DNA of 62,003 nt from Planctomycetia bacterium. Lineage in GTDB: Bacteria > Planctomycetota > Planctomycetia > Pirellulales > UBA1268. Shown here piece by piece: positions 1 through 62,003 of this stretch (position 1 is its first letter; every line of letters starts with the position of its first letter). The stretch covers positions 1 to 62,003 of the forward strand of contig JAIOPD010000067.1 of the NCBI GenBank assembly GCA_021414115.1. Direction: 5' to 3'. The notes under the pieces were generated by a model, which made no database searches, was not told the origin of the DNA, and worked only from the letters and a program-made list of their open reading frames with translations. The position numbers and the translations under genes are program-made.

Positions 1-2213
1 CATGACCAGCCCGGAGAGTCGGTTCCACTTGTCCTCGGCACTCACGATGAACTGGTCGATCACGACCTGCGCCGCGTTGACAAAGTCGCCGAACTGGGCC
101 TCCCACACGACCAGGCCGTCGGGGCAGTCGAGGCTGTAGCCGTATTCGAAGCCGAGCACGCCGGCCTCGGAGAGCGGGCTGTTGTAGATCTCGACCGGCG
201 CCTGATCGGGCGTGAGATGCTCCAGCGAGCACCAGGTCTCGTCGGTGACGGAATCGTGAATCACGGCGTGCCGATGGCTGAACGTGCCCCGCTGGCTGTC
301 CTGGCCGGAGATCCGCACCCGCAGCCCCTGCGTGGCGATCGTCGCCAGGGCGAGCGCCTCGGCGGCCGACCAGTCGAGCGGCATCGCACCGGCCGCCATC
401 TGCACGCGATTCTCCAGAAACTTCTTGATCTTGGCATGGGGCTGAAAGCCGTCGGGCAGGGCCACGAGCCGCATCAGCAGATTCTCGAGAACATCGCGAC
501 GCACACCGGTGTCCACCTCGGCGGCGTCCTTCTCGCGGCCGCCGATGTAGAAGGCCCACATCCCGCCGATGTCGTCCTTGTGGACGTATTCCTCGCTCTT
601 GGCGACCGAGAGATCGGCCGCGAGTTTCGCCTGCTGCTGCTCGGCGATCTGCCGGGCCTCGTCAGCCGACACAAGCAGTACATGTCGACCACCACGTCCC
701 GCTGGAACTCCCGGCGGAAGTCCATGGCAAGATTGACCACCTGCGCCACCGCCTCAGGGTCCTCGCCGTTGACGTGAAAGATCGGGATCTGGAGCATCTT
801 CGCCACGTCGGTGGCGTACATGCAGGACCGCGATTCCCGCGGCCCTGTCGTGAAGCCGATCTGGTTGTTGACGATCACGTGCAGCGTGCCACCGACGCGG
901 TAGGCGTCGAGCTCGCTGAGATTCAGCGTCTCCTGGATGATGCCCTCGCCTGCGAACGCCGCGTCTCCGTGGATGAGGATCACCATCCCGCCTTGCCGCG
1001 AGAAGTCGCTGGAGCGGTCCTGCCTGGCCCGCATTCGCCCGATCGCCACCGGGTTGACGAACTCGAGGTGGCTGGGGTTGAAACAGAGCGTGAGGTGCAC
1101 GCTCCGGTCGTTGGCCGCCTTGTAGTCGGTCGAATGTCCGAGGTGATACTTCACGTCGCCGCGTCCGACATGAAGTTCCGGATCCATGTCGGCGAACTCA
1201 CGGAAGATTCGCTGCGGGCTCTTGCCCATGATGTTGGCAAGCACGTTGAGCCGGCCGCGATGGGCCATCGCGAGGACGCAGTCGCCGATCTCCTGCGAGG
1301 CGGCCCGCTCGATGGCCATCTCAACGAGCGGGATCAGGCTCTCCGATCCCTCGAGCGAGAAACTCTTCGCTCCCAGGAACCGCTTCTGGATGAACTCCTC
1401 GAAGACCGCGGCCGTGGTCATCTGCCGGTAGATCCGCAACTGCTGCCGACGATCGAGCTGGATACGATTCTCACAGCCCTCCATCCGCACCTGCAGCCAC
1501 TGCCGTACGCGGAGATCGTCCATGTGCATGAACTGGACGCCGATCGAGCGGCAGTACGTGTGTCGGAGCCGCTTGATGATCTGCCGCAGCGACATCGACT
1601 GCGGCCCCTCGATCGTGTCGGTCGAGAAGGAACGGTCCATGTCCTCCTCGGTGAGGTGATAGAAGGCCGGATCGAGTTCGGGCAGCCCCGGACGCGGTCG
1701 GCCAAGCGGGTCGATCTCCGCCATCAGGTGGCCGCGGACGCGATACGCGCGGACGAGTTGGTCGACGCGATCCTGCAGAAACGCCACCCGCTCCTCGCCA
1801 GCCGTGCCGGTGGCGACCGGGGGTAGCGGCAATGGCATCGCCTCACCAGCGGGGGCCGCGGGCAGTTTCACCTCGCCGTCGGCGATGGCGACGGCATGGG
1901 CGGTCGCGATCCCGTCGGGCGCGACGAGCCGGGCCGACGGCGCGGTCACGGCACCGTTGCCAGCCAATACCGTCTTGGTGGCCACGAGGCCATTGCCCCC
2001 CGGCGCGACGGACTCGGCGGTGCCTGCCTGCAGGGCATCGAAGTAGCCGCGCCAATCCGCCGGCACGCTCGCGGGGTCGTTCTGGTACTGGTCGAAGAGT
2101 TCCTCGAGAAAGGCGAGGCTCGCCGTCCCCGCCGAATCAATGCTGTCGATGGTGCTCACGTTGGGTTCCAGTTCCAGCCGCCGCAGGAACGATGAAAAGA
2201 GGGATTGGGTCAC
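1..2213 (-). pseudogene. sucA: 2-oxoglutarate dehydrogenase E1 component, partial and frameshifted
   Basis: Thiamine-diphosphate E1 of the TCA-cycle 2-oxoglutarate dehydrogenase complex. The N-terminal peptide [15 protein letters not shown], the [12 protein letters not shown] stretch and the NNQIGFTT thiamine-binding segment are in one frame down to about position 675. From about 672 leftward the protein continues in a different frame ([12 protein letters not shown], then RISGQDSQRGTFSHRHAVIH and EAQFGDFVNAAQVVIDQF) to the window edge. Compared with E. coli SucA, about 40 residues are missing at the junction, including the conserved HNEADEP loop. So this is a deletion plus frameshift, not a single-base slip. 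The GTG start at 2213 overlaps the aceF stop by 4 bases (GTGA), which fixes the start. Either the gene is truly broken or the assembly lost a short segment; the intact flanking coding suggests a recent or artificial event. Confidence 0.85.
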
Positions 2214-3511
2214 ATGGCCAGCAGGAGACGCCCCGGGCTTTCGAGGTAGCCGATGACCTCGTTGAGGAATCGGGCCGCCGCCGCACCGTCGATGACACGA
2301 TGATCGTACGAGAGCGACAGCGGCATCATCAGCCGCGGTTCGATCCGGTCGTCGTGGATCACGGGCATCTTTCGCGATCGGCCCAGGAGCAGGATCGCCA
2401 CCTCGGGCCAGTTGATGATCGGCGTGGAGTAGACCCCGCCAACGGCCCCGAGATTGCTGATCGTGAACGTGCCGCCGCGAAGATCTTCGATGCCATACTG
2501 GGCGTTCTTCGCCTTCTCCGCCGTGTCGGCGATCGCCTGGGCCACCTGCGGAATCGACATCTGGTCGCAATCCCGGAGCACGGGCACCACGAGACCGCGG
2601 GGCGTGTCGACCGCGAGGCCGACATTGACGTAGTCCTTGTAGACGATCTCGCCCTTCTCCACGTCGATCGTCGCATTGACGACCGGGTGCTGGCGGAGCG
2701 ACAGACTCACCGCCTTGATCACGAACGAGAGCGCCGTGAGTTTGAGGTTGTTCTTCGCGTATTCCGGAGCACTGGCCTTGCGGAGAGCCTCGAGCTCCGT
2801 CACGTCGGCGTCGTCGAAGTTGGTGAGATGCGGGATCGTCTGCACGCTGCGGACCATGTTGGCCGCGATCGTCTTCCGCATCCGCGACATCTGCTCGCGG
2901 CGGATCGGCCCCCAGTCATCCCGCTCCGTCGATGTGGACTCGGGCCGCGAACGGCCAACGGGCGCGGCGCTCGCGTGCCGGACCGCGGCGATCACGTCCT
3001 CGCGGACGATCCGGCCGGCAGACCCGCTGCCCTTCACCCGCGCGAGATCGACCCCCAGTTCACGCGCCAGCCTGCGGACCGCTGGCCCGGCGGGATCAAC
3101 CGCCGCCGCTGCCGACACGGCGGGCGGTTCCTCGACCACGACGGCAGCTCGCGGTGCAGCTGGGACTGGGGCCGGAGTGGGTGCTGGCGCCGCCACCGGC
3201 TTTGGTGCGGGTGCAGGTGCGGCGACCTGGGCTGGGGCGGCAGGAGCCGCAGGCTTCGGCGCAGGAGCGGCCCCAGCCGCATCCAGCAGCACGAGCGCTT
3301 GCCCCACTTTCACGGTGTCACCCTTCTTGACGAGCACCTTCGACACCAGCCCGCCCGGTGGACACGGCACCTCGATCACCGCCTTGTCGGTCTCCACTTC
3401 AAGGAGCGCCTGCCCAGGCTTCACGACGTCGCCCTCCGCCACGAAGACGGTCACGACGTCGCCCGAGGCGATGTTCTCTCCAAGGTCGGGAAGCTTGAAC
3501 TCGGTGGCCAT
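2210..3511 (-). CDS. aceF: Dihydrolipoamide acetyltransferase, E2 of pyruvate dehydrogenase
   Basis: Transfers acetyl groups from lipoamide to CoA in the pyruvate dehydrogenase core. Domains in order: one lipoyl domain (residues 1-77, lipoylated Lys43 in [11 protein letters not shown]), an Ala/Pro-rich linker, an E3/E1-binding domain ([19 protein letters not shown]), a second linker, and the catalytic domain ending in SYDHRVIDG with catalytic His404 and Asp408. At 433 residues with a single lipoyl domain it is shorter than the three-lipoyl E. coli AceF. It lies downstream of aceE and its stop overlaps the sucA start. Because no separate sucB is visible, it might also serve the SucA complex (inference). 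The catalytic family is certain; pyruvate specificity rests on the aceE neighbour. Confidence 0.93.
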
Positions 3512-3601
3512 GGGCTGGTTCCGCGGGTACTCGAGGATGGGACGATGATGGAGTTTATGGAAAGACGATGCCGGAACGTCCGGCCCGCTCAGACAGCGAG
3601 A

Positions 3602-6430
3602 TCACGCCGAGGCGGCGTCGATCTTGTCGGGATCGATACCGAGTCGCGTCATCGCCTCAGTGACGACATGCGAGCCGATCGCGCCTGCGGCCGCCAGCCG
3701 CGAGAGCGTGCCGATGGCGATGCATTCGGCGTCGACCTCGAAGTGCCGGCGAAGGTGGGTGCGAAGCTCGCTGCGGCCGAAGCCATCCGTGCCCAGCACG
3801 AACAGACCGCCCGGAATCCAGGGATCGAGCTGCTCGGGCACGGCACGCACATGGTCGCTCGCAGCGACGAACACGCCATCCGCTCCGGCCAGCGTCGTTT
3901 CGAGATAGCTCGCCTTGGGGGACGACTCCGGATGAAGCATGTTCCAACGGCGACACTCCTGCGCCTCGCGCCGCAACTCCTTCCAACTGGTCACGCTCCA
4001 GATCGTGCTCGCCACGCCCCAATGCTCCGCCAACAGATCCGCGGCGCGAATGACCTCACGGAGGATCGCTCCCGAGCCCAGCAGGTTCACGCGCGGGAGC
4101 TTCGCGGCCAGCTGCGGCTGCGTCGCCACGTCGCGGAGTCGGTACATCCCCTTGAGGATGCCTTCCTCGCAGCCGACGGGCATCGCGGGCATCTCGTAGT
4201 TTTCATTGTAGACCGTGATGTAGTAGATCCAGTCCTCGCCCTTGGCGTACATCCGATCCATGCCGTCGAGCATAATCACCGTCGACTCATAGACGAACGC
4301 CGGGTCATAGGCCTTGACCGTCGGATAGGCCATCGCGAACAACTGGCTGTGGCCGTCCTGATGCTGGAGCCCTTCGCCATTGAGCGTGGTGCGTCCGGCG
4401 GTGCCGCCGAGCAAAAAGCCGCGGGCCCGGCTGTCGCAGGCGGCCCAGATCAAGTCGCCGATCCGCTGGAAGCCGAACATCGAGTAGTAGATGAAGATCG
4501 GGATCATCGGCACGCCGTGGCTGGCGTACGCCGTGCCCGCGGCGATGAAGCTCGACATGCTTCCCGCCTCGGTGATGCCCTCCTCGAGGATCTGTCCGTC
4601 CTTGGCCTCTCGGTAATAGAGCAGCTGGTCTGAGTCGACCGGCTCGTAGAGCTGGCCGGCATGGGCATAGATGCCGCACTGCTTGAAGAGCGGATCCATG
4701 CCGAACGTCCGCGACTCGTCGGGCACGATCGGCACGATGTACTTCCCGACCGACTTGTCCTTGAGCAGCGACGCCATGAGCGTGACCACGCCGGTCGTCG
4801 TGGAGACCTCCCGGCCGGCGCTCTTCTCGATGAACGAGCGATACTCGTCGAGCGACGGGGTCTTGAGTTTCGGCGACTCCAGCGGCCGCGTCGGCACGTA
4901 GCCACCGAGGGCCTCGCGACGCTCGCGGAGATACCGCATCTCCTCCGAGTCTTCAGCCGGACGATAGAACGGGGCCTTTGCGACCTCGTCGTCGGAGATC
5001 GGAATCCCGAACCGCGACCGGAAGGCGCGGAGTTCGTCTTCGTTGAGCTTCTTCTGCTGGTGCGTGACGTTGCGACCCTCGCCCACCTCGCCGAGACCAT
5101 AGCCCTTGATCGTCTTGGCAATGATCACCGTCGGCTTGCCGTGGCACTTCATCGCGGCGGCATAGGCCGCGTAGACCTTCTCAGGATCATGGCCGCCGCG
5201 GCGGAGCTTCTTGAGCTTCTCGTCGGAGAGGTGAGCCACCATCTCGGCCAACTGCGGATCGGCCCCGAAAAAATGCTCCCGAATGTAGCCGCCGGGCATG
5301 ACGACGTATTTTTGATACTGGCCGTCCACGACCTCGTTCATCCGCTTGACGAGCAGGCCCTTTTCGTCCTTGTCGAGGAGCGGATCCCACTCGTCGCCCC
5401 AGATCACCTTGATGACGTTCCAGCCGGCGCCACGGAAGACACCCTCCAGTTCCTGGATGATCTTGCCGTTACCGCGAACCGGACCGTCGAGCCGCTGCAG
5501 GTTGCAGTTGATGACGAACACGAGGTTGTCGAGCTTCTCGCGGGCCGCCAACGAGATCGCGCCCAGCGTCTCGGGCTCGTCGGATTCGCCGTCGCCGATG
5601 AAGCACCAGACGTGCTGCCGGCTCGTGTCCTTGATGCCACGGTCCTGGAGATACTTGTTGAATCTGGCCTGGTAGATCGACATCAGCGGCCCGAGGCCCA
5701 TCGAGACCGTGGGGAACTCCCAGAAGCCGGGCATCAGCCAGGGGTGCGGATAGCTCGACAGCCCGCCCCCCTCGGCCAGTTCCCTGCGGAAGTTCTCGAG
5801 CTGCTTCTCGCTGATCCGCCCTTCGAGGAAGGCGCGGGAATAGATGCCGGGCGAGGCGTGCCCCTGGAAATAGACCTGGTCTCCCGAGTAGTCATCGCTA
5901 CGTCCGCGGATGAAATGGTTCATCGCCACCTCGACGAGGGTCGCCGACGAGGCGAAGGTGGAGATGTGACCGCCGATGCTCTTGTCCTCGCGGTTGGCGC
6001 GGACGACCATCGCCATCGCGTTCCAGCGGATGATGCTCTTGATCCGCCGCTCGATCTCGCGGTTCCCCGGAAACGGGGGCTGCTTGTCGAGCGGGATCGT
6101 GTTGATGTACGGCGTGGTCGCCGAGAACGGGATCGGCACGCCCAGCCGATACGCCTCCTGCTCGATCGCCTGGAGCAGGTACGCGGCCCGGTCGTCACCG
6201 CGGCTGTTGATCACGTACCGCAGCGAGTCGAGCCATTCGCGGGTCTCGGTCGGGTCGGTATCGACCGAAGCGACCCCGTCGATGAGTTCCGGCTGGCCGG
6301 AGGCGTTGTCGCTCATCTGGCCGATCGACATCGGAGCATGGGCACCCCGGGGGAGCGGCGTGGAACCTACACCTGAAAGGACGTTGTCCGCAGCCTCGGT
6401 CGCGGAATGGTCGATGTCGGGGTTGGCCAT
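3602..6430 (-). CDS. aceE: Pyruvate dehydrogenase E1 component, homodimeric type
   Basis: Decarboxylates pyruvate with thiamine diphosphate and acetylates the E2 lipoyl group. The product of 943 residues is a little longer than E. coli AceE (887). The thiamine-binding signature is present as GDGESDEPETLGA followed by FVINCNLQRLDGPVRGNGKI. Other AceE-specific stretches are RGHISTFASSATL-like (IGGHISTFASSATL), FQGHASPGIYSRAF and IKGYGLGEVGEGRNVTHQQKK. I chose the ATG at 6430 because a GGAG lies just upstream and conserved sequence begins soon after; an in-frame codon at 6526 would add 32 unlikely residues. It sits between lpd and aceF on the same strand with 90-113 base gaps, consistent with one transcript. 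Confidence 0.95.
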   Translation of the reverse strand: MANPDIDHSATEAADNVLSGVGSTPLPRGAHAPMSIGQMSDNASGQPELIDGVASVDTDPTETREWLDSLRYVINSRGDDRAAYLLQAIEQEAYRLGVPIPFSATTPYINTIPLDKQPPFPGNREIERRIKSIIRWNAMAMVVRANREDKSIGGHISTFASSATLVEVAMNHFIRGRSDDYSGDQVYFQGHASPGIYSRAFLEGRISEKQLENFRRELAEGGGLSSYPHPWLMPGFWEFPTVSMGLGPLMSIYQARFNKYLQDRGIKDTSRQHVWCFIGDGESDEPETLGAISLAAREKLDNLVFVINCNLQRLDGPVRGNGKIIQELEGVFRGAGWNVIKVIWGDEWDPLLDKDEKGLLVKRMNEVVDGQYQKYVVMPGGYIREHFFGADPQLAEMVAHLSDEKLKKLRRGGHDPEKVYAAYAAAMKCHGKPTVIIAKTIKGYGLGEVGEGRNVTHQQKKLNEDELRAFRSRFGIPISDDEVAKAPFYRPAEDSEEMRYLRERREALGGYVPTRPLESPKLKTPSLDEYRSFIEKSAGREVSTTTGVVTLMASLLKDKSVGKYIVPIVPDESRTFGMDPLFKQCGIYAHAGQLYEPVDSDQLLYYREAKDGQILEEGITEAGSMSSFIAAGTAYASHGVPMIPIFIYYSMFGFQRIGDLIWAACDSRARGFLLGGTAGRTTLNGEGLQHQDGHSQLFAMAYPTVKAYDPAFVYESTVIMLDGMDRMYAKGEDWIYYITVYNENYEMPAMPVGCEEGILKGMYRLRDVATQPQLAAKLPRVNLLGSGAILREVIRAADLLAEHWGVASTIWSVTSWKELRREAQECRRWNMLHPESSPKASYLETTLAGADGVFVAASDHVRAVPEQLDPWIPGGLFVLGTDGFGRSELRTHLRRHFEVDAECIAIGTLSRLAAAGAIGSHVVTEAMTRLGIDPDKIDAASA

Positions 6431-6543
6431 GCGGGGCTCCGGAAAAGTGGGCGAACTTTTCGCATTATTCCGGTGCTGCGGGGCCCCGTAAAGGCCGATT
6501 GCGCCGTCGCGGAAACAACACCACAACGGAGCCCTTCTGCGGG

Positions 6544-7971
6544 CTACTTCGGCGTCAACTCGGACCGCGGCCGGTAGATCTCGGTGGCCACGCCGAAATA
6601 ATTCTCGGCACTGAATGCCATCGTCTCACCAAGCGTCGGATGGGGATGAATCGCCTCCATCAGGTCACGCGCCGAACAACCCATCTCGATGGCGAGCACG
6701 CCCTCCGCGATCAACTCGCCGGCACCCGACCCCACGATGCCGACACCGAGGACCGCGTCGGTCTCGGGATCGACGAGGATCTTGGTGAGGCCGTCGGTGC
6801 GGCCCAGGGCGTGGGCCCTGCCGCTGGCGGCCCACGGATACTTGCTGATGTCGACGACGCGACCCGAGGCCGCCACGTCGTTCTCAGTCAGGCCGGCCCA
6901 GGCGATCTCGGGATCGGTGAACACCACCGCCGGGATGGCCCGCGGCGCGAAGAGCGCGGGCTCCCCGTGCAGGGCCTCGACGGCCACCTTTCCCTGGTGG
7001 CTCGCGCGGTGCGCGAGCATCGGCTCACCGCAGACGTCGCCGATCGCGAGGATGTGCGGGTCGGCCGTCCGCTGCTGCCCGTCGACGCCGACGAAGCCCT
7101 TCGGGTCGAGGACGACCTTGGTGTTCTCGAGGCCGATGCCATCGGAGTTGGGACGACGGCCCACGGCGACGAGCACCCTCGAGAACTCCTGCACGCTCGG
7201 GCCGTCCGGTCCCTCGAACGAAACACGAACCGAGCTGCCCGTGTCTTCGATCTTCACCACTTTCGTGCGGAGCATGATCGCCTTCAAGAGTCCTTCGAGT
7301 CGCTTCTGCAGCGGCTTGACGAGGTCTCGATCGGCGCCGGGCAGGAGCGTGTCGGTGAGTTCGACGACCGACACCTGCGAGCCGAGCTCGGCGTACACGG
7401 TGCCCATCTCGAGTCCGATGTAGCCACCGCCCACCACGAGGAGCGACTCGGGCACGTCGGCCAACTCGAGCGCGCCAGTCGAGTCCATCACCCTTGGGCT
7501 GCCGATGTCGAAGGCCGGAATCCGCGCCGGCCGGGAACCGCTGGCCAGGATGCAATGGTCAAACGTGATCCTCTGGCTTCCGCCGCCGGGCGTCGCCGAG
7601 GCCACTTCCAGCGTGGTGGAGTTTGCGAACCGTGCCGTACCGTGGACCATCGTCACGTTCCGCCGCCGAGCGAGTTGGCCAAGGCCGCCGGTGAGCGCCG
7701 CGATCACTTTATTTTTCCGGTCCCGGAGCGCGGCGAGATTCAACGTGGGCCGTTCGAACTGGACGCCCCACTCCTTCATCTCGCGGGCTTCGGAGAGCAC
7801 GCGGCCCACGTGCAGCAGGGCCTTGGAGGGGATGCAGCCCCGCAAAAGGCACGTGCCGCCGAGCCGTTCGTCCTGCTCGACGAGCGCCACCTGCATGCCG
7901 AGATCGGCGGCGAGAAAGGCAGCGGCATAACCGCCGGGTCCGCCGCCGAGCACCACCACGGGAACGTGCAT
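6544..7971 (-). CDS. lpdA: Dihydrolipoamide dehydrogenase (E3)
   Basis: FAD-dependent E3 that reoxidises dihydrolipoamide in 2-oxoacid dehydrogenase complexes and reduces NAD+. At 475 residues it is full length. The FAD Rossmann motif VVLGGGPGGYAAAF is at residues 6-19. The redox-active disulfide is in GGTCLLRGCIPSK (Cys41 and Cys46), an NAD-binding VVGGGYIGLEMG lies mid-protein, and the C-terminal catalytic base is in HPHPTLGE. It is the first gene of the lpd-aceE-aceF-sucA set. A strong GGAGGAG stands 10-17 bases before the ATG. It is divergent from the HTTM gene, with 160 bases between them. Confidence 0.95.
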   Translation of the reverse strand: MHVPVVVLGGGPGGYAAAFLAADLGMQVALVEQDERLGGTCLLRGCIPSKALLHVGRVLSEAREMKEWGVQFERPTLNLAALRDRKNKVIAALTGGLGQLARRRNVTMVHGTARFANSTTLEVASATPGGGSQRITFDHCILASGSRPARIPAFDIGSPRVMDSTGALELADVPESLLVVGGGYIGLEMGTVYAELGSQVSVVELTDTLLPGADRDLVKPLQKRLEGLLKAIMLRTKVVKIEDTGSSVRVSFEGPDGPSVQEFSRVLVAVGRRPNSDGIGLENTKVVLDPKGFVGVDGQQRTADPHILAIGDVCGEPMLAHRASHQGKVAVEALHGEPALFAPRAIPAVVFTDPEIAWAGLTENDVAASGRVVDISKYPWAASGRAHALGRTDGLTKILVDPETDAVLGVGIVGSGAGELIAEGVLAIEMGCSARDLMEAIHPHPTLGETMAFSAENYFGVATEIYRPRSELTPK

Positions 7972-8068
7972 CTCGTCGATTCTCCTCCGTCAGGCAGGCC
8001 CGTCGTCGCGGATGGCGGCGCTGCGGGGCCACGGGACACGGATTGGGGTCGTCCACCGCGGCCGCGAT

Positions 8069-8097
8069 GTTGTAGTTTCGGAGGCAGGTTCGCACAA
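8069..8097 (-). promoter_or_regulatory. Possible sigma-70 type promoter for lpd-aceE-aceF-sucA
   Basis: On the minus strand TTGTGC (8097-8092) and TACAAC (8074-8069) are separated by 17 bases. They lie about 100 bases upstream of the lpd start in the divergent intergenic region. The hexamers match the consensus only at 3/6 and 4/6, so this is a candidate only. Confidence 0.3.
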
Positions 8098-8131
8098 GAA
8101 ACACCGGATTGCGACGCCGCCGCGGCCGCTC

Positions 8132-9643
8132 ATGGACCAGTCCCATCCTGAATCGCGATTCGGCCAGGCCGTCGTGGGGTGGCTGCGCGACGGCTGCACG
8201 CTCGATATTCGCAGCCTCGCGGCCTTCCGAATCTGCCTGGGGCTGATCCTCGTCGCCGACTGTCTGCTTCACGGCCGTGATCTCGTGTTGATGTTCACGC
8301 CGGACGGCATCTTTCCCCTGGAACTGTTGCGGGCATTTCACGACGATTCCGCGAAATGGTCGCTGCTGTTTTTCATCGACGCGGCGTGGTGGGGCGGCGC
8401 CGTGCTGGCGGCCGGGGGGATCGCCGGAGTGTTACTCGCTTGCGGCTGTTTGACCCGCGCCGCCAGCGTGGTCGGCTGGGTAGTCGTCGCGAGCGTGATC
8501 CGCCGTACGACACCGGCCACCCATTCCGGTGACCTGTGGCTGGCATGCCTGCTCTTTTGGTCGATGTTTCTGCCCCTGGGGTCGGTCTGGTCGATCGACG
8601 CATGGCGGCGCGGAAGCCGCGGGGGCTCGACACCGCCGGCCGCCGTCTGCTCCGTTGCCACCCTGGCGATCGTGCTCCAACTCGTCGCCATCTACTTCGG
8701 CGCCGGCCTGGCCAAATGCAACGCGACGTGGTTCTCCGGCGAGGCGATGTCGCATGCGCTCTCGATTCACGACCATGGCAGCCGGTTCGGCATGCTGCTG
8801 GCGAACGTCCCTTGGATCGTCCGGCCCCTGACGTGGACGGTGCTGGCGGTGGAACTCGCCGCGCCCTTGATCCTCGTCGCCTGCCCGAGGCCCGCGGTGC
8901 GGTTGGTGCTGGTCGCCGCGTTCCTGATGTTTCACGCTGCCATCTGGCTGACGATGTCGATCGGCCTCTTCGCTCCGATCGGTATGACTGCCTGGCTGCC
9001 ACTGGTACCGGCGGGGGTGTGGCAGGCGTTCGGCAGCGCACCGCGGACCGGCGGCGTGGCGGGGCTTGGCAGGATGGCCACCTGGGCGTGCGGCTGCGCG
9101 GTGGCGCTGGCCGCCACGAGTTTCACACACTACTGGGGGCTGTTCGGCGGGGCGCGGCTGCCGCGGCCTCTTTCCGCCGCCATCGCCGCCTGCTGCCTGG
9201 AACAGGAGTGGTCGATGTTCGGCGCCGTGCCTCCCCAAGAGCAGTGGATCTACGGCCGCGCGACGCTGGCCGACGGCAGCGTCGTCGATCTGCTTCGCGG
9301 CGGCCGGCCGCTGGAACGCGAGCGGCCCGTGGGCGGATTCGGGTCGCTGGCCAGCAACCGCTGGCACAAGTTTTTCTGGGTCCTGCCGCGGCCGGGCATT
9401 CGCGTGTTTGGGAATCCGACAGCGGCGGCCCTCGCCCGTGACTGGAATACCCGTCACGAACCGGCGAAACACGTGGCGTCACTCGAACTCCGCTTCGCCC
9501 AACAGGGCGTCGCCGGCACCGACGCTCCGCTCCAGGAGATGCTCGTCGCCGCGTGGCCGCCGCGCAACGACGCCGGTGGGGGCAATCTCGATCGACTCCT
9601 CGAGACGGTGACGATCGACCGTGACGATCCTTCGCAGCCCTGA
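8132..9643 (+). CDS. HTTM-domain integral membrane protein
   Basis: Multi-pass membrane protein of 503 residues. The N-terminal half resembles the HTTM domain (horizontally transferred transmembrane domain, related to vitamin-K-dependent gamma-carboxylase). The characteristic start is DIRSLAAFRICLGLILVADC, then LMFTPDGIFPLELL and several hydrophobic helices (about residues 25-45, 80-125, 145-165, 190-215, 255-300). The C-terminal ~170 residues are soluble with no recognised motif. The molecular function is unknown; these proteins are common in planctomycetes (general knowledge). I prefer the ATG at 8132 because the domain begins shortly after it; an in-frame ATG at 8012 would add 40 basic residues. 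It is divergent from lpd and followed by tRNA-Leu. Confidence 0.75.
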   Translation: MDQSHPESRFGQAVVGWLRDGCTLDIRSLAAFRICLGLILVADCLLHGRDLVLMFTPDGIFPLELLRAFHDDSAKWSLLFFIDAAWWGGAVLAAGGIAGVLLACGCLTRAASVVGWVVVASVIRRTTPATHSGDLWLACLLFWSMFLPLGSVWSIDAWRRGSRGGSTPPAAVCSVATLAIVLQLVAIYFGAGLAKCNATWFSGEAMSHALSIHDHGSRFGMLLANVPWIVRPLTWTVLAVELAAPLILVACPRPAVRLVLVAAFLMFHAAIWLTMSIGLFAPIGMTAWLPLVPAGVWQAFGSAPRTGGVAGLGRMATWACGCAVALAATSFTHYWGLFGGARLPRPLSAAIAACCLEQEWSMFGAVPPQEQWIYGRATLADGSVVDLLRGGRPLERERPVGGFGSLASNRWHKFFWVLPRPGIRVFGNPTAAALARDWNTRHEPAKHVASLELRFAQQGVAGTDAPLQEMLVAAWPPRNDAGGGNLDRLLETVTIDRDDPSQP

Positions 9644-9698
9644 CGCCGACCGGGGTGTAGACTCGAACGGACAGTCGGGGCCCGCAGCGAACCCCTCA

Positions 9699-9780
9699 GC
9701 GAGAGTGGCGAAACTGGCAGACGCGCTGGATTTAGGTTCCAGTGCCGCAAGGCGTGCGGGTTCGACTCCCGCCTCTCGCA
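9699..9780 (+). tRNA. tRNA-Leu, anticodon TAG
   Basis: An 82-nt cloverleaf with acceptor strands GCGAGAG (9699-9705) and CTCTCGC (9773-9779) and discriminator A. The anticodon stem CTGGA/TCCAG encloses loop TTTAGGT, placing TAG at 9733-9735. A long variable arm and the T-loop GGTTCGACTCC are present, as expected for a class II leucine tRNA. No CCA is encoded. Confidence 0.96.
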
Positions 9781-9818
9781 GTTTGTGCTTCGGTCCGGCG
9801 ACGTGTGCCGGCGGGCCG

Positions 9819-10826
9819 TCACGGCTGCTGCCGCAGCCTTGCCGTCTCGGCCCGCGGATCGAAAAGGACCCGCGGCACGGCCTGGGGCACCCGCCGGAGG
9901 CTGGGGATCGGGGCCGCCGACTGTTCGGCAGCTGGGAAGGCGGGTTGGTGAGCGGCGGGTTGCACCCCGCCAGCCGATCCGACAACGGCCGGACGAGTCG
10001 CATCCTGCACCGGGATCTTGCGGCGGACCTTTCTGGCGGCTGAGTCGTCGAACAGGTTTTCGTCCTCGGGCCGGGGGGACGGGGGCGTCTCGGTGGCGGC
10101 CGCGGGCTTCTCCTCGCCGCGGGGCAATTCCCGCGGCTCCGGAGCGGGGGCCGACTCACCCTCCGCCGGCTTCGTCGGTCGGTTCGGTGTCTCGCGCTCC
10201 GTGGGCCCGCGACCCCGCTTCGGCTCGACGGGTTCCGGCTCCTCAGCTTCGGGTTCGGGGGGCAGCGGCGCGTCGGCGGGCAGCGACTTCCGATCGTCGG
10301 CCGTGTCGTCGGTCGGCGCTGTCGCCGACTCGTCCTCGGGCTCCGGAAGCTCGAACGGCTTCGGACCTCGAGACTCCTCGTCGGCACCCGGGACTTCCGA
10401 TTTCGGGGGCGTTGCTGGCGTCACGGCCTGCTCGTTCGACACGGGCACCACGCCCTGCCCCGGCCACCGTCGCCATTGGGTTCCGTAGAACCCAAACGTG
10501 CTCGGTCGCACCGGACAGTACGGTGCGCAGGCGCCATCCCTGCAATCACGATGGTGACGGTGGGCCGCAGCGTGCGCGTGACGACATCCGCCCGGACCAC
10601 ATTGCTGGCAGGCGGCGCCACCCGCAGGAACGACCGCGCGATCGACGATCGCCGTCGATCGCTGCCCCGAGGCTGATCGAGTCACCGCCTTCGCGCGATC
10701 CTGCTCAGCGGCCGAGACCGCCGTTGCCAGGGCGGCGGTCACGAGCAACGGGGCGACCCGACTCAGAAAACGCGGAGCCCTCGAGAGAGCACCGACGGGT
10801 TGGGAAAGCGGGTTGGCGATGGTCAT
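9819..10826 (-). CDS. Secreted Pro/Glu-rich hypothetical protein
   Basis: Unrecognised protein of 335 residues. A hydrophobic signal-like segment (VAPLLVTAALATAVSAAEQ, about residues 23-41) suggests export with cleavage after AVSAA. Next comes a short Cys/His-rich patch (ACQQCGPGGCRHAHAAAHRH, then CRDGACAPYCPVRPSTFGFY). After the sequence FYGTQWRRWPG the rest is acidic and proline-rich, probably disordered, with many EPE and PEP steps. The ATG at 10826 places the signal peptide at the N-terminus. It stands alone between tRNA-Leu and a divergent TPR gene. Possibly a cell-envelope protein; no function can be given. Confidence 0.6.
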   Translation of the reverse strand: MTIANPLSQPVGALSRAPRFLSRVAPLLVTAALATAVSAAEQDRAKAVTRSASGQRSTAIVDRAVVPAGGAACQQCGPGGCRHAHAAAHRHHRDCRDGACAPYCPVRPSTFGFYGTQWRRWPGQGVVPVSNEQAVTPATPPKSEVPGADEESRGPKPFELPEPEDESATAPTDDTADDRKSLPADAPLPPEPEAEEPEPVEPKRGRGPTERETPNRPTKPAEGESAPAPEPRELPRGEEKPAAATETPPSPRPEDENLFDDSAARKVRRKIPVQDATRPAVVGSAGGVQPAAHQPAFPAAEQSAAPIPSLRRVPQAVPRVLFDPRAETARLRQQP

Positions 10827-11149
10827 CGGAGCCGTCCTCGAGTGGATCACTAGGCTGCACGGGGCGGGCGGAGCGGCCGGTCGGCCGCAGAGTCGTCGCA
10901 ATCGGCAGAGTCACTGCCATCCGTACTATCGTCCCGCCAGACCGCTGATCTTTGGGCGATTTTCAGCGCGGAAAACGGCGGGGCATGGCCGGCGGGCACA
11001 CTCTGCCCCGACCGCGAGGATGCCGGCGGCCCCGCCCCGCAGCCGAATCATGGCCGGGAGGGGAAAACGGCTGGTAGACTGCGGGTTCGGGGTCGGTTCG
11101 TATCCCGTCAAACGTCGGCGTCGAACGCCGTCTCGGAGATCGTTGGCTT
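10827..11149. other. Gene-free divergent intergenic region
   Basis: 323 bases between the secreted protein (minus) and the large TPR gene (plus). Both genes must be transcribed from here. I see no convincing promoter hexamers, RNA gene or repeat; a GGAG at about 11134 may serve the TPR gene. Confidence 0.5.
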
Positions 11150-14100
11150 GTGAAACGGATCAATCTGAAGTTTCTCGTCGCGCTGCTCGCGATCGTGATC
11201 GGCGGGATTGTCGCCGTCATCTTCCTGCGTCGGTTTCAGGTGTCGCGCAATGCAGGCAGTCTGGCCAAACTGGCCAAGATGCGCCTGGACGAGGGCAAAA
11301 CCGCCGAGGCGATGGCGATCTACGGCCGCTACATCGGGCTCCGCCCCGAAGACGACAAAGCCTACGCCGAATACGCCAAACTGATGCTCGGCAGGGCCGC
11401 CGCGCCCGACGCCACTCGCAATGACATCGCGCGAGCCTACAACACCGTGGAGGCGGCCGTTCGCCGCAATCCGGAGAACGACGACCTGCGTCGTCAGTTG
11501 GCGGAGTTTCAACTTCGCATCGGCCGGGCAGCCGACGCGAGAGAACACCTTCAGGTGCTTCGGGAGCGTCTCGAATCGGGCAAACTCTCTCCGCCTGAGC
11601 CCGCGGAGGACGGTGCCGGCGACGAGTCGGTCCGCAAGCCGCTCGGTCCCGGGGAGATCCAACTCCTGCTGGCGCAGTCCTATCTCGGCGCCGGCGACTT
11701 CGACGAGGCGACGAAGGTCGTCGCGGAAATGGTCGGTTTCGATCTGGCGTCGAAGCGGTTCGATTCGCAGAGCAAAGTCGTCGGTCCCACTGACGCCTAC
11801 ATCATTCTGGCGGCGATCCTTCAAGAAAAAATGGGCGACCGCGACTCGGCGACGGCGGTCCTCGAAAGACTGGTCGAGACGCATGCCTCGGACGTGCAGG
11901 CCTGGCTGGCCATGAGCAACTGGCACCGCCAGCGGGGTGACCTCGCTGCTGCCAAGGACGACGTCGCCAAGGCTCTCGAGATCGCCCCGGACGACGTCAA
12001 CGCGATCTTCGCCCGCTTCGAACTCGCGCTGTCCGAGAAGGATCTCTCCACGGCCGAAACGATGGCAAACCGGGCCCGCGAGAAGTTCCCCGGCGATGAA
12101 CGTGCCTACCGAGGCCTGGCCGCCATCGCGTTGCAGCAGGGCGACCCAGCGAAAGCAGAGCAGGCACTCCTCGACGGGATCGAGCAACTGCCCAACCGGG
12201 CATCCCTCCTGCTGATGCTCGCGGATGCCTTGCTGCAACAGAACAAACTCGACGACGTGCGGCAGGCGATCGCCCGAATCAAAGAACTCTACGGCGTCGC
12301 AAGTCCGGCCGTGGGGCTGCTCGAGGGTCGCACGCTCGTCGCTGAACGCAAGTGGGCCGAGGCGAAGGCCAAGTTCGAACTCGTTCGTCCCCTGGTGGTC
12401 GGTTCACCGGAGATGGTTCGCCAGGTCGACCTCTACCTCGGCCAATGCCACGCTCAGCTCGACGAGTACGATGCCCAACTCGACGTCAACCGCCGCATCC
12501 TCAGTGACGACCCGACATCCCTGGCGGCCCGGGCCGGCAAGGCGACCGCACTCGCATCCGCCGGCAAGATCGACGAGGCACTCGAGGAGTTCGAGTCGAT
12601 TGCACAGAACGTGCCGCCGGAACGGCTCGCCGCGATACCGCAACTCTGGTATCCGTTGTTCCAACTCCGGATGCAGCAGCAGTCGCGACTGCCGGCCCAG
12701 GATCGCGACTGGAGCGGCGTCGACACCCTCCTCGACATGCTGCAGCAGTCGCCCGACGTCACTTCGACGCAGGTGGGGCTGCTCCGCGCCGACGTGCTTG
12801 TGCAGAAGGGCGAGTCGGAGGCGGCTCGGGCACTGCTCGATTCACTCGCCGACCAGGAAGCCGATTTCAGGGTATGGTCGGCGCTTGCGACGCTCGCCCT
12901 CAAGGGCGAGGGACCGGAGGCGGCTGCCGCCGTGCTGGCCAAGGCGCCCGCCAGTGTCGCCAACAGCGCCAACCTCCTCGTCGTGCGTGCCCAGGTCGCC
13001 GCACGGGGCGGCAGCGACGCCTCCACGGCCGAACTCGACGACATCGAGAAGCGGGCGGCCGATCTCGACGATGAAGAGGCCGCCAGCGTGCTCGTCGCCC
13101 TCGCCGGAATCGCTTTTGGTCAGGGCGACGCCGAGGCGGCGGAGCGGCTGTGGCGCGAGGTCGCCCTGCGAAAGCCCCAGGACATCCGCCCTTGGGAGGC
13201 GCTGCTCGAACTCGCGACCAATCAAGGTGACCTCGAGAAAGCCCGGGCATCGGCGGCCAAGGTCGGCGAGGTGGCGGGCACGGGATCGCCTCGAGCACGG
13301 GTGGCCGAAGCGGGCGTGCGAATCTTCGAAGTCCGCTTGTCGGCGATGAAGCGTCAGGCTGCGGGCGAGGACGCCAGCCGCCTGACGGCGGTCGAAAAGT
13401 CATCGCTTGACGATGCCCGCAACCTGCTCATCGAGGCGGAAAACGACCGCCCTGGTTGGAGCCAGATCCAGATCCAGTTCGCGGAAATCGAGGGCATCAG
13501 AGGCAACGTCTCCGCGGCGATCGATCGCCTGAAAAAAGCGATCGCGCTGGGACCGGCGAATCCAGCCGTGGTCCGTAGGCTGGTCGCCTTGCTCTACTCC
13601 ACCAATCGCCTCGAGGAGGCGCAGAAAGCGATGGAATCCCTTGGCGTCGAAGGGCAGGAGGGCCTCGAGAGACTCTCGGCCGAGGCCGAGGTCCGGGCTG
13701 GCCGCTTCGACGATGCCGTCGCGTTCGCGGAGCGGAGCGTCAACAAAGACTCGACGAATCCGGACGACCTGTTGTGGCTCGGGCAGTTGCTCGCCCGTTC
13801 GGGCAAGCAGGAGCGTGCGGCCGACACCTTGCTGAGAGCCACCGAGGTGGCGCCGGACCGCAGCGAGGTCTGGCTCGCGCTCTTTTCCCACCAGATCGCC
13901 ATTGGGAAAAAGCCGGCGGCCGAACGCACCCTCGCCAAGGCTGCGGAGCTCATGCCCGAGCCGAAGCGGCAACTCGTGCTCGGCCAGGGATACGAAATGC
14001 TCGGCCGCATCGACGATGCCGAACAGGCCTTCCGCGACGCGGTGAAGGTCGCTCCGGACGATCTGGAGACGAACCGCGGCCTGGCGGCATTTCTCACACG

Positions 14101-15538
14101 CTGCGGTCGTCTTGGGCCGGCTCAGGAGGCGCTCCGCACGATCATCGCCTCGCCGGAGACGTCCGCCGCGGCGCTGTCGGACAAGGCCTGGGCACGCCGC
14201 TCGCTGGCCGAACTGATCGCGGAACGGGGCAACTTCCGCGACATGCAGGAAGCGATGGCACTCCTCCGCCAGAACGTCGACGACAGGGGCGACATGACGG
14301 CCGAAGACGCCGCCCTTGAAATCAAACTGCTCACCAACAGGCCGGAGCCGGCAAGTTGGAAGCAGGCCATCGTGGTGCTTGGCGAACTGGAGCGGAAGCA
14401 GCCGTTGTCAACGGCCCAACGAATCATGCGGGCGCAGTTGCATGAGAAGGTCGGGCAATGGGAGGAGTGTCGCAACCAGTTCGTGTCGATCGTGGCCGGA
14501 CCTGCCGCGCCCCCCGCCTACATCGCCATGCTGATCGAGAAATTGATCGACCATGGGGAGTTGTCGGCGGCCCGACCGTGGCTGACGAGGCTCCAGAAGG
14601 CGAGCCCCGACTCGGCGATCACCATCGCGCTCGAAGCCAAACTCGCGATCGCGCAGAAAGACCGCAAACTGGCCGCCGACGCGGCCCGCAAACTCATGCC
14701 CGGCGGCATCGTCCCCGGAAACCAACCCGTACAACTCAATGCCGTCGCGAAATTGATGGAGCAGCTCGGCTTTCCCAAGGCTGCCGACAAGGTCTTCGGG
14801 CAATACGCCGATCTGGCGATCGAGGGCGTGGTGGCGCGGGCTGATTTCCTCGGTCGTCAGAAGCGTGTGGACGAAGCCCTCGACCTGCTGGAATCACGCC
14901 GAGACGACATCCCGCTGGAACGGTTCCTCACGACGGCGGTCCAGGTGGTCCGTTGCCAGGATGCTCCCGAGAAGTTCGTCCAGAGAATCAGTCCCTGGTT
15001 CACCAAGGCGAGGCGGATCGACCCTGGGTCGGTCGTCGTGCAACTGCTCGAGGCCGAGCTGTTCAGCCTCGAGGGCCGGCAACAGGACGCCGAGAAGGTG
15101 TACCGCGAACTGCTCGCCAAGGGTGATCTCGACACGTTGCAGAAGGCCATCGTCTCCAACAACCTGGCCTTCCATCTGGCAAAGCCCGAGACCGTGGTGG
15201 AAGCCGAGACGTTGATCGACCAGGCCATTGCCGAACTCGGACCGCTTCCCGATCTCCTCGACACCAGAGGCATGGTGAGGCTCGCCGCCGGAAAGAACGC
15301 CGAGGCGGTGGCCGATCTCGAGGAGGCCGTGCTCCAGCCCACCGACGTCAAGTCTCTGCATCTGGCGTGGGCCCAACTTCGCAATGGTGACGAGGCCGGG
15401 GCGCGGAGCACCCTGGAAGCCGGCCGCAGACGAGGCCTGACCAGGTCGAAACTCTCGCCCGATGACCGGCAGCGACTGGGCGAACTCGAAACGGCTCTCG
15501 GCATGCAGGAGCCGGCGGCGGCTGAACCACAGGAGTGA
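11150..15538 (+). CDS. Large single-membrane-segment TPR protein
   Basis: A 1462-residue protein with one N-terminal membrane segment (LKFLVALLAIVIGGIVAVIF, residues 6-25). The rest is almost entirely tetratricopeptide-like helical repeats, seen as recurrent A-x-x-x-L/Y-x-x-A-L patterns such as GKTAEAMAIYGRYIGLRPED, AEQALLDGIEQLPNRASLLL and DDAEQAFRDAVKVAPDDLETN. It is thus an envelope-anchored scaffold with the repeat domain probably on the periplasmic side. The start is GTG at 11150. It resembles in architecture the TPR proteins of exopolysaccharide/PEP-CTERM systems, but no such partner genes are nearby, so I assign no pathway. No truncation is seen. Confidence 0.8.
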   Translation: MKRINLKFLVALLAIVIGGIVAVIFLRRFQVSRNAGSLAKLAKMRLDEGKTAEAMAIYGRYIGLRPEDDKAYAEYAKLMLGRAAAPDATRNDIARAYNTVEAAVRRNPENDDLRRQLAEFQLRIGRAADAREHLQVLRERLESGKLSPPEPAEDGAGDESVRKPLGPGEIQLLLAQSYLGAGDFDEATKVVAEMVGFDLASKRFDSQSKVVGPTDAYIILAAILQEKMGDRDSATAVLERLVETHASDVQAWLAMSNWHRQRGDLAAAKDDVAKALEIAPDDVNAIFARFELALSEKDLSTAETMANRAREKFPGDERAYRGLAAIALQQGDPAKAEQALLDGIEQLPNRASLLLMLADALLQQNKLDDVRQAIARIKELYGVASPAVGLLEGRTLVAERKWAEAKAKFELVRPLVVGSPEMVRQVDLYLGQCHAQLDEYDAQLDVNRRILSDDPTSLAARAGKATALASAGKIDEALEEFESIAQNVPPERLAAIPQLWYPLFQLRMQQQSRLPAQDRDWSGVDTLLDMLQQSPDVTSTQVGLLRADVLVQKGESEAARALLDSLADQEADFRVWSALATLALKGEGPEAAAAVLAKAPASVANSANLLVVRAQVAARGGSDASTAELDDIEKRAADLDDEEAASVLVALAGIAFGQGDAEAAERLWREVALRKPQDIRPWEALLELATNQGDLEKARASAAKVGEVAGTGSPRARVAEAGVRIFEVRLSAMKRQAAGEDASRLTAVEKSSLDDARNLLIEAENDRPGWSQIQIQFAEIEGIRGNVSAAIDRLKKAIALGPANPAVVRRLVALLYSTNRLEEAQKAMESLGVEGQEGLERLSAEAEVRAGRFDDAVAFAERSVNKDSTNPDDLLWLGQLLARSGKQERAADTLLRATEVAPDRSEVWLALFSHQIAIGKKPAAERTLAKAAELMPEPKRQLVLGQGYEMLGRIDDAEQAFRDAVKVAPDDLETNRGLAAFLTRCGRLGPAQEALRTIIASPETSAAALSDKAWARRSLAELIAERGNFRDMQEAMALLRQNVDDRGDMTAEDAALEIKLLTNRPEPASWKQAIVVLGELERKQPLSTAQRIMRAQLHEKVGQWEECRNQFVSIVAGPAAPPAYIAMLIEKLIDHGELSAARPWLTRLQKASPDSAITIALEAKLAIAQKDRKLAADAARKLMPGGIVPGNQPVQLNAVAKLMEQLGFPKAADKVFGQYADLAIEGVVARADFLGRQKRVDEALDLLESRRDDIPLERFLTTAVQVVRCQDAPEKFVQRISPWFTKARRIDPGSVVVQLLEAELFSLEGRQQDAEKVYRELLAKGDLDTLQKAIVSNNLAFHLAKPETVVEAETLIDQAIAELGPLPDLLDTRGMVRLAAGKNAEAVADLEEAVLQPTDVKSLHLAWAQLRNGDEAGARSTLEAGRRRGLTRSKLSPDDRQRLGELETALGMQEPAAAEPQE

Positions 15539-15683
15539 ACGGCTCCTGTTTCTGGGCTTCGTGGGCTCGGGGTTGCCCATGCTCGCCGTCAGGGAGCCCC
15601 GGGGGAAGACGGGCCTGACTGAGACGGTGCCGGGGTGGCTAGCCGGTTTCGCGCTGGCGCCGCCGAGGTCGGGCAAAGCCTCC

Positions 15684-15800
15684 TTCGCGGGAATATTTCG
15701 CGTTGGGCGTGTACGGCGGGGCCTGGCCGCGGCGGGCGAAATCTTCAACGCTCGTCGGCTTCGCCCGACCCCGGCTCCCGGTTTCGTTCACGTGTCGCTC
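15684..15800 (+). repeat. Partial copy of the long palindromic element (left half)
   Basis: Shares TTCGCGGGAATATTTCGCG, then GCGAAATCTTCAACGCTC, then CCCCGGCT and GTTCACGTGT in the same order and spacing as the left arm and loop of the copies at 42049 and 43114. The right arm is missing and is replaced by a REP-like unit. Confidence 0.6.
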
Positions 15801-15820
15801 GGGCGCCCGGGCGTAGCGGT

Positions 15821-15851
15821 CGGGAAGCCCCAAGCGCAAGCGCGGGGTATA
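15821..15851 (+). repeat. REP-like short repeat unit
   Basis: CGGGAAGCCCCAAGCGCAAG followed by CGCGGGG matches the unit at 60105 at 26 of 27 bases, and in reverse orientation the units at 28886 and 60185. Confidence 0.6.
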
Positions 15852-15913
15852 AGGTCTCCAACCTGTCCCGCTCCGCGCCTCCCTCACGGAGAGCCACCCG
15901 CGTTGCCTGCTGC

Positions 15914-16225
15914 TCAGCCCTGCAGCATTCGCGAGCGGGCCAGGGCGTCCTCTGCCTCGGGGATCAGTCCCGCCCGCATGCAGGCCACACTGAGGGCCGT
16001 GTAGCTGAAGGCGTCCTGCGGTTCGAGTTCCACCACACGACGGGCATGCCGCACCGCCTCCTGATGCCGTTCCATGCGGGTGCACCAGGCGGCAAGGGCC
16101 GAGTGGGCGAGGGCGAAATCGGGCTCGTCGGCAACGACCGCTTCGAGCGCCGCCACGGCCCCGGCCAGGTCGCCCGCGTCCTTGATTTTTTCGGCATCTG
16201 CATACCGTTCTTCTCGCGAGGCCAT
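15914..16225 (-). CDS. Small TPR protein
   Basis: A 103-residue soluble protein with about two and a half TPR units: DLAGAVAALEAVVADEPDFA, HSALAAWCTRMERHQEAVRH and ALSVACMRAGLIPEAEDALA. The ATG at 16225 has AGGA about 8 bases upstream (16233-16236) and begins MASREERYADAEKI. A longer in-frame reading to 16618 has no conserved look. It probably mediates protein contacts; the partner is unknown. It stands alone, downstream of a repeat-filled gap and divergent from lpxA. Confidence 0.75.
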   Translation of the reverse strand: MASREERYADAEKIKDAGDLAGAVAALEAVVADEPDFALAHSALAAWCTRMERHQEAVRHARRVVELEPQDAFSYTALSVACMRAGLIPEAEDALARSRMLQG

Positions 16226-16469
16226 GCACAGTCCTTTCCGGGAGGGGGGCCGATGACGGGCCGCTAATGGGTTTTCCATCGTGGCGGCGTCACGGCTGGA
16301 GTATAGGTCACCGACCCGACGCGGAAAGCCTGGGGGTTCGCGGCGGATGGCAAGCCCGGGGGGACCGGGGCGGCTGTCCCGGCAAAGTGAAACTGGCATT
16401 GAATCCACCTGCGACGCGGGCCGATAACCCCGCGGTCCCCTTTGCCGTTTCTCCTCAGAGAGGCACGCC

Positions 16470-17321
16470 GTGAGCATCCATCCGATGGCCGTTGTGAGTC
16501 CGGATGCACGACTCGGAGTCGGTGTGAAAATTGGTGCCTTCGCGACGGTCGAAGGAGACGCGGAACTCGGTGATTTCTGCACGGTGGCCAGCGGGGCCGT
16601 CGTGAAGTCCGGCGTCACCGCCGGGTGTCACAACGAGTTCGGCGAACACGCCGTCATCGGTGGTGCACCCCAGCACACGGCCCGTCCCCAGCAGGTTGGC
16701 CGCGTGGTCATCGGAGATCACAACGTGTTCCGCGAATACGTCACCGTCCACCGGGCACTCAAGCCCGAGGCGGCGACCACCGTGGGCAGCCACAACTACG
16801 TCATGGCCGGCGGGCACTTTGGCCACGACGTGGTGGTCGGAAGCAACTGCATCTGCGCCAACGCCGCCCTTCTCGGCGGACACGTCATCGTCGAAGACCG
16901 GGCCTTTGTCTCCGGTGCCGTCGCCGTTCATCAGTTCTGTCGCATCGGCCGACTCGCCATGGTCGGCGGCCACGCCCGCATCGTTCAGGATGTTCCGCCC
17001 TACATGCTCGTCGATGGTCAGAGCGGCTGCATCGTCGGCCTCAATGTCGTGGGCCTGCGGCGCAGCGGTCACTCTGCCGAAGACATCGCCGAACTCAAGG
17101 CGGCCTATCGGGTCATCTATCGCCGCGGGCTTCCCTGGAAAGAAGTCCTCGACGTTCTCCGCCAGGATTTCGGCAGCGGGCCGGTGAACCATCTCAGCGG
17201 GTTTCTCAGCAGCGGATCTCGCGGGTTCGCCCAGGAACGCCGGGCTCCGCCCGCGGCGGCCACGCTGCGGCTCCGCGTGCCGGAGGACGACGCGGCCGTC
17301 ATCCGCGCCAAGGCGGGCTGA
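16470..17321 (+). CDS. lpxA: Acyl-[ACP]-UDP-N-acetylglucosamine O-acyltransferase
   Basis: First enzyme of lipid A synthesis, transferring an R-3-hydroxyacyl chain to UDP-GlcNAc. The 283-residue product has the left-handed beta-helix hexapeptide repeats (IGAFATVEGDAELGDFCTVA and so on). The catalytic His119 lies in GGHFGHDVVVG, equivalent to E. coli His125. The family sequences AVHQFCRIGRLAMVGGHARI, VQDVPPYML and GLNVVGLRRSG are all present, followed by the C-terminal helical domain. The start is GTG at 16470. Other lpx genes are not nearby. Its presence supports a Gram-negative type envelope. Confidence 0.94.
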   Translation: MSIHPMAVVSPDARLGVGVKIGAFATVEGDAELGDFCTVASGAVVKSGVTAGCHNEFGEHAVIGGAPQHTARPQQVGRVVIGDHNVFREYVTVHRALKPEAATTVGSHNYVMAGGHFGHDVVVGSNCICANAALLGGHVIVEDRAFVSGAVAVHQFCRIGRLAMVGGHARIVQDVPPYMLVDGQSGCIVGLNVVGLRRSGHSAEDIAELKAAYRVIYRRGLPWKEVLDVLRQDFGSGPVNHLSGFLSSGSRGFAQERRAPPAAATLRLRVPEDDAAVIRAKAG

Positions 17322-17329
17322 CCGGCCGG

Positions 17330-18469
17330 TTACTCTCCCTCCGCCGCGTCGTCGAGCCCGTACCGCTGCAACTTGCGACGCAGCACCGAGCGGTCGATGC
17401 CCAGCATCTTGGCGGCGAGTGACTTGTTTTGCATCGTCGCGGTCAGCGTCCGCTCGAGGTGCAACCGCTCCACGTCGGCCAGCGTGGGCCACAAGTCGGC
17501 CTCCGCCGGCCCGGCTGCCGGCTGGGCAGCCGTCGGAGCGCCGCCGGGAGCGGCGGAAATCATCTTGGGCTCGACCCGATAGACACCTGGCAAAGGCGTC
17601 GGCGACACGATGCCCCGGCTGGCGGCCATCGCCATCTGTCCCACCGCGGCGACGGAGGACGACTCGCCGCCCGTGCCAGGCGTCATCAAGCCGCTGAGAG
17701 CATCCGGGTCGATCTGGTCGCCAGACGAAAACATCACCGCCCGTTCGAGCACGTTTTCCAGCTCACGGACATTGCCCGGCCACGTGTACTGCTGCAGCAA
17801 ATCGAGCGAGGCGGTCGAGAGGGTGCACATCGGCATGCCGTGGCGGGCGGCCAGTTCGGCGAGATACCGCTCAGCCAGCACCGGTACGTCCTCGATCCGC
17901 TCTCGCAGCGGAATCGTGCGAATGGCGACGACGTTGAGTCGGTAGAAGAGGTCCTCGCGGAAACGACCTTCTTGAACCTCCGACGCCAGATCCCGATTGG
18001 TTGCTGCCAGCACACGGACGTCGACGGGAAGCTCATGGTGGCTGCCAACCGGTACCACGACCCGCTGCTGCAGCACCCGCAGCAGCTTGGCCTGGAGTTC
18101 CAGCTCCATCTCCCCGATTTCGTCGAGGAAGATCGTGCCGGTGTCGGCGGCGCGGAAGCAGCCGAGCGTCGAAGACGTGGCCCCGGTGAACGAGCCCTTC
18201 ACGTGGCCAAACATGTGGCTCGCAAACAGCGTTCCGGTGGTCACGGCGCAGTCAACCGGAATGAATGGCTTCGTGGAGCGGGTGCTGCAGGCATGAATCG
18301 CCCGCGCGATCAACTCCTTGCCGGTGCCGCTGGGCCCCAGGATGAGCACGCTCGACTGGTGCACCGCAACCAGCTCGATCGAACGGCGCACCTGGTCGGC
18401 CCACGGCGAGATGCCGATGATCCGCTGAACCGCGTCGTTCCCACGCGACGTGCCCGCCACGGATTTCAT
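17330..18469 (-). CDS. Sigma-54-dependent transcriptional activator without receiver domain
   Basis: AAA+ enhancer-binding protein of 379 residues that remodels sigma-54 RNA polymerase. Walker A is GPSGTGKE (residues 45-52), Walker B is TIFLDEIGE (112-120), the sensor region is ATNRDLASEVQEGRFREDLF, and the Arg-finger region is WPGNVRELENVLERA. A Fis-type helix-turn-helix closes the protein (LAAKMLGIDRSVLRRKLQRY). The sigma-contact loop reads GSFTGA (92-97), not GAFTGA. There is almost no N-terminal regulatory domain, as in PspF. The ATG at 18469 has AGGA upstream. It is divergent from the Wsp-like operon and convergent with lpxA; control of the operon is possible but unproven. Confidence 0.9.
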   Translation of the reverse strand: MKSVAGTSRGNDAVQRIIGISPWADQVRRSIELVAVHQSSVLILGPSGTGKELIARAIHACSTRSTKPFIPVDCAVTTGTLFASHMFGHVKGSFTGATSSTLGCFRAADTGTIFLDEIGEMELELQAKLLRVLQQRVVVPVGSHHELPVDVRVLAATNRDLASEVQEGRFREDLFYRLNVVAIRTIPLRERIEDVPVLAERYLAELAARHGMPMCTLSTASLDLLQQYTWPGNVRELENVLERAVMFSSGDQIDPDALSGLMTPGTGGESSSVAAVGQMAMAASRGIVSPTPLPGVYRVEPKMISAAPGGAPTAAQPAAGPAEADLWPTLADVERLHLERTLTATMQNKSLAAKMLGIDRSVLRRKLQRYGLDDAAEGE

Positions 18470-18801
18470 CGGTCGTTCCTTGAAGCCGCCCAACGTGCTT
18501 TTTGACCGAAATCGCACATCGCTTCGGTCGGCAGCACTGCCTCTCGGCATCGTTGCCAACGATGCCTTGATATACCCCATTCGGAGCCACGCGGCCAGCA
18601 GACGGCAGCGGCCCCCCTCCACAAAAGGGGCCGCACGCGCGTCCGGACGCCGGCACCGCCTCGGACGGCGATACTGATTCCAACGGTCACACGGCCTGCT
18701 CCCGCCGCGAAAAACGGGACGATCGTCCCGAAACCAACGGTTTTTTCACCCGCGCGTCGCCCGGTCGGGAAAGATGGACAAAGATTGAAGGAGCGGTCCG
18801 G
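18470..18801. other. Divergent regulatory region with two inverted repeats
   Basis: 332 bases between the sigma-54 activator and the Wsp-like operon. It holds a 9-bp-arm hairpin (18546-18554 with 18558-18566, GGCATCGTT/AACGATGCC) in the activator leader and a perfect 16-bp palindrome at 18715-18730. No clear sigma-54 promoter (GG-N10-GC) was found. Confidence 0.5.
18715..18730. promoter_or_regulatory. Perfect 16-bp palindrome, candidate operator
   Basis: CGGGACGATCGTCCCG is a perfect dyad without loop, 71 bases before the start of the binding-protein gene. A loopless dyad suits a dimeric DNA-binding protein better than a terminator. The binder is unknown. Confidence 0.4.
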
Positions 18802-20202
18802 ATGCCAAGACCGGGCCCCGCGAATCCCTCAGCGCCCATCATGCCCGCGTCACCCTTGCCAGTCACCGGAATGACCGTCTTGTTTCGCAACCGCTCCAGG
18901 GCCGGCCGCATCGCGTCTTGGCTGCTCCTCACGATCCTGGCTGCGGCGGCCGTTGGTGGCTGGCTGGCGCTCGACCGCTGGCTGCTGGTGCGGCGGCCGA
19001 TCGTGGTCGGCATTCTGCACTCGCAGACCGGCCCGATGGCGGTCAGCGAGCGATCGATGATCGACGCCGAGGTGCTCGCCCTGGAGGAGATCAACCGGCA
19101 GGGTGGTCTGCTGGGACGACCGGTCCGCTGGGTGATCGCCGACGGCGCGTCGGATGGTCCGACCTTCGCGAGGCAGGCGGAGTCGCTGATCAGGGAGCAT
19201 GGCGTCGGCGTGATCTTCGGCTGTTGGACCAGCGACTGCCGCAAGAGCGTACTGCCGGTCGTCGAGGCACACGACCACTTGCTGGTCTACCCCATGGCCT
19301 ACGAAGGCCTGGAACTGTCACCCAACATCATCTACACCGGCGCCGCTCCGAACCAGCAAATCACACCCGCCGTCCAGTGGTGCCACGACACGCTGCAGGC
19401 CCGCCGTTTCTTCCTGGTGGGTTCAGACTACATCTGGCCTCACTGCGTCAACGCCATCGCCGCCGACCAAATTACGGGGCTCGGTGCGACGCTCGTCGGC
19501 GAGGCCTACCTTCCCTTCGGCAGCACCGACGCCGACGAGATCGCGGCCAAGATCTCTGCGGCGAAGCCCGATGTCATCCTGAGCACGGTCGTGGGCGACT
19601 CGGCCCTGCCGTTCGCCCGTGCCGTTCGCGCGGCCGGCATGCTACCGGAAACGACGCCGATCGTGACCTTCGCGGTGGCGGAAAACGAACTCCGGGCCCC
19701 GGCGGCCGCAGACATGACGGGCAACTATGCCGCGTGGAACTACTTTCAGAGCATCGAGCGGCCCGAGAATCTGACGTTCGTGAGGGCCTTCAAGGCCCGC
19801 TACGGCAGCGACCGCACGACCTCGGACGTGATGGTGGCCGCGTATGACAGCGTTCGCCTCTGGGCGCAGGCGGTCCGCGAGGCCGAGTCGGCCGACGTGC
19901 GGCCCGTTCGCAACTCGCTGCGGCACCAGAGCATGAACGCACCTGAAGGCATCATCGCCATCGACCCGGAAACACAGCACACCTGGCGGCCGGTGTTCAT
20001 CGGCCGGATCCGCGACGACGGGCAGTTCGACGTCGTCTGGACGAGCCGCACGGCGGTGCGACCGGTGCCATTCCCGATTTCGCGATCGCGGTCGGAATGG
20101 GAGGCATTCGTCGCCGATCTGCAGCGGGCCTGGGGCGGACAGTGGGCCAATCCCCGGGGAGGCCCGCCGAGCCGCCTCGCCTCACCGGAGGCCACACGAT
20201 GA
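18802..20202 (+). CDS. Membrane-anchored urea/amide-type periplasmic binding protein
   Basis: A type I periplasmic binding protein of 466 residues, related to UrtA and the amide-binding FmdD/AmiC group. The fold begins at [20 protein letters not shown], with [54 protein letters not shown] and [13 protein letters not shown]. Instead of a cleavable signal it has a membrane segment (about residues 38-60, [20 protein letters not shown]), so it is probably anchored facing the periplasm. The ATG at 18802 has AAGGAG 8 bases upstream. Its TGA overlaps the MCP start by 4 bases, so it is translated with the chemosensory operon. No transporter genes are present, so I infer a sensing rather than an uptake role; the ligand is unproven. 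Confidence 0.85.
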
Positions 20203-22208
20203 GCGGCTCTTCCCATGGCCAGGGCGGCCTGCGACGGTCGATCGCCGGCCGTCTTCTCTTTTGGTTCCTGGTGATCGCGCTGATCCCCTGCGCGATCCTG
20301 ACGGCGATCACCGCCCGGATTGCCGCGACCGCCCTCGAGAAGTCGGTCCGGGACAACCTCGTGCAGATCGCAGCCGGCAAGGCCAACGAGTTGGAGGCCT
20401 ATGCGTCGGAACGCGTCCGCGATGGCGCCGCCTTTGCCCGCGGACCGACGTTCGTGGAGGCGGTTCTTCGGCTCTCCGCCTGCGACTCCTCCGATGCCCT
20501 CCGGTCAGCGGGCGAATCCTTTCGCGAATACTTCATGTACGTCGCCAAGGCCTTCGACTACGCCGATCTGCTGCTCATCGACGCCCGCGGCCGCGTGATC
20601 TTCTCGCTGGGCGATGCCATTCCCTGCGGCGCTCCCCTGACGAGTGGTGTGCTGGCCTCATCCGAACTCTCCGCGGGCTTCGATCGCGCGCGAACGCTCC
20701 TCCAGTCGGACCTGTCGGGATTCCAGCCCTACGGCAAGTCGGCCACGCCCCTCGCCTTCGTCACCTGTCCGGTATTCGACGAGGGACGCGTCAGCGGCGT
20801 GCTGGCCCTCGGGATCGGAACGCAGCGGGTCTGGAAGATGCTCTCCGATCTCACCGGGCTCGGCGACACGGGTGAAATCGTCGCGGGTGAACTCACTGGC
20901 AACGCCGTGATGATCACGACACCCCTGCGGCATGCCGCGAATGCAGCGTTCCGGATGCGGATTCCGCTCGACTCGGAGCAGGCGACCGCCACGCAGAGGG
21001 CCGCGACCGGCGAGCGAGGCTACGGCCAGGCGACCGATTACCGCGGTGCCGATGTCGCCGCGGCCTGGTGCTACGTGCCGAGTTTTCGCTGGGGTCTGGT
21101 CGTCAAGCAGGACGCCGCCGAGGCGTTCGGTCTGGTCCGCTTTCAGCGGCTCGCGGTGATCGGGCTTTCACTGGCCACGATCCTGGGGGTGACGGCAGCG
21201 GCGCTCGTGGTCGCCCGCACGATCTCCACGCCCATCCGCACCGCCGTGGCCGTCGCCAACCAGGTGGCTGGCGGCGACCTGCGAGCCAACGTGGGCAGCA
21301 CGTCCGACGACGAGACCGGCGCGCTCCTCGCGGCCATCCAGACCATGACCAACGACCTCCGCGGCCTGATCGGCCGGATTCAGCACTCGTCGGTCGCGCT
21401 GATCTCGACGGCCACGGCGATCCAGGCCACGGCGAGCGAACAGCAGCAGGTGATCACCGACTACGGCGCCTCGACGAGCCAGGCCGTGGCGGCCGTCAAG
21501 CAGATTTCGGTCACCAGCCAGGAGCTGCTGCGAACGATGACCGAAATCAACGAGATGGCCGGCCACACCGGCACGATGGCGGCCGAGGGTCGCGTCAACC
21601 TCTCCGGCATGGACGGCACGATGCGGCAACTGGCCGCAAGCACCTCCTCGTTCGGCGCCAAGCTCGCCGTCATCAGCGAACGAGCCGCGAACATCAACCT
21701 CGCCGTGACGACGATCACCAAGGTCGCCGACCAGACCAATCTGCTTTCGATCAACGCCGCCATCGAGGCCGAGAAGGCGGGCGAATACGGCCTCGGGTTT
21801 CTCGTGGTGGCCCGCGAGATCCGCCGCCTGGCTGACCAGACCGCCGTTGCCTCCCTCGACATCGAGCGGATGGTCAAGGAGATGCAGTACAGCGTGTCGG
21901 CCGGCGTGATGGAGATGGACAAGTTCGCCGAGCAGGTGCGGACAGGCGTCCGCGAGATCGGCGACGTGGCCGCGAAACTCGGGGAGATCATCACGGCCGT
22001 GCAGGGCATCTCGGGCCGCTTCGGGCAGGTGACGGAGGGCATGCGGGCGCAATCCCAGGGTGCCGAGCAGATCCGCGAAGCGATGATCCGGCTCGCCGAG
22101 GGGGCCACCCGCACCGCCTCGTCGCTCAACGACTTCAACGGCGCCACGGTGCACCTCCGCGAGGCCGTCGGCGACCTCAAGGAGGAGGTGTCTCGCTTCA
22201 CGATTTGA
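20199..22208 (+). CDS. wspA: Methyl-accepting chemotaxis protein, WspA-like
   Basis: Transmembrane chemoreceptor of 669 residues: TM1 about 18-40, a periplasmic Cache-like sensor region about 40-312, TM2 about 316-340, HAMP about 340-395, then the cytoplasmic signalling coiled coil. The hairpin tip reads [20 protein letters not shown] then [20 protein letters not shown]. This matches the distinctive WspA wording ([22 protein letters not shown]), not motility receptors (EAARAGEQG, VVAEEVRKLA). The ATG overlaps the upstream stop (ATGA), and the next gene starts 6 bases after this stop. It probably receives input from the anchored binding protein (inference). Confidence 0.9.
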
Positions 22209-22214
22209 TTTCCC

Positions 22215-22685
22215 ATGCAACTCCTCACCTTTACCATCGCCGGCGAGGCCTACGCGATCGCGTCGCGGCGGGTGGTCGAGGTGCTGCCGCTCGTGCGGGT
22301 TCGCCCGATCCCGCACACGCCCGACTACGTCCGTGGCATCTTCACCTACCGCGGGCAGCTGGTGCCGCTGGTCGACCTCGGTCTGCGGCTCGGCACCGGG
22401 CCGCTGGCAGAGCGACTCAGCACCCGGGTGGTCGTCTGCGAGTTCACGATCGGGGGCGGGGAGCCGCAGCGGCTGGGAATCGTGGCGGAAAACGTGATCT
22501 CGATCTGCTCCTCCGAAGATGCCGACGCGTCGCTGCCATCTCTCGAGCTCCCTGACGCGCCATTCCTGGGACAGGTTCTGCGGATCGGCGGCCGCACCGT
22601 TCAGGTGCTTACCATCGACCACCTCCTGCCGACCGACGTGGCGAGCGGCTTGTTCCCCCTCCCGACGGCAACGCACGAATCATGA
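22215..22685 (+). CDS. wspB: CheW adaptor protein, WspB-like
   Basis: A single CheW domain of 156 residues that couples receptor to kinase. It begins MQLLTFTIAGEAYAIASRRV and carries the CheW core PHTPDYVRGIFTYRGQLVPL with VDLGLRLGTG. The stop overlaps the cheR start (ATGA). Order and type match WspB in the Pseudomonas Wsp cluster. Confidence 0.88.
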   Translation: MQLLTFTIAGEAYAIASRRVVEVLPLVRVRPIPHTPDYVRGIFTYRGQLVPLVDLGLRLGTGPLAERLSTRVVVCEFTIGGGEPQRLGIVAENVISICSSEDADASLPSLELPDAPFLGQVLRIGGRTVQVLTIDHLLPTDVASGLFPLPTATHES

Positions 22686-23917
22686 ACCTCACGGGCGTCG
22701 AACAGCTGCTGCGGGAGTGGATCGGGCTGGACGCCTCGACGATCGGCACGGCGGCGCTCGCGCGGGCCGTCCGCGGCCGCATGGCCGCCCTCGGCGTCGA
22801 CGATCCGGAGCGGTTCGCCGCCCTCGTGCGGGCCGACCGCGCCGAGCGTGATCGCCTCGTCGAGGAGGTGATCGTGGCCGAGAGCTGGTTCTTCCGCGAC
22901 CGGCAGGTATTCGACTTCGTGTCCGATTTCGCCGTCACGATCGCCGCGCTGCCGGGCCGCGGCCCGGTGCGGATTCTGTGCGCCCCGTGCGCTTCGGGCG
23001 AGGAGCCCTACTCCGTCGCCATGGCCCTCCTCGACGCGGGCCTGACACCCGGGCAGTTCGTGATCGACGCGATCGACGTGAGCCACGCGGCTCTCGACCG
23101 TGCCCAGCGCGGCCGCTATTCGGCCAACGCATTCCGCAACACCGACAACTCGTTTCGCGATCGCTGGTTCCAGGTCGACGGCGGCGGCGCGGTCATCGAC
23201 GACACGGTGCGGACGGGTGTGCGGTTCGCGTGGGCCAACCTCCTCGATGACGACTTCGGTACCGACCGGGATCGCTACGACGTGATCTTCTGCCGCAATC
23301 TCCTCATCTACCTCACGGCCGAGGCCCGGGGCCGCGTCGAACGAACCGTCGACCGGCTCCTGCGCCCGGATGGCATCCTCGTCCTCGGCGCCGCCGAGCC
23401 GCCGATCATGAAGGGCGACTGGATTCCCGCCGGTGGGGCCTCGGTATTTGCGCTGCGCCGCGGGATCCACCTGGTACCGCGAGCCACCACCGCGGCCGTG
23501 CGGCCCGTGCCTCCTTCGCCTCCCCGACCGCTCGCGGCCCGCCGCGACAGCGTGGCCCCGGCGCCGGTGGCGGACGCTGCCGAGGAGCCAACCCTCTCGC
23601 TGCAGGATGTGCTGGAGCGGGCGGGCGGCCTCGCCAACGAGCGCCGCTACCTCGAGGCCCTGGAGTTCTGCGAGCGGTCGCGGCCCCGGCTCGCCCCCGC
23701 GCCGGAACTGTTTTTCCTGATGGGCATGCTGCACCAGTCGCTCGGCGACCCTGACCGCGCGGAAGGCTGCTTCCACAAGACGCTGTACCTCGACGCGACC
23801 CATGAGGAGGCACTGCTCGCGCTCGCGTTGCTGGCCCGTCAACGCGGCGACGCGCGGATGGCCGAGACCTACCGCCAGTCCGCCGCCCGCGTGCTGGCCC
23901 GAAAGGTGGTCCCATGA
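22682..23917 (+). CDS. wspC: CheR-type methyltransferase with C-terminal TPR, WspC-like
   Basis: S-adenosylmethionine-dependent receptor glutamate methyltransferase of 411 residues. The N-terminal CheR helical domain contains ESWFFRDRQVFDF, the SAM site is ILCAPCASGEEPYSVAMALL, and YDVIFCRNLLIYL is the late CheR motif. An Ala/Pro linker (about 275-305) leads to a TPR region (about 310-405; LFFLMGMLHQSLGDPDRAEG, CFHKTLYLDATHEEALLALA). CheR plus TPR is the WspC layout. It overlaps both neighbouring genes by 4 bases, implying translational coupling. Its target is presumably the operon's own receptor. Confidence 0.9.
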   Translation: MNLTGVEQLLREWIGLDASTIGTAALARAVRGRMAALGVDDPERFAALVRADRAERDRLVEEVIVAESWFFRDRQVFDFVSDFAVTIAALPGRGPVRILCAPCASGEEPYSVAMALLDAGLTPGQFVIDAIDVSHAALDRAQRGRYSANAFRNTDNSFRDRWFQVDGGGAVIDDTVRTGVRFAWANLLDDDFGTDRDRYDVIFCRNLLIYLTAEARGRVERTVDRLLRPDGILVLGAAEPPIMKGDWIPAGGASVFALRRGIHLVPRATTAAVRPVPPSPPRPLAARRDSVAPAPVADAAEEPTLSLQDVLERAGGLANERRYLEALEFCERSRPRLAPAPELFFLMGMLHQSLGDPDRAEGCFHKTLYLDATHEEALLALALLARQRGDARMAETYRQSAARVLARKVVP

Positions 23918-24636
23918 CCAGGCATTCACGACCTGTCCCGGCATCGCTCGAGGCACCGATGCCTGAGTGCTGGCGGATCATCGGCGTCAGCGGCGACCGC
24001 AGCTGCCCGGAACTGCAGGCGTTCATCCACTGCCGCAACTGCCCCGTGCTCGCCGACGCAGCCCGCACGTTCTTCGATCGCGACGCCCCCGAGGGCTATC
24101 TCGATTCGTGGCGTGCCATCCTCGAGGAGCCCACGGCGCAGGCGGAACAGGCCGACACCAGCGTGCTCGTGTTCCGCGTCGATCGGGAGTGGCTCGCGCT
24201 GCCCTCCGCCGCGCTCGTCGAAGTGACCGCGTCCCGCACGCTGCACACGGTCCCACACCGGACCGGCACCGCACTGGCGGGGCTGGTCAACATCCGCGGA
24301 CAGCTGCAGCTGTGCGTGTCGTTGCACAAGATCCTGGGATTGTCGGGCGGGCCCGCCGGCGGTTCACCGCCGACGGGAGAGCCCGCCGAGGGGACGCCGC
24401 GGCTGATCGTCGTGGAACGCACCGCTCCCCAGAGCACGGAACGCTGGGTGCTGGGCGTCGACGACGTGGCGGGCGTGCATCGCGTCGGCCGCGGGGATCT
24501 CCGCCCGGTGCCCTCGACCGTGAGTCAGGCCGCGGCCCGCTGCTCGTCGGCCCTCTTCGAGTGGCAGGAGCGGACCGTGGCACTGCTCGACGAGTCACGG
24601 CTCTTCGATGCCCTTCGCGACATGGTGTCGCCATGA
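23914..24636 (+). CDS. wspD: CheW-like protein with Cys-containing N-terminus, WspD-like
   Basis: A 240-residue second CheW. The N-terminal ~75 residues carry a conserved-looking Cys block, CWRIIGVSGDRSCPELQAFI then HCRNCPVLADAA. The WspD family has the same type of block, and the cysteines could bind a metal (inference). The CheW domain follows from about residue 85 (FRVDREWLALPSAALVEVTA; LAGLVNIRGQLQLCVSLHKI). The ATG overlaps the cheR stop. Two different CheW proteins in one operon is normal for Wsp systems. Confidence 0.87.
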   Translation: MTRHSRPVPASLEAPMPECWRIIGVSGDRSCPELQAFIHCRNCPVLADAARTFFDRDAPEGYLDSWRAILEEPTAQAEQADTSVLVFRVDREWLALPSAALVEVTASRTLHTVPHRTGTALAGLVNIRGQLQLCVSLHKILGLSGGPAGGSPPTGEPAEGTPRLIVVERTAPQSTERWVLGVDDVAGVHRVGRGDLRPVPSTVSQAAARCSSALFEWQERTVALLDESRLFDALRDMVSP

Positions 24637-24651
24637 ACGGAGGCTGCCTCC

Positions 24652-26970
24652 ATGGCTGAAGACCTGAGCGGATTCTCGATGCTGGAACTGTTCCGGCTGG
24701 AGGCCGATAGCCAGACGGCCGTCCTCTCGGCGGGCGTTCTCGCCATCGAGGAACTGGAGAAGTCGCCCGAGACGGTCGAATCGATGATGCGGGCGGCTCA
24801 TTCGCTCAAGGGTGCGGCCCGAATCGTCGGCCTCGACCCCGCCGTCCGCGTTGCCCACGCGCTCGAGGACGTGTTCGTGGCGGCCGGCAAGGGCGTGTTT
24901 CGCGTCCAGGCCCGGCACGCCGACCGCCTGCTCGCCGGCATCGATTTTCTCGGGGCGATCGCCAAGGCCGACGACGCGCTCGCGCCGGACGGCCCCTGGC
25001 CCAAGCGCGCAGAACAACTCGTCGCAGAACTCGACGCGCTGCTCGCGGAACCGGCCGGGGGCATGGCCACCGATGCCGAAGCCGCGGCCAAGGCTCTCCC
25101 GGCGGCCCTCGTCCCGTCTACCGGCCCGTCTGCCATTTCGGAGACGGCCCCGGACACGCCCCTCGAGCCGATCGCGACGGCGGCTCCCGTGGCAGCCCCG
25201 GCGCGGCCCGCCGATCAGATCGATCGTGTCGTCCGCGTCTCGGCCGAGAGTCTCACGCGACTCGTGGGCCTCGCGGGCGAGTCCTTGGTCGAAACACGGC
25301 AGTTGCGGCCGTTCGTCGACGCGCTCCTGCAGCTCCGCGCCTCCGACGTCGACCTCTGCGACGCGATCGCGGCCCTCGACGAGAAGCTCAAGGCGGCCGA
25401 CGTGCCGGTGCCCGCCTCGATCACGGCCATGCTCACGACCATCCGCGAGCGGGCCGACGCCGGCCTCACGACCCTCACCCGCCATGTGGAGGATTTCGAG
25501 AGTTTTGCACGCCGCAACGAGGACCTCTCCAACCGGCTGCACCACGAGGTGATCGTGAGCCGCATGCGGCCGCTGGCCGACGGGATCCGCGGGTTCCCCA
25601 GACTGGTCCGCGACGTGGCGCGAACGCTCGACAAGCAGGTGCGGCTCGAAGTCCGCGGCGAGCAGACCGGCGTCGATCGCGACATCCTCGACAAGCTCGA
25701 GGCGCCGCTCTCGCACCTGATCCGCAACTCGCTCGACCACGGGATCGAACTGCCTGCGGCCCGCGAGGCCGCCGGCAAGCCCGGCACAGGCACGATCCGG
25801 CTCGAGGCGCGGCACCGGGCCGGCATGCTCCAGATCACGATCACCGATGACGGCCGCGGCATCGACGTCGAGCACCTGCGTGTAAAGGCCGTGGCCCGCG
25901 GCCTCGTGGCCCGGCAGGTCGCCGACCAGCTCACGGAACTCGAACTCCTCGAGTTTCTCTTCCTTCCCGGCTTCTCCACCAAGGACCAGGTGACGGAGAT
26001 CTCGGGCCGTGGCGTCGGGCTCGACGTGGTGCAGAGCATGGTGAAGAGCGTCGGCGGCAGCGTTCGCGTGGCCACGCAGCCCGGCCGCCAGACCGTGTTC
26101 ACGCTGCAACTGCCGATCACGATGTCGGTGATTCGGGCGTTGCTCGTCGAGATAGGTGGCGAACCTTATGCCTTCCCGCTGACGCGGATCGACCACATCC
26201 TCTTCTGCAAGGCCGGCGACATCCACACCGTCGAGGGCCGGCAATACTTCAACCGTGACGGCGTCTCGATCGGCCTGGTGATGGCGGCCCAGATTCTGGA
26301 AACGCCGGGAGCACCTCCCGCCGATCCGATGCCCGTCGTCGTGATCAGCGACCGTGGACAGCAGTTCGGGTTGATCGTCGACACCTTCCTCGGAGAGCGA
26401 GACCTCGAGGTTCGCCCCCTCGACCTGCGGCTCGGCAAGGTGCCGAATGTGAACAGCGCCTCGCTCCTCGAAAACGGCGATCCGGTGTTGATCGTCGACG
26501 TCGAGGATCTCGTCCGCTCGATCGACAACGTGCTCATGGGCCGCCGCCTCACGCGGGTCGAGTTCGAGCGGATGGCCGAGCAGGCCCGGCAGCGAAAACG
26601 GATTCTCGTCGTCGACGACTCGATCACGGTCCGCGAATTGGAACGGCAACTGCTGCAGGCCCGCGGGTTCGCCGTCGACGTCGCCGTCGACGGCATGGAC
26701 GGCTGGAACGCGATTCGCGGCACCCACTACGACCTCGTGGTCACCGACGTCGACATGCCGCGGATGGACGGAATCGGCCTGGTTTCGCTCCTCAAGGCCG
26801 ACCCTGCCCGCCGCGAGACCCCCGTCGTGATCGTCTCGTACAAGGACCGCGAGGAAGACCGCCTTCGGGGCCTCGATGCCGGGGCCAACCGCTACCTGAC
26901 GAAGAGCAGTTTCCACGACGAGACATTCGTCGATACGATCGTCGATCTGATCGGCGAGGCGACGGCCTAG
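24652..26970 (+). CDS. wspE: Hybrid histidine kinase CheA-REC, WspE-like
   Basis: Chemosensory kinase of 772 residues. Domains in order: Hpt with phosphorylatable His50 (MRAAHSLKGAARIVG), a long Ala/Pro linker (about 125-185) with no obvious P2 domain, dimerisation helices, an HATPase domain (HLIRNSLDHGIELP, DDGRGID and GRGVGLDVVQSMVKSVGGSV), the CheW-like P5 domain, and a C-terminal receiver (RKRILVVDDSITVRELERQL; phospho-Asp in VVTDVDMPRMDG; VSYKDREEDRLRGLDAG). The fused receiver is the WspE arrangement and may act as a phosphate sink. It starts 15 bases after wspD. Confidence 0.92.
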   Translation: MAEDLSGFSMLELFRLEADSQTAVLSAGVLAIEELEKSPETVESMMRAAHSLKGAARIVGLDPAVRVAHALEDVFVAAGKGVFRVQARHADRLLAGIDFLGAIAKADDALAPDGPWPKRAEQLVAELDALLAEPAGGMATDAEAAAKALPAALVPSTGPSAISETAPDTPLEPIATAAPVAAPARPADQIDRVVRVSAESLTRLVGLAGESLVETRQLRPFVDALLQLRASDVDLCDAIAALDEKLKAADVPVPASITAMLTTIRERADAGLTTLTRHVEDFESFARRNEDLSNRLHHEVIVSRMRPLADGIRGFPRLVRDVARTLDKQVRLEVRGEQTGVDRDILDKLEAPLSHLIRNSLDHGIELPAAREAAGKPGTGTIRLEARHRAGMLQITITDDGRGIDVEHLRVKAVARGLVARQVADQLTELELLEFLFLPGFSTKDQVTEISGRGVGLDVVQSMVKSVGGSVRVATQPGRQTVFTLQLPITMSVIRALLVEIGGEPYAFPLTRIDHILFCKAGDIHTVEGRQYFNRDGVSIGLVMAAQILETPGAPPADPMPVVVISDRGQQFGLIVDTFLGERDLEVRPLDLRLGKVPNVNSASLLENGDPVLIVDVEDLVRSIDNVLMGRRLTRVEFERMAEQARQRKRILVVDDSITVRELERQLLQARGFAVDVAVDGMDGWNAIRGTHYDLVVTDVDMPRMDGIGLVSLLKADPARRETPVVIVSYKDREEDRLRGLDAGANRYLTKSSFHDETFVDTIVDLIGEATA

Positions 26971-26982
26971 ACGGGAACTCAC

Positions 26983-27987
26983 ATGCGAATCGGCATCGTC
27001 AACGATATGCGGGCGGCCTGCGAGGCCTTGCGGCGGGTGGTCGACAGTCTGCCCGACCACGAGGTGGCCTGGACCGCCGGCAACGGGGTCGAGGCGATCG
27101 CGATGGCCAAACGCGACCGTCCCGACCTGATCCTGATGGATCTGCTCATGCCGCACATGGACGGCTCCCAGGCGACGCGGCAGATCATGGCCTCGTCGCC
27201 GTGCGCGATCCTCGTCGTGACCGCGACGGTGAGCGGCAACATCTCGCTCGTCTACGACGCGATGGGCTACGGCGCACTCGACGCCGTCGACACGCCGATG
27301 CTCGGTCCGGCCGGCGAGGTGAGCGGTGCGGGCGCCCTCGTCGAGAAGATCGGCACGATCGCCAAACTGGTGGGTGCGACCGCCGACCCCCGGCGCTCGC
27401 AGCGTGCGGCTGCCGGCTCGAGCCCGCCACGGCTTCTCGTGATCGGTGCCTCGACAGGCGGCCCCAAGGCCGTCTCCGATCTGCTCTTTCCGCTGCCGCA
27501 CGACTGGAACGTGGCCGTGATCGTCGTGCAACACGTCGATGTGGCGTTTGCGCCAGGGCTGGCGAAGTGGCTCGGCGACCGCACGGGCCGCCCGGTCCGC
27601 GTGGTGGAACACGGCCAGCAGCCGCTCGCCGGCGACGTGCTGGTCGCCGGCACCAACGATCACCTCGTGCTCTCGCCCGGCCGCACCCTGGAATACCGGG
27701 CCGAACCCCGCGAGATCTTCTTCCGTCCGAGCGTCGACGTCTTCTTCGAAAGCGTGGCGAACCACTGGCCGCAGACGGGCACGGGCGTAGTGCTCACCGG
27801 CATGGGACGCGACGGGGCGAAGGGGCTCCACAAGTTACGGACCCGCGGCTGGCACACGATCGTGCAGGACGAGGCCTCGAGCGTGGTCTTCAGCATGCCG
27901 AAGGCGGCGATCGAAGCGGGTGCCGCCTGCGAGGTGCTCGGCATCGGCATGATGGCCCGCGTGATCGCCGCACGAATGGCCGGCTAG
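26983..27987 (+). CDS. wspF: CheB-type methylesterase, WspF-like
   Basis: Receptor glutamate methylesterase of 334 residues. The N-terminal receiver opens MRIGIVNDMRAACEALRRVV, the wording typical of WspF, with the phospho-Asp in LILMDLLMPHMDG. The C-terminal esterase has the catalytic Ser in GASTGGPKAV, His in VVQHVD and Asp in LTGMGRDGAKG. It starts 12 bases after the kinase gene. It is the last gene of the operon here; in Pseudomonas the next gene would be wspR, which is absent. Confidence 0.92.
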   Translation: MRIGIVNDMRAACEALRRVVDSLPDHEVAWTAGNGVEAIAMAKRDRPDLILMDLLMPHMDGSQATRQIMASSPCAILVVTATVSGNISLVYDAMGYGALDAVDTPMLGPAGEVSGAGALVEKIGTIAKLVGATADPRRSQRAAAGSSPPRLLVIGASTGGPKAVSDLLFPLPHDWNVAVIVVQHVDVAFAPGLAKWLGDRTGRPVRVVEHGQQPLAGDVLVAGTNDHLVLSPGRTLEYRAEPREIFFRPSVDVFFESVANHWPQTGTGVVLTGMGRDGAKGLHKLRTRGWHTIVQDEASSVVFSMPKAAIEAGAACEVLGIGMMARVIAARMAG

Positions 27988-28044
27988 GCAGATCCGGCCT
28001 TGATAGATCGCTTGCGCGAGGCGACGCTCACACCGACCCATATC

Positions 28045-28080
28045 TTGACATCAAAGCATCAGCACGCTTATGCTTTGATG
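28045..28080 (+). promoter_or_regulatory. vapBC promoter and overlapping operator
   Basis: TTGACA (28045-28050) and TATGCT (28069-28074) are 18 bases apart, a strong sigma-70 type promoter. An 11-bp perfect inverted repeat, CATCAAAGCAT (28049-28059) and ATGCTTTGATG (28070-28080), spans both elements. A bound antitoxin dimer there would block RNA polymerase, as expected for autoregulation. The predicted transcription start (about 28081) is adjacent to the ATG at 28082, so the mRNA is probably leaderless. Confidence 0.75.
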
Positions 28081-28081
28081 C

Positions 28082-28327
28082 ATGCGAACGACACTGTCTC
28101 TCGACGATGATGTCGCTGCTCGGATCGAGCAGCTGCGGCAAACGCTCGACAAACCTCTCAAGGAAGTCGTGAACGAGGCCCTCCGGCGGGGCCTTGCCGG
28201 GATGCACGAGCCCCGCGTGCGCGCCCCGTATCGCACGCAACCGGCTGACTTGGGTCGGTGCCGCCTGCCGAATGTCGATGACGTCGCCGCCGCGCTGGCA
28301 GCCGCCGAAGGCGAAGGCCACCGATGA
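28082..28327 (+). CDS. vapB: VapB-type ribbon-helix-helix antitoxin
   Basis: An 81-residue antitoxin. The N-terminal ribbon-helix-helix MRTTLSLDDDVAARIEQLRQ, then KEVVNEALRRGL, should bind the inverted repeat just upstream. The C-terminal region (about 45-81) would wrap the toxin. The stop overlaps the toxin start by 4 bases (ATGA). It lies right after the Wsp-like operon but has its own promoter. Confidence 0.85.
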   Translation: MRTTLSLDDDVAARIEQLRQTLDKPLKEVVNEALRRGLAGMHEPRVRAPYRTQPADLGRCRLPNVDDVAAALAAAEGEGHR

Positions 28328-28752
28328 GGCTCGTCGATGCAAACATCCTCGTGTATGCGTTCACCACGTCGTTTCCACAGCATGAACGGGCCCGGGCCTG
28401 GCTCGATGAACGGCTCAGTGATGCAGTGCCCCTCGGCCTGCCATGGCCGAGCCTTCTGGCCTTCGTGCGGCTCACGAGCAACCAGCGGCTCTTCGAGCGA
28501 CCGGCGAGCGTGGCCGCGGCGTGGCGGCAGGTAGACGAGTGGCTGTCCTGCGAACCAGCCTGGGTGCCGAACCCTACGCCCCGCCACCAGGCCGTTCTGG
28601 GCAGACTGCTTGCCGCAACAGGGCTGCGTGCCGAGCATGTGCCCGACGCTCATCTGGCGGCGCTGGCTCTGGAGCATGGGTTGGCGGTCGCATCCGCCGA
28701 CACCGACTTCAGCCGCTTTCCGAGCGTCCGCCTGGAAAACCCGCTCGCCTGA
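28324..28752 (+). CDS. vapC: VapC-type PIN-domain toxin
   Basis: A 142-residue PIN-domain ribonuclease toxin. The first acidic residue is Asp5 in VDANILVYAF, and later acidic residues are in VPDAHLAALALEH and ASADTDFSRF. The middle segment reads WPSLLAFVRLTSN, where some PIN toxins have a Glu; this variant is familiar from one VapC subgroup (recollection, not checked). It is translationally coupled to the antitoxin. The usual VapC targets are tRNA or rRNA; this one's target is unknown. Confidence 0.87.
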   Translation: MRLVDANILVYAFTTSFPQHERARAWLDERLSDAVPLGLPWPSLLAFVRLTSNQRLFERPASVAAAWRQVDEWLSCEPAWVPNPTPRHQAVLGRLLAATGLRAEHVPDAHLAALALEHGLAVASADTDFSRFPSVRLENPLA

Positions 28753-29095
28753 CGCCTCTGCGCGGCCCCGCCTCGCCCCCGGCCGGCAAACACCAAAGTC
28801 GAGTGCGCTCTACCGCTGAGCAGCGAGGGGAAAGCAGGTGGCGCTCCGTGGACGTGACGCGGAGCGGGTTGGGGTGGAAAGCGTCTACCCGTCGCTCGCG
28901 CTCCGGGCTTCCTCGGCCTTCGAGTACCCGCGAGGGGCTGCCCGTGCCCCGAGAGCCGGCGTTGCTGGCCAGCGCAGGCAGCATCGAGTGAGCGAAGTCC
29001 CGGATGGACGGAGCGAACGTCCGGCTCTCGGGGCACGGGCAGCCCCGACTCACACTCGGGTCCTCGCCGGGCGATAGACCAAAGTCGAATGCGCT
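28753..29095. other. Gene-free region occupied by a repeat element
   Basis: 343 bases between vapC and the convergent amidase. Nearly all of it is the direct-repeat-bounded, hairpin-forming element described separately. I see no gene. Confidence 0.6.
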
Positions 29096-29098
29096 CTA
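28793..29098. repeat. Hairpin element bounded by 20-bp direct repeats
   Basis: CCAAAGTCGAGTGCGCTCTA (28793-28812) recurs with one change at 29079-29098, where it forms the end of the amidase gene. Between them lies a perfect 26-bp inverted repeat: 28934-28959 (starting GGGGCTGCCCGTGCCCCGAG) and 29021-29046. A REP-like unit also lies inside (28886-28912). Confidence 0.65.
28886..28912 (-). repeat. REP-like short repeat unit, reverse orientation
   Basis: All 27 bases (containing GTCGCTCGCGCTCCGGGCTT) are identical to 60187-60213. The reverse complement resembles the units at 15821 and 60105. Confidence 0.65.
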
Positions 29099-30574
29099 GT
29101 GCCGCGCAGGCGAGCCGGTTTCGATCAGGTGCATGACGCGGAGAACCGTGGCCTCGTCATGGCCCGGGCAGCCGACGACCTGAACGCCCACGGGCAGGCC
29201 GCGGCTGCCGTGGTCGGTCTCCGCGGCGGTGCGGAGCACGGGATCGAAGCTCCAGGGGCGACCGTGTTCCTCGTCGGCACGCACGCTCGTCACCGGCACC
29301 GCGCCGGCCGGGAGATCGAGGAGATTGGCAAGCAGACACGGCGCGGCGGCGAGCACGAGGCGGGCCGCGGTGCCGTGACGCAGTGCCGGCAAGGCAGACA
29401 CGGGGCAGACCACCGCATCGCAGCCGGCAACGGCCGCGGCGAATCGGACGGCGAGCGCGTCCCGCGCGGCGACGAGTGCCGCGAGCTCGGCGGATGTCCG
29501 CGGTCCGGTCCGCGACACACCCTCGGCCTCGATGCGCCTGCCGAGCAGCCGAGCGCACGCTGCGACGGCCGGCCGCCAGCGGCGCGGCAGTCCGGCGATG
29601 GCGAGCAGCCTGCGAACGCCCGGCATCGGCTGCGAGCCGGCGAACAGGCCACGCACATCGGCTCCCCCGTCGGCAGCGAGGATCGCGAGGTGCAGCCAGG
29701 CCGCCGCGACGGCCAGATCGGCGCTCATGCGAACGGTCACGATTCCCTGCCGCGTCAGCCGCTCGACTGCTTCATGAACGGCCCGTCGGATCGCCGGCGA
29801 GGCCGGGATCGGGCCGGTCTTGTCCCACCAAGCGACGCATCGCGGCGCGGCCGTGGCAAGCGGGAGCCCCGCTGCGATCAGCGCGAGCTCGGCATCGCCG
29901 ACTGTCCGCGTGAGAAAGCCGGCCCGCGGATGCACGGCCGAGAGGTGGGGCATCGTGTCGAAGGCTCCGCCGTCGCCGAGCGCCACGGTGCGGGGCATGA
30001 TGGCGACGATCCCGCAGGCATGAGCCGGTTGCCGCAGGCTGCCCGCAAGGTCGTTGCCAACCGCAAGCGTCGCGATTCCGGCGGCGACGAGCGCCGCATC
30101 GCCGCCACTGGAGCCTCCCGGGCCCCGCTCCGGATCGAACGGGTGCAGCGTGCGGCCCCAGACGGGGTTCGTCGTTTCGTGGAGATACATGGCCTGGGGA
30201 ACGTTCGCCTTTCCGATCACGACCGCTCCGGCGGCCCGCAGGCGTTCCACCAGCGGCGCATCGTGGCTGTCCCCCACACCGCGTCTCGACGGGATGCCCA
30301 GCGTGGTCAGGAGCCCCCGCACGGGAAAACATTCCTTGACGCTGATCGGCACGCCGGCGAGCAGCGTCGACCCGAGCGCTCCCGCGGCCGCCCGCTCGTC
30401 GATCGCGGCCGCCTCCTCGGCAGCCTCCGCCGGACGTGGCTGGATGAGCGCATTGAGCCGCTGGCCAACGGCCCGTTGGCGGCCGCTGCTGGCCGCCAGC
30501 ACGTCGACCGCCCTGAGCCTGCCGGCCACGACCTCGTGCGCCGTGAAGGCGGCCGATGGTGGCCTGTCCGTCAC
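29096..30574 (-). CDS. Amidase signature family protein
   Basis: A 492-residue hydrolase of the amidase signature family (GatA/FAAH type). The catalytic Lys is in VPISVKECFPVRG, the cis-Ser in RGPGGSSGGDAALV and the nucleophile Ser in VGNDLAGSLRQPA, so the Ser-cisSer-Lys triad is complete. The motif GNDLAGS differs from the usual GxDxGGS by Ala for Gly. The substrate is unknown. It is probably not the tRNA amidotransferase GatA, since gatB and gatC are absent. The GTG start at 30574 overlaps the upstream stop (GTGA), so it is coupled to the acidic protein gene. Confidence 0.85.
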   Translation of the reverse strand: MTDRPPSAAFTAHEVVAGRLRAVDVLAASSGRQRAVGQRLNALIQPRPAEAAEEAAAIDERAAAGALGSTLLAGVPISVKECFPVRGLLTTLGIPSRRGVGDSHDAPLVERLRAAGAVVIGKANVPQAMYLHETTNPVWGRTLHPFDPERGPGGSSGGDAALVAAGIATLAVGNDLAGSLRQPAHACGIVAIMPRTVALGDGGAFDTMPHLSAVHPRAGFLTRTVGDAELALIAAGLPLATAAPRCVAWWDKTGPIPASPAIRRAVHEAVERLTRQGIVTVRMSADLAVAAAWLHLAILAADGGADVRGLFAGSQPMPGVRRLLAIAGLPRRWRPAVAACARLLGRRIEAEGVSRTGPRTSAELAALVAARDALAVRFAAAVAGCDAVVCPVSALPALRHGTAARLVLAAAPCLLANLLDLPAGAVPVTSVRADEEHGRPWSFDPVLRTAAETDHGSRGLPVGVQVVGCPGHDEATVLRVMHLIETGSPARH

Positions 30575-32346
30575 AGTGGCGGCAGGCCGAACGGGTCGGG
30601 TTCGGCCGGCTGGACGGCGGCTGGCTCGGCTGCCGCACCGTTGGCGTCGGCCGCCGTGGTCGACCGCATGTCCGATGCCCAGACGACGTCGCCGTCCATC
30701 GCCAGGCCCGTGATCAGGATCACGTCGCCCGGAAGAGCCGCGGGCTCGGCCCGCGAGATGATCGAGAGCTCGCGTGCCCCACCGCCGGCTTCGGCAATCG
30801 TGACTCGCGAACTCCAGTAGGGACCCACCTGACGTGAACCAGTGAACGTGGCCGGCATCACCAGGCCGTCGCCGCCCCGCTTTGCATACGCCAGCCAGTT
30901 CCGCGAGAGTCTGGCCAGATCGTCGATCAGTTCGGGCTGGGCGAGGATCGTTGCATGCAAACCGGCAACCGTGTCGGGAGTCGCGGTCAGCGGCCTCCCG
31001 CTATCGGCGGCGATGCGCTCGAGCATCGCGAGTTCCTGAGCCATGCGGGCCAGTTGCTTGTACCACTCGACGAGGCGTGTCTTGCGAACGGGATCGCCGC
31101 TTGCCTTGACGGCGTCGAGTGCGGCGGCCGAGTCGGCCACCGCCTGCTCGAGTCCCGACACGTCGAGCGGCTCCGGCTCGGGGACGACGGGAGCCGGCGG
31201 CACCTGCGGCTCCACGGCTGCCGGTTCCTGAAGGAGTTCATCGAGCCCACGTGGTTGGACCGGTGCGCTGGACGCCACGCTAGCGACGTCGGGCTCTGGG
31301 GCACTGCCGGCGATCTCGCCCGTTGCGGTTTCTTCCGTCGCTGGTTCCTCGGCCGCCGCCGGCTCAGCGGGCGGCGTGTCGACGACGGCCGTCTCGGCGC
31401 TCGGCAGATCATCGAGCGTCGGTGCGGTGGACAGGTCGGGACCACCCGCCACCTGCTTCCCACCACCCCGCTGGAATTTCTGCGGCAGAAGAAACGCAAC
31501 CGACTCGGGCACGTGCTTCGTGACCTTGAACGGATCCTTCTGGAATCCCCAGATCAGGATCGCCAACGTGATCGGGATCGCCATCGCCCCACCCATGACG
31601 ATGCCAAGCATCTGCCCGAGGCCGCCCTTCTTCTTGGGCGTTGCCTTCCGACTGGCCTTTGCCGAGGGACTGGCCGCCGCGGCGGCGGCGGCCACGGCGA
31701 CGCCGGTCGCGGCCGAACCAAAATCGAGCACCTCCGCGGCGTCGGCGGAATCGACCTCGGCGGGCTGTTCGTCGGCAAAACTGAACGCGATCGTCTCGAC
31801 GGCCTCGATCGCTTCGGGCGACGCATCGTCGGCGATCGCATTGAACGGGTCGATGCTGCTCGGCGAATGCACGCCCGACTCGCCCGTCCCGATTTCGATG
31901 GACGACAGCCCGGCCACCGCCGCGTCTTCAGACGCGTCCAGATCCAATTCTGGGTCTGGGCCTGCGTCTCCATCGGGGCCTGCGTTGATGCTGTCGCCCT
32001 CGGGGTGGTCGTCCGGTGAAAACACTGCCAGCGGCTGCTCGGCCATGGGCTCGTCGGCCGTTTCATCGAGCCATGACGTCACGAGATCGTCATCTGCGGC
32101 AGCCGCCGGGGCTGCTACCTCACCGCGGTCTTCCGCCGCCTCGAGGAGGGGCTGCGAGATGAGTTCTTCACTGGGCTCTTCCGCGGACTCTCGTTCGGGC
32201 TGCTCCGCCGGTTCGGACAACCCGGCATCGAGCGTGGCCTCCTCGAAGGAGAAGGAAAAACCTTCGTCGAGGCTGGGTGTCGGCTCCGACGCCAGGTCCG
32301 CCCAGGGGTCGAACCCTTCGTCTTTGTCCTTGTCGTCGCCAGCCAT
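30571..32346 (-). CDS. Acidic hypothetical protein with one central membrane segment
   Basis: Unrecognised 591-residue protein. The first ~220 residues are acidic and low-complexity (FDPWADLASEPTPSLDEGFS; many E/D/A). A basic patch SRKATPKKKGG precedes one membrane helix (about residues 239-258, IVMGGAMAIPITLAILIWGF). A Pro/Ala/Glu-rich stretch and a folded-looking C-terminal region follow (KTRLVEWYKQLARMAQELAM; VTIAEAGGGARELSIISRAE). The N-in arrangement is likely from the positive patch. GGGAGGG lies 8 bases before the ATG at 32346. It lies between the M32 peptidase and the amidase on the same strand. No function can be given. Confidence 0.6.
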   Translation of the reverse strand: MAGDDKDKDEGFDPWADLASEPTPSLDEGFSFSFEEATLDAGLSEPAEQPERESAEEPSEELISQPLLEAAEDRGEVAAPAAAADDDLVTSWLDETADEPMAEQPLAVFSPDDHPEGDSINAGPDGDAGPDPELDLDASEDAAVAGLSSIEIGTGESGVHSPSSIDPFNAIADDASPEAIEAVETIAFSFADEQPAEVDSADAAEVLDFGSAATGVAVAAAAAAASPSAKASRKATPKKKGGLGQMLGIVMGGAMAIPITLAILIWGFQKDPFKVTKHVPESVAFLLPQKFQRGGGKQVAGGPDLSTAPTLDDLPSAETAVVDTPPAEPAAAEEPATEETATGEIAGSAPEPDVASVASSAPVQPRGLDELLQEPAAVEPQVPPAPVVPEPEPLDVSGLEQAVADSAAALDAVKASGDPVRKTRLVEWYKQLARMAQELAMLERIAADSGRPLTATPDTVAGLHATILAQPELIDDLARLSRNWLAYAKRGGDGLVMPATFTGSRQVGPYWSSRVTIAEAGGGARELSIISRAEPAALPGDVILITGLAMDGDVVWASDMRSTTAADANGAAAEPAAVQPAEPDPFGLPPL

Positions 32347-32468
32347 CGCGGAACCCTCCCAACAAAACATGACGGATACGAGATGTCCGCCGAGAGCGGA
32401 CCGGAAAGATTGTACCAACGGAAATTGGCATGGTCGCCCCCGTTCCCCCCGCGGGATCCGGCGGGGAT

Positions 32469-34016
32469 TCAGAGGCCGTGGGCCGCCCCGTATCGGTCCC
32501 GAAGGCTCTGCACGAGCCAGTCCGACGCCACCGGACTGCCCGTGACCCGTTCCACCAGCGGATCTGATTCGAGCATGCGTCCCGCCGTATGCACCTCCTC
32601 TCGGAGCCACGTGAGCAGCGTTTGGAAGCGGCCCCCGGCAAACTCATCGTCGAGGCTGGAGAACCGCCGGCGGGCCGCGGCCATCAGCTGCGCCGCGTAG
32701 ATGTTGCCGAGGGTGTAGGTGGGAAAATAGCCGATCAGCCCGGCGCTCCAGTGGATGTCCTGAAGCACCCCGTGGGCATCGTCGGGCGGCCGCATGCCGA
32801 AGTCCTTCTCGAAGCGTTCGTTCCAAGCGGCCGGCAGATCGGCCACCGCGAGGTCGCCCTGGATGACCGCCCGTTCGAGGTCGAACCGCATCATCACGTG
32901 GAGATTGTAGGTCACCTCGTCGGCCTCGACACGAATAAACGACGGGCGGACCACCAGCAGCGCCTCGTGCACGGTCGCCACATCGGCATCAGCGAGAGGC
33001 AGAGGAAAGGCAGCGCGGGCGATGGGGAGGCACCATTCCCAGAACGGCGCCGAGCGTCCGACCATATTCTCCCAGAGCCGTGATTGCGACTCGTGGATGC
33101 CGAGCGACGCCGCCTCGCCGGGAGGCAGGCCATACCAGTCGCGCCGCAACCCCTGCTCGTAGAGGCCGTGACCGGCCTCGTGCAGCACGCCGAACAGGGC
33201 TGTCGGCAATGACCGCTCATTCCACCGGGTGGTGATCCGGCAGTCGTCGGGACCGAGGGTCGTGCAGAACGGGTGCTCCGTGGTATCGAGCCTGCCGCGG
33301 TCGAAGTCGAACCCGATCCGTGCGGCCACCTCACGAACGAACTTCCGCTGCGCATCGACGGGATACGTCGCCGCGGTGAACACGCGGTCGTCCGGCTGCT
33401 TGGACGAATCACGACACGCGTGAACGAGCGGCACGATCGCGGCCCGGAGCGGCTCGAATCGCGTGGCGACGTCCCGCCACCGGCCACCCGGCTCGTAGTC
33501 GTCCATGAGCGCGTCATAGCAGTCGAGATCGGGCCGCTGGCAGTCGGCCTGCTCCCGCTTGAGCGCGAACATACGGTCGAGCCAGGGCTCCAGCATCTTC
33601 CACGACGATCCGGCACGGGCGGCCATCCAGGCCTGCTGCGCCTCCACCCCCGTGCGGGCGAGTTCCTCCACGAGTCGGGAGGGAAGCCTGGACTGCTTGG
33701 CGAAATCGCGGGCCAGCAGTCGGATCGTCGCCTGCTGCTCGGGCGAGCCGCTCGAGGCCAGCGGTCCCGCGGCCAACGCGTGCAGCCGCTCCCCCTGGAC
33801 GGCATCGGTGCGCAACCGGTGAACGATCGCCGCCAGGGCCGCCGCCTGCTCGGCCCGATGTCCGCCCGCGGCCCGCGGCAGCATCGTCTGCTCGTCCCAG
33901 CCCAGGACAGCCTCCACGCTCGCCAGCACCGCGACGCGGCGGGCGTGGGCACAGGCTTCGGCAAACAGGGCGTCGTCTGCGGTGCGGCCGGCGGCAGGCG
34001 CGATCGGTTCGGTCAT
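32469..34016 (-). CDS. M32 family carboxypeptidase (Taq type)
   Basis: Metallocarboxypeptidase of 515 residues, the normal length for family M32. The zinc-binding HEXXH is HEAGH near residue 277 (FGVLHEAGHGLYEQGL), with the third ligand in LGIHESQSRLWENMVGR. Other M32 hallmarks are LGWDEQTMLPRAA near the N-terminus, DIHWSAGLIGYFPTYTLGN and NIYAAQL. It is cytoplasmic and trims C-terminal residues from peptides. The start is ATG at 34016, 78 bases from the divergent deacetylase gene. It may head a transcript with the next two minus-strand genes. Confidence 0.92.
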   Translation of the reverse strand: MTEPIAPAAGRTADDALFAEACAHARRVAVLASVEAVLGWDEQTMLPRAAGGHRAEQAAALAAIVHRLRTDAVQGERLHALAAGPLASSGSPEQQATIRLLARDFAKQSRLPSRLVEELARTGVEAQQAWMAARAGSSWKMLEPWLDRMFALKREQADCQRPDLDCYDALMDDYEPGGRWRDVATRFEPLRAAIVPLVHACRDSSKQPDDRVFTAATYPVDAQRKFVREVAARIGFDFDRGRLDTTEHPFCTTLGPDDCRITTRWNERSLPTALFGVLHEAGHGLYEQGLRRDWYGLPPGEAASLGIHESQSRLWENMVGRSAPFWEWCLPIARAAFPLPLADADVATVHEALLVVRPSFIRVEADEVTYNLHVMMRFDLERAVIQGDLAVADLPAAWNERFEKDFGMRPPDDAHGVLQDIHWSAGLIGYFPTYTLGNIYAAQLMAAARRRFSSLDDEFAGGRFQTLLTWLREEVHTAGRMLESDPLVERVTGSPVASDWLVQSLRDRYGAAHGL

Positions 34017-34094
34017 GCCGGGGAGTATGATCGTCTTCGTTCGCGGACCGCAACCGCCCGCAGACGCACTCGCCGGCTTCCGGAGGAACCCACC

Positions 34095-34778
34095 ATGCTC
34101 GACTCGCTCGTCATCGCGCCCCATCCCGATGATGCCGAACTCGGCATGGGTGGCACGATTGCCCTCATGCTCTCCCAAGGGTTGTCGGTGGGGATCCTCG
34201 ATCTCACCGATGGCGAGCCGACGCCGCTCGGCTCGGTCGCCATCAGGGCCCGCGAGACGGCCGCCGCATCCGCCGCCCTCGGCATCACGTGGCGGGAAAA
34301 CCTGGGCCTGCCGAACCGCCGACTGCGAGCCACACTCGCGGCCCGGGCCGCCCTTGCCGGCGTGATCCGCCGGACGCGGCCCCGCTGGCTCTTCGCCCCG
34401 CACTGGGTCGATGCCCATCCCGATCATGTCGCCGCCACGCGACTCGTCGAGGCGGCGCGATTCTGGGCAAAGCTGACGAAGACCGAACTGCCGGGAGAGC
34501 CTTGGCATCCCGAGCGGATCTACCACTATGGCTGCGTCCACCTCAAGGCCGTGCGGCGGCCCGCGTTCGTGGTCGACATCTCGACCACCCGGGAGATCAA
34601 GCGGCGCAGCCTCGCCTGCTACGCGAGTCAGTTCCCCCAGCCCACCGGCAAGCCCGGGGTGCTCGACCGGGTGGCGGCTGCCGATGCCTGGTGGGGCTCG
34701 ATGATCGGCACGGCGCACGGGGAGCCGTTCTGGTCGCGTGAGCCGGTCGCGATCAGCAACTTCTCCGGCCTCTTCTGA
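34095..34778 (+). CDS. bshB1: PIG-L family deacetylase, BshB1-like
   Basis: Zinc-dependent N-acetylglucosaminyl-malate deacetylase type, 227 residues. The metal motif is APHPDDAELGMGGT (residues 8-21), and a second His pair is in HWVDAHPDHVAATRL. The wording ILDLTDGEPTPLGS and ARETAAASAALGI is typical of BshB1, the second step of bacillithiol synthesis. GGAGG stands 8 bases before the ATG. bshA and bshC are not in the window, so the pathway assignment rests on homology wording alone. Confidence 0.82.
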   Translation: MLDSLVIAPHPDDAELGMGGTIALMLSQGLSVGILDLTDGEPTPLGSVAIRARETAAASAALGITWRENLGLPNRRLRATLAARAALAGVIRRTRPRWLFAPHWVDAHPDHVAATRLVEAARFWAKLTKTELPGEPWHPERIYHYGCVHLKAVRRPAFVVDISTTREIKRRSLACYASQFPQPTGKPGVLDRVAAADAWWGSMIGTAHGEPFWSREPVAISNFSGLF

Positions 34779-35006
34779 CCCCGCACCGCCGCCTGCCTGC
34801 GGCGACCCTCTCGTCGCCCTCGTCCGCACAGCCTTCCCAGAATCATGCGAACAACGACCCTCCGGCCCTCGACGACGGCGCGGTTGGCCCGATCGCGAAA
34901 ACTTGGCGACCGTGCCGGGGAAGGCTGCGGTCGATGAAACATCGCGGCCGATACTCCCGGTGCGGCTGCGTTGCGCGGCCACGGCGCTCGCCCGGGGGAA
35001 CTCCCA

Positions 35007-35240
35007 ATGGCTTCTCGCGACATCAACGTGATCGCTCTCGTCAAGGGTGGCGAACGCTATGTGTTTCTCTATGACGACGACAGCCGTGACCAGGCGCTCG
35101 ACGCCCTGGCTCGGCACGCCGCCAATCCCGACCTGAGCTTCTCGTGGTACGACGCCGCGGTGCTCGGCCAGAAGGTGCGGCAAAACACCCCCCGGCCGCG
35201 TCGGCTGCGGTTCGGACCGCGAGCCGATCGCCCGGCCTGA
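35007..35240 (+). CDS. Small conserved-looking hypothetical protein
   Basis: A 77-residue soluble protein, MASRDINVIALVKGGERYVF then LYDDDSRDQALDAL, ending in a basic tail (PRPRRLRFGP). I recall similar small proteins in planctomycetes but cannot verify this. It precedes the recombinase gene by 19 bases and follows the deacetylase by 228 bases. No domain is recognised; the length and codon use suggest a real gene. Confidence 0.6.
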   Translation: MASRDINVIALVKGGERYVFLYDDDSRDQALDALARHAANPDLSFSWYDAAVLGQKVRQNTPRPRRLRFGPRADRPA

Positions 35241-35259
35241 GTCGAGGGCCCGTCCGCCC

Positions 35260-36183
35260 ATGCCACTGCACGGTGCGTCCCGGCCCGATTTTTCGACCGC
35301 GATCGAGCGGTTCCTGCGGTACATCGGCTCCGAACGGGGTGGCTCCCCGCTGACGGTCAAGAGTTACCGGGAAGATCTCCTTCAACTCGAGGAGTTTCTG
35401 GGTTCCGCGGGCTGCCGCTCACCCGAGGAGGCCTCGAGCGTGATTCTGCGGCGGTTCGCGGCCGGCCTCCATGCCGCGGGCTACGCCCCTTCCACGGTGG
35501 CCCGCAAACTCGCGAGCATGCGGAGTTTCTACGCCTTCGGCCAACGGGAAGGATGGGTCCGATCCAACCCCGCTAAACCGCTCCGCAGCCCGCGTCGGCC
35601 GCGCAAACTGCCAAAGTTCCTCACCGGCGACGAGATTGGGCAGTTACTCGGGGCGCCCAAGCCGGGCCAGGCTGGCGGACTCCGCGACCGCGCCATCCTG
35701 GAACTGATGTACTCCTCCGGCTGCCGCGTCCGCGAACTCGTCAGTATCGACGACGCCGACCTCGACCTGCGGAATGCCACCGTCCGAATCCGAGGCAAGG
35801 GGCGACGCGAGCGACTGGGCATCGTGGGCTCCCATGCTCAGACGGCCCTGCGGGCCTGGCTCGCGGCACGCCCGCCGATCGCCGGCGCGACGCGAACCGC
35901 CTCCCGGCCGCTGTTCACCAACAAGTTCGGCGGACGGCTCTCGGTGCGCGGCGTGGGCCGGCTCCTTGAAAAGCACCTCGCCGTCGCGGGCCTCGCCCGC
36001 AAGGCGAGCCCCCACACGCTGCGTCACAGTTTTGCGACCCATCTGCTTGACGCGGGAGCCGACATTCGGAGCGTCCAGGAACTGCTGGGCCACAAGAGCC
36101 TGGTGACCACGCAGATCTACACCCACGTGACGACGACCCGTCTTCTCGACGCCTTCGACAAGGCCCACCCACGCGCCCGTTGA
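35260..36183 (+). CDS. xerC: Tyrosine recombinase XerC/XerD
   Basis: Site-specific recombinase of 307 residues that would resolve chromosome dimers at dif. The N-terminal SAM-like DNA-binding domain is followed by the catalytic domain with all key residues: Arg156 (GCRVREL), Lys180, His252 and Arg255 (SPHTLRHSFATH), His278 (LLGHKS) and Tyr287 (TTQIYTHV). The length and lack of extensions fit a housekeeping Xer protein, not a phage or transposon integrase. I cannot separate XerC from XerD here. No dif-like site was recognised nearby. Confidence 0.88.
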   Translation: MPLHGASRPDFSTAIERFLRYIGSERGGSPLTVKSYREDLLQLEEFLGSAGCRSPEEASSVILRRFAAGLHAAGYAPSTVARKLASMRSFYAFGQREGWVRSNPAKPLRSPRRPRKLPKFLTGDEIGQLLGAPKPGQAGGLRDRAILELMYSSGCRVRELVSIDDADLDLRNATVRIRGKGRRERLGIVGSHAQTALRAWLAARPPIAGATRTASRPLFTNKFGGRLSVRGVGRLLEKHLAVAGLARKASPHTLRHSFATHLLDAGADIRSVQELLGHKSLVTTQIYTHVTTTRLLDAFDKAHPRAR

Positions 36184-36241
36184 GGCGTGCGTGCCCTCCG
36201 GATGCCGCGCCCGCCTCTCCAGGGTGGAGTCTGCCCGACCG

Positions 36242-36874
36242 TCACACCAATCCGCGGCGCACGGCCCAGACCGCGGCCTGCGTGCGATCGCTGACCGCGA
36301 TCTTTCGGAGGATGTTCTGCACGTGCTCCTTCACCGTCTCCACGCTGATGGTCAGCGACTGGGCGATCTCCTTGTTGGAAAGCCCCAGTGCCATGTGACG
36401 AAGCACCTGCGTCTCCCGCTGCGTGAGCGGGATGTCGGGATCGGCCGTTGCCACGCGGTTGGCCATCGTGGTGGCCACCCGGCGGAGTTCGCCGGCCCGC
36501 ATCGGGAGTTGGCCGGCGGCGGCACCGGTGATCGAGTTGATCAGTTCACTCCGCGTACAACCCTTGAGCATGTAGTCGTGGGCGCCCGCGGCGACGGCAC
36601 GGGCCACGTAGGTCGGGTTGTCGAAGGTCGAGAGCATCACGCACCGGACGCCAGGCATGTCGGTCCGGATCTTCTCGAGCGCTGTGAGGCCGTCTTTACC
36701 CTGCATGCGGATGTCGAGGAGCACGACGTCGGGCTTCATCTTCTTGGTCATCTTGACGGCCTCGTCGCCGCTCGACGCCTCGCCCACGATTTTCACTTCG
36801 GAGCCGGACAGCAGGCTCACGAGCCCTCTCCGCACCACCTCGTGATCATCCGCAATCACCACCTTGATCGCCAT
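36242..36874 (-). CDS. NarL/FixJ family response regulator
   Basis: A 210-residue two-domain regulator. The receiver (residues 1-120) has DDHEVVRRG, the phospho-Asp in VVLLDIRMQGKDG, and KG at the alpha5 end (YMLKGC). The LuxR-type helix-turn-helix reads LTQRETQVLRHMALGLSNKE then IAQSLTISVETVKEHVQNIL. No histidine kinase gene is in the window, so it is an orphan whose signal is unknown. It is convergent with xerC. Confidence 0.9.
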   Translation of the reverse strand: MAIKVVIADDHEVVRRGLVSLLSGSEVKIVGEASSGDEAVKMTKKMKPDVVLLDIRMQGKDGLTALEKIRTDMPGVRCVMLSTFDNPTYVARAVAAGAHDYMLKGCTRSELINSITGAAAGQLPMRAGELRRVATTMANRVATADPDIPLTQRETQVLRHMALGLSNKEIAQSLTISVETVKEHVQNILRKIAVSDRTQAAVWAVRRGLV

Positions 36875-37199
36875 GTTGTCTCAGCCTTCCGCGGCTCGTC
36901 GCCGCCTTGCCTTCTGCATCGGTCACTGCGTGATCCAGGCCACAGCGGCGGATCGCGCTCCTACCATCACCCCGCTCGAACACGGTTCGCAGCCCCTCTC
37001 GGCCAGGAGAATCTCCGCCGAGAGCGCAACTCACCTTAACAGTTTCAAAAAACTTGATTCAAGGGCTGTGGGTTCTTCGGGTACCTTCGCCGCCGGGTGC
37101 GGCATCGCCAATCGCTGCCGAGTGCCACGAATCGCTCCAGGAAGTTTATCGGTATCGAGCCCCCCACGCACCCTCCGCATGAGCGGTGCCCGCTTCGTG
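36875..37199. other. Intergenic region upstream of the NarL-type regulator
   Basis: 325 bases between the hemC stop and the regulator start, both on the minus strand. It is AT-richer around 37030-37065. A minus-strand TTGAAT-17-TTAAGG pair (about 37062 to 37034) is a weak promoter candidate. No gene or repeat was found. Confidence 0.35.
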
Positions 37200-38180
37200 T
37201 CACACAAGCCGCGTGCGCATCCGGGCGAGGAGTTCACCAGCCCCCGCGGACAGGAGTTTTCCTGCCACGGCCGCACCGAGCGATTCAGCGGCGGCAAGAA
37301 GGGACACTTCCCCGAAGTTGAGGTTCACTCCAGGCAGGGGGAGAGACTCCTCGACGACCATCCGCTCAACGCCCCCGGCGTCGTCGAGGGCCAGCACGCA
37401 GCCTCCGAGCGTCAGATGAGCGGCGGTGATCCGTGCCCAGCCGCCGACGGGAGCCAGGCAGCCGGCGGCCAGTTCCGCCAGCATGCGACGCTCCGCGACC
37501 ACCGCGGCGTGTGTCGCCGCATGATTCAGCGGGTCGACAGCGGCGCGGGTGCGATCGTCCGCGGTCCGGATCTGGATCGCGAGGGCCCCCTGCGACACCG
37601 CCGGCCAGAATATGGGCGGTCGCACCAGTTGCGTGATCCGACCGGCGAGACCGAGCCGCTCGAGTCCGGCCGCGGCGAGGATCAGCGCGTCGTAGTCGCC
37701 GGCATCGAGCTTTCGCAGCCGGGTGTCGACGTTGCCGCGAAGCGGAGCGACGACCAGGTCGCCGCGGATGGCCTTTACTTGGGCCACCCGGCGGATGCTC
37801 GACGTGCCGACCACGGCGCCGGCAGGCAGTTCTTCGAGCGTCTGGGCCGTCCGCCCCACGACGGCATCGAAGGGAGTCGCCCGCTCCGGCACGCACGCCA
37901 GCACGAGCCCCGGCGTCTCGGCCGTTGGCATGTCCTTGAGGCTGTGCACGGCCAGGTCGATGCGGCCCTCGAGCAGCGCCTGTTCCAGTTCCCGCACGAA
38001 CACCCCGTCGCCACCGATCCGAGCGATCGGGATATCGCGGCGTGCATCCCCGCGCGTCGAGATCGTCTCCAAGTCCACATCGACGCCGACCGCCTTCAGC
38101 CGCTCTGCCACCCAGCCGGTTTGGGTCGTCGCAAGCATGCTGGCACGGGTACCGATGCGGACGGGGGGAACGGCAGGCAT
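37200..38180 (-). CDS. hemC: Hydroxymethylbilane synthase (porphobilinogen deaminase)
   Basis: Condenses four porphobilinogen molecules to hydroxymethylbilane in heme synthesis. The 326-residue product has RIGTRASMLATTQTGWVAER, the substrate-binding ISTRGDARRD, HSLKDMPT, GTSSIRRVAQ and LRGNVDTRLRKLDAG. The dipyrromethane-cofactor Cys is in LAAGCLAPVGGWA. I place the start at ATG 38180; a GTG at 38204, 2 bases after the comF stop, is a possible alternative adding 8 residues. It probably forms a two-gene unit with comF. Confidence 0.93.
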   Translation of the reverse strand: MPAVPPVRIGTRASMLATTQTGWVAERLKAVGVDVDLETISTRGDARRDIPIARIGGDGVFVRELEQALLEGRIDLAVHSLKDMPTAETPGLVLACVPERATPFDAVVGRTAQTLEELPAGAVVGTSSIRRVAQVKAIRGDLVVAPLRGNVDTRLRKLDAGDYDALILAAAGLERLGLAGRITQLVRPPIFWPAVSQGALAIQIRTADDRTRAAVDPLNHAATHAAVVAERRMLAELAAGCLAPVGGWARITAAHLTLGGCVLALDDAGGVERMVVEESLPLPGVNLNFGEVSLLAAAESLGAAVAGKLLSAGAGELLARMRTRLV

Positions 38181-38206
38181 ATGTCTTGCCGCATGACGCG
38201 GCACCC

Positions 38207-38950
38207 TCAGCTTTCAGAATCGATGGTGGCCGCACGATCGGCCCGGGCCACCACGGCAGCGTAGACGGCGGTGGCCCCGGCCTCCACCAGGACCTCGCGA
38301 CATCCGGCCAGGGTGGATCCTGTCGTGGTCACGTCGTCCACCAGCAGCACCCGCGAGCCCGCCAGTCGTGCGGCCGGCCGGAAAGCCCCGTGAAGGTTCG
38401 CATGCCGATCCTCGAAGGGCAGTTCATTCTGCATCCGCGTGTTTCTCGTCCTCCTGACCGCCCGTCGGCAGGGCAGGCCGAGGCCCGCCGCCACGCCTCG
38501 CGCGATCTCGTGGGCGGCGCTGGTTCCACGGGACACCCTGCGGAGCCAGTGCATCGGCACCGGCACCACCGTATCGATTCTCCATCCGTCGAACACCGCC
38601 CGATGCTTGCGCACGAGCAGGGAGGCCAACCCTGCCGCGACCCCCTCGCCCGCCGGCCGCTTCGCCCGCAGCACTGCGTCGCGGACGTCGTCGGCATAGG
38701 GAGCGAGCACCGCCAACCCGTCCCACACGGGCCGCCGTCCCCGGCACCGGAGGCAGCCGCCGGAGGCCGGCAGCGGCTCGCCACATGCCGTGCAGCGGGG
38801 CACGTCCCGCGACAGTCTCGCCACACAGGTGTCGCAGGCGACCGCTTCACCGCGGGCCGGTGTTTCGACGTCGTCATGGCAGAAAACGCACCGTGGCGGG
38901 CACAGTAGGTCGAGGATCGTCCCGATTCCCGGCAGGTCCGTCCAAGCCAT
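38207..38950 (-). CDS. ComF family phosphoribosyltransferase-like protein
   Basis: A 247-residue ComF-type protein. The N-terminal zinc-ribbon-like Cys set is CPPRCVFC, CDTC, CTAC and CLRC. The C-terminal phosphoribosyltransferase domain carries the PRPP loop VLLVDDVTTTGST. In transformable bacteria ComF helps DNA uptake; no other competence genes are here, and similar proteins occur widely without known competence. It is divergent from the LptF/G permease gene and adjacent to hemC. Confidence 0.87.
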   Translation of the reverse strand: MAWTDLPGIGTILDLLCPPRCVFCHDDVETPARGEAVACDTCVARLSRDVPRCTACGEPLPASGGCLRCRGRRPVWDGLAVLAPYADDVRDAVLRAKRPAGEGVAAGLASLLVRKHRAVFDGWRIDTVVPVPMHWLRRVSRGTSAAHEIARGVAAGLGLPCRRAVRRTRNTRMQNELPFEDRHANLHGAFRPAARLAGSRVLLVDDVTTTGSTLAGCREVLVEAGATAVYAAVVARADRAATIDSES

Positions 38951-39074
38951 CCGCGGGGTTTTCCCAGATTGACGGTCCAGCCCGCGCTCCGTACCCTTCG
39001 CCGCCCCGAGGCAGCGGACGGCACCGGCGGGTACCCCTTCATCGTCCGCCAGCCACCGGCCCAGTCAAGCGCCC

Positions 39075-40205
39075 ATGCTGATCGACCGTTACATCGGCCG
39101 CGCCCAACTGCACGCGTTCGTCGTCGTGTTCGTGAGCCTCGCCGGCCTGTACTTCGTGTTCGATGCGTTCACGAACATGGAGGAGTTTCTCTCGCATGCC
39201 GCCGAAACAGGCAGCCTCGCGAAGGTGCTGGCATCGTATTACAGCTGTCGCCTGATCTGGTTTTTCGACGCGACAAGCCCGGTGATCTCACTGGCCAGCG
39301 CGATGTTCGCGCTCTCATGGCTGGAGCGGCACAACGAGCTCACCGCCCTGCTCGCGGCCGGCGTGTCGCGGTGGCGGATCGCCCGGCCCGTGATCGTGTT
39401 CTCGGCCGTCGTGGCGCTCGTCGCCGCAGCCAACCGCGAACTCGTGCTGCCGCGCATCCGCGAGGCTTTCGCTCGCAACGCTCAAGACCTGCAGGGCCGG
39501 CTCGTGCAGCCGTTCGAACCACGGTATGACAACCGCACGGAGATCCTCTTCCGCGGCCGCGGCGGGCAGGCGGCCGGCCGCCGGATCGATCAGCCGAGTC
39601 TGCTGATGCCTCCGCAACTCGGCACCTACGGCTCGCAGATCACGGCCGCCGAGGCCTTCTGGCAGCCCGCCGACGGCAACCGGCCTGCAGGCTACCTGCT
39701 CAAGGGCGTCCGCGAGCCAGCCGACATCGACGGCCTTCCGGCCCTCGAGTCGGGTGGCAGTCCCGTGGTGCTGTCACGGTCGGCGGCGGACTGGCTCCGG
39801 CCGCGGGAGTGCTACGTCGTGAGCGACGTCACCTTCGAGCAACTCATGGGGTCGCAGAACTGGAGCCAGTATTCGTCGACGATCGAACTGGTGCGGGCCG
39901 TCCGTAATCCGAGCCTCGGCGTCGGCGCCGACATCCCGCTGCGCATTCACGCCCGCTTCATGGCGCCGCTGCTCGACATGGCGCTGGTCATGCTCGGCAT
40001 CCCGCTGGTGCTGGGCCCAAGCAGGAGAGGCGTGTTCGTCGCGGTCGGCCTCTGCGTAGGGATGACCGTCATCTTCTTTCTCACCGTCCTCGGCTCGCAC
40101 GCGCTGGTGATCGGCGACGCCTTCTCGGCCTCCGTCGGCGCATGGATGCCGCTCCTCATCCTCGCACCGCTGGCGGCGTGGCGGGCACAGCCGATGTGGC
40201 AGTGA
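39075..40205 (+). CDS. LptF/LptG family permease
   Basis: A 376-residue inner-membrane protein of the YjgP/YjgQ family, which moves lipopolysaccharide from the inner membrane to the Lpt bridge. It begins MLIDRYIGRAQLHAFVVVFV with two to three N-terminal helices (about 15-35, 60-85, 100-120), a periplasmic beta-rich region (about 125-285) and three C-terminal helices (MAPLLDMALVMLGIPLVLGP; VFVAVGLCVGMTVIFFLTVL). Family features include ISLASAMFALSWLERHNELT and LLAAGVSRWRIARP. Only one such gene is present, so F versus G is undecided. Confidence 0.83.
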   Translation: MLIDRYIGRAQLHAFVVVFVSLAGLYFVFDAFTNMEEFLSHAAETGSLAKVLASYYSCRLIWFFDATSPVISLASAMFALSWLERHNELTALLAAGVSRWRIARPVIVFSAVVALVAAANRELVLPRIREAFARNAQDLQGRLVQPFEPRYDNRTEILFRGRGGQAAGRRIDQPSLLMPPQLGTYGSQITAAEAFWQPADGNRPAGYLLKGVREPADIDGLPALESGGSPVVLSRSAADWLRPRECYVVSDVTFEQLMGSQNWSQYSSTIELVRAVRNPSLGVGADIPLRIHARFMAPLLDMALVMLGIPLVLGPSRRGVFVAVGLCVGMTVIFFLTVLGSHALVIGDAFSASVGAWMPLLILAPLAAWRAQPMWQ

Positions 40206-40217
40206 CCCAAGCCCTGG

Positions 40218-40949
40218 CTACGGCGCTGCGGCGGCAGGCTTTTCATCCGCCGCCGGGACGATCGCGACCGTCCGGGCGATCAGTTCGGCGAGTGCCGCGG
40301 GCGGCGCCTCGAGAGATTCGGCGACGGTGTCCGGCACACGCACGGCGATCACGATACAAAACTCCTGCTTCGGATCGGCCGACACCCAGATCTCACACGT
40401 TCCGTCCCACTTCTTGAACTCCACGTTCCCCGCGGTGACGCTCTCGAACTCCTGCTTTCCCTTCAGCGAAAGGACGTCCCACACGGTCGGCCCTCCGGCA
40501 ACGGCCGCCACGGCCCGCCCTCGTTGCCAGTCGACCTTGCGAAACTCGTCGTCAGTCCGGACCTGCTCGAGAATCTCCCGCTCGATGTCGCCGTGCCGTC
40601 GCTGCCCAGCAGCCACGACGCCCACCGTGATCACGGCGGAGAGCGCGGAGGTGCCCACGTTGAGACGCACTTCCCGCGCCTGGTCGTAGCCGGGGAACTT
40701 CCGGAGAAACGGCGGCATCGCCCGCAGGTCCGCGCCGTCGTCCTGTTGCATGCGGCCAAACTGTTTTGGAAGCCGCATCTGCACGCGACCGCCAGCCGCT
40801 TCGTCGGGCAGCACGGCAAGGGGTGCGAAGGCCGCGGCCTCACGGTAGGCGGCGAGGCGAGCGGCGTAATCGGCGTCGTACCGCCCGGCGGAACAACCGG
40901 CGAGCGACGCCAGGAACACGATGGCCAGCGAGCGATGCACGAGAGGCAT
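40218..40949 (-). CDS. Putative lipoprotein of unknown function
   Basis: A 243-residue protein with a lipoprotein signal: basic start MPLVHRS, hydrophobic AIVFLASLAGC with the lipobox LAGC (Cys19). The mature part has no recognised domain; it contains a hydrophobic-Ala stretch (TSALSAVITVGVVAAGQ) that might be a weak membrane segment. The ATG at 40949 gives the lipobox the right spacing. It is convergent with the LptF/G gene. An outer-envelope role is likely but unspecified. Confidence 0.68.
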   Translation of the reverse strand: MPLVHRSLAIVFLASLAGCSAGRYDADYAARLAAYREAAAFAPLAVLPDEAAGGRVQMRLPKQFGRMQQDDGADLRAMPPFLRKFPGYDQAREVRLNVGTSALSAVITVGVVAAGQRRHGDIEREILEQVRTDDEFRKVDWQRGRAVAAVAGGPTVWDVLSLKGKQEFESVTAGNVEFKKWDGTCEIWVSADPKQEFCIVIAVRVPDTVAESLEAPPAALAELIARTVAIVPAADEKPAAAAP

Positions 40950-41235
40950 GATTGATTGCCGTCGCAGAGGGCTGGATGACTCCGGCGGTTTCACCCGGCC
41001 TCCGGTCCGGACCTCACGATTGTGAGGAATTTGCCGGCGGGTCAAGCCGCCGGCAAAAACCCCGCCACCGTCCGGAAGTGCCTGCCCCGCAACCCCTTCG
41101 GCACCCTCCTCTTTTCGCCAAACCTTTTTTCTCCACCCGGACAGCCCTCCCTGCCGATCTGAATGGTGCGAACGGGAGTTCGCTCGGCAGGGCGGCAGGC
41201 CGCCAGTTTTTGTTCCGGCAAGGGAGTGCCCAGTC

Positions 41236-41676
41236 ATGCGGATCAACACCAGCAGATTCGGACGGATCGACGTCGATGCCGCCGACATCCTTCGGTTTCC
41301 CAGCGGCCTGCCCGGCCTCGAAGATTGCCGTGAGTGGGCTCTGCTTGCCGACGCGTCGAACGACGCCCTCGGCTGGCTGCAGAGCACGACCCGCGGCGAC
41401 GTGGCGATTGCCGTCGTGAGCCCGCGCCGCTTCGTCCCCGAATACCAGGTCCGAATTCCCCGCAGCGAGCTCAGCCCGCTGTCACTCGACGACATGCGGC
41501 AGGCGCAGGTGGTGGTCGTCGTCGGACAAAACGGCAGAGGCCTCACGCTCAATCTAAAAGCTCCAATCGTCATCAACCTCGAAGCCCGCACTGGCCGTCA
41601 AGTCATTGCGAGCGGCGAGCTGCCCATGCAATACGAACTTTCCCTCGAACGACCTCCACTCAAAAAGAGTGCATAA
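41236..41676 (+). CDS. fliW: Flagellar assembly factor FliW
   Basis: A 146-residue protein that binds CsrA and releases it when flagellin binds FliW, coupling flagellin translation to assembly. FliW signatures: ILRFPSGLPGLEDCREWALL, PRRFVPEYQVRIP, VVGQNGRGLTLNLKAPIVIN and LEARTGRQVIASG. The start is ATG at 41236 after a G-rich AAGGGAGTG. It lies 60 bases before csrA, the classical pairing, so the two are probably cotranscribed. No flagellin gene is present here. Confidence 0.92.
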   Translation: MRINTSRFGRIDVDAADILRFPSGLPGLEDCREWALLADASNDALGWLQSTTRGDVAIAVVSPRRFVPEYQVRIPRSELSPLSLDDMRQAQVVVVVGQNGRGLTLNLKAPIVINLEARTGRQVIASGELPMQYELSLERPPLKKSA

Positions 41677-41736
41677 TCATGAGTGGCGGGCGGCACCGGA
41701 TTGCCGCCTCCACGACGGATCAGGAAGGAACCAGCG

Positions 41737-42000
41737 ATGCTCGTGCTCTCCAGACAACGTGACGAAAGCATCATGATCGGCGACAATATCGTCGTAACGA
41801 TCGTGGACATCCGGGGAGACAAAGTTCGCCTCGGGATCAATGCCCCGTCCGAGATTCCCGTGCATCGCCAGGAGGTCTACGAGGCCATCCAGCGTGAAAA
41901 CCTGCGGGCCTCGCGGCTCGAACCGGGTGACACGCAGGAAATCGGCAAGTACGCCAACCGGAACTCCTCGCGGCCCGGCGACGCCCCGCGGCCTCGCTGA
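41737..42000 (+). CDS. csrA: Carbon storage regulator CsrA, copy 1
   Basis: An 87-residue RNA-binding dimer that represses translation at GGA motifs. The core is complete: [20 protein letters not shown], then [14 protein letters not shown] and [15 protein letters not shown]; a ~25-residue C-terminal extension follows. The leader between fliW and this gene has four GGA motifs, the last two inside the ribosome-binding site (CAGGAAGGA, 41721-41729), which fits autorepression (inference). The ATG at 41737 is clear from the family start. Confidence 0.94.
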
Positions 42001-42048
42001 CTGACCAGAGTCATCGGCGCAGCCCTGGCGCCCACACCGTGATGCAGC

Positions 42049-42352
42049 CGCCGGGGACGGCAGCAGTCTCGTCGCGGGAGTATTTCGCGCGGTGCCGGCT
42101 CGGCCAGAATGACTTGGGGTGAGCGAAATCCTCAACGCTCCTCGAGCAGCCGCCGATCCCCGGCTGGTCTTGCGAGGGGCTGATTGGGCGAAGCGTTGTC
42201 TGCGCGACACGTCTCCTGCGAACCGCGGGGCGAGGCGGAGGGATCGGCGTGAGCGTGACGAGCATTGAGGATTTCGCCTGTAGAGGCGAGAAGCCTCGCT
42301 CGAGGTGACGCGAAATGCTCCTGCGAGGAACCTCATGCCGTCCCGCAGCCGG
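42049..42352 (+). repeat. Long imperfect palindromic element, copy A
   Basis: A ~304-bp element. The left arm (42049-42165) contains GCGGGAGTATTTCGCG and GAGCGAAATCCTCAACGCTC; the right arm (42237-42352) contains their inverted counterparts GAGCATTGAGGATTTCGCCT and CGCGAAATGCTCCTGCG. Tips pair as CGCCGGGGACGG with CCGTCCCGCAGCCGG. Copy B at 43114 has the same layout and orientation. Open frames here are by-products of the palindrome. Confidence 0.75.
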
Positions 42353-42395
42353 TCACCCTTGCACCGGTCACCCTTGCACCGGTCTCCCTCGCACC
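42351..42395 (+). repeat. 15-bp tandem repeat, three units
   Basis: GGTCACCCTTGCACC occurs at 42351-42365 and 42366-42380, then a variant GGTCTCCCTCGCACC at 42381-42395. It directly abuts the right end of element A. Copy B has related but shorter CAGCCTCGCACC-type units at the same place. Confidence 0.8.
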
Positions 42396-42417
42396 AGCCT
42401 CATGCCAGCCGGATGGA

Positions 42418-42999
42418 TCACGGGCTGAAATACGGCGGGTGGTTGCCCACTTTCCACTTGATGTTGCAGCCGAGGCTCGGGATCTGGTCGGCCACCGGCG
42501 GCTGGCCGGCGAGCAGAGCGTCGATGGCAGCGCGGAGATCACTGCCCGTGACGGGCGTTTCACTGCCGGGCCTGCTCGGATCGAGCTGGCCGCGGTAGAC
42601 GAGCTTTCGTGCCGCATCGAAGAGGTAGAAGTCGGGCGTGCAGGCGGCGTGATAGGCCTTCGCCACCTCCTGCGTCTCGTCGTAGAGATACGGAAACTGG
42701 TAGCCGCGGTCCTCGGCCTCGCGAACCATCTGCTCGGGCGAGTCGGCTGGATGGGCGGAGACGTCGTTGGAACTGATTGCGACGAAGCCGATGCCGCGGG
42801 CCATCGACTCGCGACCGAGTTGGGCCAGGTGATCGGCCACGTGCTTCACGAAGGGGCAGTGGTTGCAAATGAACGTCACGACCGTACCCCGTGGACCCGC
42901 CGCGGCGGCGTAGTCGACCATCCGACCGTCCACGTTGGGGAGTTCGAAGTCGGGGGCGGTCGTGCCGAGGGGCAACATCGTGCTGGGTGTGCGGACCAT
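42418..42999 (-). CDS. Thioredoxin-fold redoxin (AhpC/TSA-like)
   Basis: A 193-residue cytoplasmic thiol protein. The redoxin start is MLPLGTTAPDFELPNVDGRM, with the active-site motif FICNHCPFVKHVADHL (Cys-Asn-His-Cys) and FVAISSNDVSAHPADSPEQM. A conserved CTPDFYLFDAARKLVYRGQL follows. I chose the ATG at 42999 because AGGAG lies 7 bases upstream; an in-frame start at 43044 would lack this. The substrate is unknown; a peroxide- or thiol-related role is likely. It is isolated between two copies of the long palindromic element. Confidence 0.88.
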   Translation of the reverse strand: MVRTPSTMLPLGTTAPDFELPNVDGRMVDYAAAAGPRGTVVTFICNHCPFVKHVADHLAQLGRESMARGIGFVAISSNDVSAHPADSPEQMVREAEDRGYQFPYLYDETQEVAKAYHAACTPDFYLFDAARKLVYRGQLDPSRPGSETPVTGSDLRAAIDALLAGQPPVADQIPSLGCNIKWKVGNHPPYFSP

Positions 43000-43113
43000 G
43001 ACTGGCTCCTGATGGTGAGAGAGATGAATCTTACGCGATCTCATTCCTGGGCGCGCGAGGGGCGGGAGGATCGGTCGAGGGACAAGGGTCTGGGAAAGTC
43101 AGTCGAGGGGCAC

Positions 43114-43429
43114 CGCCGGGGACGGCAGCAGTCTCGTCGCGGGAGTATTTCGCGTGGTCCTCTTTTGGCCAGAATGAACTTGGGCGAGCGAAATTCTCAA
43201 CGCTCCTCGAGCAGCCGCCGATCCCCGGCTTCCCCGTTCATGTGTGACCCGATCGTGACCCTGGCTCTCTGATGGCCGCGCTACCGGCTCTCCGCTGGCA
43301 CGCTTGGGGAGGCGGAGGGATCGGCGTGAGCGTGACGAGCATTGAGGATTTCGCCTGTTGAGTTCAGAAGCCTCGCACGAGGTGACGCGAAATACTCCTG
43401 CGAGGAACCTCATGCCGTCCCGCAGCCGG
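43114..43429 (+). repeat. Long imperfect palindromic element, copy B
   Basis: A ~316-bp element. The left arm (43114-43226) carries CGCGGGAGTATTTCGCGT and GAGCGAAATTCTCAACGCTC. The right arm (43316-43429) carries GAGCATTGAGGATTTCGCCT and ACGCGAAATACTCCTGCG. The outer 18-bp ends are inverted repeats with one mismatch. The loop (43227-43315) differs from that of copy A but resembles the fragment at 15684. Confidence 0.75.
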
Positions 43430-43475
43430 CCAGCCTCGCACCAGCCTCCCTCGCGCCAGCCGGCCGCAACCAGCC

Positions 43476-44243
43476 TCACCCGAACACGCGCCGGGCATTG
43501 GCCGTCGTCGCCGCGGCGAAGAGGTCGAGCAGCTCGCCGCGGGCCAGCGCCAGGCAGCGGGCTGTGTGGACCACGTTGGCCGGTTCGTTCCGCTTGCCGC
43601 GGAGCGGCTCCGGTGAGAGAAAGGGGCTGTCGGTTTCGATGAGCAGGCGGTCGAGCGGCACCCGCTTCGCCACGTCGCGGAGCGCAGCCGACGAGCGAAA
43701 GGTCACCATGCCTGCGAACCCGAGATGGCAGCTGAGTTCGACCGCCTCGGCAGCCTCGTCGGCCGTGCCGGTGAAGGCATGCAGCACTGGCTGCAGCGGC
43801 CCGCGACCGAGCGCCTCACGGAGCATGTCGAGCGTGTCGCGGATGCTCTCCCGGGTATGGATCACGACGGGGAGCGAGAGCCGTTGGGAGAGCCGGAGAT
43901 GACGGTCGAAGAACTCCCGCTGGAGTTCCGGCGGCGCCGTCGTGCGATACCAGTCGAGGCCCGTTTCGCCGACCGCGGCCACGCGGCCCGAGACGGCGAG
44001 CCGCTCGATGCGGTCCCATTCGCCGGGCTCGGCCTCTGCGACATCGTTGGGATGAATGCCCGCCGCGGCGACGACGCCCGACTCGCGGCCGGCCAGTTCC
44101 GCCGCCGCTTCGCTGTCGGCGGCCCGCGTGCCGATCACCGTCATCCGCGTCACGCCGGCAGCGCGGGCCCGCGCGAGCACGTCGGGCAACTCGGCCCCGA
44201 AACGCATCGGGTCGAGATGGCAGTGGCTGTCGAAGAAGTCCAT
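43476..44243 (-). CDS. tatD: TatD family metal-dependent hydrolase/DNase
   Basis: A 255-residue TIM-barrel metal-dependent hydrolase. The N-terminal metal motif is FFDSHCHLD (His7 and His9), with GIHPNDV, VGETGLDWYRT, LPVVIHTRES, VLHAFTGTADEA and LLIETDSPFLSPEP, all in TatD order. Members act as 3'-5' DNases or RNases. It is the last gene of the long minus-strand nuo run, 4 bases after the preceding hypothetical gene, so probably cotranscribed with it. Confidence 0.92.
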   Translation of the reverse strand: MDFFDSHCHLDPMRFGAELPDVLARARAAGVTRMTVIGTRAADSEAAAELAGRESGVVAAAGIHPNDVAEAEPGEWDRIERLAVSGRVAAVGETGLDWYRTTAPPELQREFFDRHLRLSQRLSLPVVIHTRESIRDTLDMLREALGRGPLQPVLHAFTGTADEAAEAVELSCHLGFAGMVTFRSSAALRDVAKRVPLDRLLIETDSPFLSPEPLRGKRNEPANVVHTARCLALARGELLDLFAAATTANARRVFG

Positions 44244-44247
44244 GGGC

Positions 44248-44724
44248 TCAGGAGGTCGCCGACGGCTTGGCCGGTCCCGCCCCGGACGCGCCGGAGAGGC
44301 CGGCCTTCAGCTTCACGGCAAGCTGCTCGAACACGTCGCGATGCTGCCGGATGGACTGCTTGGCGTCAGCGACGAGATCGGCGGCCGCGGCGTCGGCACC
44401 CACGGGGCCGGTGAGCGCGTCGAGTTCGCCAAGCTGTCGCGATAGTCCGGCGATCAGTCGCGGCAGGAGGGAGCGGAGATCGACGTCGTGCAGGCCAGTG
44501 AACGAGAGCGGATAAGCCACGCGGGGCGGGGTCGCCACCTCACGTTCCCGGAGGATCGTGCCGGCACGATCGACGATACTGCGGAGGTCATCCACGGCGT
44601 CGGCAATCGCGAGCTTGATCAACTCATCGCCGGGATACGACCAAATGCCCGAATCGGCCAGATACATGGGCATCGACGGCTGGATCGCGGCGACGAGACG
44701 GGAGAGAGGATCGGTGGAGGCCAT
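44248..44724 (-). CDS. Hypothetical protein in the nuo-tatD run
   Basis: An unrecognised 158-residue soluble protein, predicted mainly helical (DELIKLAIADAVDDLRSIVD; LLPRLIAGLSRQLGELDALT; DVFEQLAVKLKAGL). A conserved-looking central stretch YPLSFTGLHDVDLRSLLPR could be the functional part. It lies 18 bases after nuoN and 4 bases before tatD. The spacing says it is expressed with them; it gives no direct clue to function. Confidence 0.65.
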   Translation of the reverse strand: MASTDPLSRLVAAIQPSMPMYLADSGIWSYPGDELIKLAIADAVDDLRSIVDRAGTILREREVATPPRVAYPLSFTGLHDVDLRSLLPRLIAGLSRQLGELDALTGPVGADAAAADLVADAKQSIRQHRDVFEQLAVKLKAGLSGASGAGPAKPSATS

Positions 44725-44742
44725 GATGCGGATCTTCTGCTC

Positions 44743-54568: not shown

Positions 54569-55105
54569 TTATCTCCCCCTGATGCCGTGATAATCGAGCG
54601 GCATCTCGTAATCCTTGCGGAGCGGATAGCCTTCCCAGTCCTCGGGGCAGAGAATCCGCCGCAGGTCCGGATGACCGGTGAACCAGATGCCGGAAAGGTC
54701 GTAGACCTCGCGCTCGTGCCAGTTCGCACCCCGCCACACCCCGCACACGCTCGGGATCTCGGGCAACTCGCCAGGCACGTCCGACTTCCACCGCGGCAGC
54801 TTCGCCTTGAGCACGAGGCTTACTCGGGCTGACGTGCTCCAGAGGTGATAGACCATCTCGGTGTGCGGCTGCCAGGTGACCTTGGCGGCCTTCTTGGGAT
54901 CGGTTTCCAGCCAATCGATCGCCGTGATGCACTGCAACGAGTCAAACCGTACCGGGCTCGATTTCGCGAGCCACGCGCAGACGTCGACGATCCGCTCCGG
55001 AGCGACCTCGATCCACGGGTCGATCGCCTCGAGATTGCGGCCGACGACGGCGGCCGGCACGGCCGCATCCAACTGGTCAAGAAATCCGGGGCCTCGCATG
55101 GTCAT
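54569..55105 (-). CDS. nuoC: NADH-quinone oxidoreductase subunit C
   Basis: A 178-residue 30-kDa-type hydrophilic subunit. Motifs: [52 protein letters not shown] and [20 protein letters not shown] ending [11 protein letters not shown]. It is separate from NuoD, not fused as in E. coli. The ATG at 55105 (MTMRGPG) is chosen; ATG 55099 is possible. It follows nuoA by 41 bases, in the place where nuoB would normally intervene. Confidence 0.93.
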
Positions 55106-55146
55106 CGTAAGTGGCTCGTGGCGGGGGATGATGATTGAGGGGTCAA

Positions 55147-55794
55147 CTAGCGTGTGACCGACCGGCCCGCGGAGCCGGACCGCTCCGCCGAAACCGCGCG
55201 GACCCAGTCGAGGTCGCCGCGGTACCAGACGTAGGCGAACCCGGACAGGAGGATCGCGAAGAAGGCGGCCATGTCGACGAGCGCCGTACGGGCCAGCAGC
55301 GAGCCGGCCCGGGCAACCGCCCATTCGCCCTGCGCCTGAGCGGGCGATTTGTCACCGCGGGCACTCTCGAGATGCCGGGCTTCCGCGATGGTGGGCGTGA
55401 ACAGCGGCCCTTCGGCGGCCGGAGCGACGGGCTGGCGCACGCCGAGTTCCCGGATCAGGCCGGCGGCGGCCGGAGACAACTCCCCGTCGGCAGTCGCGGT
55501 CGCGAACGTCGGATCGGTGAGTTGCGTCGCCTTCCCGAAGACGGTGGCCCACGGAAAGAACAGTGCCACCTCGACGTCGAAGATGATGAACAGCAGGGCG
55601 ACCACGTAGAACCGCAGATCGAACTGCACGAAGCTCGAACCGATTGCCGGCTCGCCGCATTCGTAGACCTCGAGTTTCTCGGTGTTGGGGAGCCGCGGCC
55701 GCACGAGCCAGCCGACAAGGAGGTTCACCGCGAGAAATGCACCGCCCAACGCGACGAACAGGGCGACATAGCCGGCGATCAGCGTGGGATGCAT
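55147..55794 (-). CDS. nuoA: NADH-quinone oxidoreductase subunit A, with internal insert
   Basis: A 215-residue version of a subunit usually of 120-150 residues. Motifs: [40 protein letters not shown] and [20 protein letters not shown]. Between this helix and the last ([20 protein letters not shown]) lies a polar insert of about 75 residues (about 90-170). It starts 33 bases after nuoI. Confidence 0.92.
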
Positions 55795-55827
55795 GGTGGC
55801 CTGTGGTGGCGGAGACGTGCGGGAAGA

Positions 55828-56355
55828 CTACTGATTGGGACCACCGTGGACCGGTTCCACGATCACCTTCGAGGCGGAGACGGCGGTTGGATTGAGCGTC
55901 GAGCGGCCCCACGCCACTTCGACGGGAAGCCGGGCGAAGTCGACGATGGTTCCATCTCGGCTGTAACAACTCAGGTCCATTGTCGAGCCCATGAAGATGC
56001 AATCGACCGGACATGGCTCGACGCACAGGGCGCAGAACATGCACTTGGAATAGTCGATCGTGAATCCGCTGACCTGGAAGCCCTTGCCGTTCTCGACCCG
56101 CTCCTTGCCGATGTAAATACAGTCGACGGGGCAGGCCTTCGCGCATTGATCGCAGGCGATGCAGGTCGTCAGGTCGTAGCGATGGAAGCCGCGGTAGCGG
56201 GCGGCAACCGGGGCGGGCAGTTCGGGGTATTCGAAATGCTCCGTGAACGTCCGCCGCTTTTGGTCGTACGTGCTGCTGAAGACCCGCAGCGTCACCAGCA
56301 TGCCGTCGAGCACGGTGCCGATGGCCGTGAACAGGTTGCGGAACCACTCTCGCAT
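55828..56355 (-). CDS. nuoI: NADH-quinone oxidoreductase subunit I
   Basis: A 175-residue ferredoxin-like subunit with two [4Fe-4S] motifs: CIACDQCAKACPVDCI and CMFCALCVEPCPVDCI. It carries clusters N6a/N6b to NuoB. The N-terminal amphipathic region MREWFRNLFTAIGTVLDGML anchors it to the membrane arm. The ATG at 56355 is preferred to an upstream in-frame codon at 56418. It is the first gene of this operon, not in its usual place after nuoH. Confidence 0.94.
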   Translation of the reverse strand: MREWFRNLFTAIGTVLDGMLVTLRVFSSTYDQKRRTFTEHFEYPELPAPVAARYRGFHRYDLTTCIACDQCAKACPVDCIYIGKERVENGKGFQVSGFTIDYSKCMFCALCVEPCPVDCIFMGSTMDLSCYSRDGTIVDFARLPVEVAWGRSTLNPTAVSASKVIVEPVHGGPNQ

Positions 56356-56400
56356 TCGGTCAGCCCGCAGAAAGGGTGCATGGGGATCGCAGTGCGCGAA

Positions 56401-56428
56401 AGTATAGGTGCGTCTCACCGCCCAACAA
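56401..56428 (-). promoter_or_regulatory. Candidate nuo operon promoter
   Basis: Minus-strand TTGTTG (56428-56423) and TATACT (56406-56401) are separated by 16 bases and lie about 45 bases upstream of nuoI. The -10 matches consensus at 5/6; the -35 is weaker. Confidence 0.4.
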
Positions 56429-56629
56429 GGCTCCGGTGCCGCGACCGCATGGAGCGTGAATCAGCGGCGATCCGCAGGTTCGTCCGGAGGGCCGGGGGGG
56501 CGGCGGTGGCGACCGCGCGTCGTGCTTCGGCCAAGTGTCCGCCCAGCCGACCGCCGGATTTCCGAGGAAGAGATGGCCTCAAACGCCTGATTTTGGCTGT
56601 GATCGCCTCCGCCGCGGCCCGGAAATTGC

Positions 56630-56657
56630 TTGACGGCTCACTGGAAACCTTTACAGT
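56630..56657 (+). promoter_or_regulatory. Candidate promoter of csrA copy 2
   Basis: TTGACG (56630-56635) and TACAGT (56652-56657) are 16 bases apart. The start of transcription would be near 56664, giving a leader of about 50 nt with several GGA motifs. Confidence 0.5.
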
Positions 56658-56712
56658 TAAGGAGTTTGCGGAATCCGCGGGCGACGGATCCGCACAGCCA
56701 AGGAATGGCCCC

Positions 56713-56967
56713 ATGCTCGTACTGTCGCGAAAAAAAGACGAGAGCATCGTCATCAACAACGACATCACGATTGTTGTGGTGGAGATTCGTGGGGACAAGG
56801 TCCGGCTCGGCGTCGAGGCGCCGAAGGAAGTGCCGGTGCACAGGCGTGAGGTCTTCGACGCCATTGCCCGCGGCGAACCCGTCGATGCAGCCTCCGTCGC
56901 GGCGCCCGCCGCAGAAACGACTCCACCGGCCACGACAGAGCCCGACCAATCCGGGCTGCATGGCTAG
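56713..56967 (+). CDS. csrA: Carbon storage regulator CsrA, copy 2
   Basis: An 84-residue CsrA paralogue: [40 protein letters not shown] and RREVFDAIARGE. It then has an Ala/Pro/Thr tail of ~30 residues unlike that of copy 1. The ATG at 56713 is fixed by the family start. Four GGA motifs lie at 56661, 56670, 56686 and 56702; the last is in the ribosome-binding site, which fits autoregulation or cross-regulation (inference). It has no fliW neighbour. Confidence 0.94.
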   Translation: MLVLSRKKDESIVINNDITIVVVEIRGDKVRLGVEAPKEVPVHRREVFDAIARGEPVDAASVAAPAAETTPPATTEPDQSGLHG

Positions 56968-57100
56968 CCTGCCGACAGGCCTGCATGGCTGGATTGCGGA
57001 CAGTGACGGTGCGATCACCGCACCCTTACGCACACGTGCGTGAGCGTGTAATCTTGTCGAGAGTTTCCGAGGCGTCGGCTCCTGGCGGGTCGCGCGTAGC

Positions 57101-57172
57101 GGCCCCATCGTCTAGTGGTTAGGACACCGCCCTTTCACGGCGGTAACCGGGGTTCGAATCCCCGTGGGGTCA
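57101..57172 (+). tRNA. tRNA-Glu, anticodon TTC
   Basis: A 72-nt cloverleaf. Acceptor strands GGCCCCA (57101-57107) and TGGGGTC (57165-57171), discriminator A. The anticodon stem CCGCC/GGCGG encloses CTTTCAC, with TTC at 57134-57136. The T-arm is CCGGGGTTCGAATCCCCG. No CCA is encoded. Confidence 0.96.
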
Positions 57173-57203
57173 TCAGCCGGCATGCCGGCAGAAGAACATC
57201 GCC

Positions 57204-58313
57204 ATGACAGAACCGCACTCCGCCGGCGCATCTGACGAGCTGGTCGAACCAGCTTCGGCATACGACGCGATCCTGCTCGTCTCTTTCGGCGGCCCCGATG
57301 GCCCCGATGACGTGATGCCGTTTCTGGAAAACGTGCTGCGCGGTCGAAATGTGCCGCGGGAACGGATGCTCGAGGTCGCCGAACACTACCACCACTTCGG
57401 CGGCAAGAGCCCGATCAACGAGCAGAATCTCGCGCTGCTCGCCGCGCTGCGGGCCGAACTCGACCGCCGCGGGCCCCATCTGCCCGTCTACTGGGGCAAT
57501 CGTAACTGGCATCCGCTGCTCACCGACACGCTTCGGGAAATGGCCGATGCCGGCGTGAAACGCGCCATCGCATTTGTGACCAGCGCCTTCTCAAGCTATT
57601 CGGGCTGCCGGCAATACCGGGAAAACATCGCCGCGGCGTCGGCTCCACTCGGCGATCGGGCGCCGCAGGTGGACAAGATTCGGGTCTTCTTCAATCACCC
57701 GGGCTTCGTGGGGCCGATGGCCGCCAACGTCGGAAAGGCACTCTCGCACTTCCCCGCCGACGTGCGGTCGGCCGTGCCCGTTCTGTTCACGGCCCACAGC
57801 ATCCCGACGTCGATGGCCGACGGCTGCCGTTACGTGCCGCAGTTGCAGGAATCGTGCCGGCTCGTCGCCGCCGAGGCGGGAGTGACCGACTGGAAACTCG
57901 TGTACCAGAGCCGCAGTGGCCCGCCGACACAGCCCTGGCTCGAGCCCGACATCTGCGATGCGATCCGTGGCCTGCATGCGGCCGGTGGCCGCCGGCTCGT
58001 CATCGCACCGATCGGCTTCATCTCCGACCACATGGAGGTGCTGTTCGACCTCGACACCGAGGCGGCCGATCTCTGCAAGGAGCTCGGCATCGACATGGTC
58101 CGCGCCGCAACCGTCGGCACCGCACCAGCGTTCGTGGCGATGGTCCGCGACCTTGTCGCCGAGCGGGCCTGGAGCCTTCCCGACCGCCTCGCGATCGGCA
58201 ACCTCCCTGCCAACCACGATGTCTGTCCGCTCGACTGCTGCCCGGCGCCTCAGCGTCCTCCGCTGACCGCCGGAGGCCCTGCTGCGGGCCGGCCCGCCTC
58301 ACCCGCGTCGTAA
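57204..58313 (+). CDS. hemH: Ferrochelatase
   Basis: Inserts iron into (copro)porphyrin in heme synthesis; 369 residues. Motifs: ILLVSFGGPDGPDDVMPFLE, VYWGNRNWHPLLTDTLREMA, FVTSAFSSYSGCRQYRENI, the catalytic-His segment LFTAHSIPTSMADG, and APIGFISDHMEVLFDLDTEA. The wording is close to actinobacterial ferrochelatases, several of which carry a [2Fe-2S] cluster. Here a Cys in SYSGCRQY and the C-terminal CPLDCC are possible ligands (inference). The start is ATG at 57204, 31 bases after tRNA-Glu. Confidence 0.93.
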   Translation: MTEPHSAGASDELVEPASAYDAILLVSFGGPDGPDDVMPFLENVLRGRNVPRERMLEVAEHYHHFGGKSPINEQNLALLAALRAELDRRGPHLPVYWGNRNWHPLLTDTLREMADAGVKRAIAFVTSAFSSYSGCRQYRENIAAASAPLGDRAPQVDKIRVFFNHPGFVGPMAANVGKALSHFPADVRSAVPVLFTAHSIPTSMADGCRYVPQLQESCRLVAAEAGVTDWKLVYQSRSGPPTQPWLEPDICDAIRGLHAAGGRRLVIAPIGFISDHMEVLFDLDTEAADLCKELGIDMVRAATVGTAPAFVAMVRDLVAERAWSLPDRLAIGNLPANHDVCPLDCCPAPQRPPLTAGGPAAGRPASPAS

Positions 58314-58357
58314 GCACTTCTTTCGGAAGGCCATCGGCACGCGCCGGAGAGGTCGTC

Positions 58358-59014
58358 ATGCCCAGCGTCCGCTTCGATGCCGGCTCGCCCACCGATCATC
58401 CCCGTGAGTGCGTGTCGCTCGTCCACGGCTTTCTCGCCAACAAGTACATGCTTTCGATGCTCGGCCACCGGCTGCGAAGCCGCGGCTACCTCACCGACGC
58501 GTGGGGCTACTGGAACATGCAGTGCTCGCTGCTGGTGCATGCCGAACGGTTCGCCCGCGAGCTCGCGGTGCTCGACGCGGACCCGAGGATCGAGACGATC
58601 CACCTCGTGACGCACAGCATGGGCTGCATCATCGCCCGGGCCGCGCTCGACCGCTTCAGGCCGAGGAAAATGGGCCGCTTCGTGATGCTCGCGCCCCCCA
58701 ATCGCGGCTCGTTCGTGGCCACGGCGACGGCCCGCACCTTCGGCCGCATTCTCAGGCCCATCGCCGAACTCTCCACCGCCGACGACAGCCTCGTCAACTC
58801 GCTGCCCACCCCGGAGGGCATCGGCATCGGCGTGATCGCCGCGGAATACGACGCCCTCGTCACCGAGGCGAGCACTCATCCCGCGGTGCCCCACGCTCAC
58901 GTCACGCTTCCAACCTGGCATACCGGTCTGCTCTTCAGTCGCGAGACCGCCGACCTCATCGCCGGCTTTCTTGCCACCGGCGAGTTTTCGGGGCCTGGCA
59001 CCGAAGCTCCGTAG
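58358..59014 (+). CDS. Alpha/beta hydrolase (lipase/esterase-like)
   Basis: A 218-residue alpha/beta hydrolase. The oxyanion-hole region is SLVHGFLANKYMLSMLGHRL, and the nucleophile elbow is THSMGCII (THSMG). Acid and His candidates are in EYDALVTEAS and LPTWHTGLLFS. It resembles small lipase/PGAP1-like proteins. No signal peptide is seen. GGAGAGG precedes the ATG at 58358. The substrate is unknown. It follows hemH by 44 bases, perhaps cotranscribed. Confidence 0.83.
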   Translation: MPSVRFDAGSPTDHPRECVSLVHGFLANKYMLSMLGHRLRSRGYLTDAWGYWNMQCSLLVHAERFARELAVLDADPRIETIHLVTHSMGCIIARAALDRFRPRKMGRFVMLAPPNRGSFVATATARTFGRILRPIAELSTADDSLVNSLPTPEGIGIGVIAAEYDALVTEASTHPAVPHAHVTLPTWHTGLLFSRETADLIAGFLATGEFSGPGTEAP

Positions 59015-59062
59015 GTTTCGCCATCCCCCGGACTCGGTGCGACGCACCGAAGTTTGTCTGTC

Positions 59063-60052
59063 ATGGATACCGCTCCTCGCCGACTGGGCTCGTCGCCCGT
59101 CGTCGTCGGTCCGCTGGGCTTGGGCTGCTGGCCGCTGGCCGGCATGACCCGCGCAGGCGTCACGCGGGAGGCGGCGGTCGCCTCCGTCAGGGCTGCGATC
59201 GACTCCGGCATCACGCACCTCGACACTGCCTACTGTTATGGCGAGCATGGTGAGAGCGAGCGGGCGATCCGCGAGGCCGTTGCCGGGCGTCGCGACGCGG
59301 TGGTGATCGCGGGCAAGTGCGGCATCCACTGGGAGCCCGATGCCGCGGCTTCACCGCCTCGGCGACAGGTGGTCGACGGCCGGCCGGCGCGGATCCGCGC
59401 TGAGGTCGAGGAGAGCCTGGCCCGACTCGGCACCGACCACTTCGACCTGCTCTATCTCCACGCTCCCGATCCAACGATCCCGATCGAGGAGTCGGCCGGT
59501 GAACTGAAGCGGGTGTTCGACTCTGGCATTGCCCACGCGATCGGCCTCTCGAATGCCACGCTCGACCAACTCTCGCGCTTCGCCGCGGCCTGCCCGCTGG
59601 CAGCCTGTCAGATGCACTTCAACATGCTCCAGCGGGAGATCGAGCGGGAGATCCTCCCGTGGTGTGTCGCCCACGGAGTCGCGATGGTCGTCTACTGGCC
59701 GCTGATGAAGGGGTTGCTCGCGGGGAGGATGCATCGCGGCCAGGTGTTTCCGACGACCGACAGCCGCCACAAGTATCCGATGTTCGCCGGCGAGGAGTTC
59801 GCGAAAAATCTCGCGTTCGTCGAGGCAATTCGGCCGGAGGCCAGCCGCCTCGGCTGCGACCTTGCCGATCTCGTTCTCGCCTGGACTGCGGAGCAGCCGG
59901 GCATCACGAGCGTGCTCTTCGGAGCCACGTCGCCGGAACAGGTCCGAGAAAACGCCCGGGCCCTGCAATGCGACTTGGACGACACCGCCCGGGCCGCGAT
60001 TCGGGTGGCGATCCAGGCCCGAGGGCCCGTGGCCAACCGCCGGGCTGTGTGA
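59063..60052 (+). CDS. Aldo/keto reductase family protein
   Basis: A 329-residue TIM-barrel NAD(P)H-dependent reductase. Motifs: GPLGLGCWPLAGM, SGITHLDTAYCYGEHGESER (catalytic Asp and Tyr), VIAGKCG (catalytic Lys), DHFDLLYLHAPDP (His), GLSNATLDQL and VLFGATSPEQVREN near the cofactor end. The ATG at 59063 is used; an in-frame TTG at 59054 would add three residues. The substrate is unknown. It is on the same strand as the hydrolase, 48 bases after it. Confidence 0.88.
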   Translation: MDTAPRRLGSSPVVVGPLGLGCWPLAGMTRAGVTREAAVASVRAAIDSGITHLDTAYCYGEHGESERAIREAVAGRRDAVVIAGKCGIHWEPDAAASPPRRQVVDGRPARIRAEVEESLARLGTDHFDLLYLHAPDPTIPIEESAGELKRVFDSGIAHAIGLSNATLDQLSRFAAACPLAACQMHFNMLQREIEREILPWCVAHGVAMVVYWPLMKGLLAGRMHRGQVFPTTDSRHKYPMFAGEEFAKNLAFVEAIRPEASRLGCDLADLVLAWTAEQPGITSVLFGATSPEQVRENARALQCDLDDTARAAIRVAIQARGPVANRRAV

Positions 60053-60104
60053 CGCCGACTGAGCATGGCACGAGGCGAGGGTCGCTCCAGCGGCGGCTCT
60101 TCTT

Positions 60105-60135
60105 CGGGAAGCCCCAAGCGCCAGCGCGGGGAATA
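60105..60135 (+). repeat. REP-like short repeat unit, left arm
   Basis: CGGGAAGCCCCAAGCGCCAG then CGCGGGG matches the unit at 15821 at 26 of 27 bases. It forms an imperfect inverted pair with 60185-60217. Confidence 0.65.
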
Positions 60136-60184
60136 CGCCCTGCACCCCTACCGGCCCCGCACCACGCTCACGGCGAGCGAGCCG

Positions 60185-60217
60185 CATACCCGTCGCTCGC
60201 GCTCCGGGCTTCCCGGG
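60185..60217 (-). repeat. REP-like short repeat unit, right arm
   Basis: Contains the 27 bases shared exactly with 28886-28912. Its reverse complement pairs with the unit at 60105, so the two could form a stem of about 30 bp with a loop of about 50 bases. Confidence 0.65.
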
Positions 60218-60320
60218 CACCCGATTTCCGGGAATTCTTGGCGTGTTTGACGGGGGCAGGAGCCCGAACTAGCGTGTCGGTGGATTGCCGCGTAGCCCCG
60301 ATTCCCCGCAGGAAACTGCC

Positions 60321-60869
60321 ATGCCCACGCCTCGTTCGCTGTTCGTGCTCTTCGTTGCCGTGGCTGCCATCCCGGCTTCCGCAGCGCCGCTGCGTCCGGC
60401 TGCCGGTGATCGCGTCGCAGCAAACGCCGCCGTCATCGCCTCGGAAATCCAAGACTCGATCACCAACGACGCCACCGACGCGGCGGAAAACCTGCGGCGG
60501 CTCGTCAACACCGACGACGCGTTCCGCATTTATCACCGCGACAATCAGGTGCTGATCGCGGTCTCGACCCGCCGCAACCTCTCGATCATCGACAAGCGGG
60601 TCGGCGAGCGGGAAACCGCCGCCATCGCGCTGGGCGTGCTCCAGCAGAAGTTCAGCCACCTCTTCACATCCCAAAGGGGCCTCGAGCCCCTCGACGCCAC
60701 CGCCGTACGGGTGGTGTTCATGGAGCCAGATGCCTTCGACGATTGCCCCGGCCGTCGCGGTAGCCGCGGTGGTGCCTGCGGCACATGGCAGCCGCCGCTG
60801 GCGTTCGCTGCAAACGGCCTCTGGTCGAGCGGCTGGGCAACACCCGCCCCGTGTACGGGCTGCCGGTAG
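60321..60869 (+). CDS. Small secreted hypothetical protein
   Basis: A 182-residue protein with a clear signal peptide (LFVLFVAVAAIPASAAP, cleavage after ASA). The mature part is soluble with no recognised domain; ENLRRLVNTDDAFRIYHRDN and RNLSIIDKRVGERETAAIAL look like conserved core. The Gly/Cys-rich end (DDCPGRRGSRGGACGTWQPP) changes character, and another frame across 60790-60890 also looks coding, so a late frameshift is possible. The ATG at 60321 has AGGAA upstream. It follows a REP-like hairpin. Confidence 0.6.
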   Translation: MPTPRSLFVLFVAVAAIPASAAPLRPAAGDRVAANAAVIASEIQDSITNDATDAAENLRRLVNTDDAFRIYHRDNQVLIAVSTRRNLSIIDKRVGERETAAIALGVLQQKFSHLFTSQRGLEPLDATAVRVVFMEPDAFDDCPGRRGSRGGACGTWQPPLAFAANGLWSSGWATPAPCTGCR

Positions 60870-60883
60870 CGTCGGTGGACGGT

Positions 60884-61396
60884 TCAGGCTCGGGCCGGCT
60901 CTGGCTGCAGGGCGGCCACGCTGACGTATGACTGGCGAACCTCGAGGCAGGTCCTCCGGAACGACTCGGGCCGGCTGACACCGGGGAGCCGGAGCGTTTC
61001 GATCTGCCCGCGACGGAAGACGAGATCACCGGCGGCGTACCACTCCTGCCCGGCCGAAACGACCACGTCGATCGTGTCGAACCGGTCGAGATCGACGTAT
61101 TGCTCGACCTGCGGGTTGATCCCGCGCTCGATCATCACCCTGCGATTCGTGAGCCTGTAGCGGCGAATCGCCCACGGCAGCCGCATCGAGAGATACAGCA
61201 TCAGGCCCACGGGGATCGTGGCCAGCAGAGCGAGCCGACCGATCGAGAGCGGGCCGAAGCCCCCCTTGAGCCGATAGAGCCGACCGAGCGCTTGCCCGAA
61301 CGTCGTCGCCGCCACCGACGGATAGACCGTCATCACGGTTGCCTCGGCGACCGCGGGAGGAACCACGCCGGAGATCGGACTTGCAAACGCGCTCAT
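60884..61396 (-). CDS. PH-domain (YdbS-like) membrane protein
   Basis: A 170-residue protein with a bacterial PH-like domain (DUF304 type): the family marker YRLTNRRVMIERGI, followed by VDLDRFDTIDVVV and LVFRRGQIETLRLPGV. One or two hydrophobic segments precede it (about residues 55-75, RLALLATIPVGLMLYLSM). GAGG lies 9 bases before the ATG at 61396. It is convergent with the secreted protein gene. The function of this family is not known in general. Confidence 0.78.
   Translation of the reverse strand: MSAFASPISGVVPPAVAEATVMTVYPSVAATTFGQALGRLYRLKGGFGPLSIGRLALLATIPVGLMLYLSMRLPWAIRRYRLTNRRVMIERGINPQVEQYVDLDRFDTIDVVVSAGQEWYAAGDLVFRRGQIETLRLPGVSRPESFRRTCLEVRQSYVSVAALQPEPARA

Positions 61397-62003
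<607 letters not shown>

Follow-up and report, generated by a model that had tools for sequence, protein, structure and literature searches.

REPINs combine conserved inverted ends with a variable spacer carrying compensatory changes, and they are found in tandem clusters (Bertels and Rainey 2011, PMC3116915); it has been proposed that their copies are renewed from a pool in which the arms alone matter (PMC3116915). REPs bear an unpaired GTAG/CGTC tag at the foot of the stem (PMC3733652). For ERIC and Correia/NEMIS repeats, roles in transcript end formation, protection or processing have been reported (PMC2229807, PMC10969869). Here we describe a family of hairpin repeats in a planctomycete, starting from two palindromes of about 300 bp in a 62,003-nucleotide stretch of contig JAIOPD010000067.1 (assembly GCA_021414115.1). 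This whole stretch is called the window and its source genome G000.

Results

Each palindrome is an inverted dimer of hairpin units

A preliminary description of the window, made from its letters alone, had reported two near-identical palindromic copies in direct orientation. Comparison of the copies confirmed this and placed them at 42048-42352 and 43113-43429. The features of the locus are given below, with scores (in bits) from R1, a covariance model of the hairpin unit used for searching genomes; W1 and W2 denote the first and second copy, L and R their left and right halves.

41738-42000, plus strand: CsrA-like gene, its 3' end facing the first copy (called csrA by sequence; an alternative, longer start lies at 41683)
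42048-42165, minus strand: W1L, hairpin unit, left half of the first copy, running 5' to 3' on the minus strand (R1 100.6 bits)
42166-42232, no strand: variable spacer of W1 (51% identical to the W2 spacer)
42233-42352, plus strand: W1R, hairpin unit, right half of the first copy (R1 121.2 bits; found in the orthologous gap of the related genome G017)
42418-43044, minus strand: redoxin/thioredoxin-like gene between the two copies (open reading frame and synteny)
43113-43230, minus strand: W2L, hairpin unit, left half of the second copy (R1 103.0 bits; present in G017)
43231-43309, no strand: variable spacer of W2 (pairwise spacer comparison)
43310-43429, plus strand: W2R, hairpin unit, right half of the second copy (R1 121.9 bits; present in G017)
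43334-43339, plus strand: GACGAG in W2R, 5' side of the conserved internal motif (its tandem G.A has GA at 43337-43338)
43400-43406, plus strand: GCGAGGA, 3' strand of the same motif in W2R (GA at 43402-43403)
43476-44243, minus strand: TatD-like hydrolase gene, its 3' end facing the second copy (open reading frame and synteny)

The left parts of W1 and W2 are 90% identical over 118 nt and the right parts 89% over 157 nt, and at the level of the units identity reaches 91% for W1L/W2L and 95% for W1R/W2R. End to end, over about 300 bp, the copies are only 82% identical because their spacers (67 nt in W1, 79 nt in W2) are unrelated, as had already been said of the loops that separate the arms. 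All 100 shuffles lacked a 33-base stretch of arm sequence that the window contains twice; a repeat of such length and identity is not expected by chance.

Folding of W1 and W2 was compared with that of dinucleotide shuffles and gave z values of -5.0 and -6.8, with 0 of 100 shuffles folding as well. The copies thus fold on themselves as proposed, but the two arms of about 115 bp within one palindrome, compared in inverted orientation, are only 67-69% identical, the reason being that every arm makes up a full hairpin unit of its own. As a single long hairpin, the predicted energies are -168.5 (W1) and -174.4 (W2) kcal/mol, and as two unit hairpins plus spacer -142.4 and -137.7 kcal/mol, respectively. 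Each palindrome of about 300 bp is an inverted dimer, joined 5'-to-5', of two units of about 120 nt. The 18-bp inverted repeat that had been placed at the tip, CGCGGGAGTATTTCGCGT, lies in fact about 25 nt inward from the left end of the copy; it is exact in the second copy (43138) and has its last base changed in the first. Directly 3' of the first copy, at 42349-42399, stand about three 15-bp tandem repeats (CACCCTTGCACCGGT); the second copy is followed by a degenerate form of them (43426-43461).

The fold is kept around a near-invariant internal motif

The unit has a long form of about 120 nt and a short form of about 82 nt (range 80-125 nt). Its outer helix reads, in subfamily A, AGGC..GGGAUCGGC / GCCGUCCC..GCCGG. 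Inward of this helix come tandem G.A mismatches that form the internal motif (GACGA / GAGGA), a short GCG/CGC helix and an inner helix (GARGAUUUCGC / GCGAAAUAYUC), and the hairpin closes with a variable loop some 32 nt long. Between subfamilies within the genome the outer helix is wholly different, its complementarity being retained.

Pairs were counted in two alignments: A1, of 31 sequences aligned by MAFFT without structure, and A2, of 103 distinct copies aligned to R1 and therefore leaning to the model. With kinship among the copies inflating the counts, both sides had changed in 20 of the 31 pairs in A1 and in 29 of the 31 in A2. The covariation score of A1 was 0.237, compared to 0.067-0.104 when the partner was slid by 1-3 columns, and in A2 94% of the cells were paired, compared to 35-51% after sliding. 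RNAalifold returned zero pairs on the MAFFT alignment, owing to its mixture of the short and long forms; the structure was taken from single folds, and its pairs were counted on that same alignment. These results show that base pairing in the hairpin family is kept through compensatory change.

The inner tandem G.A scarcely varies in A2: on its 5' side columns 33 and 34 are G in 103 and A in 102 of the 103 rows, and on its 3' side columns 147 and 148 are G in 102 and A in 103. The C36-G145 pair is found in 102 rows and the T adjoining the inner helix in all 103, and columns 22-164 hold a G.U in 82 rows and an A.C in none. In W1L and W2L, the C-G pair between both tandem G.A steps is replaced by G-C. 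What the preliminary description had overlooked is twofold, namely that an arm is a whole unit and that compensatory change surrounds a near-invariant tandem G.A core. Beyond the fixed wobble, A2 holds 31 G.U and 43 A.C cells, or 28 and 16 when four bulge-adjacent columns are removed; since G.U, which an RNA should tolerate, is not clearly commoner than A.C, these counts do not distinguish RNA from single-stranded DNA.

Among 11 dispersed subfamily-A copies, polymorphic columns numbered 3/44 and 1/42 in the two arms (together 4/86) and 23/32 in the loop (Fisher p 2e-13), and mean distances were 1.2% and 0.4% in the arms compared to 30.5% in the loop. Such conserved arms mean either that the copies are constrained in place or that they are renewed from a pool where just the arms matter.

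The units form a dispersed, lineage-restricted family

R1 found 44 units in G000 and matched 21 of the 22 genomes of the genus, with 1 to 115 units per matching genome. In a draw of 146 genomes from the order, units were present in 20 of the 23 members of the family, and there were zero matches in the roughly 123 genomes from other families. Within the family, the genomes lacking a match were G019, G022, G023 and G145. The multi-copy, dispersed nature suspected from two copies is thereby established. Copies elsewhere in the genome are mostly single units of about 120-130 bp, and near-identical copies sit at unrelated sites. One further long unit lies in the window:

15659-15777, minus strand: third long unit, a member of subfamily B whose outer stem differs in sequence yet is complementary (R1 88.7 bits)

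At all loci examined with R1, close inverted pairs were joined 5'-to-5' (W1, W2, one on contig C81 of G000, two in G021 and one on C74 of G017) and none had the opposite polarity, which makes the earlier label 'BIME-type' apt; the remaining close neighbours are tandem arrays. Arrays of three units at constant spacings of 141-142 bp and 236 bp were seen at L239 and L240 (G123) and at G000 C113:29580-30169.

Named records holding the unit pattern are planctomycete genomes from metagenomes, some of them lake-derived by isolate name. A single loose long-form match outside Planctomycetota, in a Phenylobacterium metagenome-assembled genome (L262), could be due to chance, contamination or transfer. 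Viral contigs searched with two exact patterns gave no match, and Rfam 15 gave no match to the window region, where the best E of 0.54 is at chance level, nor to five loci that contain other subtypes. The literature on planctomycete repeats mentions REP families for the phylum; this hairpin family was not found there.

Two side observations concern the surroundings of units. A second dispersed repeat (TCGGGAAGCCCCAAGCGCAAGCGCGGGG..TACCCGTCGCTCGCGCTCCGGGCTTCC) occurs in the window at 15820-15907, 28828-28928 (inverted) and 60104-60229, and also just upstream of several subfamily-B units (L037, L040, L050, L052). A subfamily-A unit shared by G000 (L039, C46) and G017 (L060, C24) has an identical loop and nearly identical flanks, other intergenic sequence of this species pair having diverged far more than these flanks.

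Units were gained at the locus in one lineage

The gene order fliW-csrA-redoxin-tatD is syntenic throughout the genus. The csrA-redoxin gap measures 423 nt here, compared to about 39-107 nt in most relatives with both genes on one contig; as gap lengths were taken from where the tblastn matches stop, they are upper bounds wherever the csrA alignment is incomplete. Another relative has a gap of 181 nt without a unit, and G019, with about 1 kb and no unit, is an exception. At the csrA-redoxin-tatD locus, R1 detected units only in G000, in G017 and, as two short ones, in G011. The check for empty sites thus found short, element-free gaps in most relatives, and shows that the units were gained in the G000/G017 lineage.

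Both W2 units and W1R are present in G017, where R1 finds no counterpart of W1L at the orthologous place. Between the orthologous W2R units of the two genomes the arms are nearly unchanged, while loop, spacer and flanks have diverged. An A-U pair (columns 33/95 of A1) is common to W1R and W2R and recurs elsewhere in subfamily A of G000 only in L049. Taken with the missing W1L of G017, this pair indicates that W1L probably arose from W2L by local copying or conversion. In the simplest history, the ancestor shared by G000 and G017 received the insertion, and W1L was either copied from W2L afterwards or disappeared from G017. At the far end of the window (61802-62003), the contig breaks off within a 16S rRNA gene on the minus strand, of which the 3' end is included.

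The short form travels in an IS630-type MITE

The window also holds a short unit within a decayed element:

53235-53316, plus strand: short hairpin unit of about 82 nt (R1 50.8 bits, E 3.9e-8)
53184-53343, plus strand: relic of an IS630-type MITE carrying this hairpin (decayed ends ..GCGCATC / GGACGCGCTCGA; flank comparison)

In G013, the hairpin of about 82 nt lies inside more than 20 near-identical 160-bp elements (TA to TA) with unrelated flanks, 19 copies having been compared for their flanks. These elements end in TAGAGCGCATCT..AGACGCGCTCTA with TA on both sides. Transposons of about 1 kb with a DDE_3 (IS630-type) transposase in G001, G010, G013 and G019 have the ends TAGAGCGCATC or close variants and share the subterminal CTACGTGTAGCG of the MITE at an identical offset. 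An autonomous element with the exact ends of the G013 MITE was not found in G013, which does hold an IS630-type relative with a slightly different terminal inverted repeat. These results show that the short hairpin is carried as cargo by a MITE that has TA flanks and IS630-type ends. Two IS630-type elements of 1017 bp (L302:1012-2028 and L304:238-1254) have a transposase in two overlapping frames, an arrangement that suggests a programmed frameshift.

In G000, where the copies examined are all relics, the terminal repeats of the MITE are mostly destroyed; the hairpin arms are 86-91% identical and the flanks 57-61%, compared to about 50% for unrelated sequence. In these relics the hairpin has outlasted its vehicle. 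Among the subfamily-A copies of G000, long units showed no terminal inverted repeats, TA flanks or shared ends, and their flanks differ outside AGGC..GCCGG. The check for target-site duplications at these long units likewise found none, so that 'MITE', one of the names first proposed for the palindromes, suits the short relatives with their TA flanks and IS630-type ends but not the long units.

Units lie between genes and seldom in divergent gaps

The units are nearly all intergenic, a few overlapping weak predicted reading frames. About 25 could be scored, of which 7 lie in convergent gaps, 17 in tandem gaps and at most 1 in a divergent gap; in the 15 tandem gaps free of frame overlap, orientation is split 8 to 7 and shows no preference. 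The background of 39 gaps in the window comprises 6 convergent, 6 divergent and 27 tandem ones. Avoidance of divergent gaps is modest (estimated p about 0.01 by length and 0.12 by gap count) and, with gene calls from a crude self-trained caller and so small a background, the shortage of divergent sites is suggestive only. The early idea of an effect on mRNA 3' ends is compatible with this placement.

Discussion

The units resemble REPINs and BIMEs in being dispersed intergenic hairpins that form inverted dimers of fixed polarity and tandem clusters in lineage-specific sets, and in having conserved ends, a variable loop and compensatory changes (4/86 polymorphic columns in the arms, 23/32 in the loop). 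They differ in length, 80-125 nt against 20-40 nt for REPs, and in having an internal tandem G.A where REPs have their terminal tag. The GTAG/CGTC tag is absent from the A2 consensus, the core GACG is internal, and other members have GAGG, GCGG or GCCG. The Y1/RAYT transposase domain PF01797 is absent from G000 (95% complete); the scan covered 14 genomes of the genus, G017 not among them, and detected the domain in only 4, never next to units. Mobilisation by a RAYT was therefore rejected, since G000 has no Y1 gene and no retrieved Y1 locus lies near a unit.

The short form shares the TA target of IS630/Tc1-mariner-type MITEs, for example RUP of pneumococcus, and sits in 160-bp elements with the ends TAGAGCGCATC..GACGCGCTCTA and the subterminal CTACGTGTAGCG. 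The difference is that here the hairpin is cargo, and that long units occur free of the vehicle and without such ends. ERIC/IRU and Correia/NEMIS repeats, compared by description and with no sequence relation seen, are similar in being intergenic, 100-200 bp long, numerous, lineage-restricted and transcribed as strong hairpins, and share TA ends with the MITE-borne form only; their terminal repeats form the stem, whereas here a covarying outer helix encloses a conserved internal motif. The attC core sites RYYYAAC/GTTRRRY were not seen in the conserved outer bases AGGC..GCCGG. The sequence CUGACGA..GAA of some members recalls a hammerhead-like core (CUGANGA), a reading that was rejected as there are only two stacked helices, no junction, and a first base that varies. 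Long units thus lack what defines a REPIN (RAYT, tag) and what defines a MITE (terminal repeats, target duplication), and the hairpin family works like these repeats and probably belongs beside them.

We favour, with a probability of about one half, a REPIN/BIME-like mobile hairpin family that is retained for its folded structure and most likely acts at gene 3' ends. The fixed G.U would be an A.C mismatch on the opposite strand, which suggests that a folded single strand, rather than the double helix, is under selection, and a protein may recognise that strand through the tandem G.A motif. As intergenic units keep their arms after the ends of the vehicle have decayed, a role in place seems most likely. 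Placement and in-place constraint together favour a stable hairpin near gene 3' ends that would work in either orientation and might contribute to transcript end formation, protection or processing, the roles known from reports on ERIC and Correia/NEMIS repeats.

The main alternative to such a 3'-end role, possible though somewhat unlikely in our judgement, is a purely selfish REPIN-like element whose single-stranded DNA hairpin is moved in trans by some enzyme without gain to the host. Arm conservation could also stem from replicative selection or gene conversion. In a selfish element the arms would be conserved because only copies with good arms replicate; the REPIN anatomy (conserved inverted ends, a variable spacer with compensatory changes, tandem clusters), the near-identical copies at unrelated sites and the tandem arrays of G123 and G000 C113 agree with this, and the one-strand mark of the fixed G.U with few other G.U pairs fits single-stranded DNA as well. 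However, Y1/RAYT (PF01797) is missing not only from G000 but also from the element-rich G009, G011 and G013, no unit was found near any retrieved Y1 locus (best E 0.2), and the arms of W2R are conserved in place between species, as arms elsewhere persist past the decay of the MITE ends.

Rather unlikely is a more far-reaching possibility: the hairpins may constitute a novel class of structured nucleic acid with a host function throughout the family, in which a dedicated protein would read the invariant tandem sheared G.A, and which would first have been IS630-type MITE cargo and then been kept once the vehicle was dead.

Decaying debris of a MITE or palindrome, in which function-free pairing is maintained by template-switch (quasipalindrome) correction that mimics compensatory evolution, is a doubtful account that we rank lower still. 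Long GC-rich inverted arms are a classic substrate of templated correction, G.U intermediates are few and the short form is clearly MITE cargo. Against this, correction ought to remove mismatches, yet the fold retains its irregularities across genera, namely the tandem G.A, bulged U, G.U wobble and internal loops, and subfamily A conserves the sequence of its arms beyond mere complementarity. A single local duplication without a wider family, for which the A-U pair of W1R and W2R (L049 aside) and the lack of a W1L match by R1 in G017 could be cited, is refuted as a full account by the 44 units genome-wide, their occurrence throughout the family and the short element-free gaps of relatives, and stands for the W1L half only.

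This family illustrates with unusual clarity how a dispersed hairpin repeat in bacteria keeps its fold and specific mismatches, with covariation, across genera while the loops decay and, in some copies, the transposon vehicle decays as well. It opens a direct approach to the question of whether repeats of this kind are purely selfish or become functional, in a group of bacteria whose genomes come mainly from metagenomes. For intergenic elements that so far lack an explanation, R1 would supply an annotation, with tens of them per genome and as many as 115 in one.
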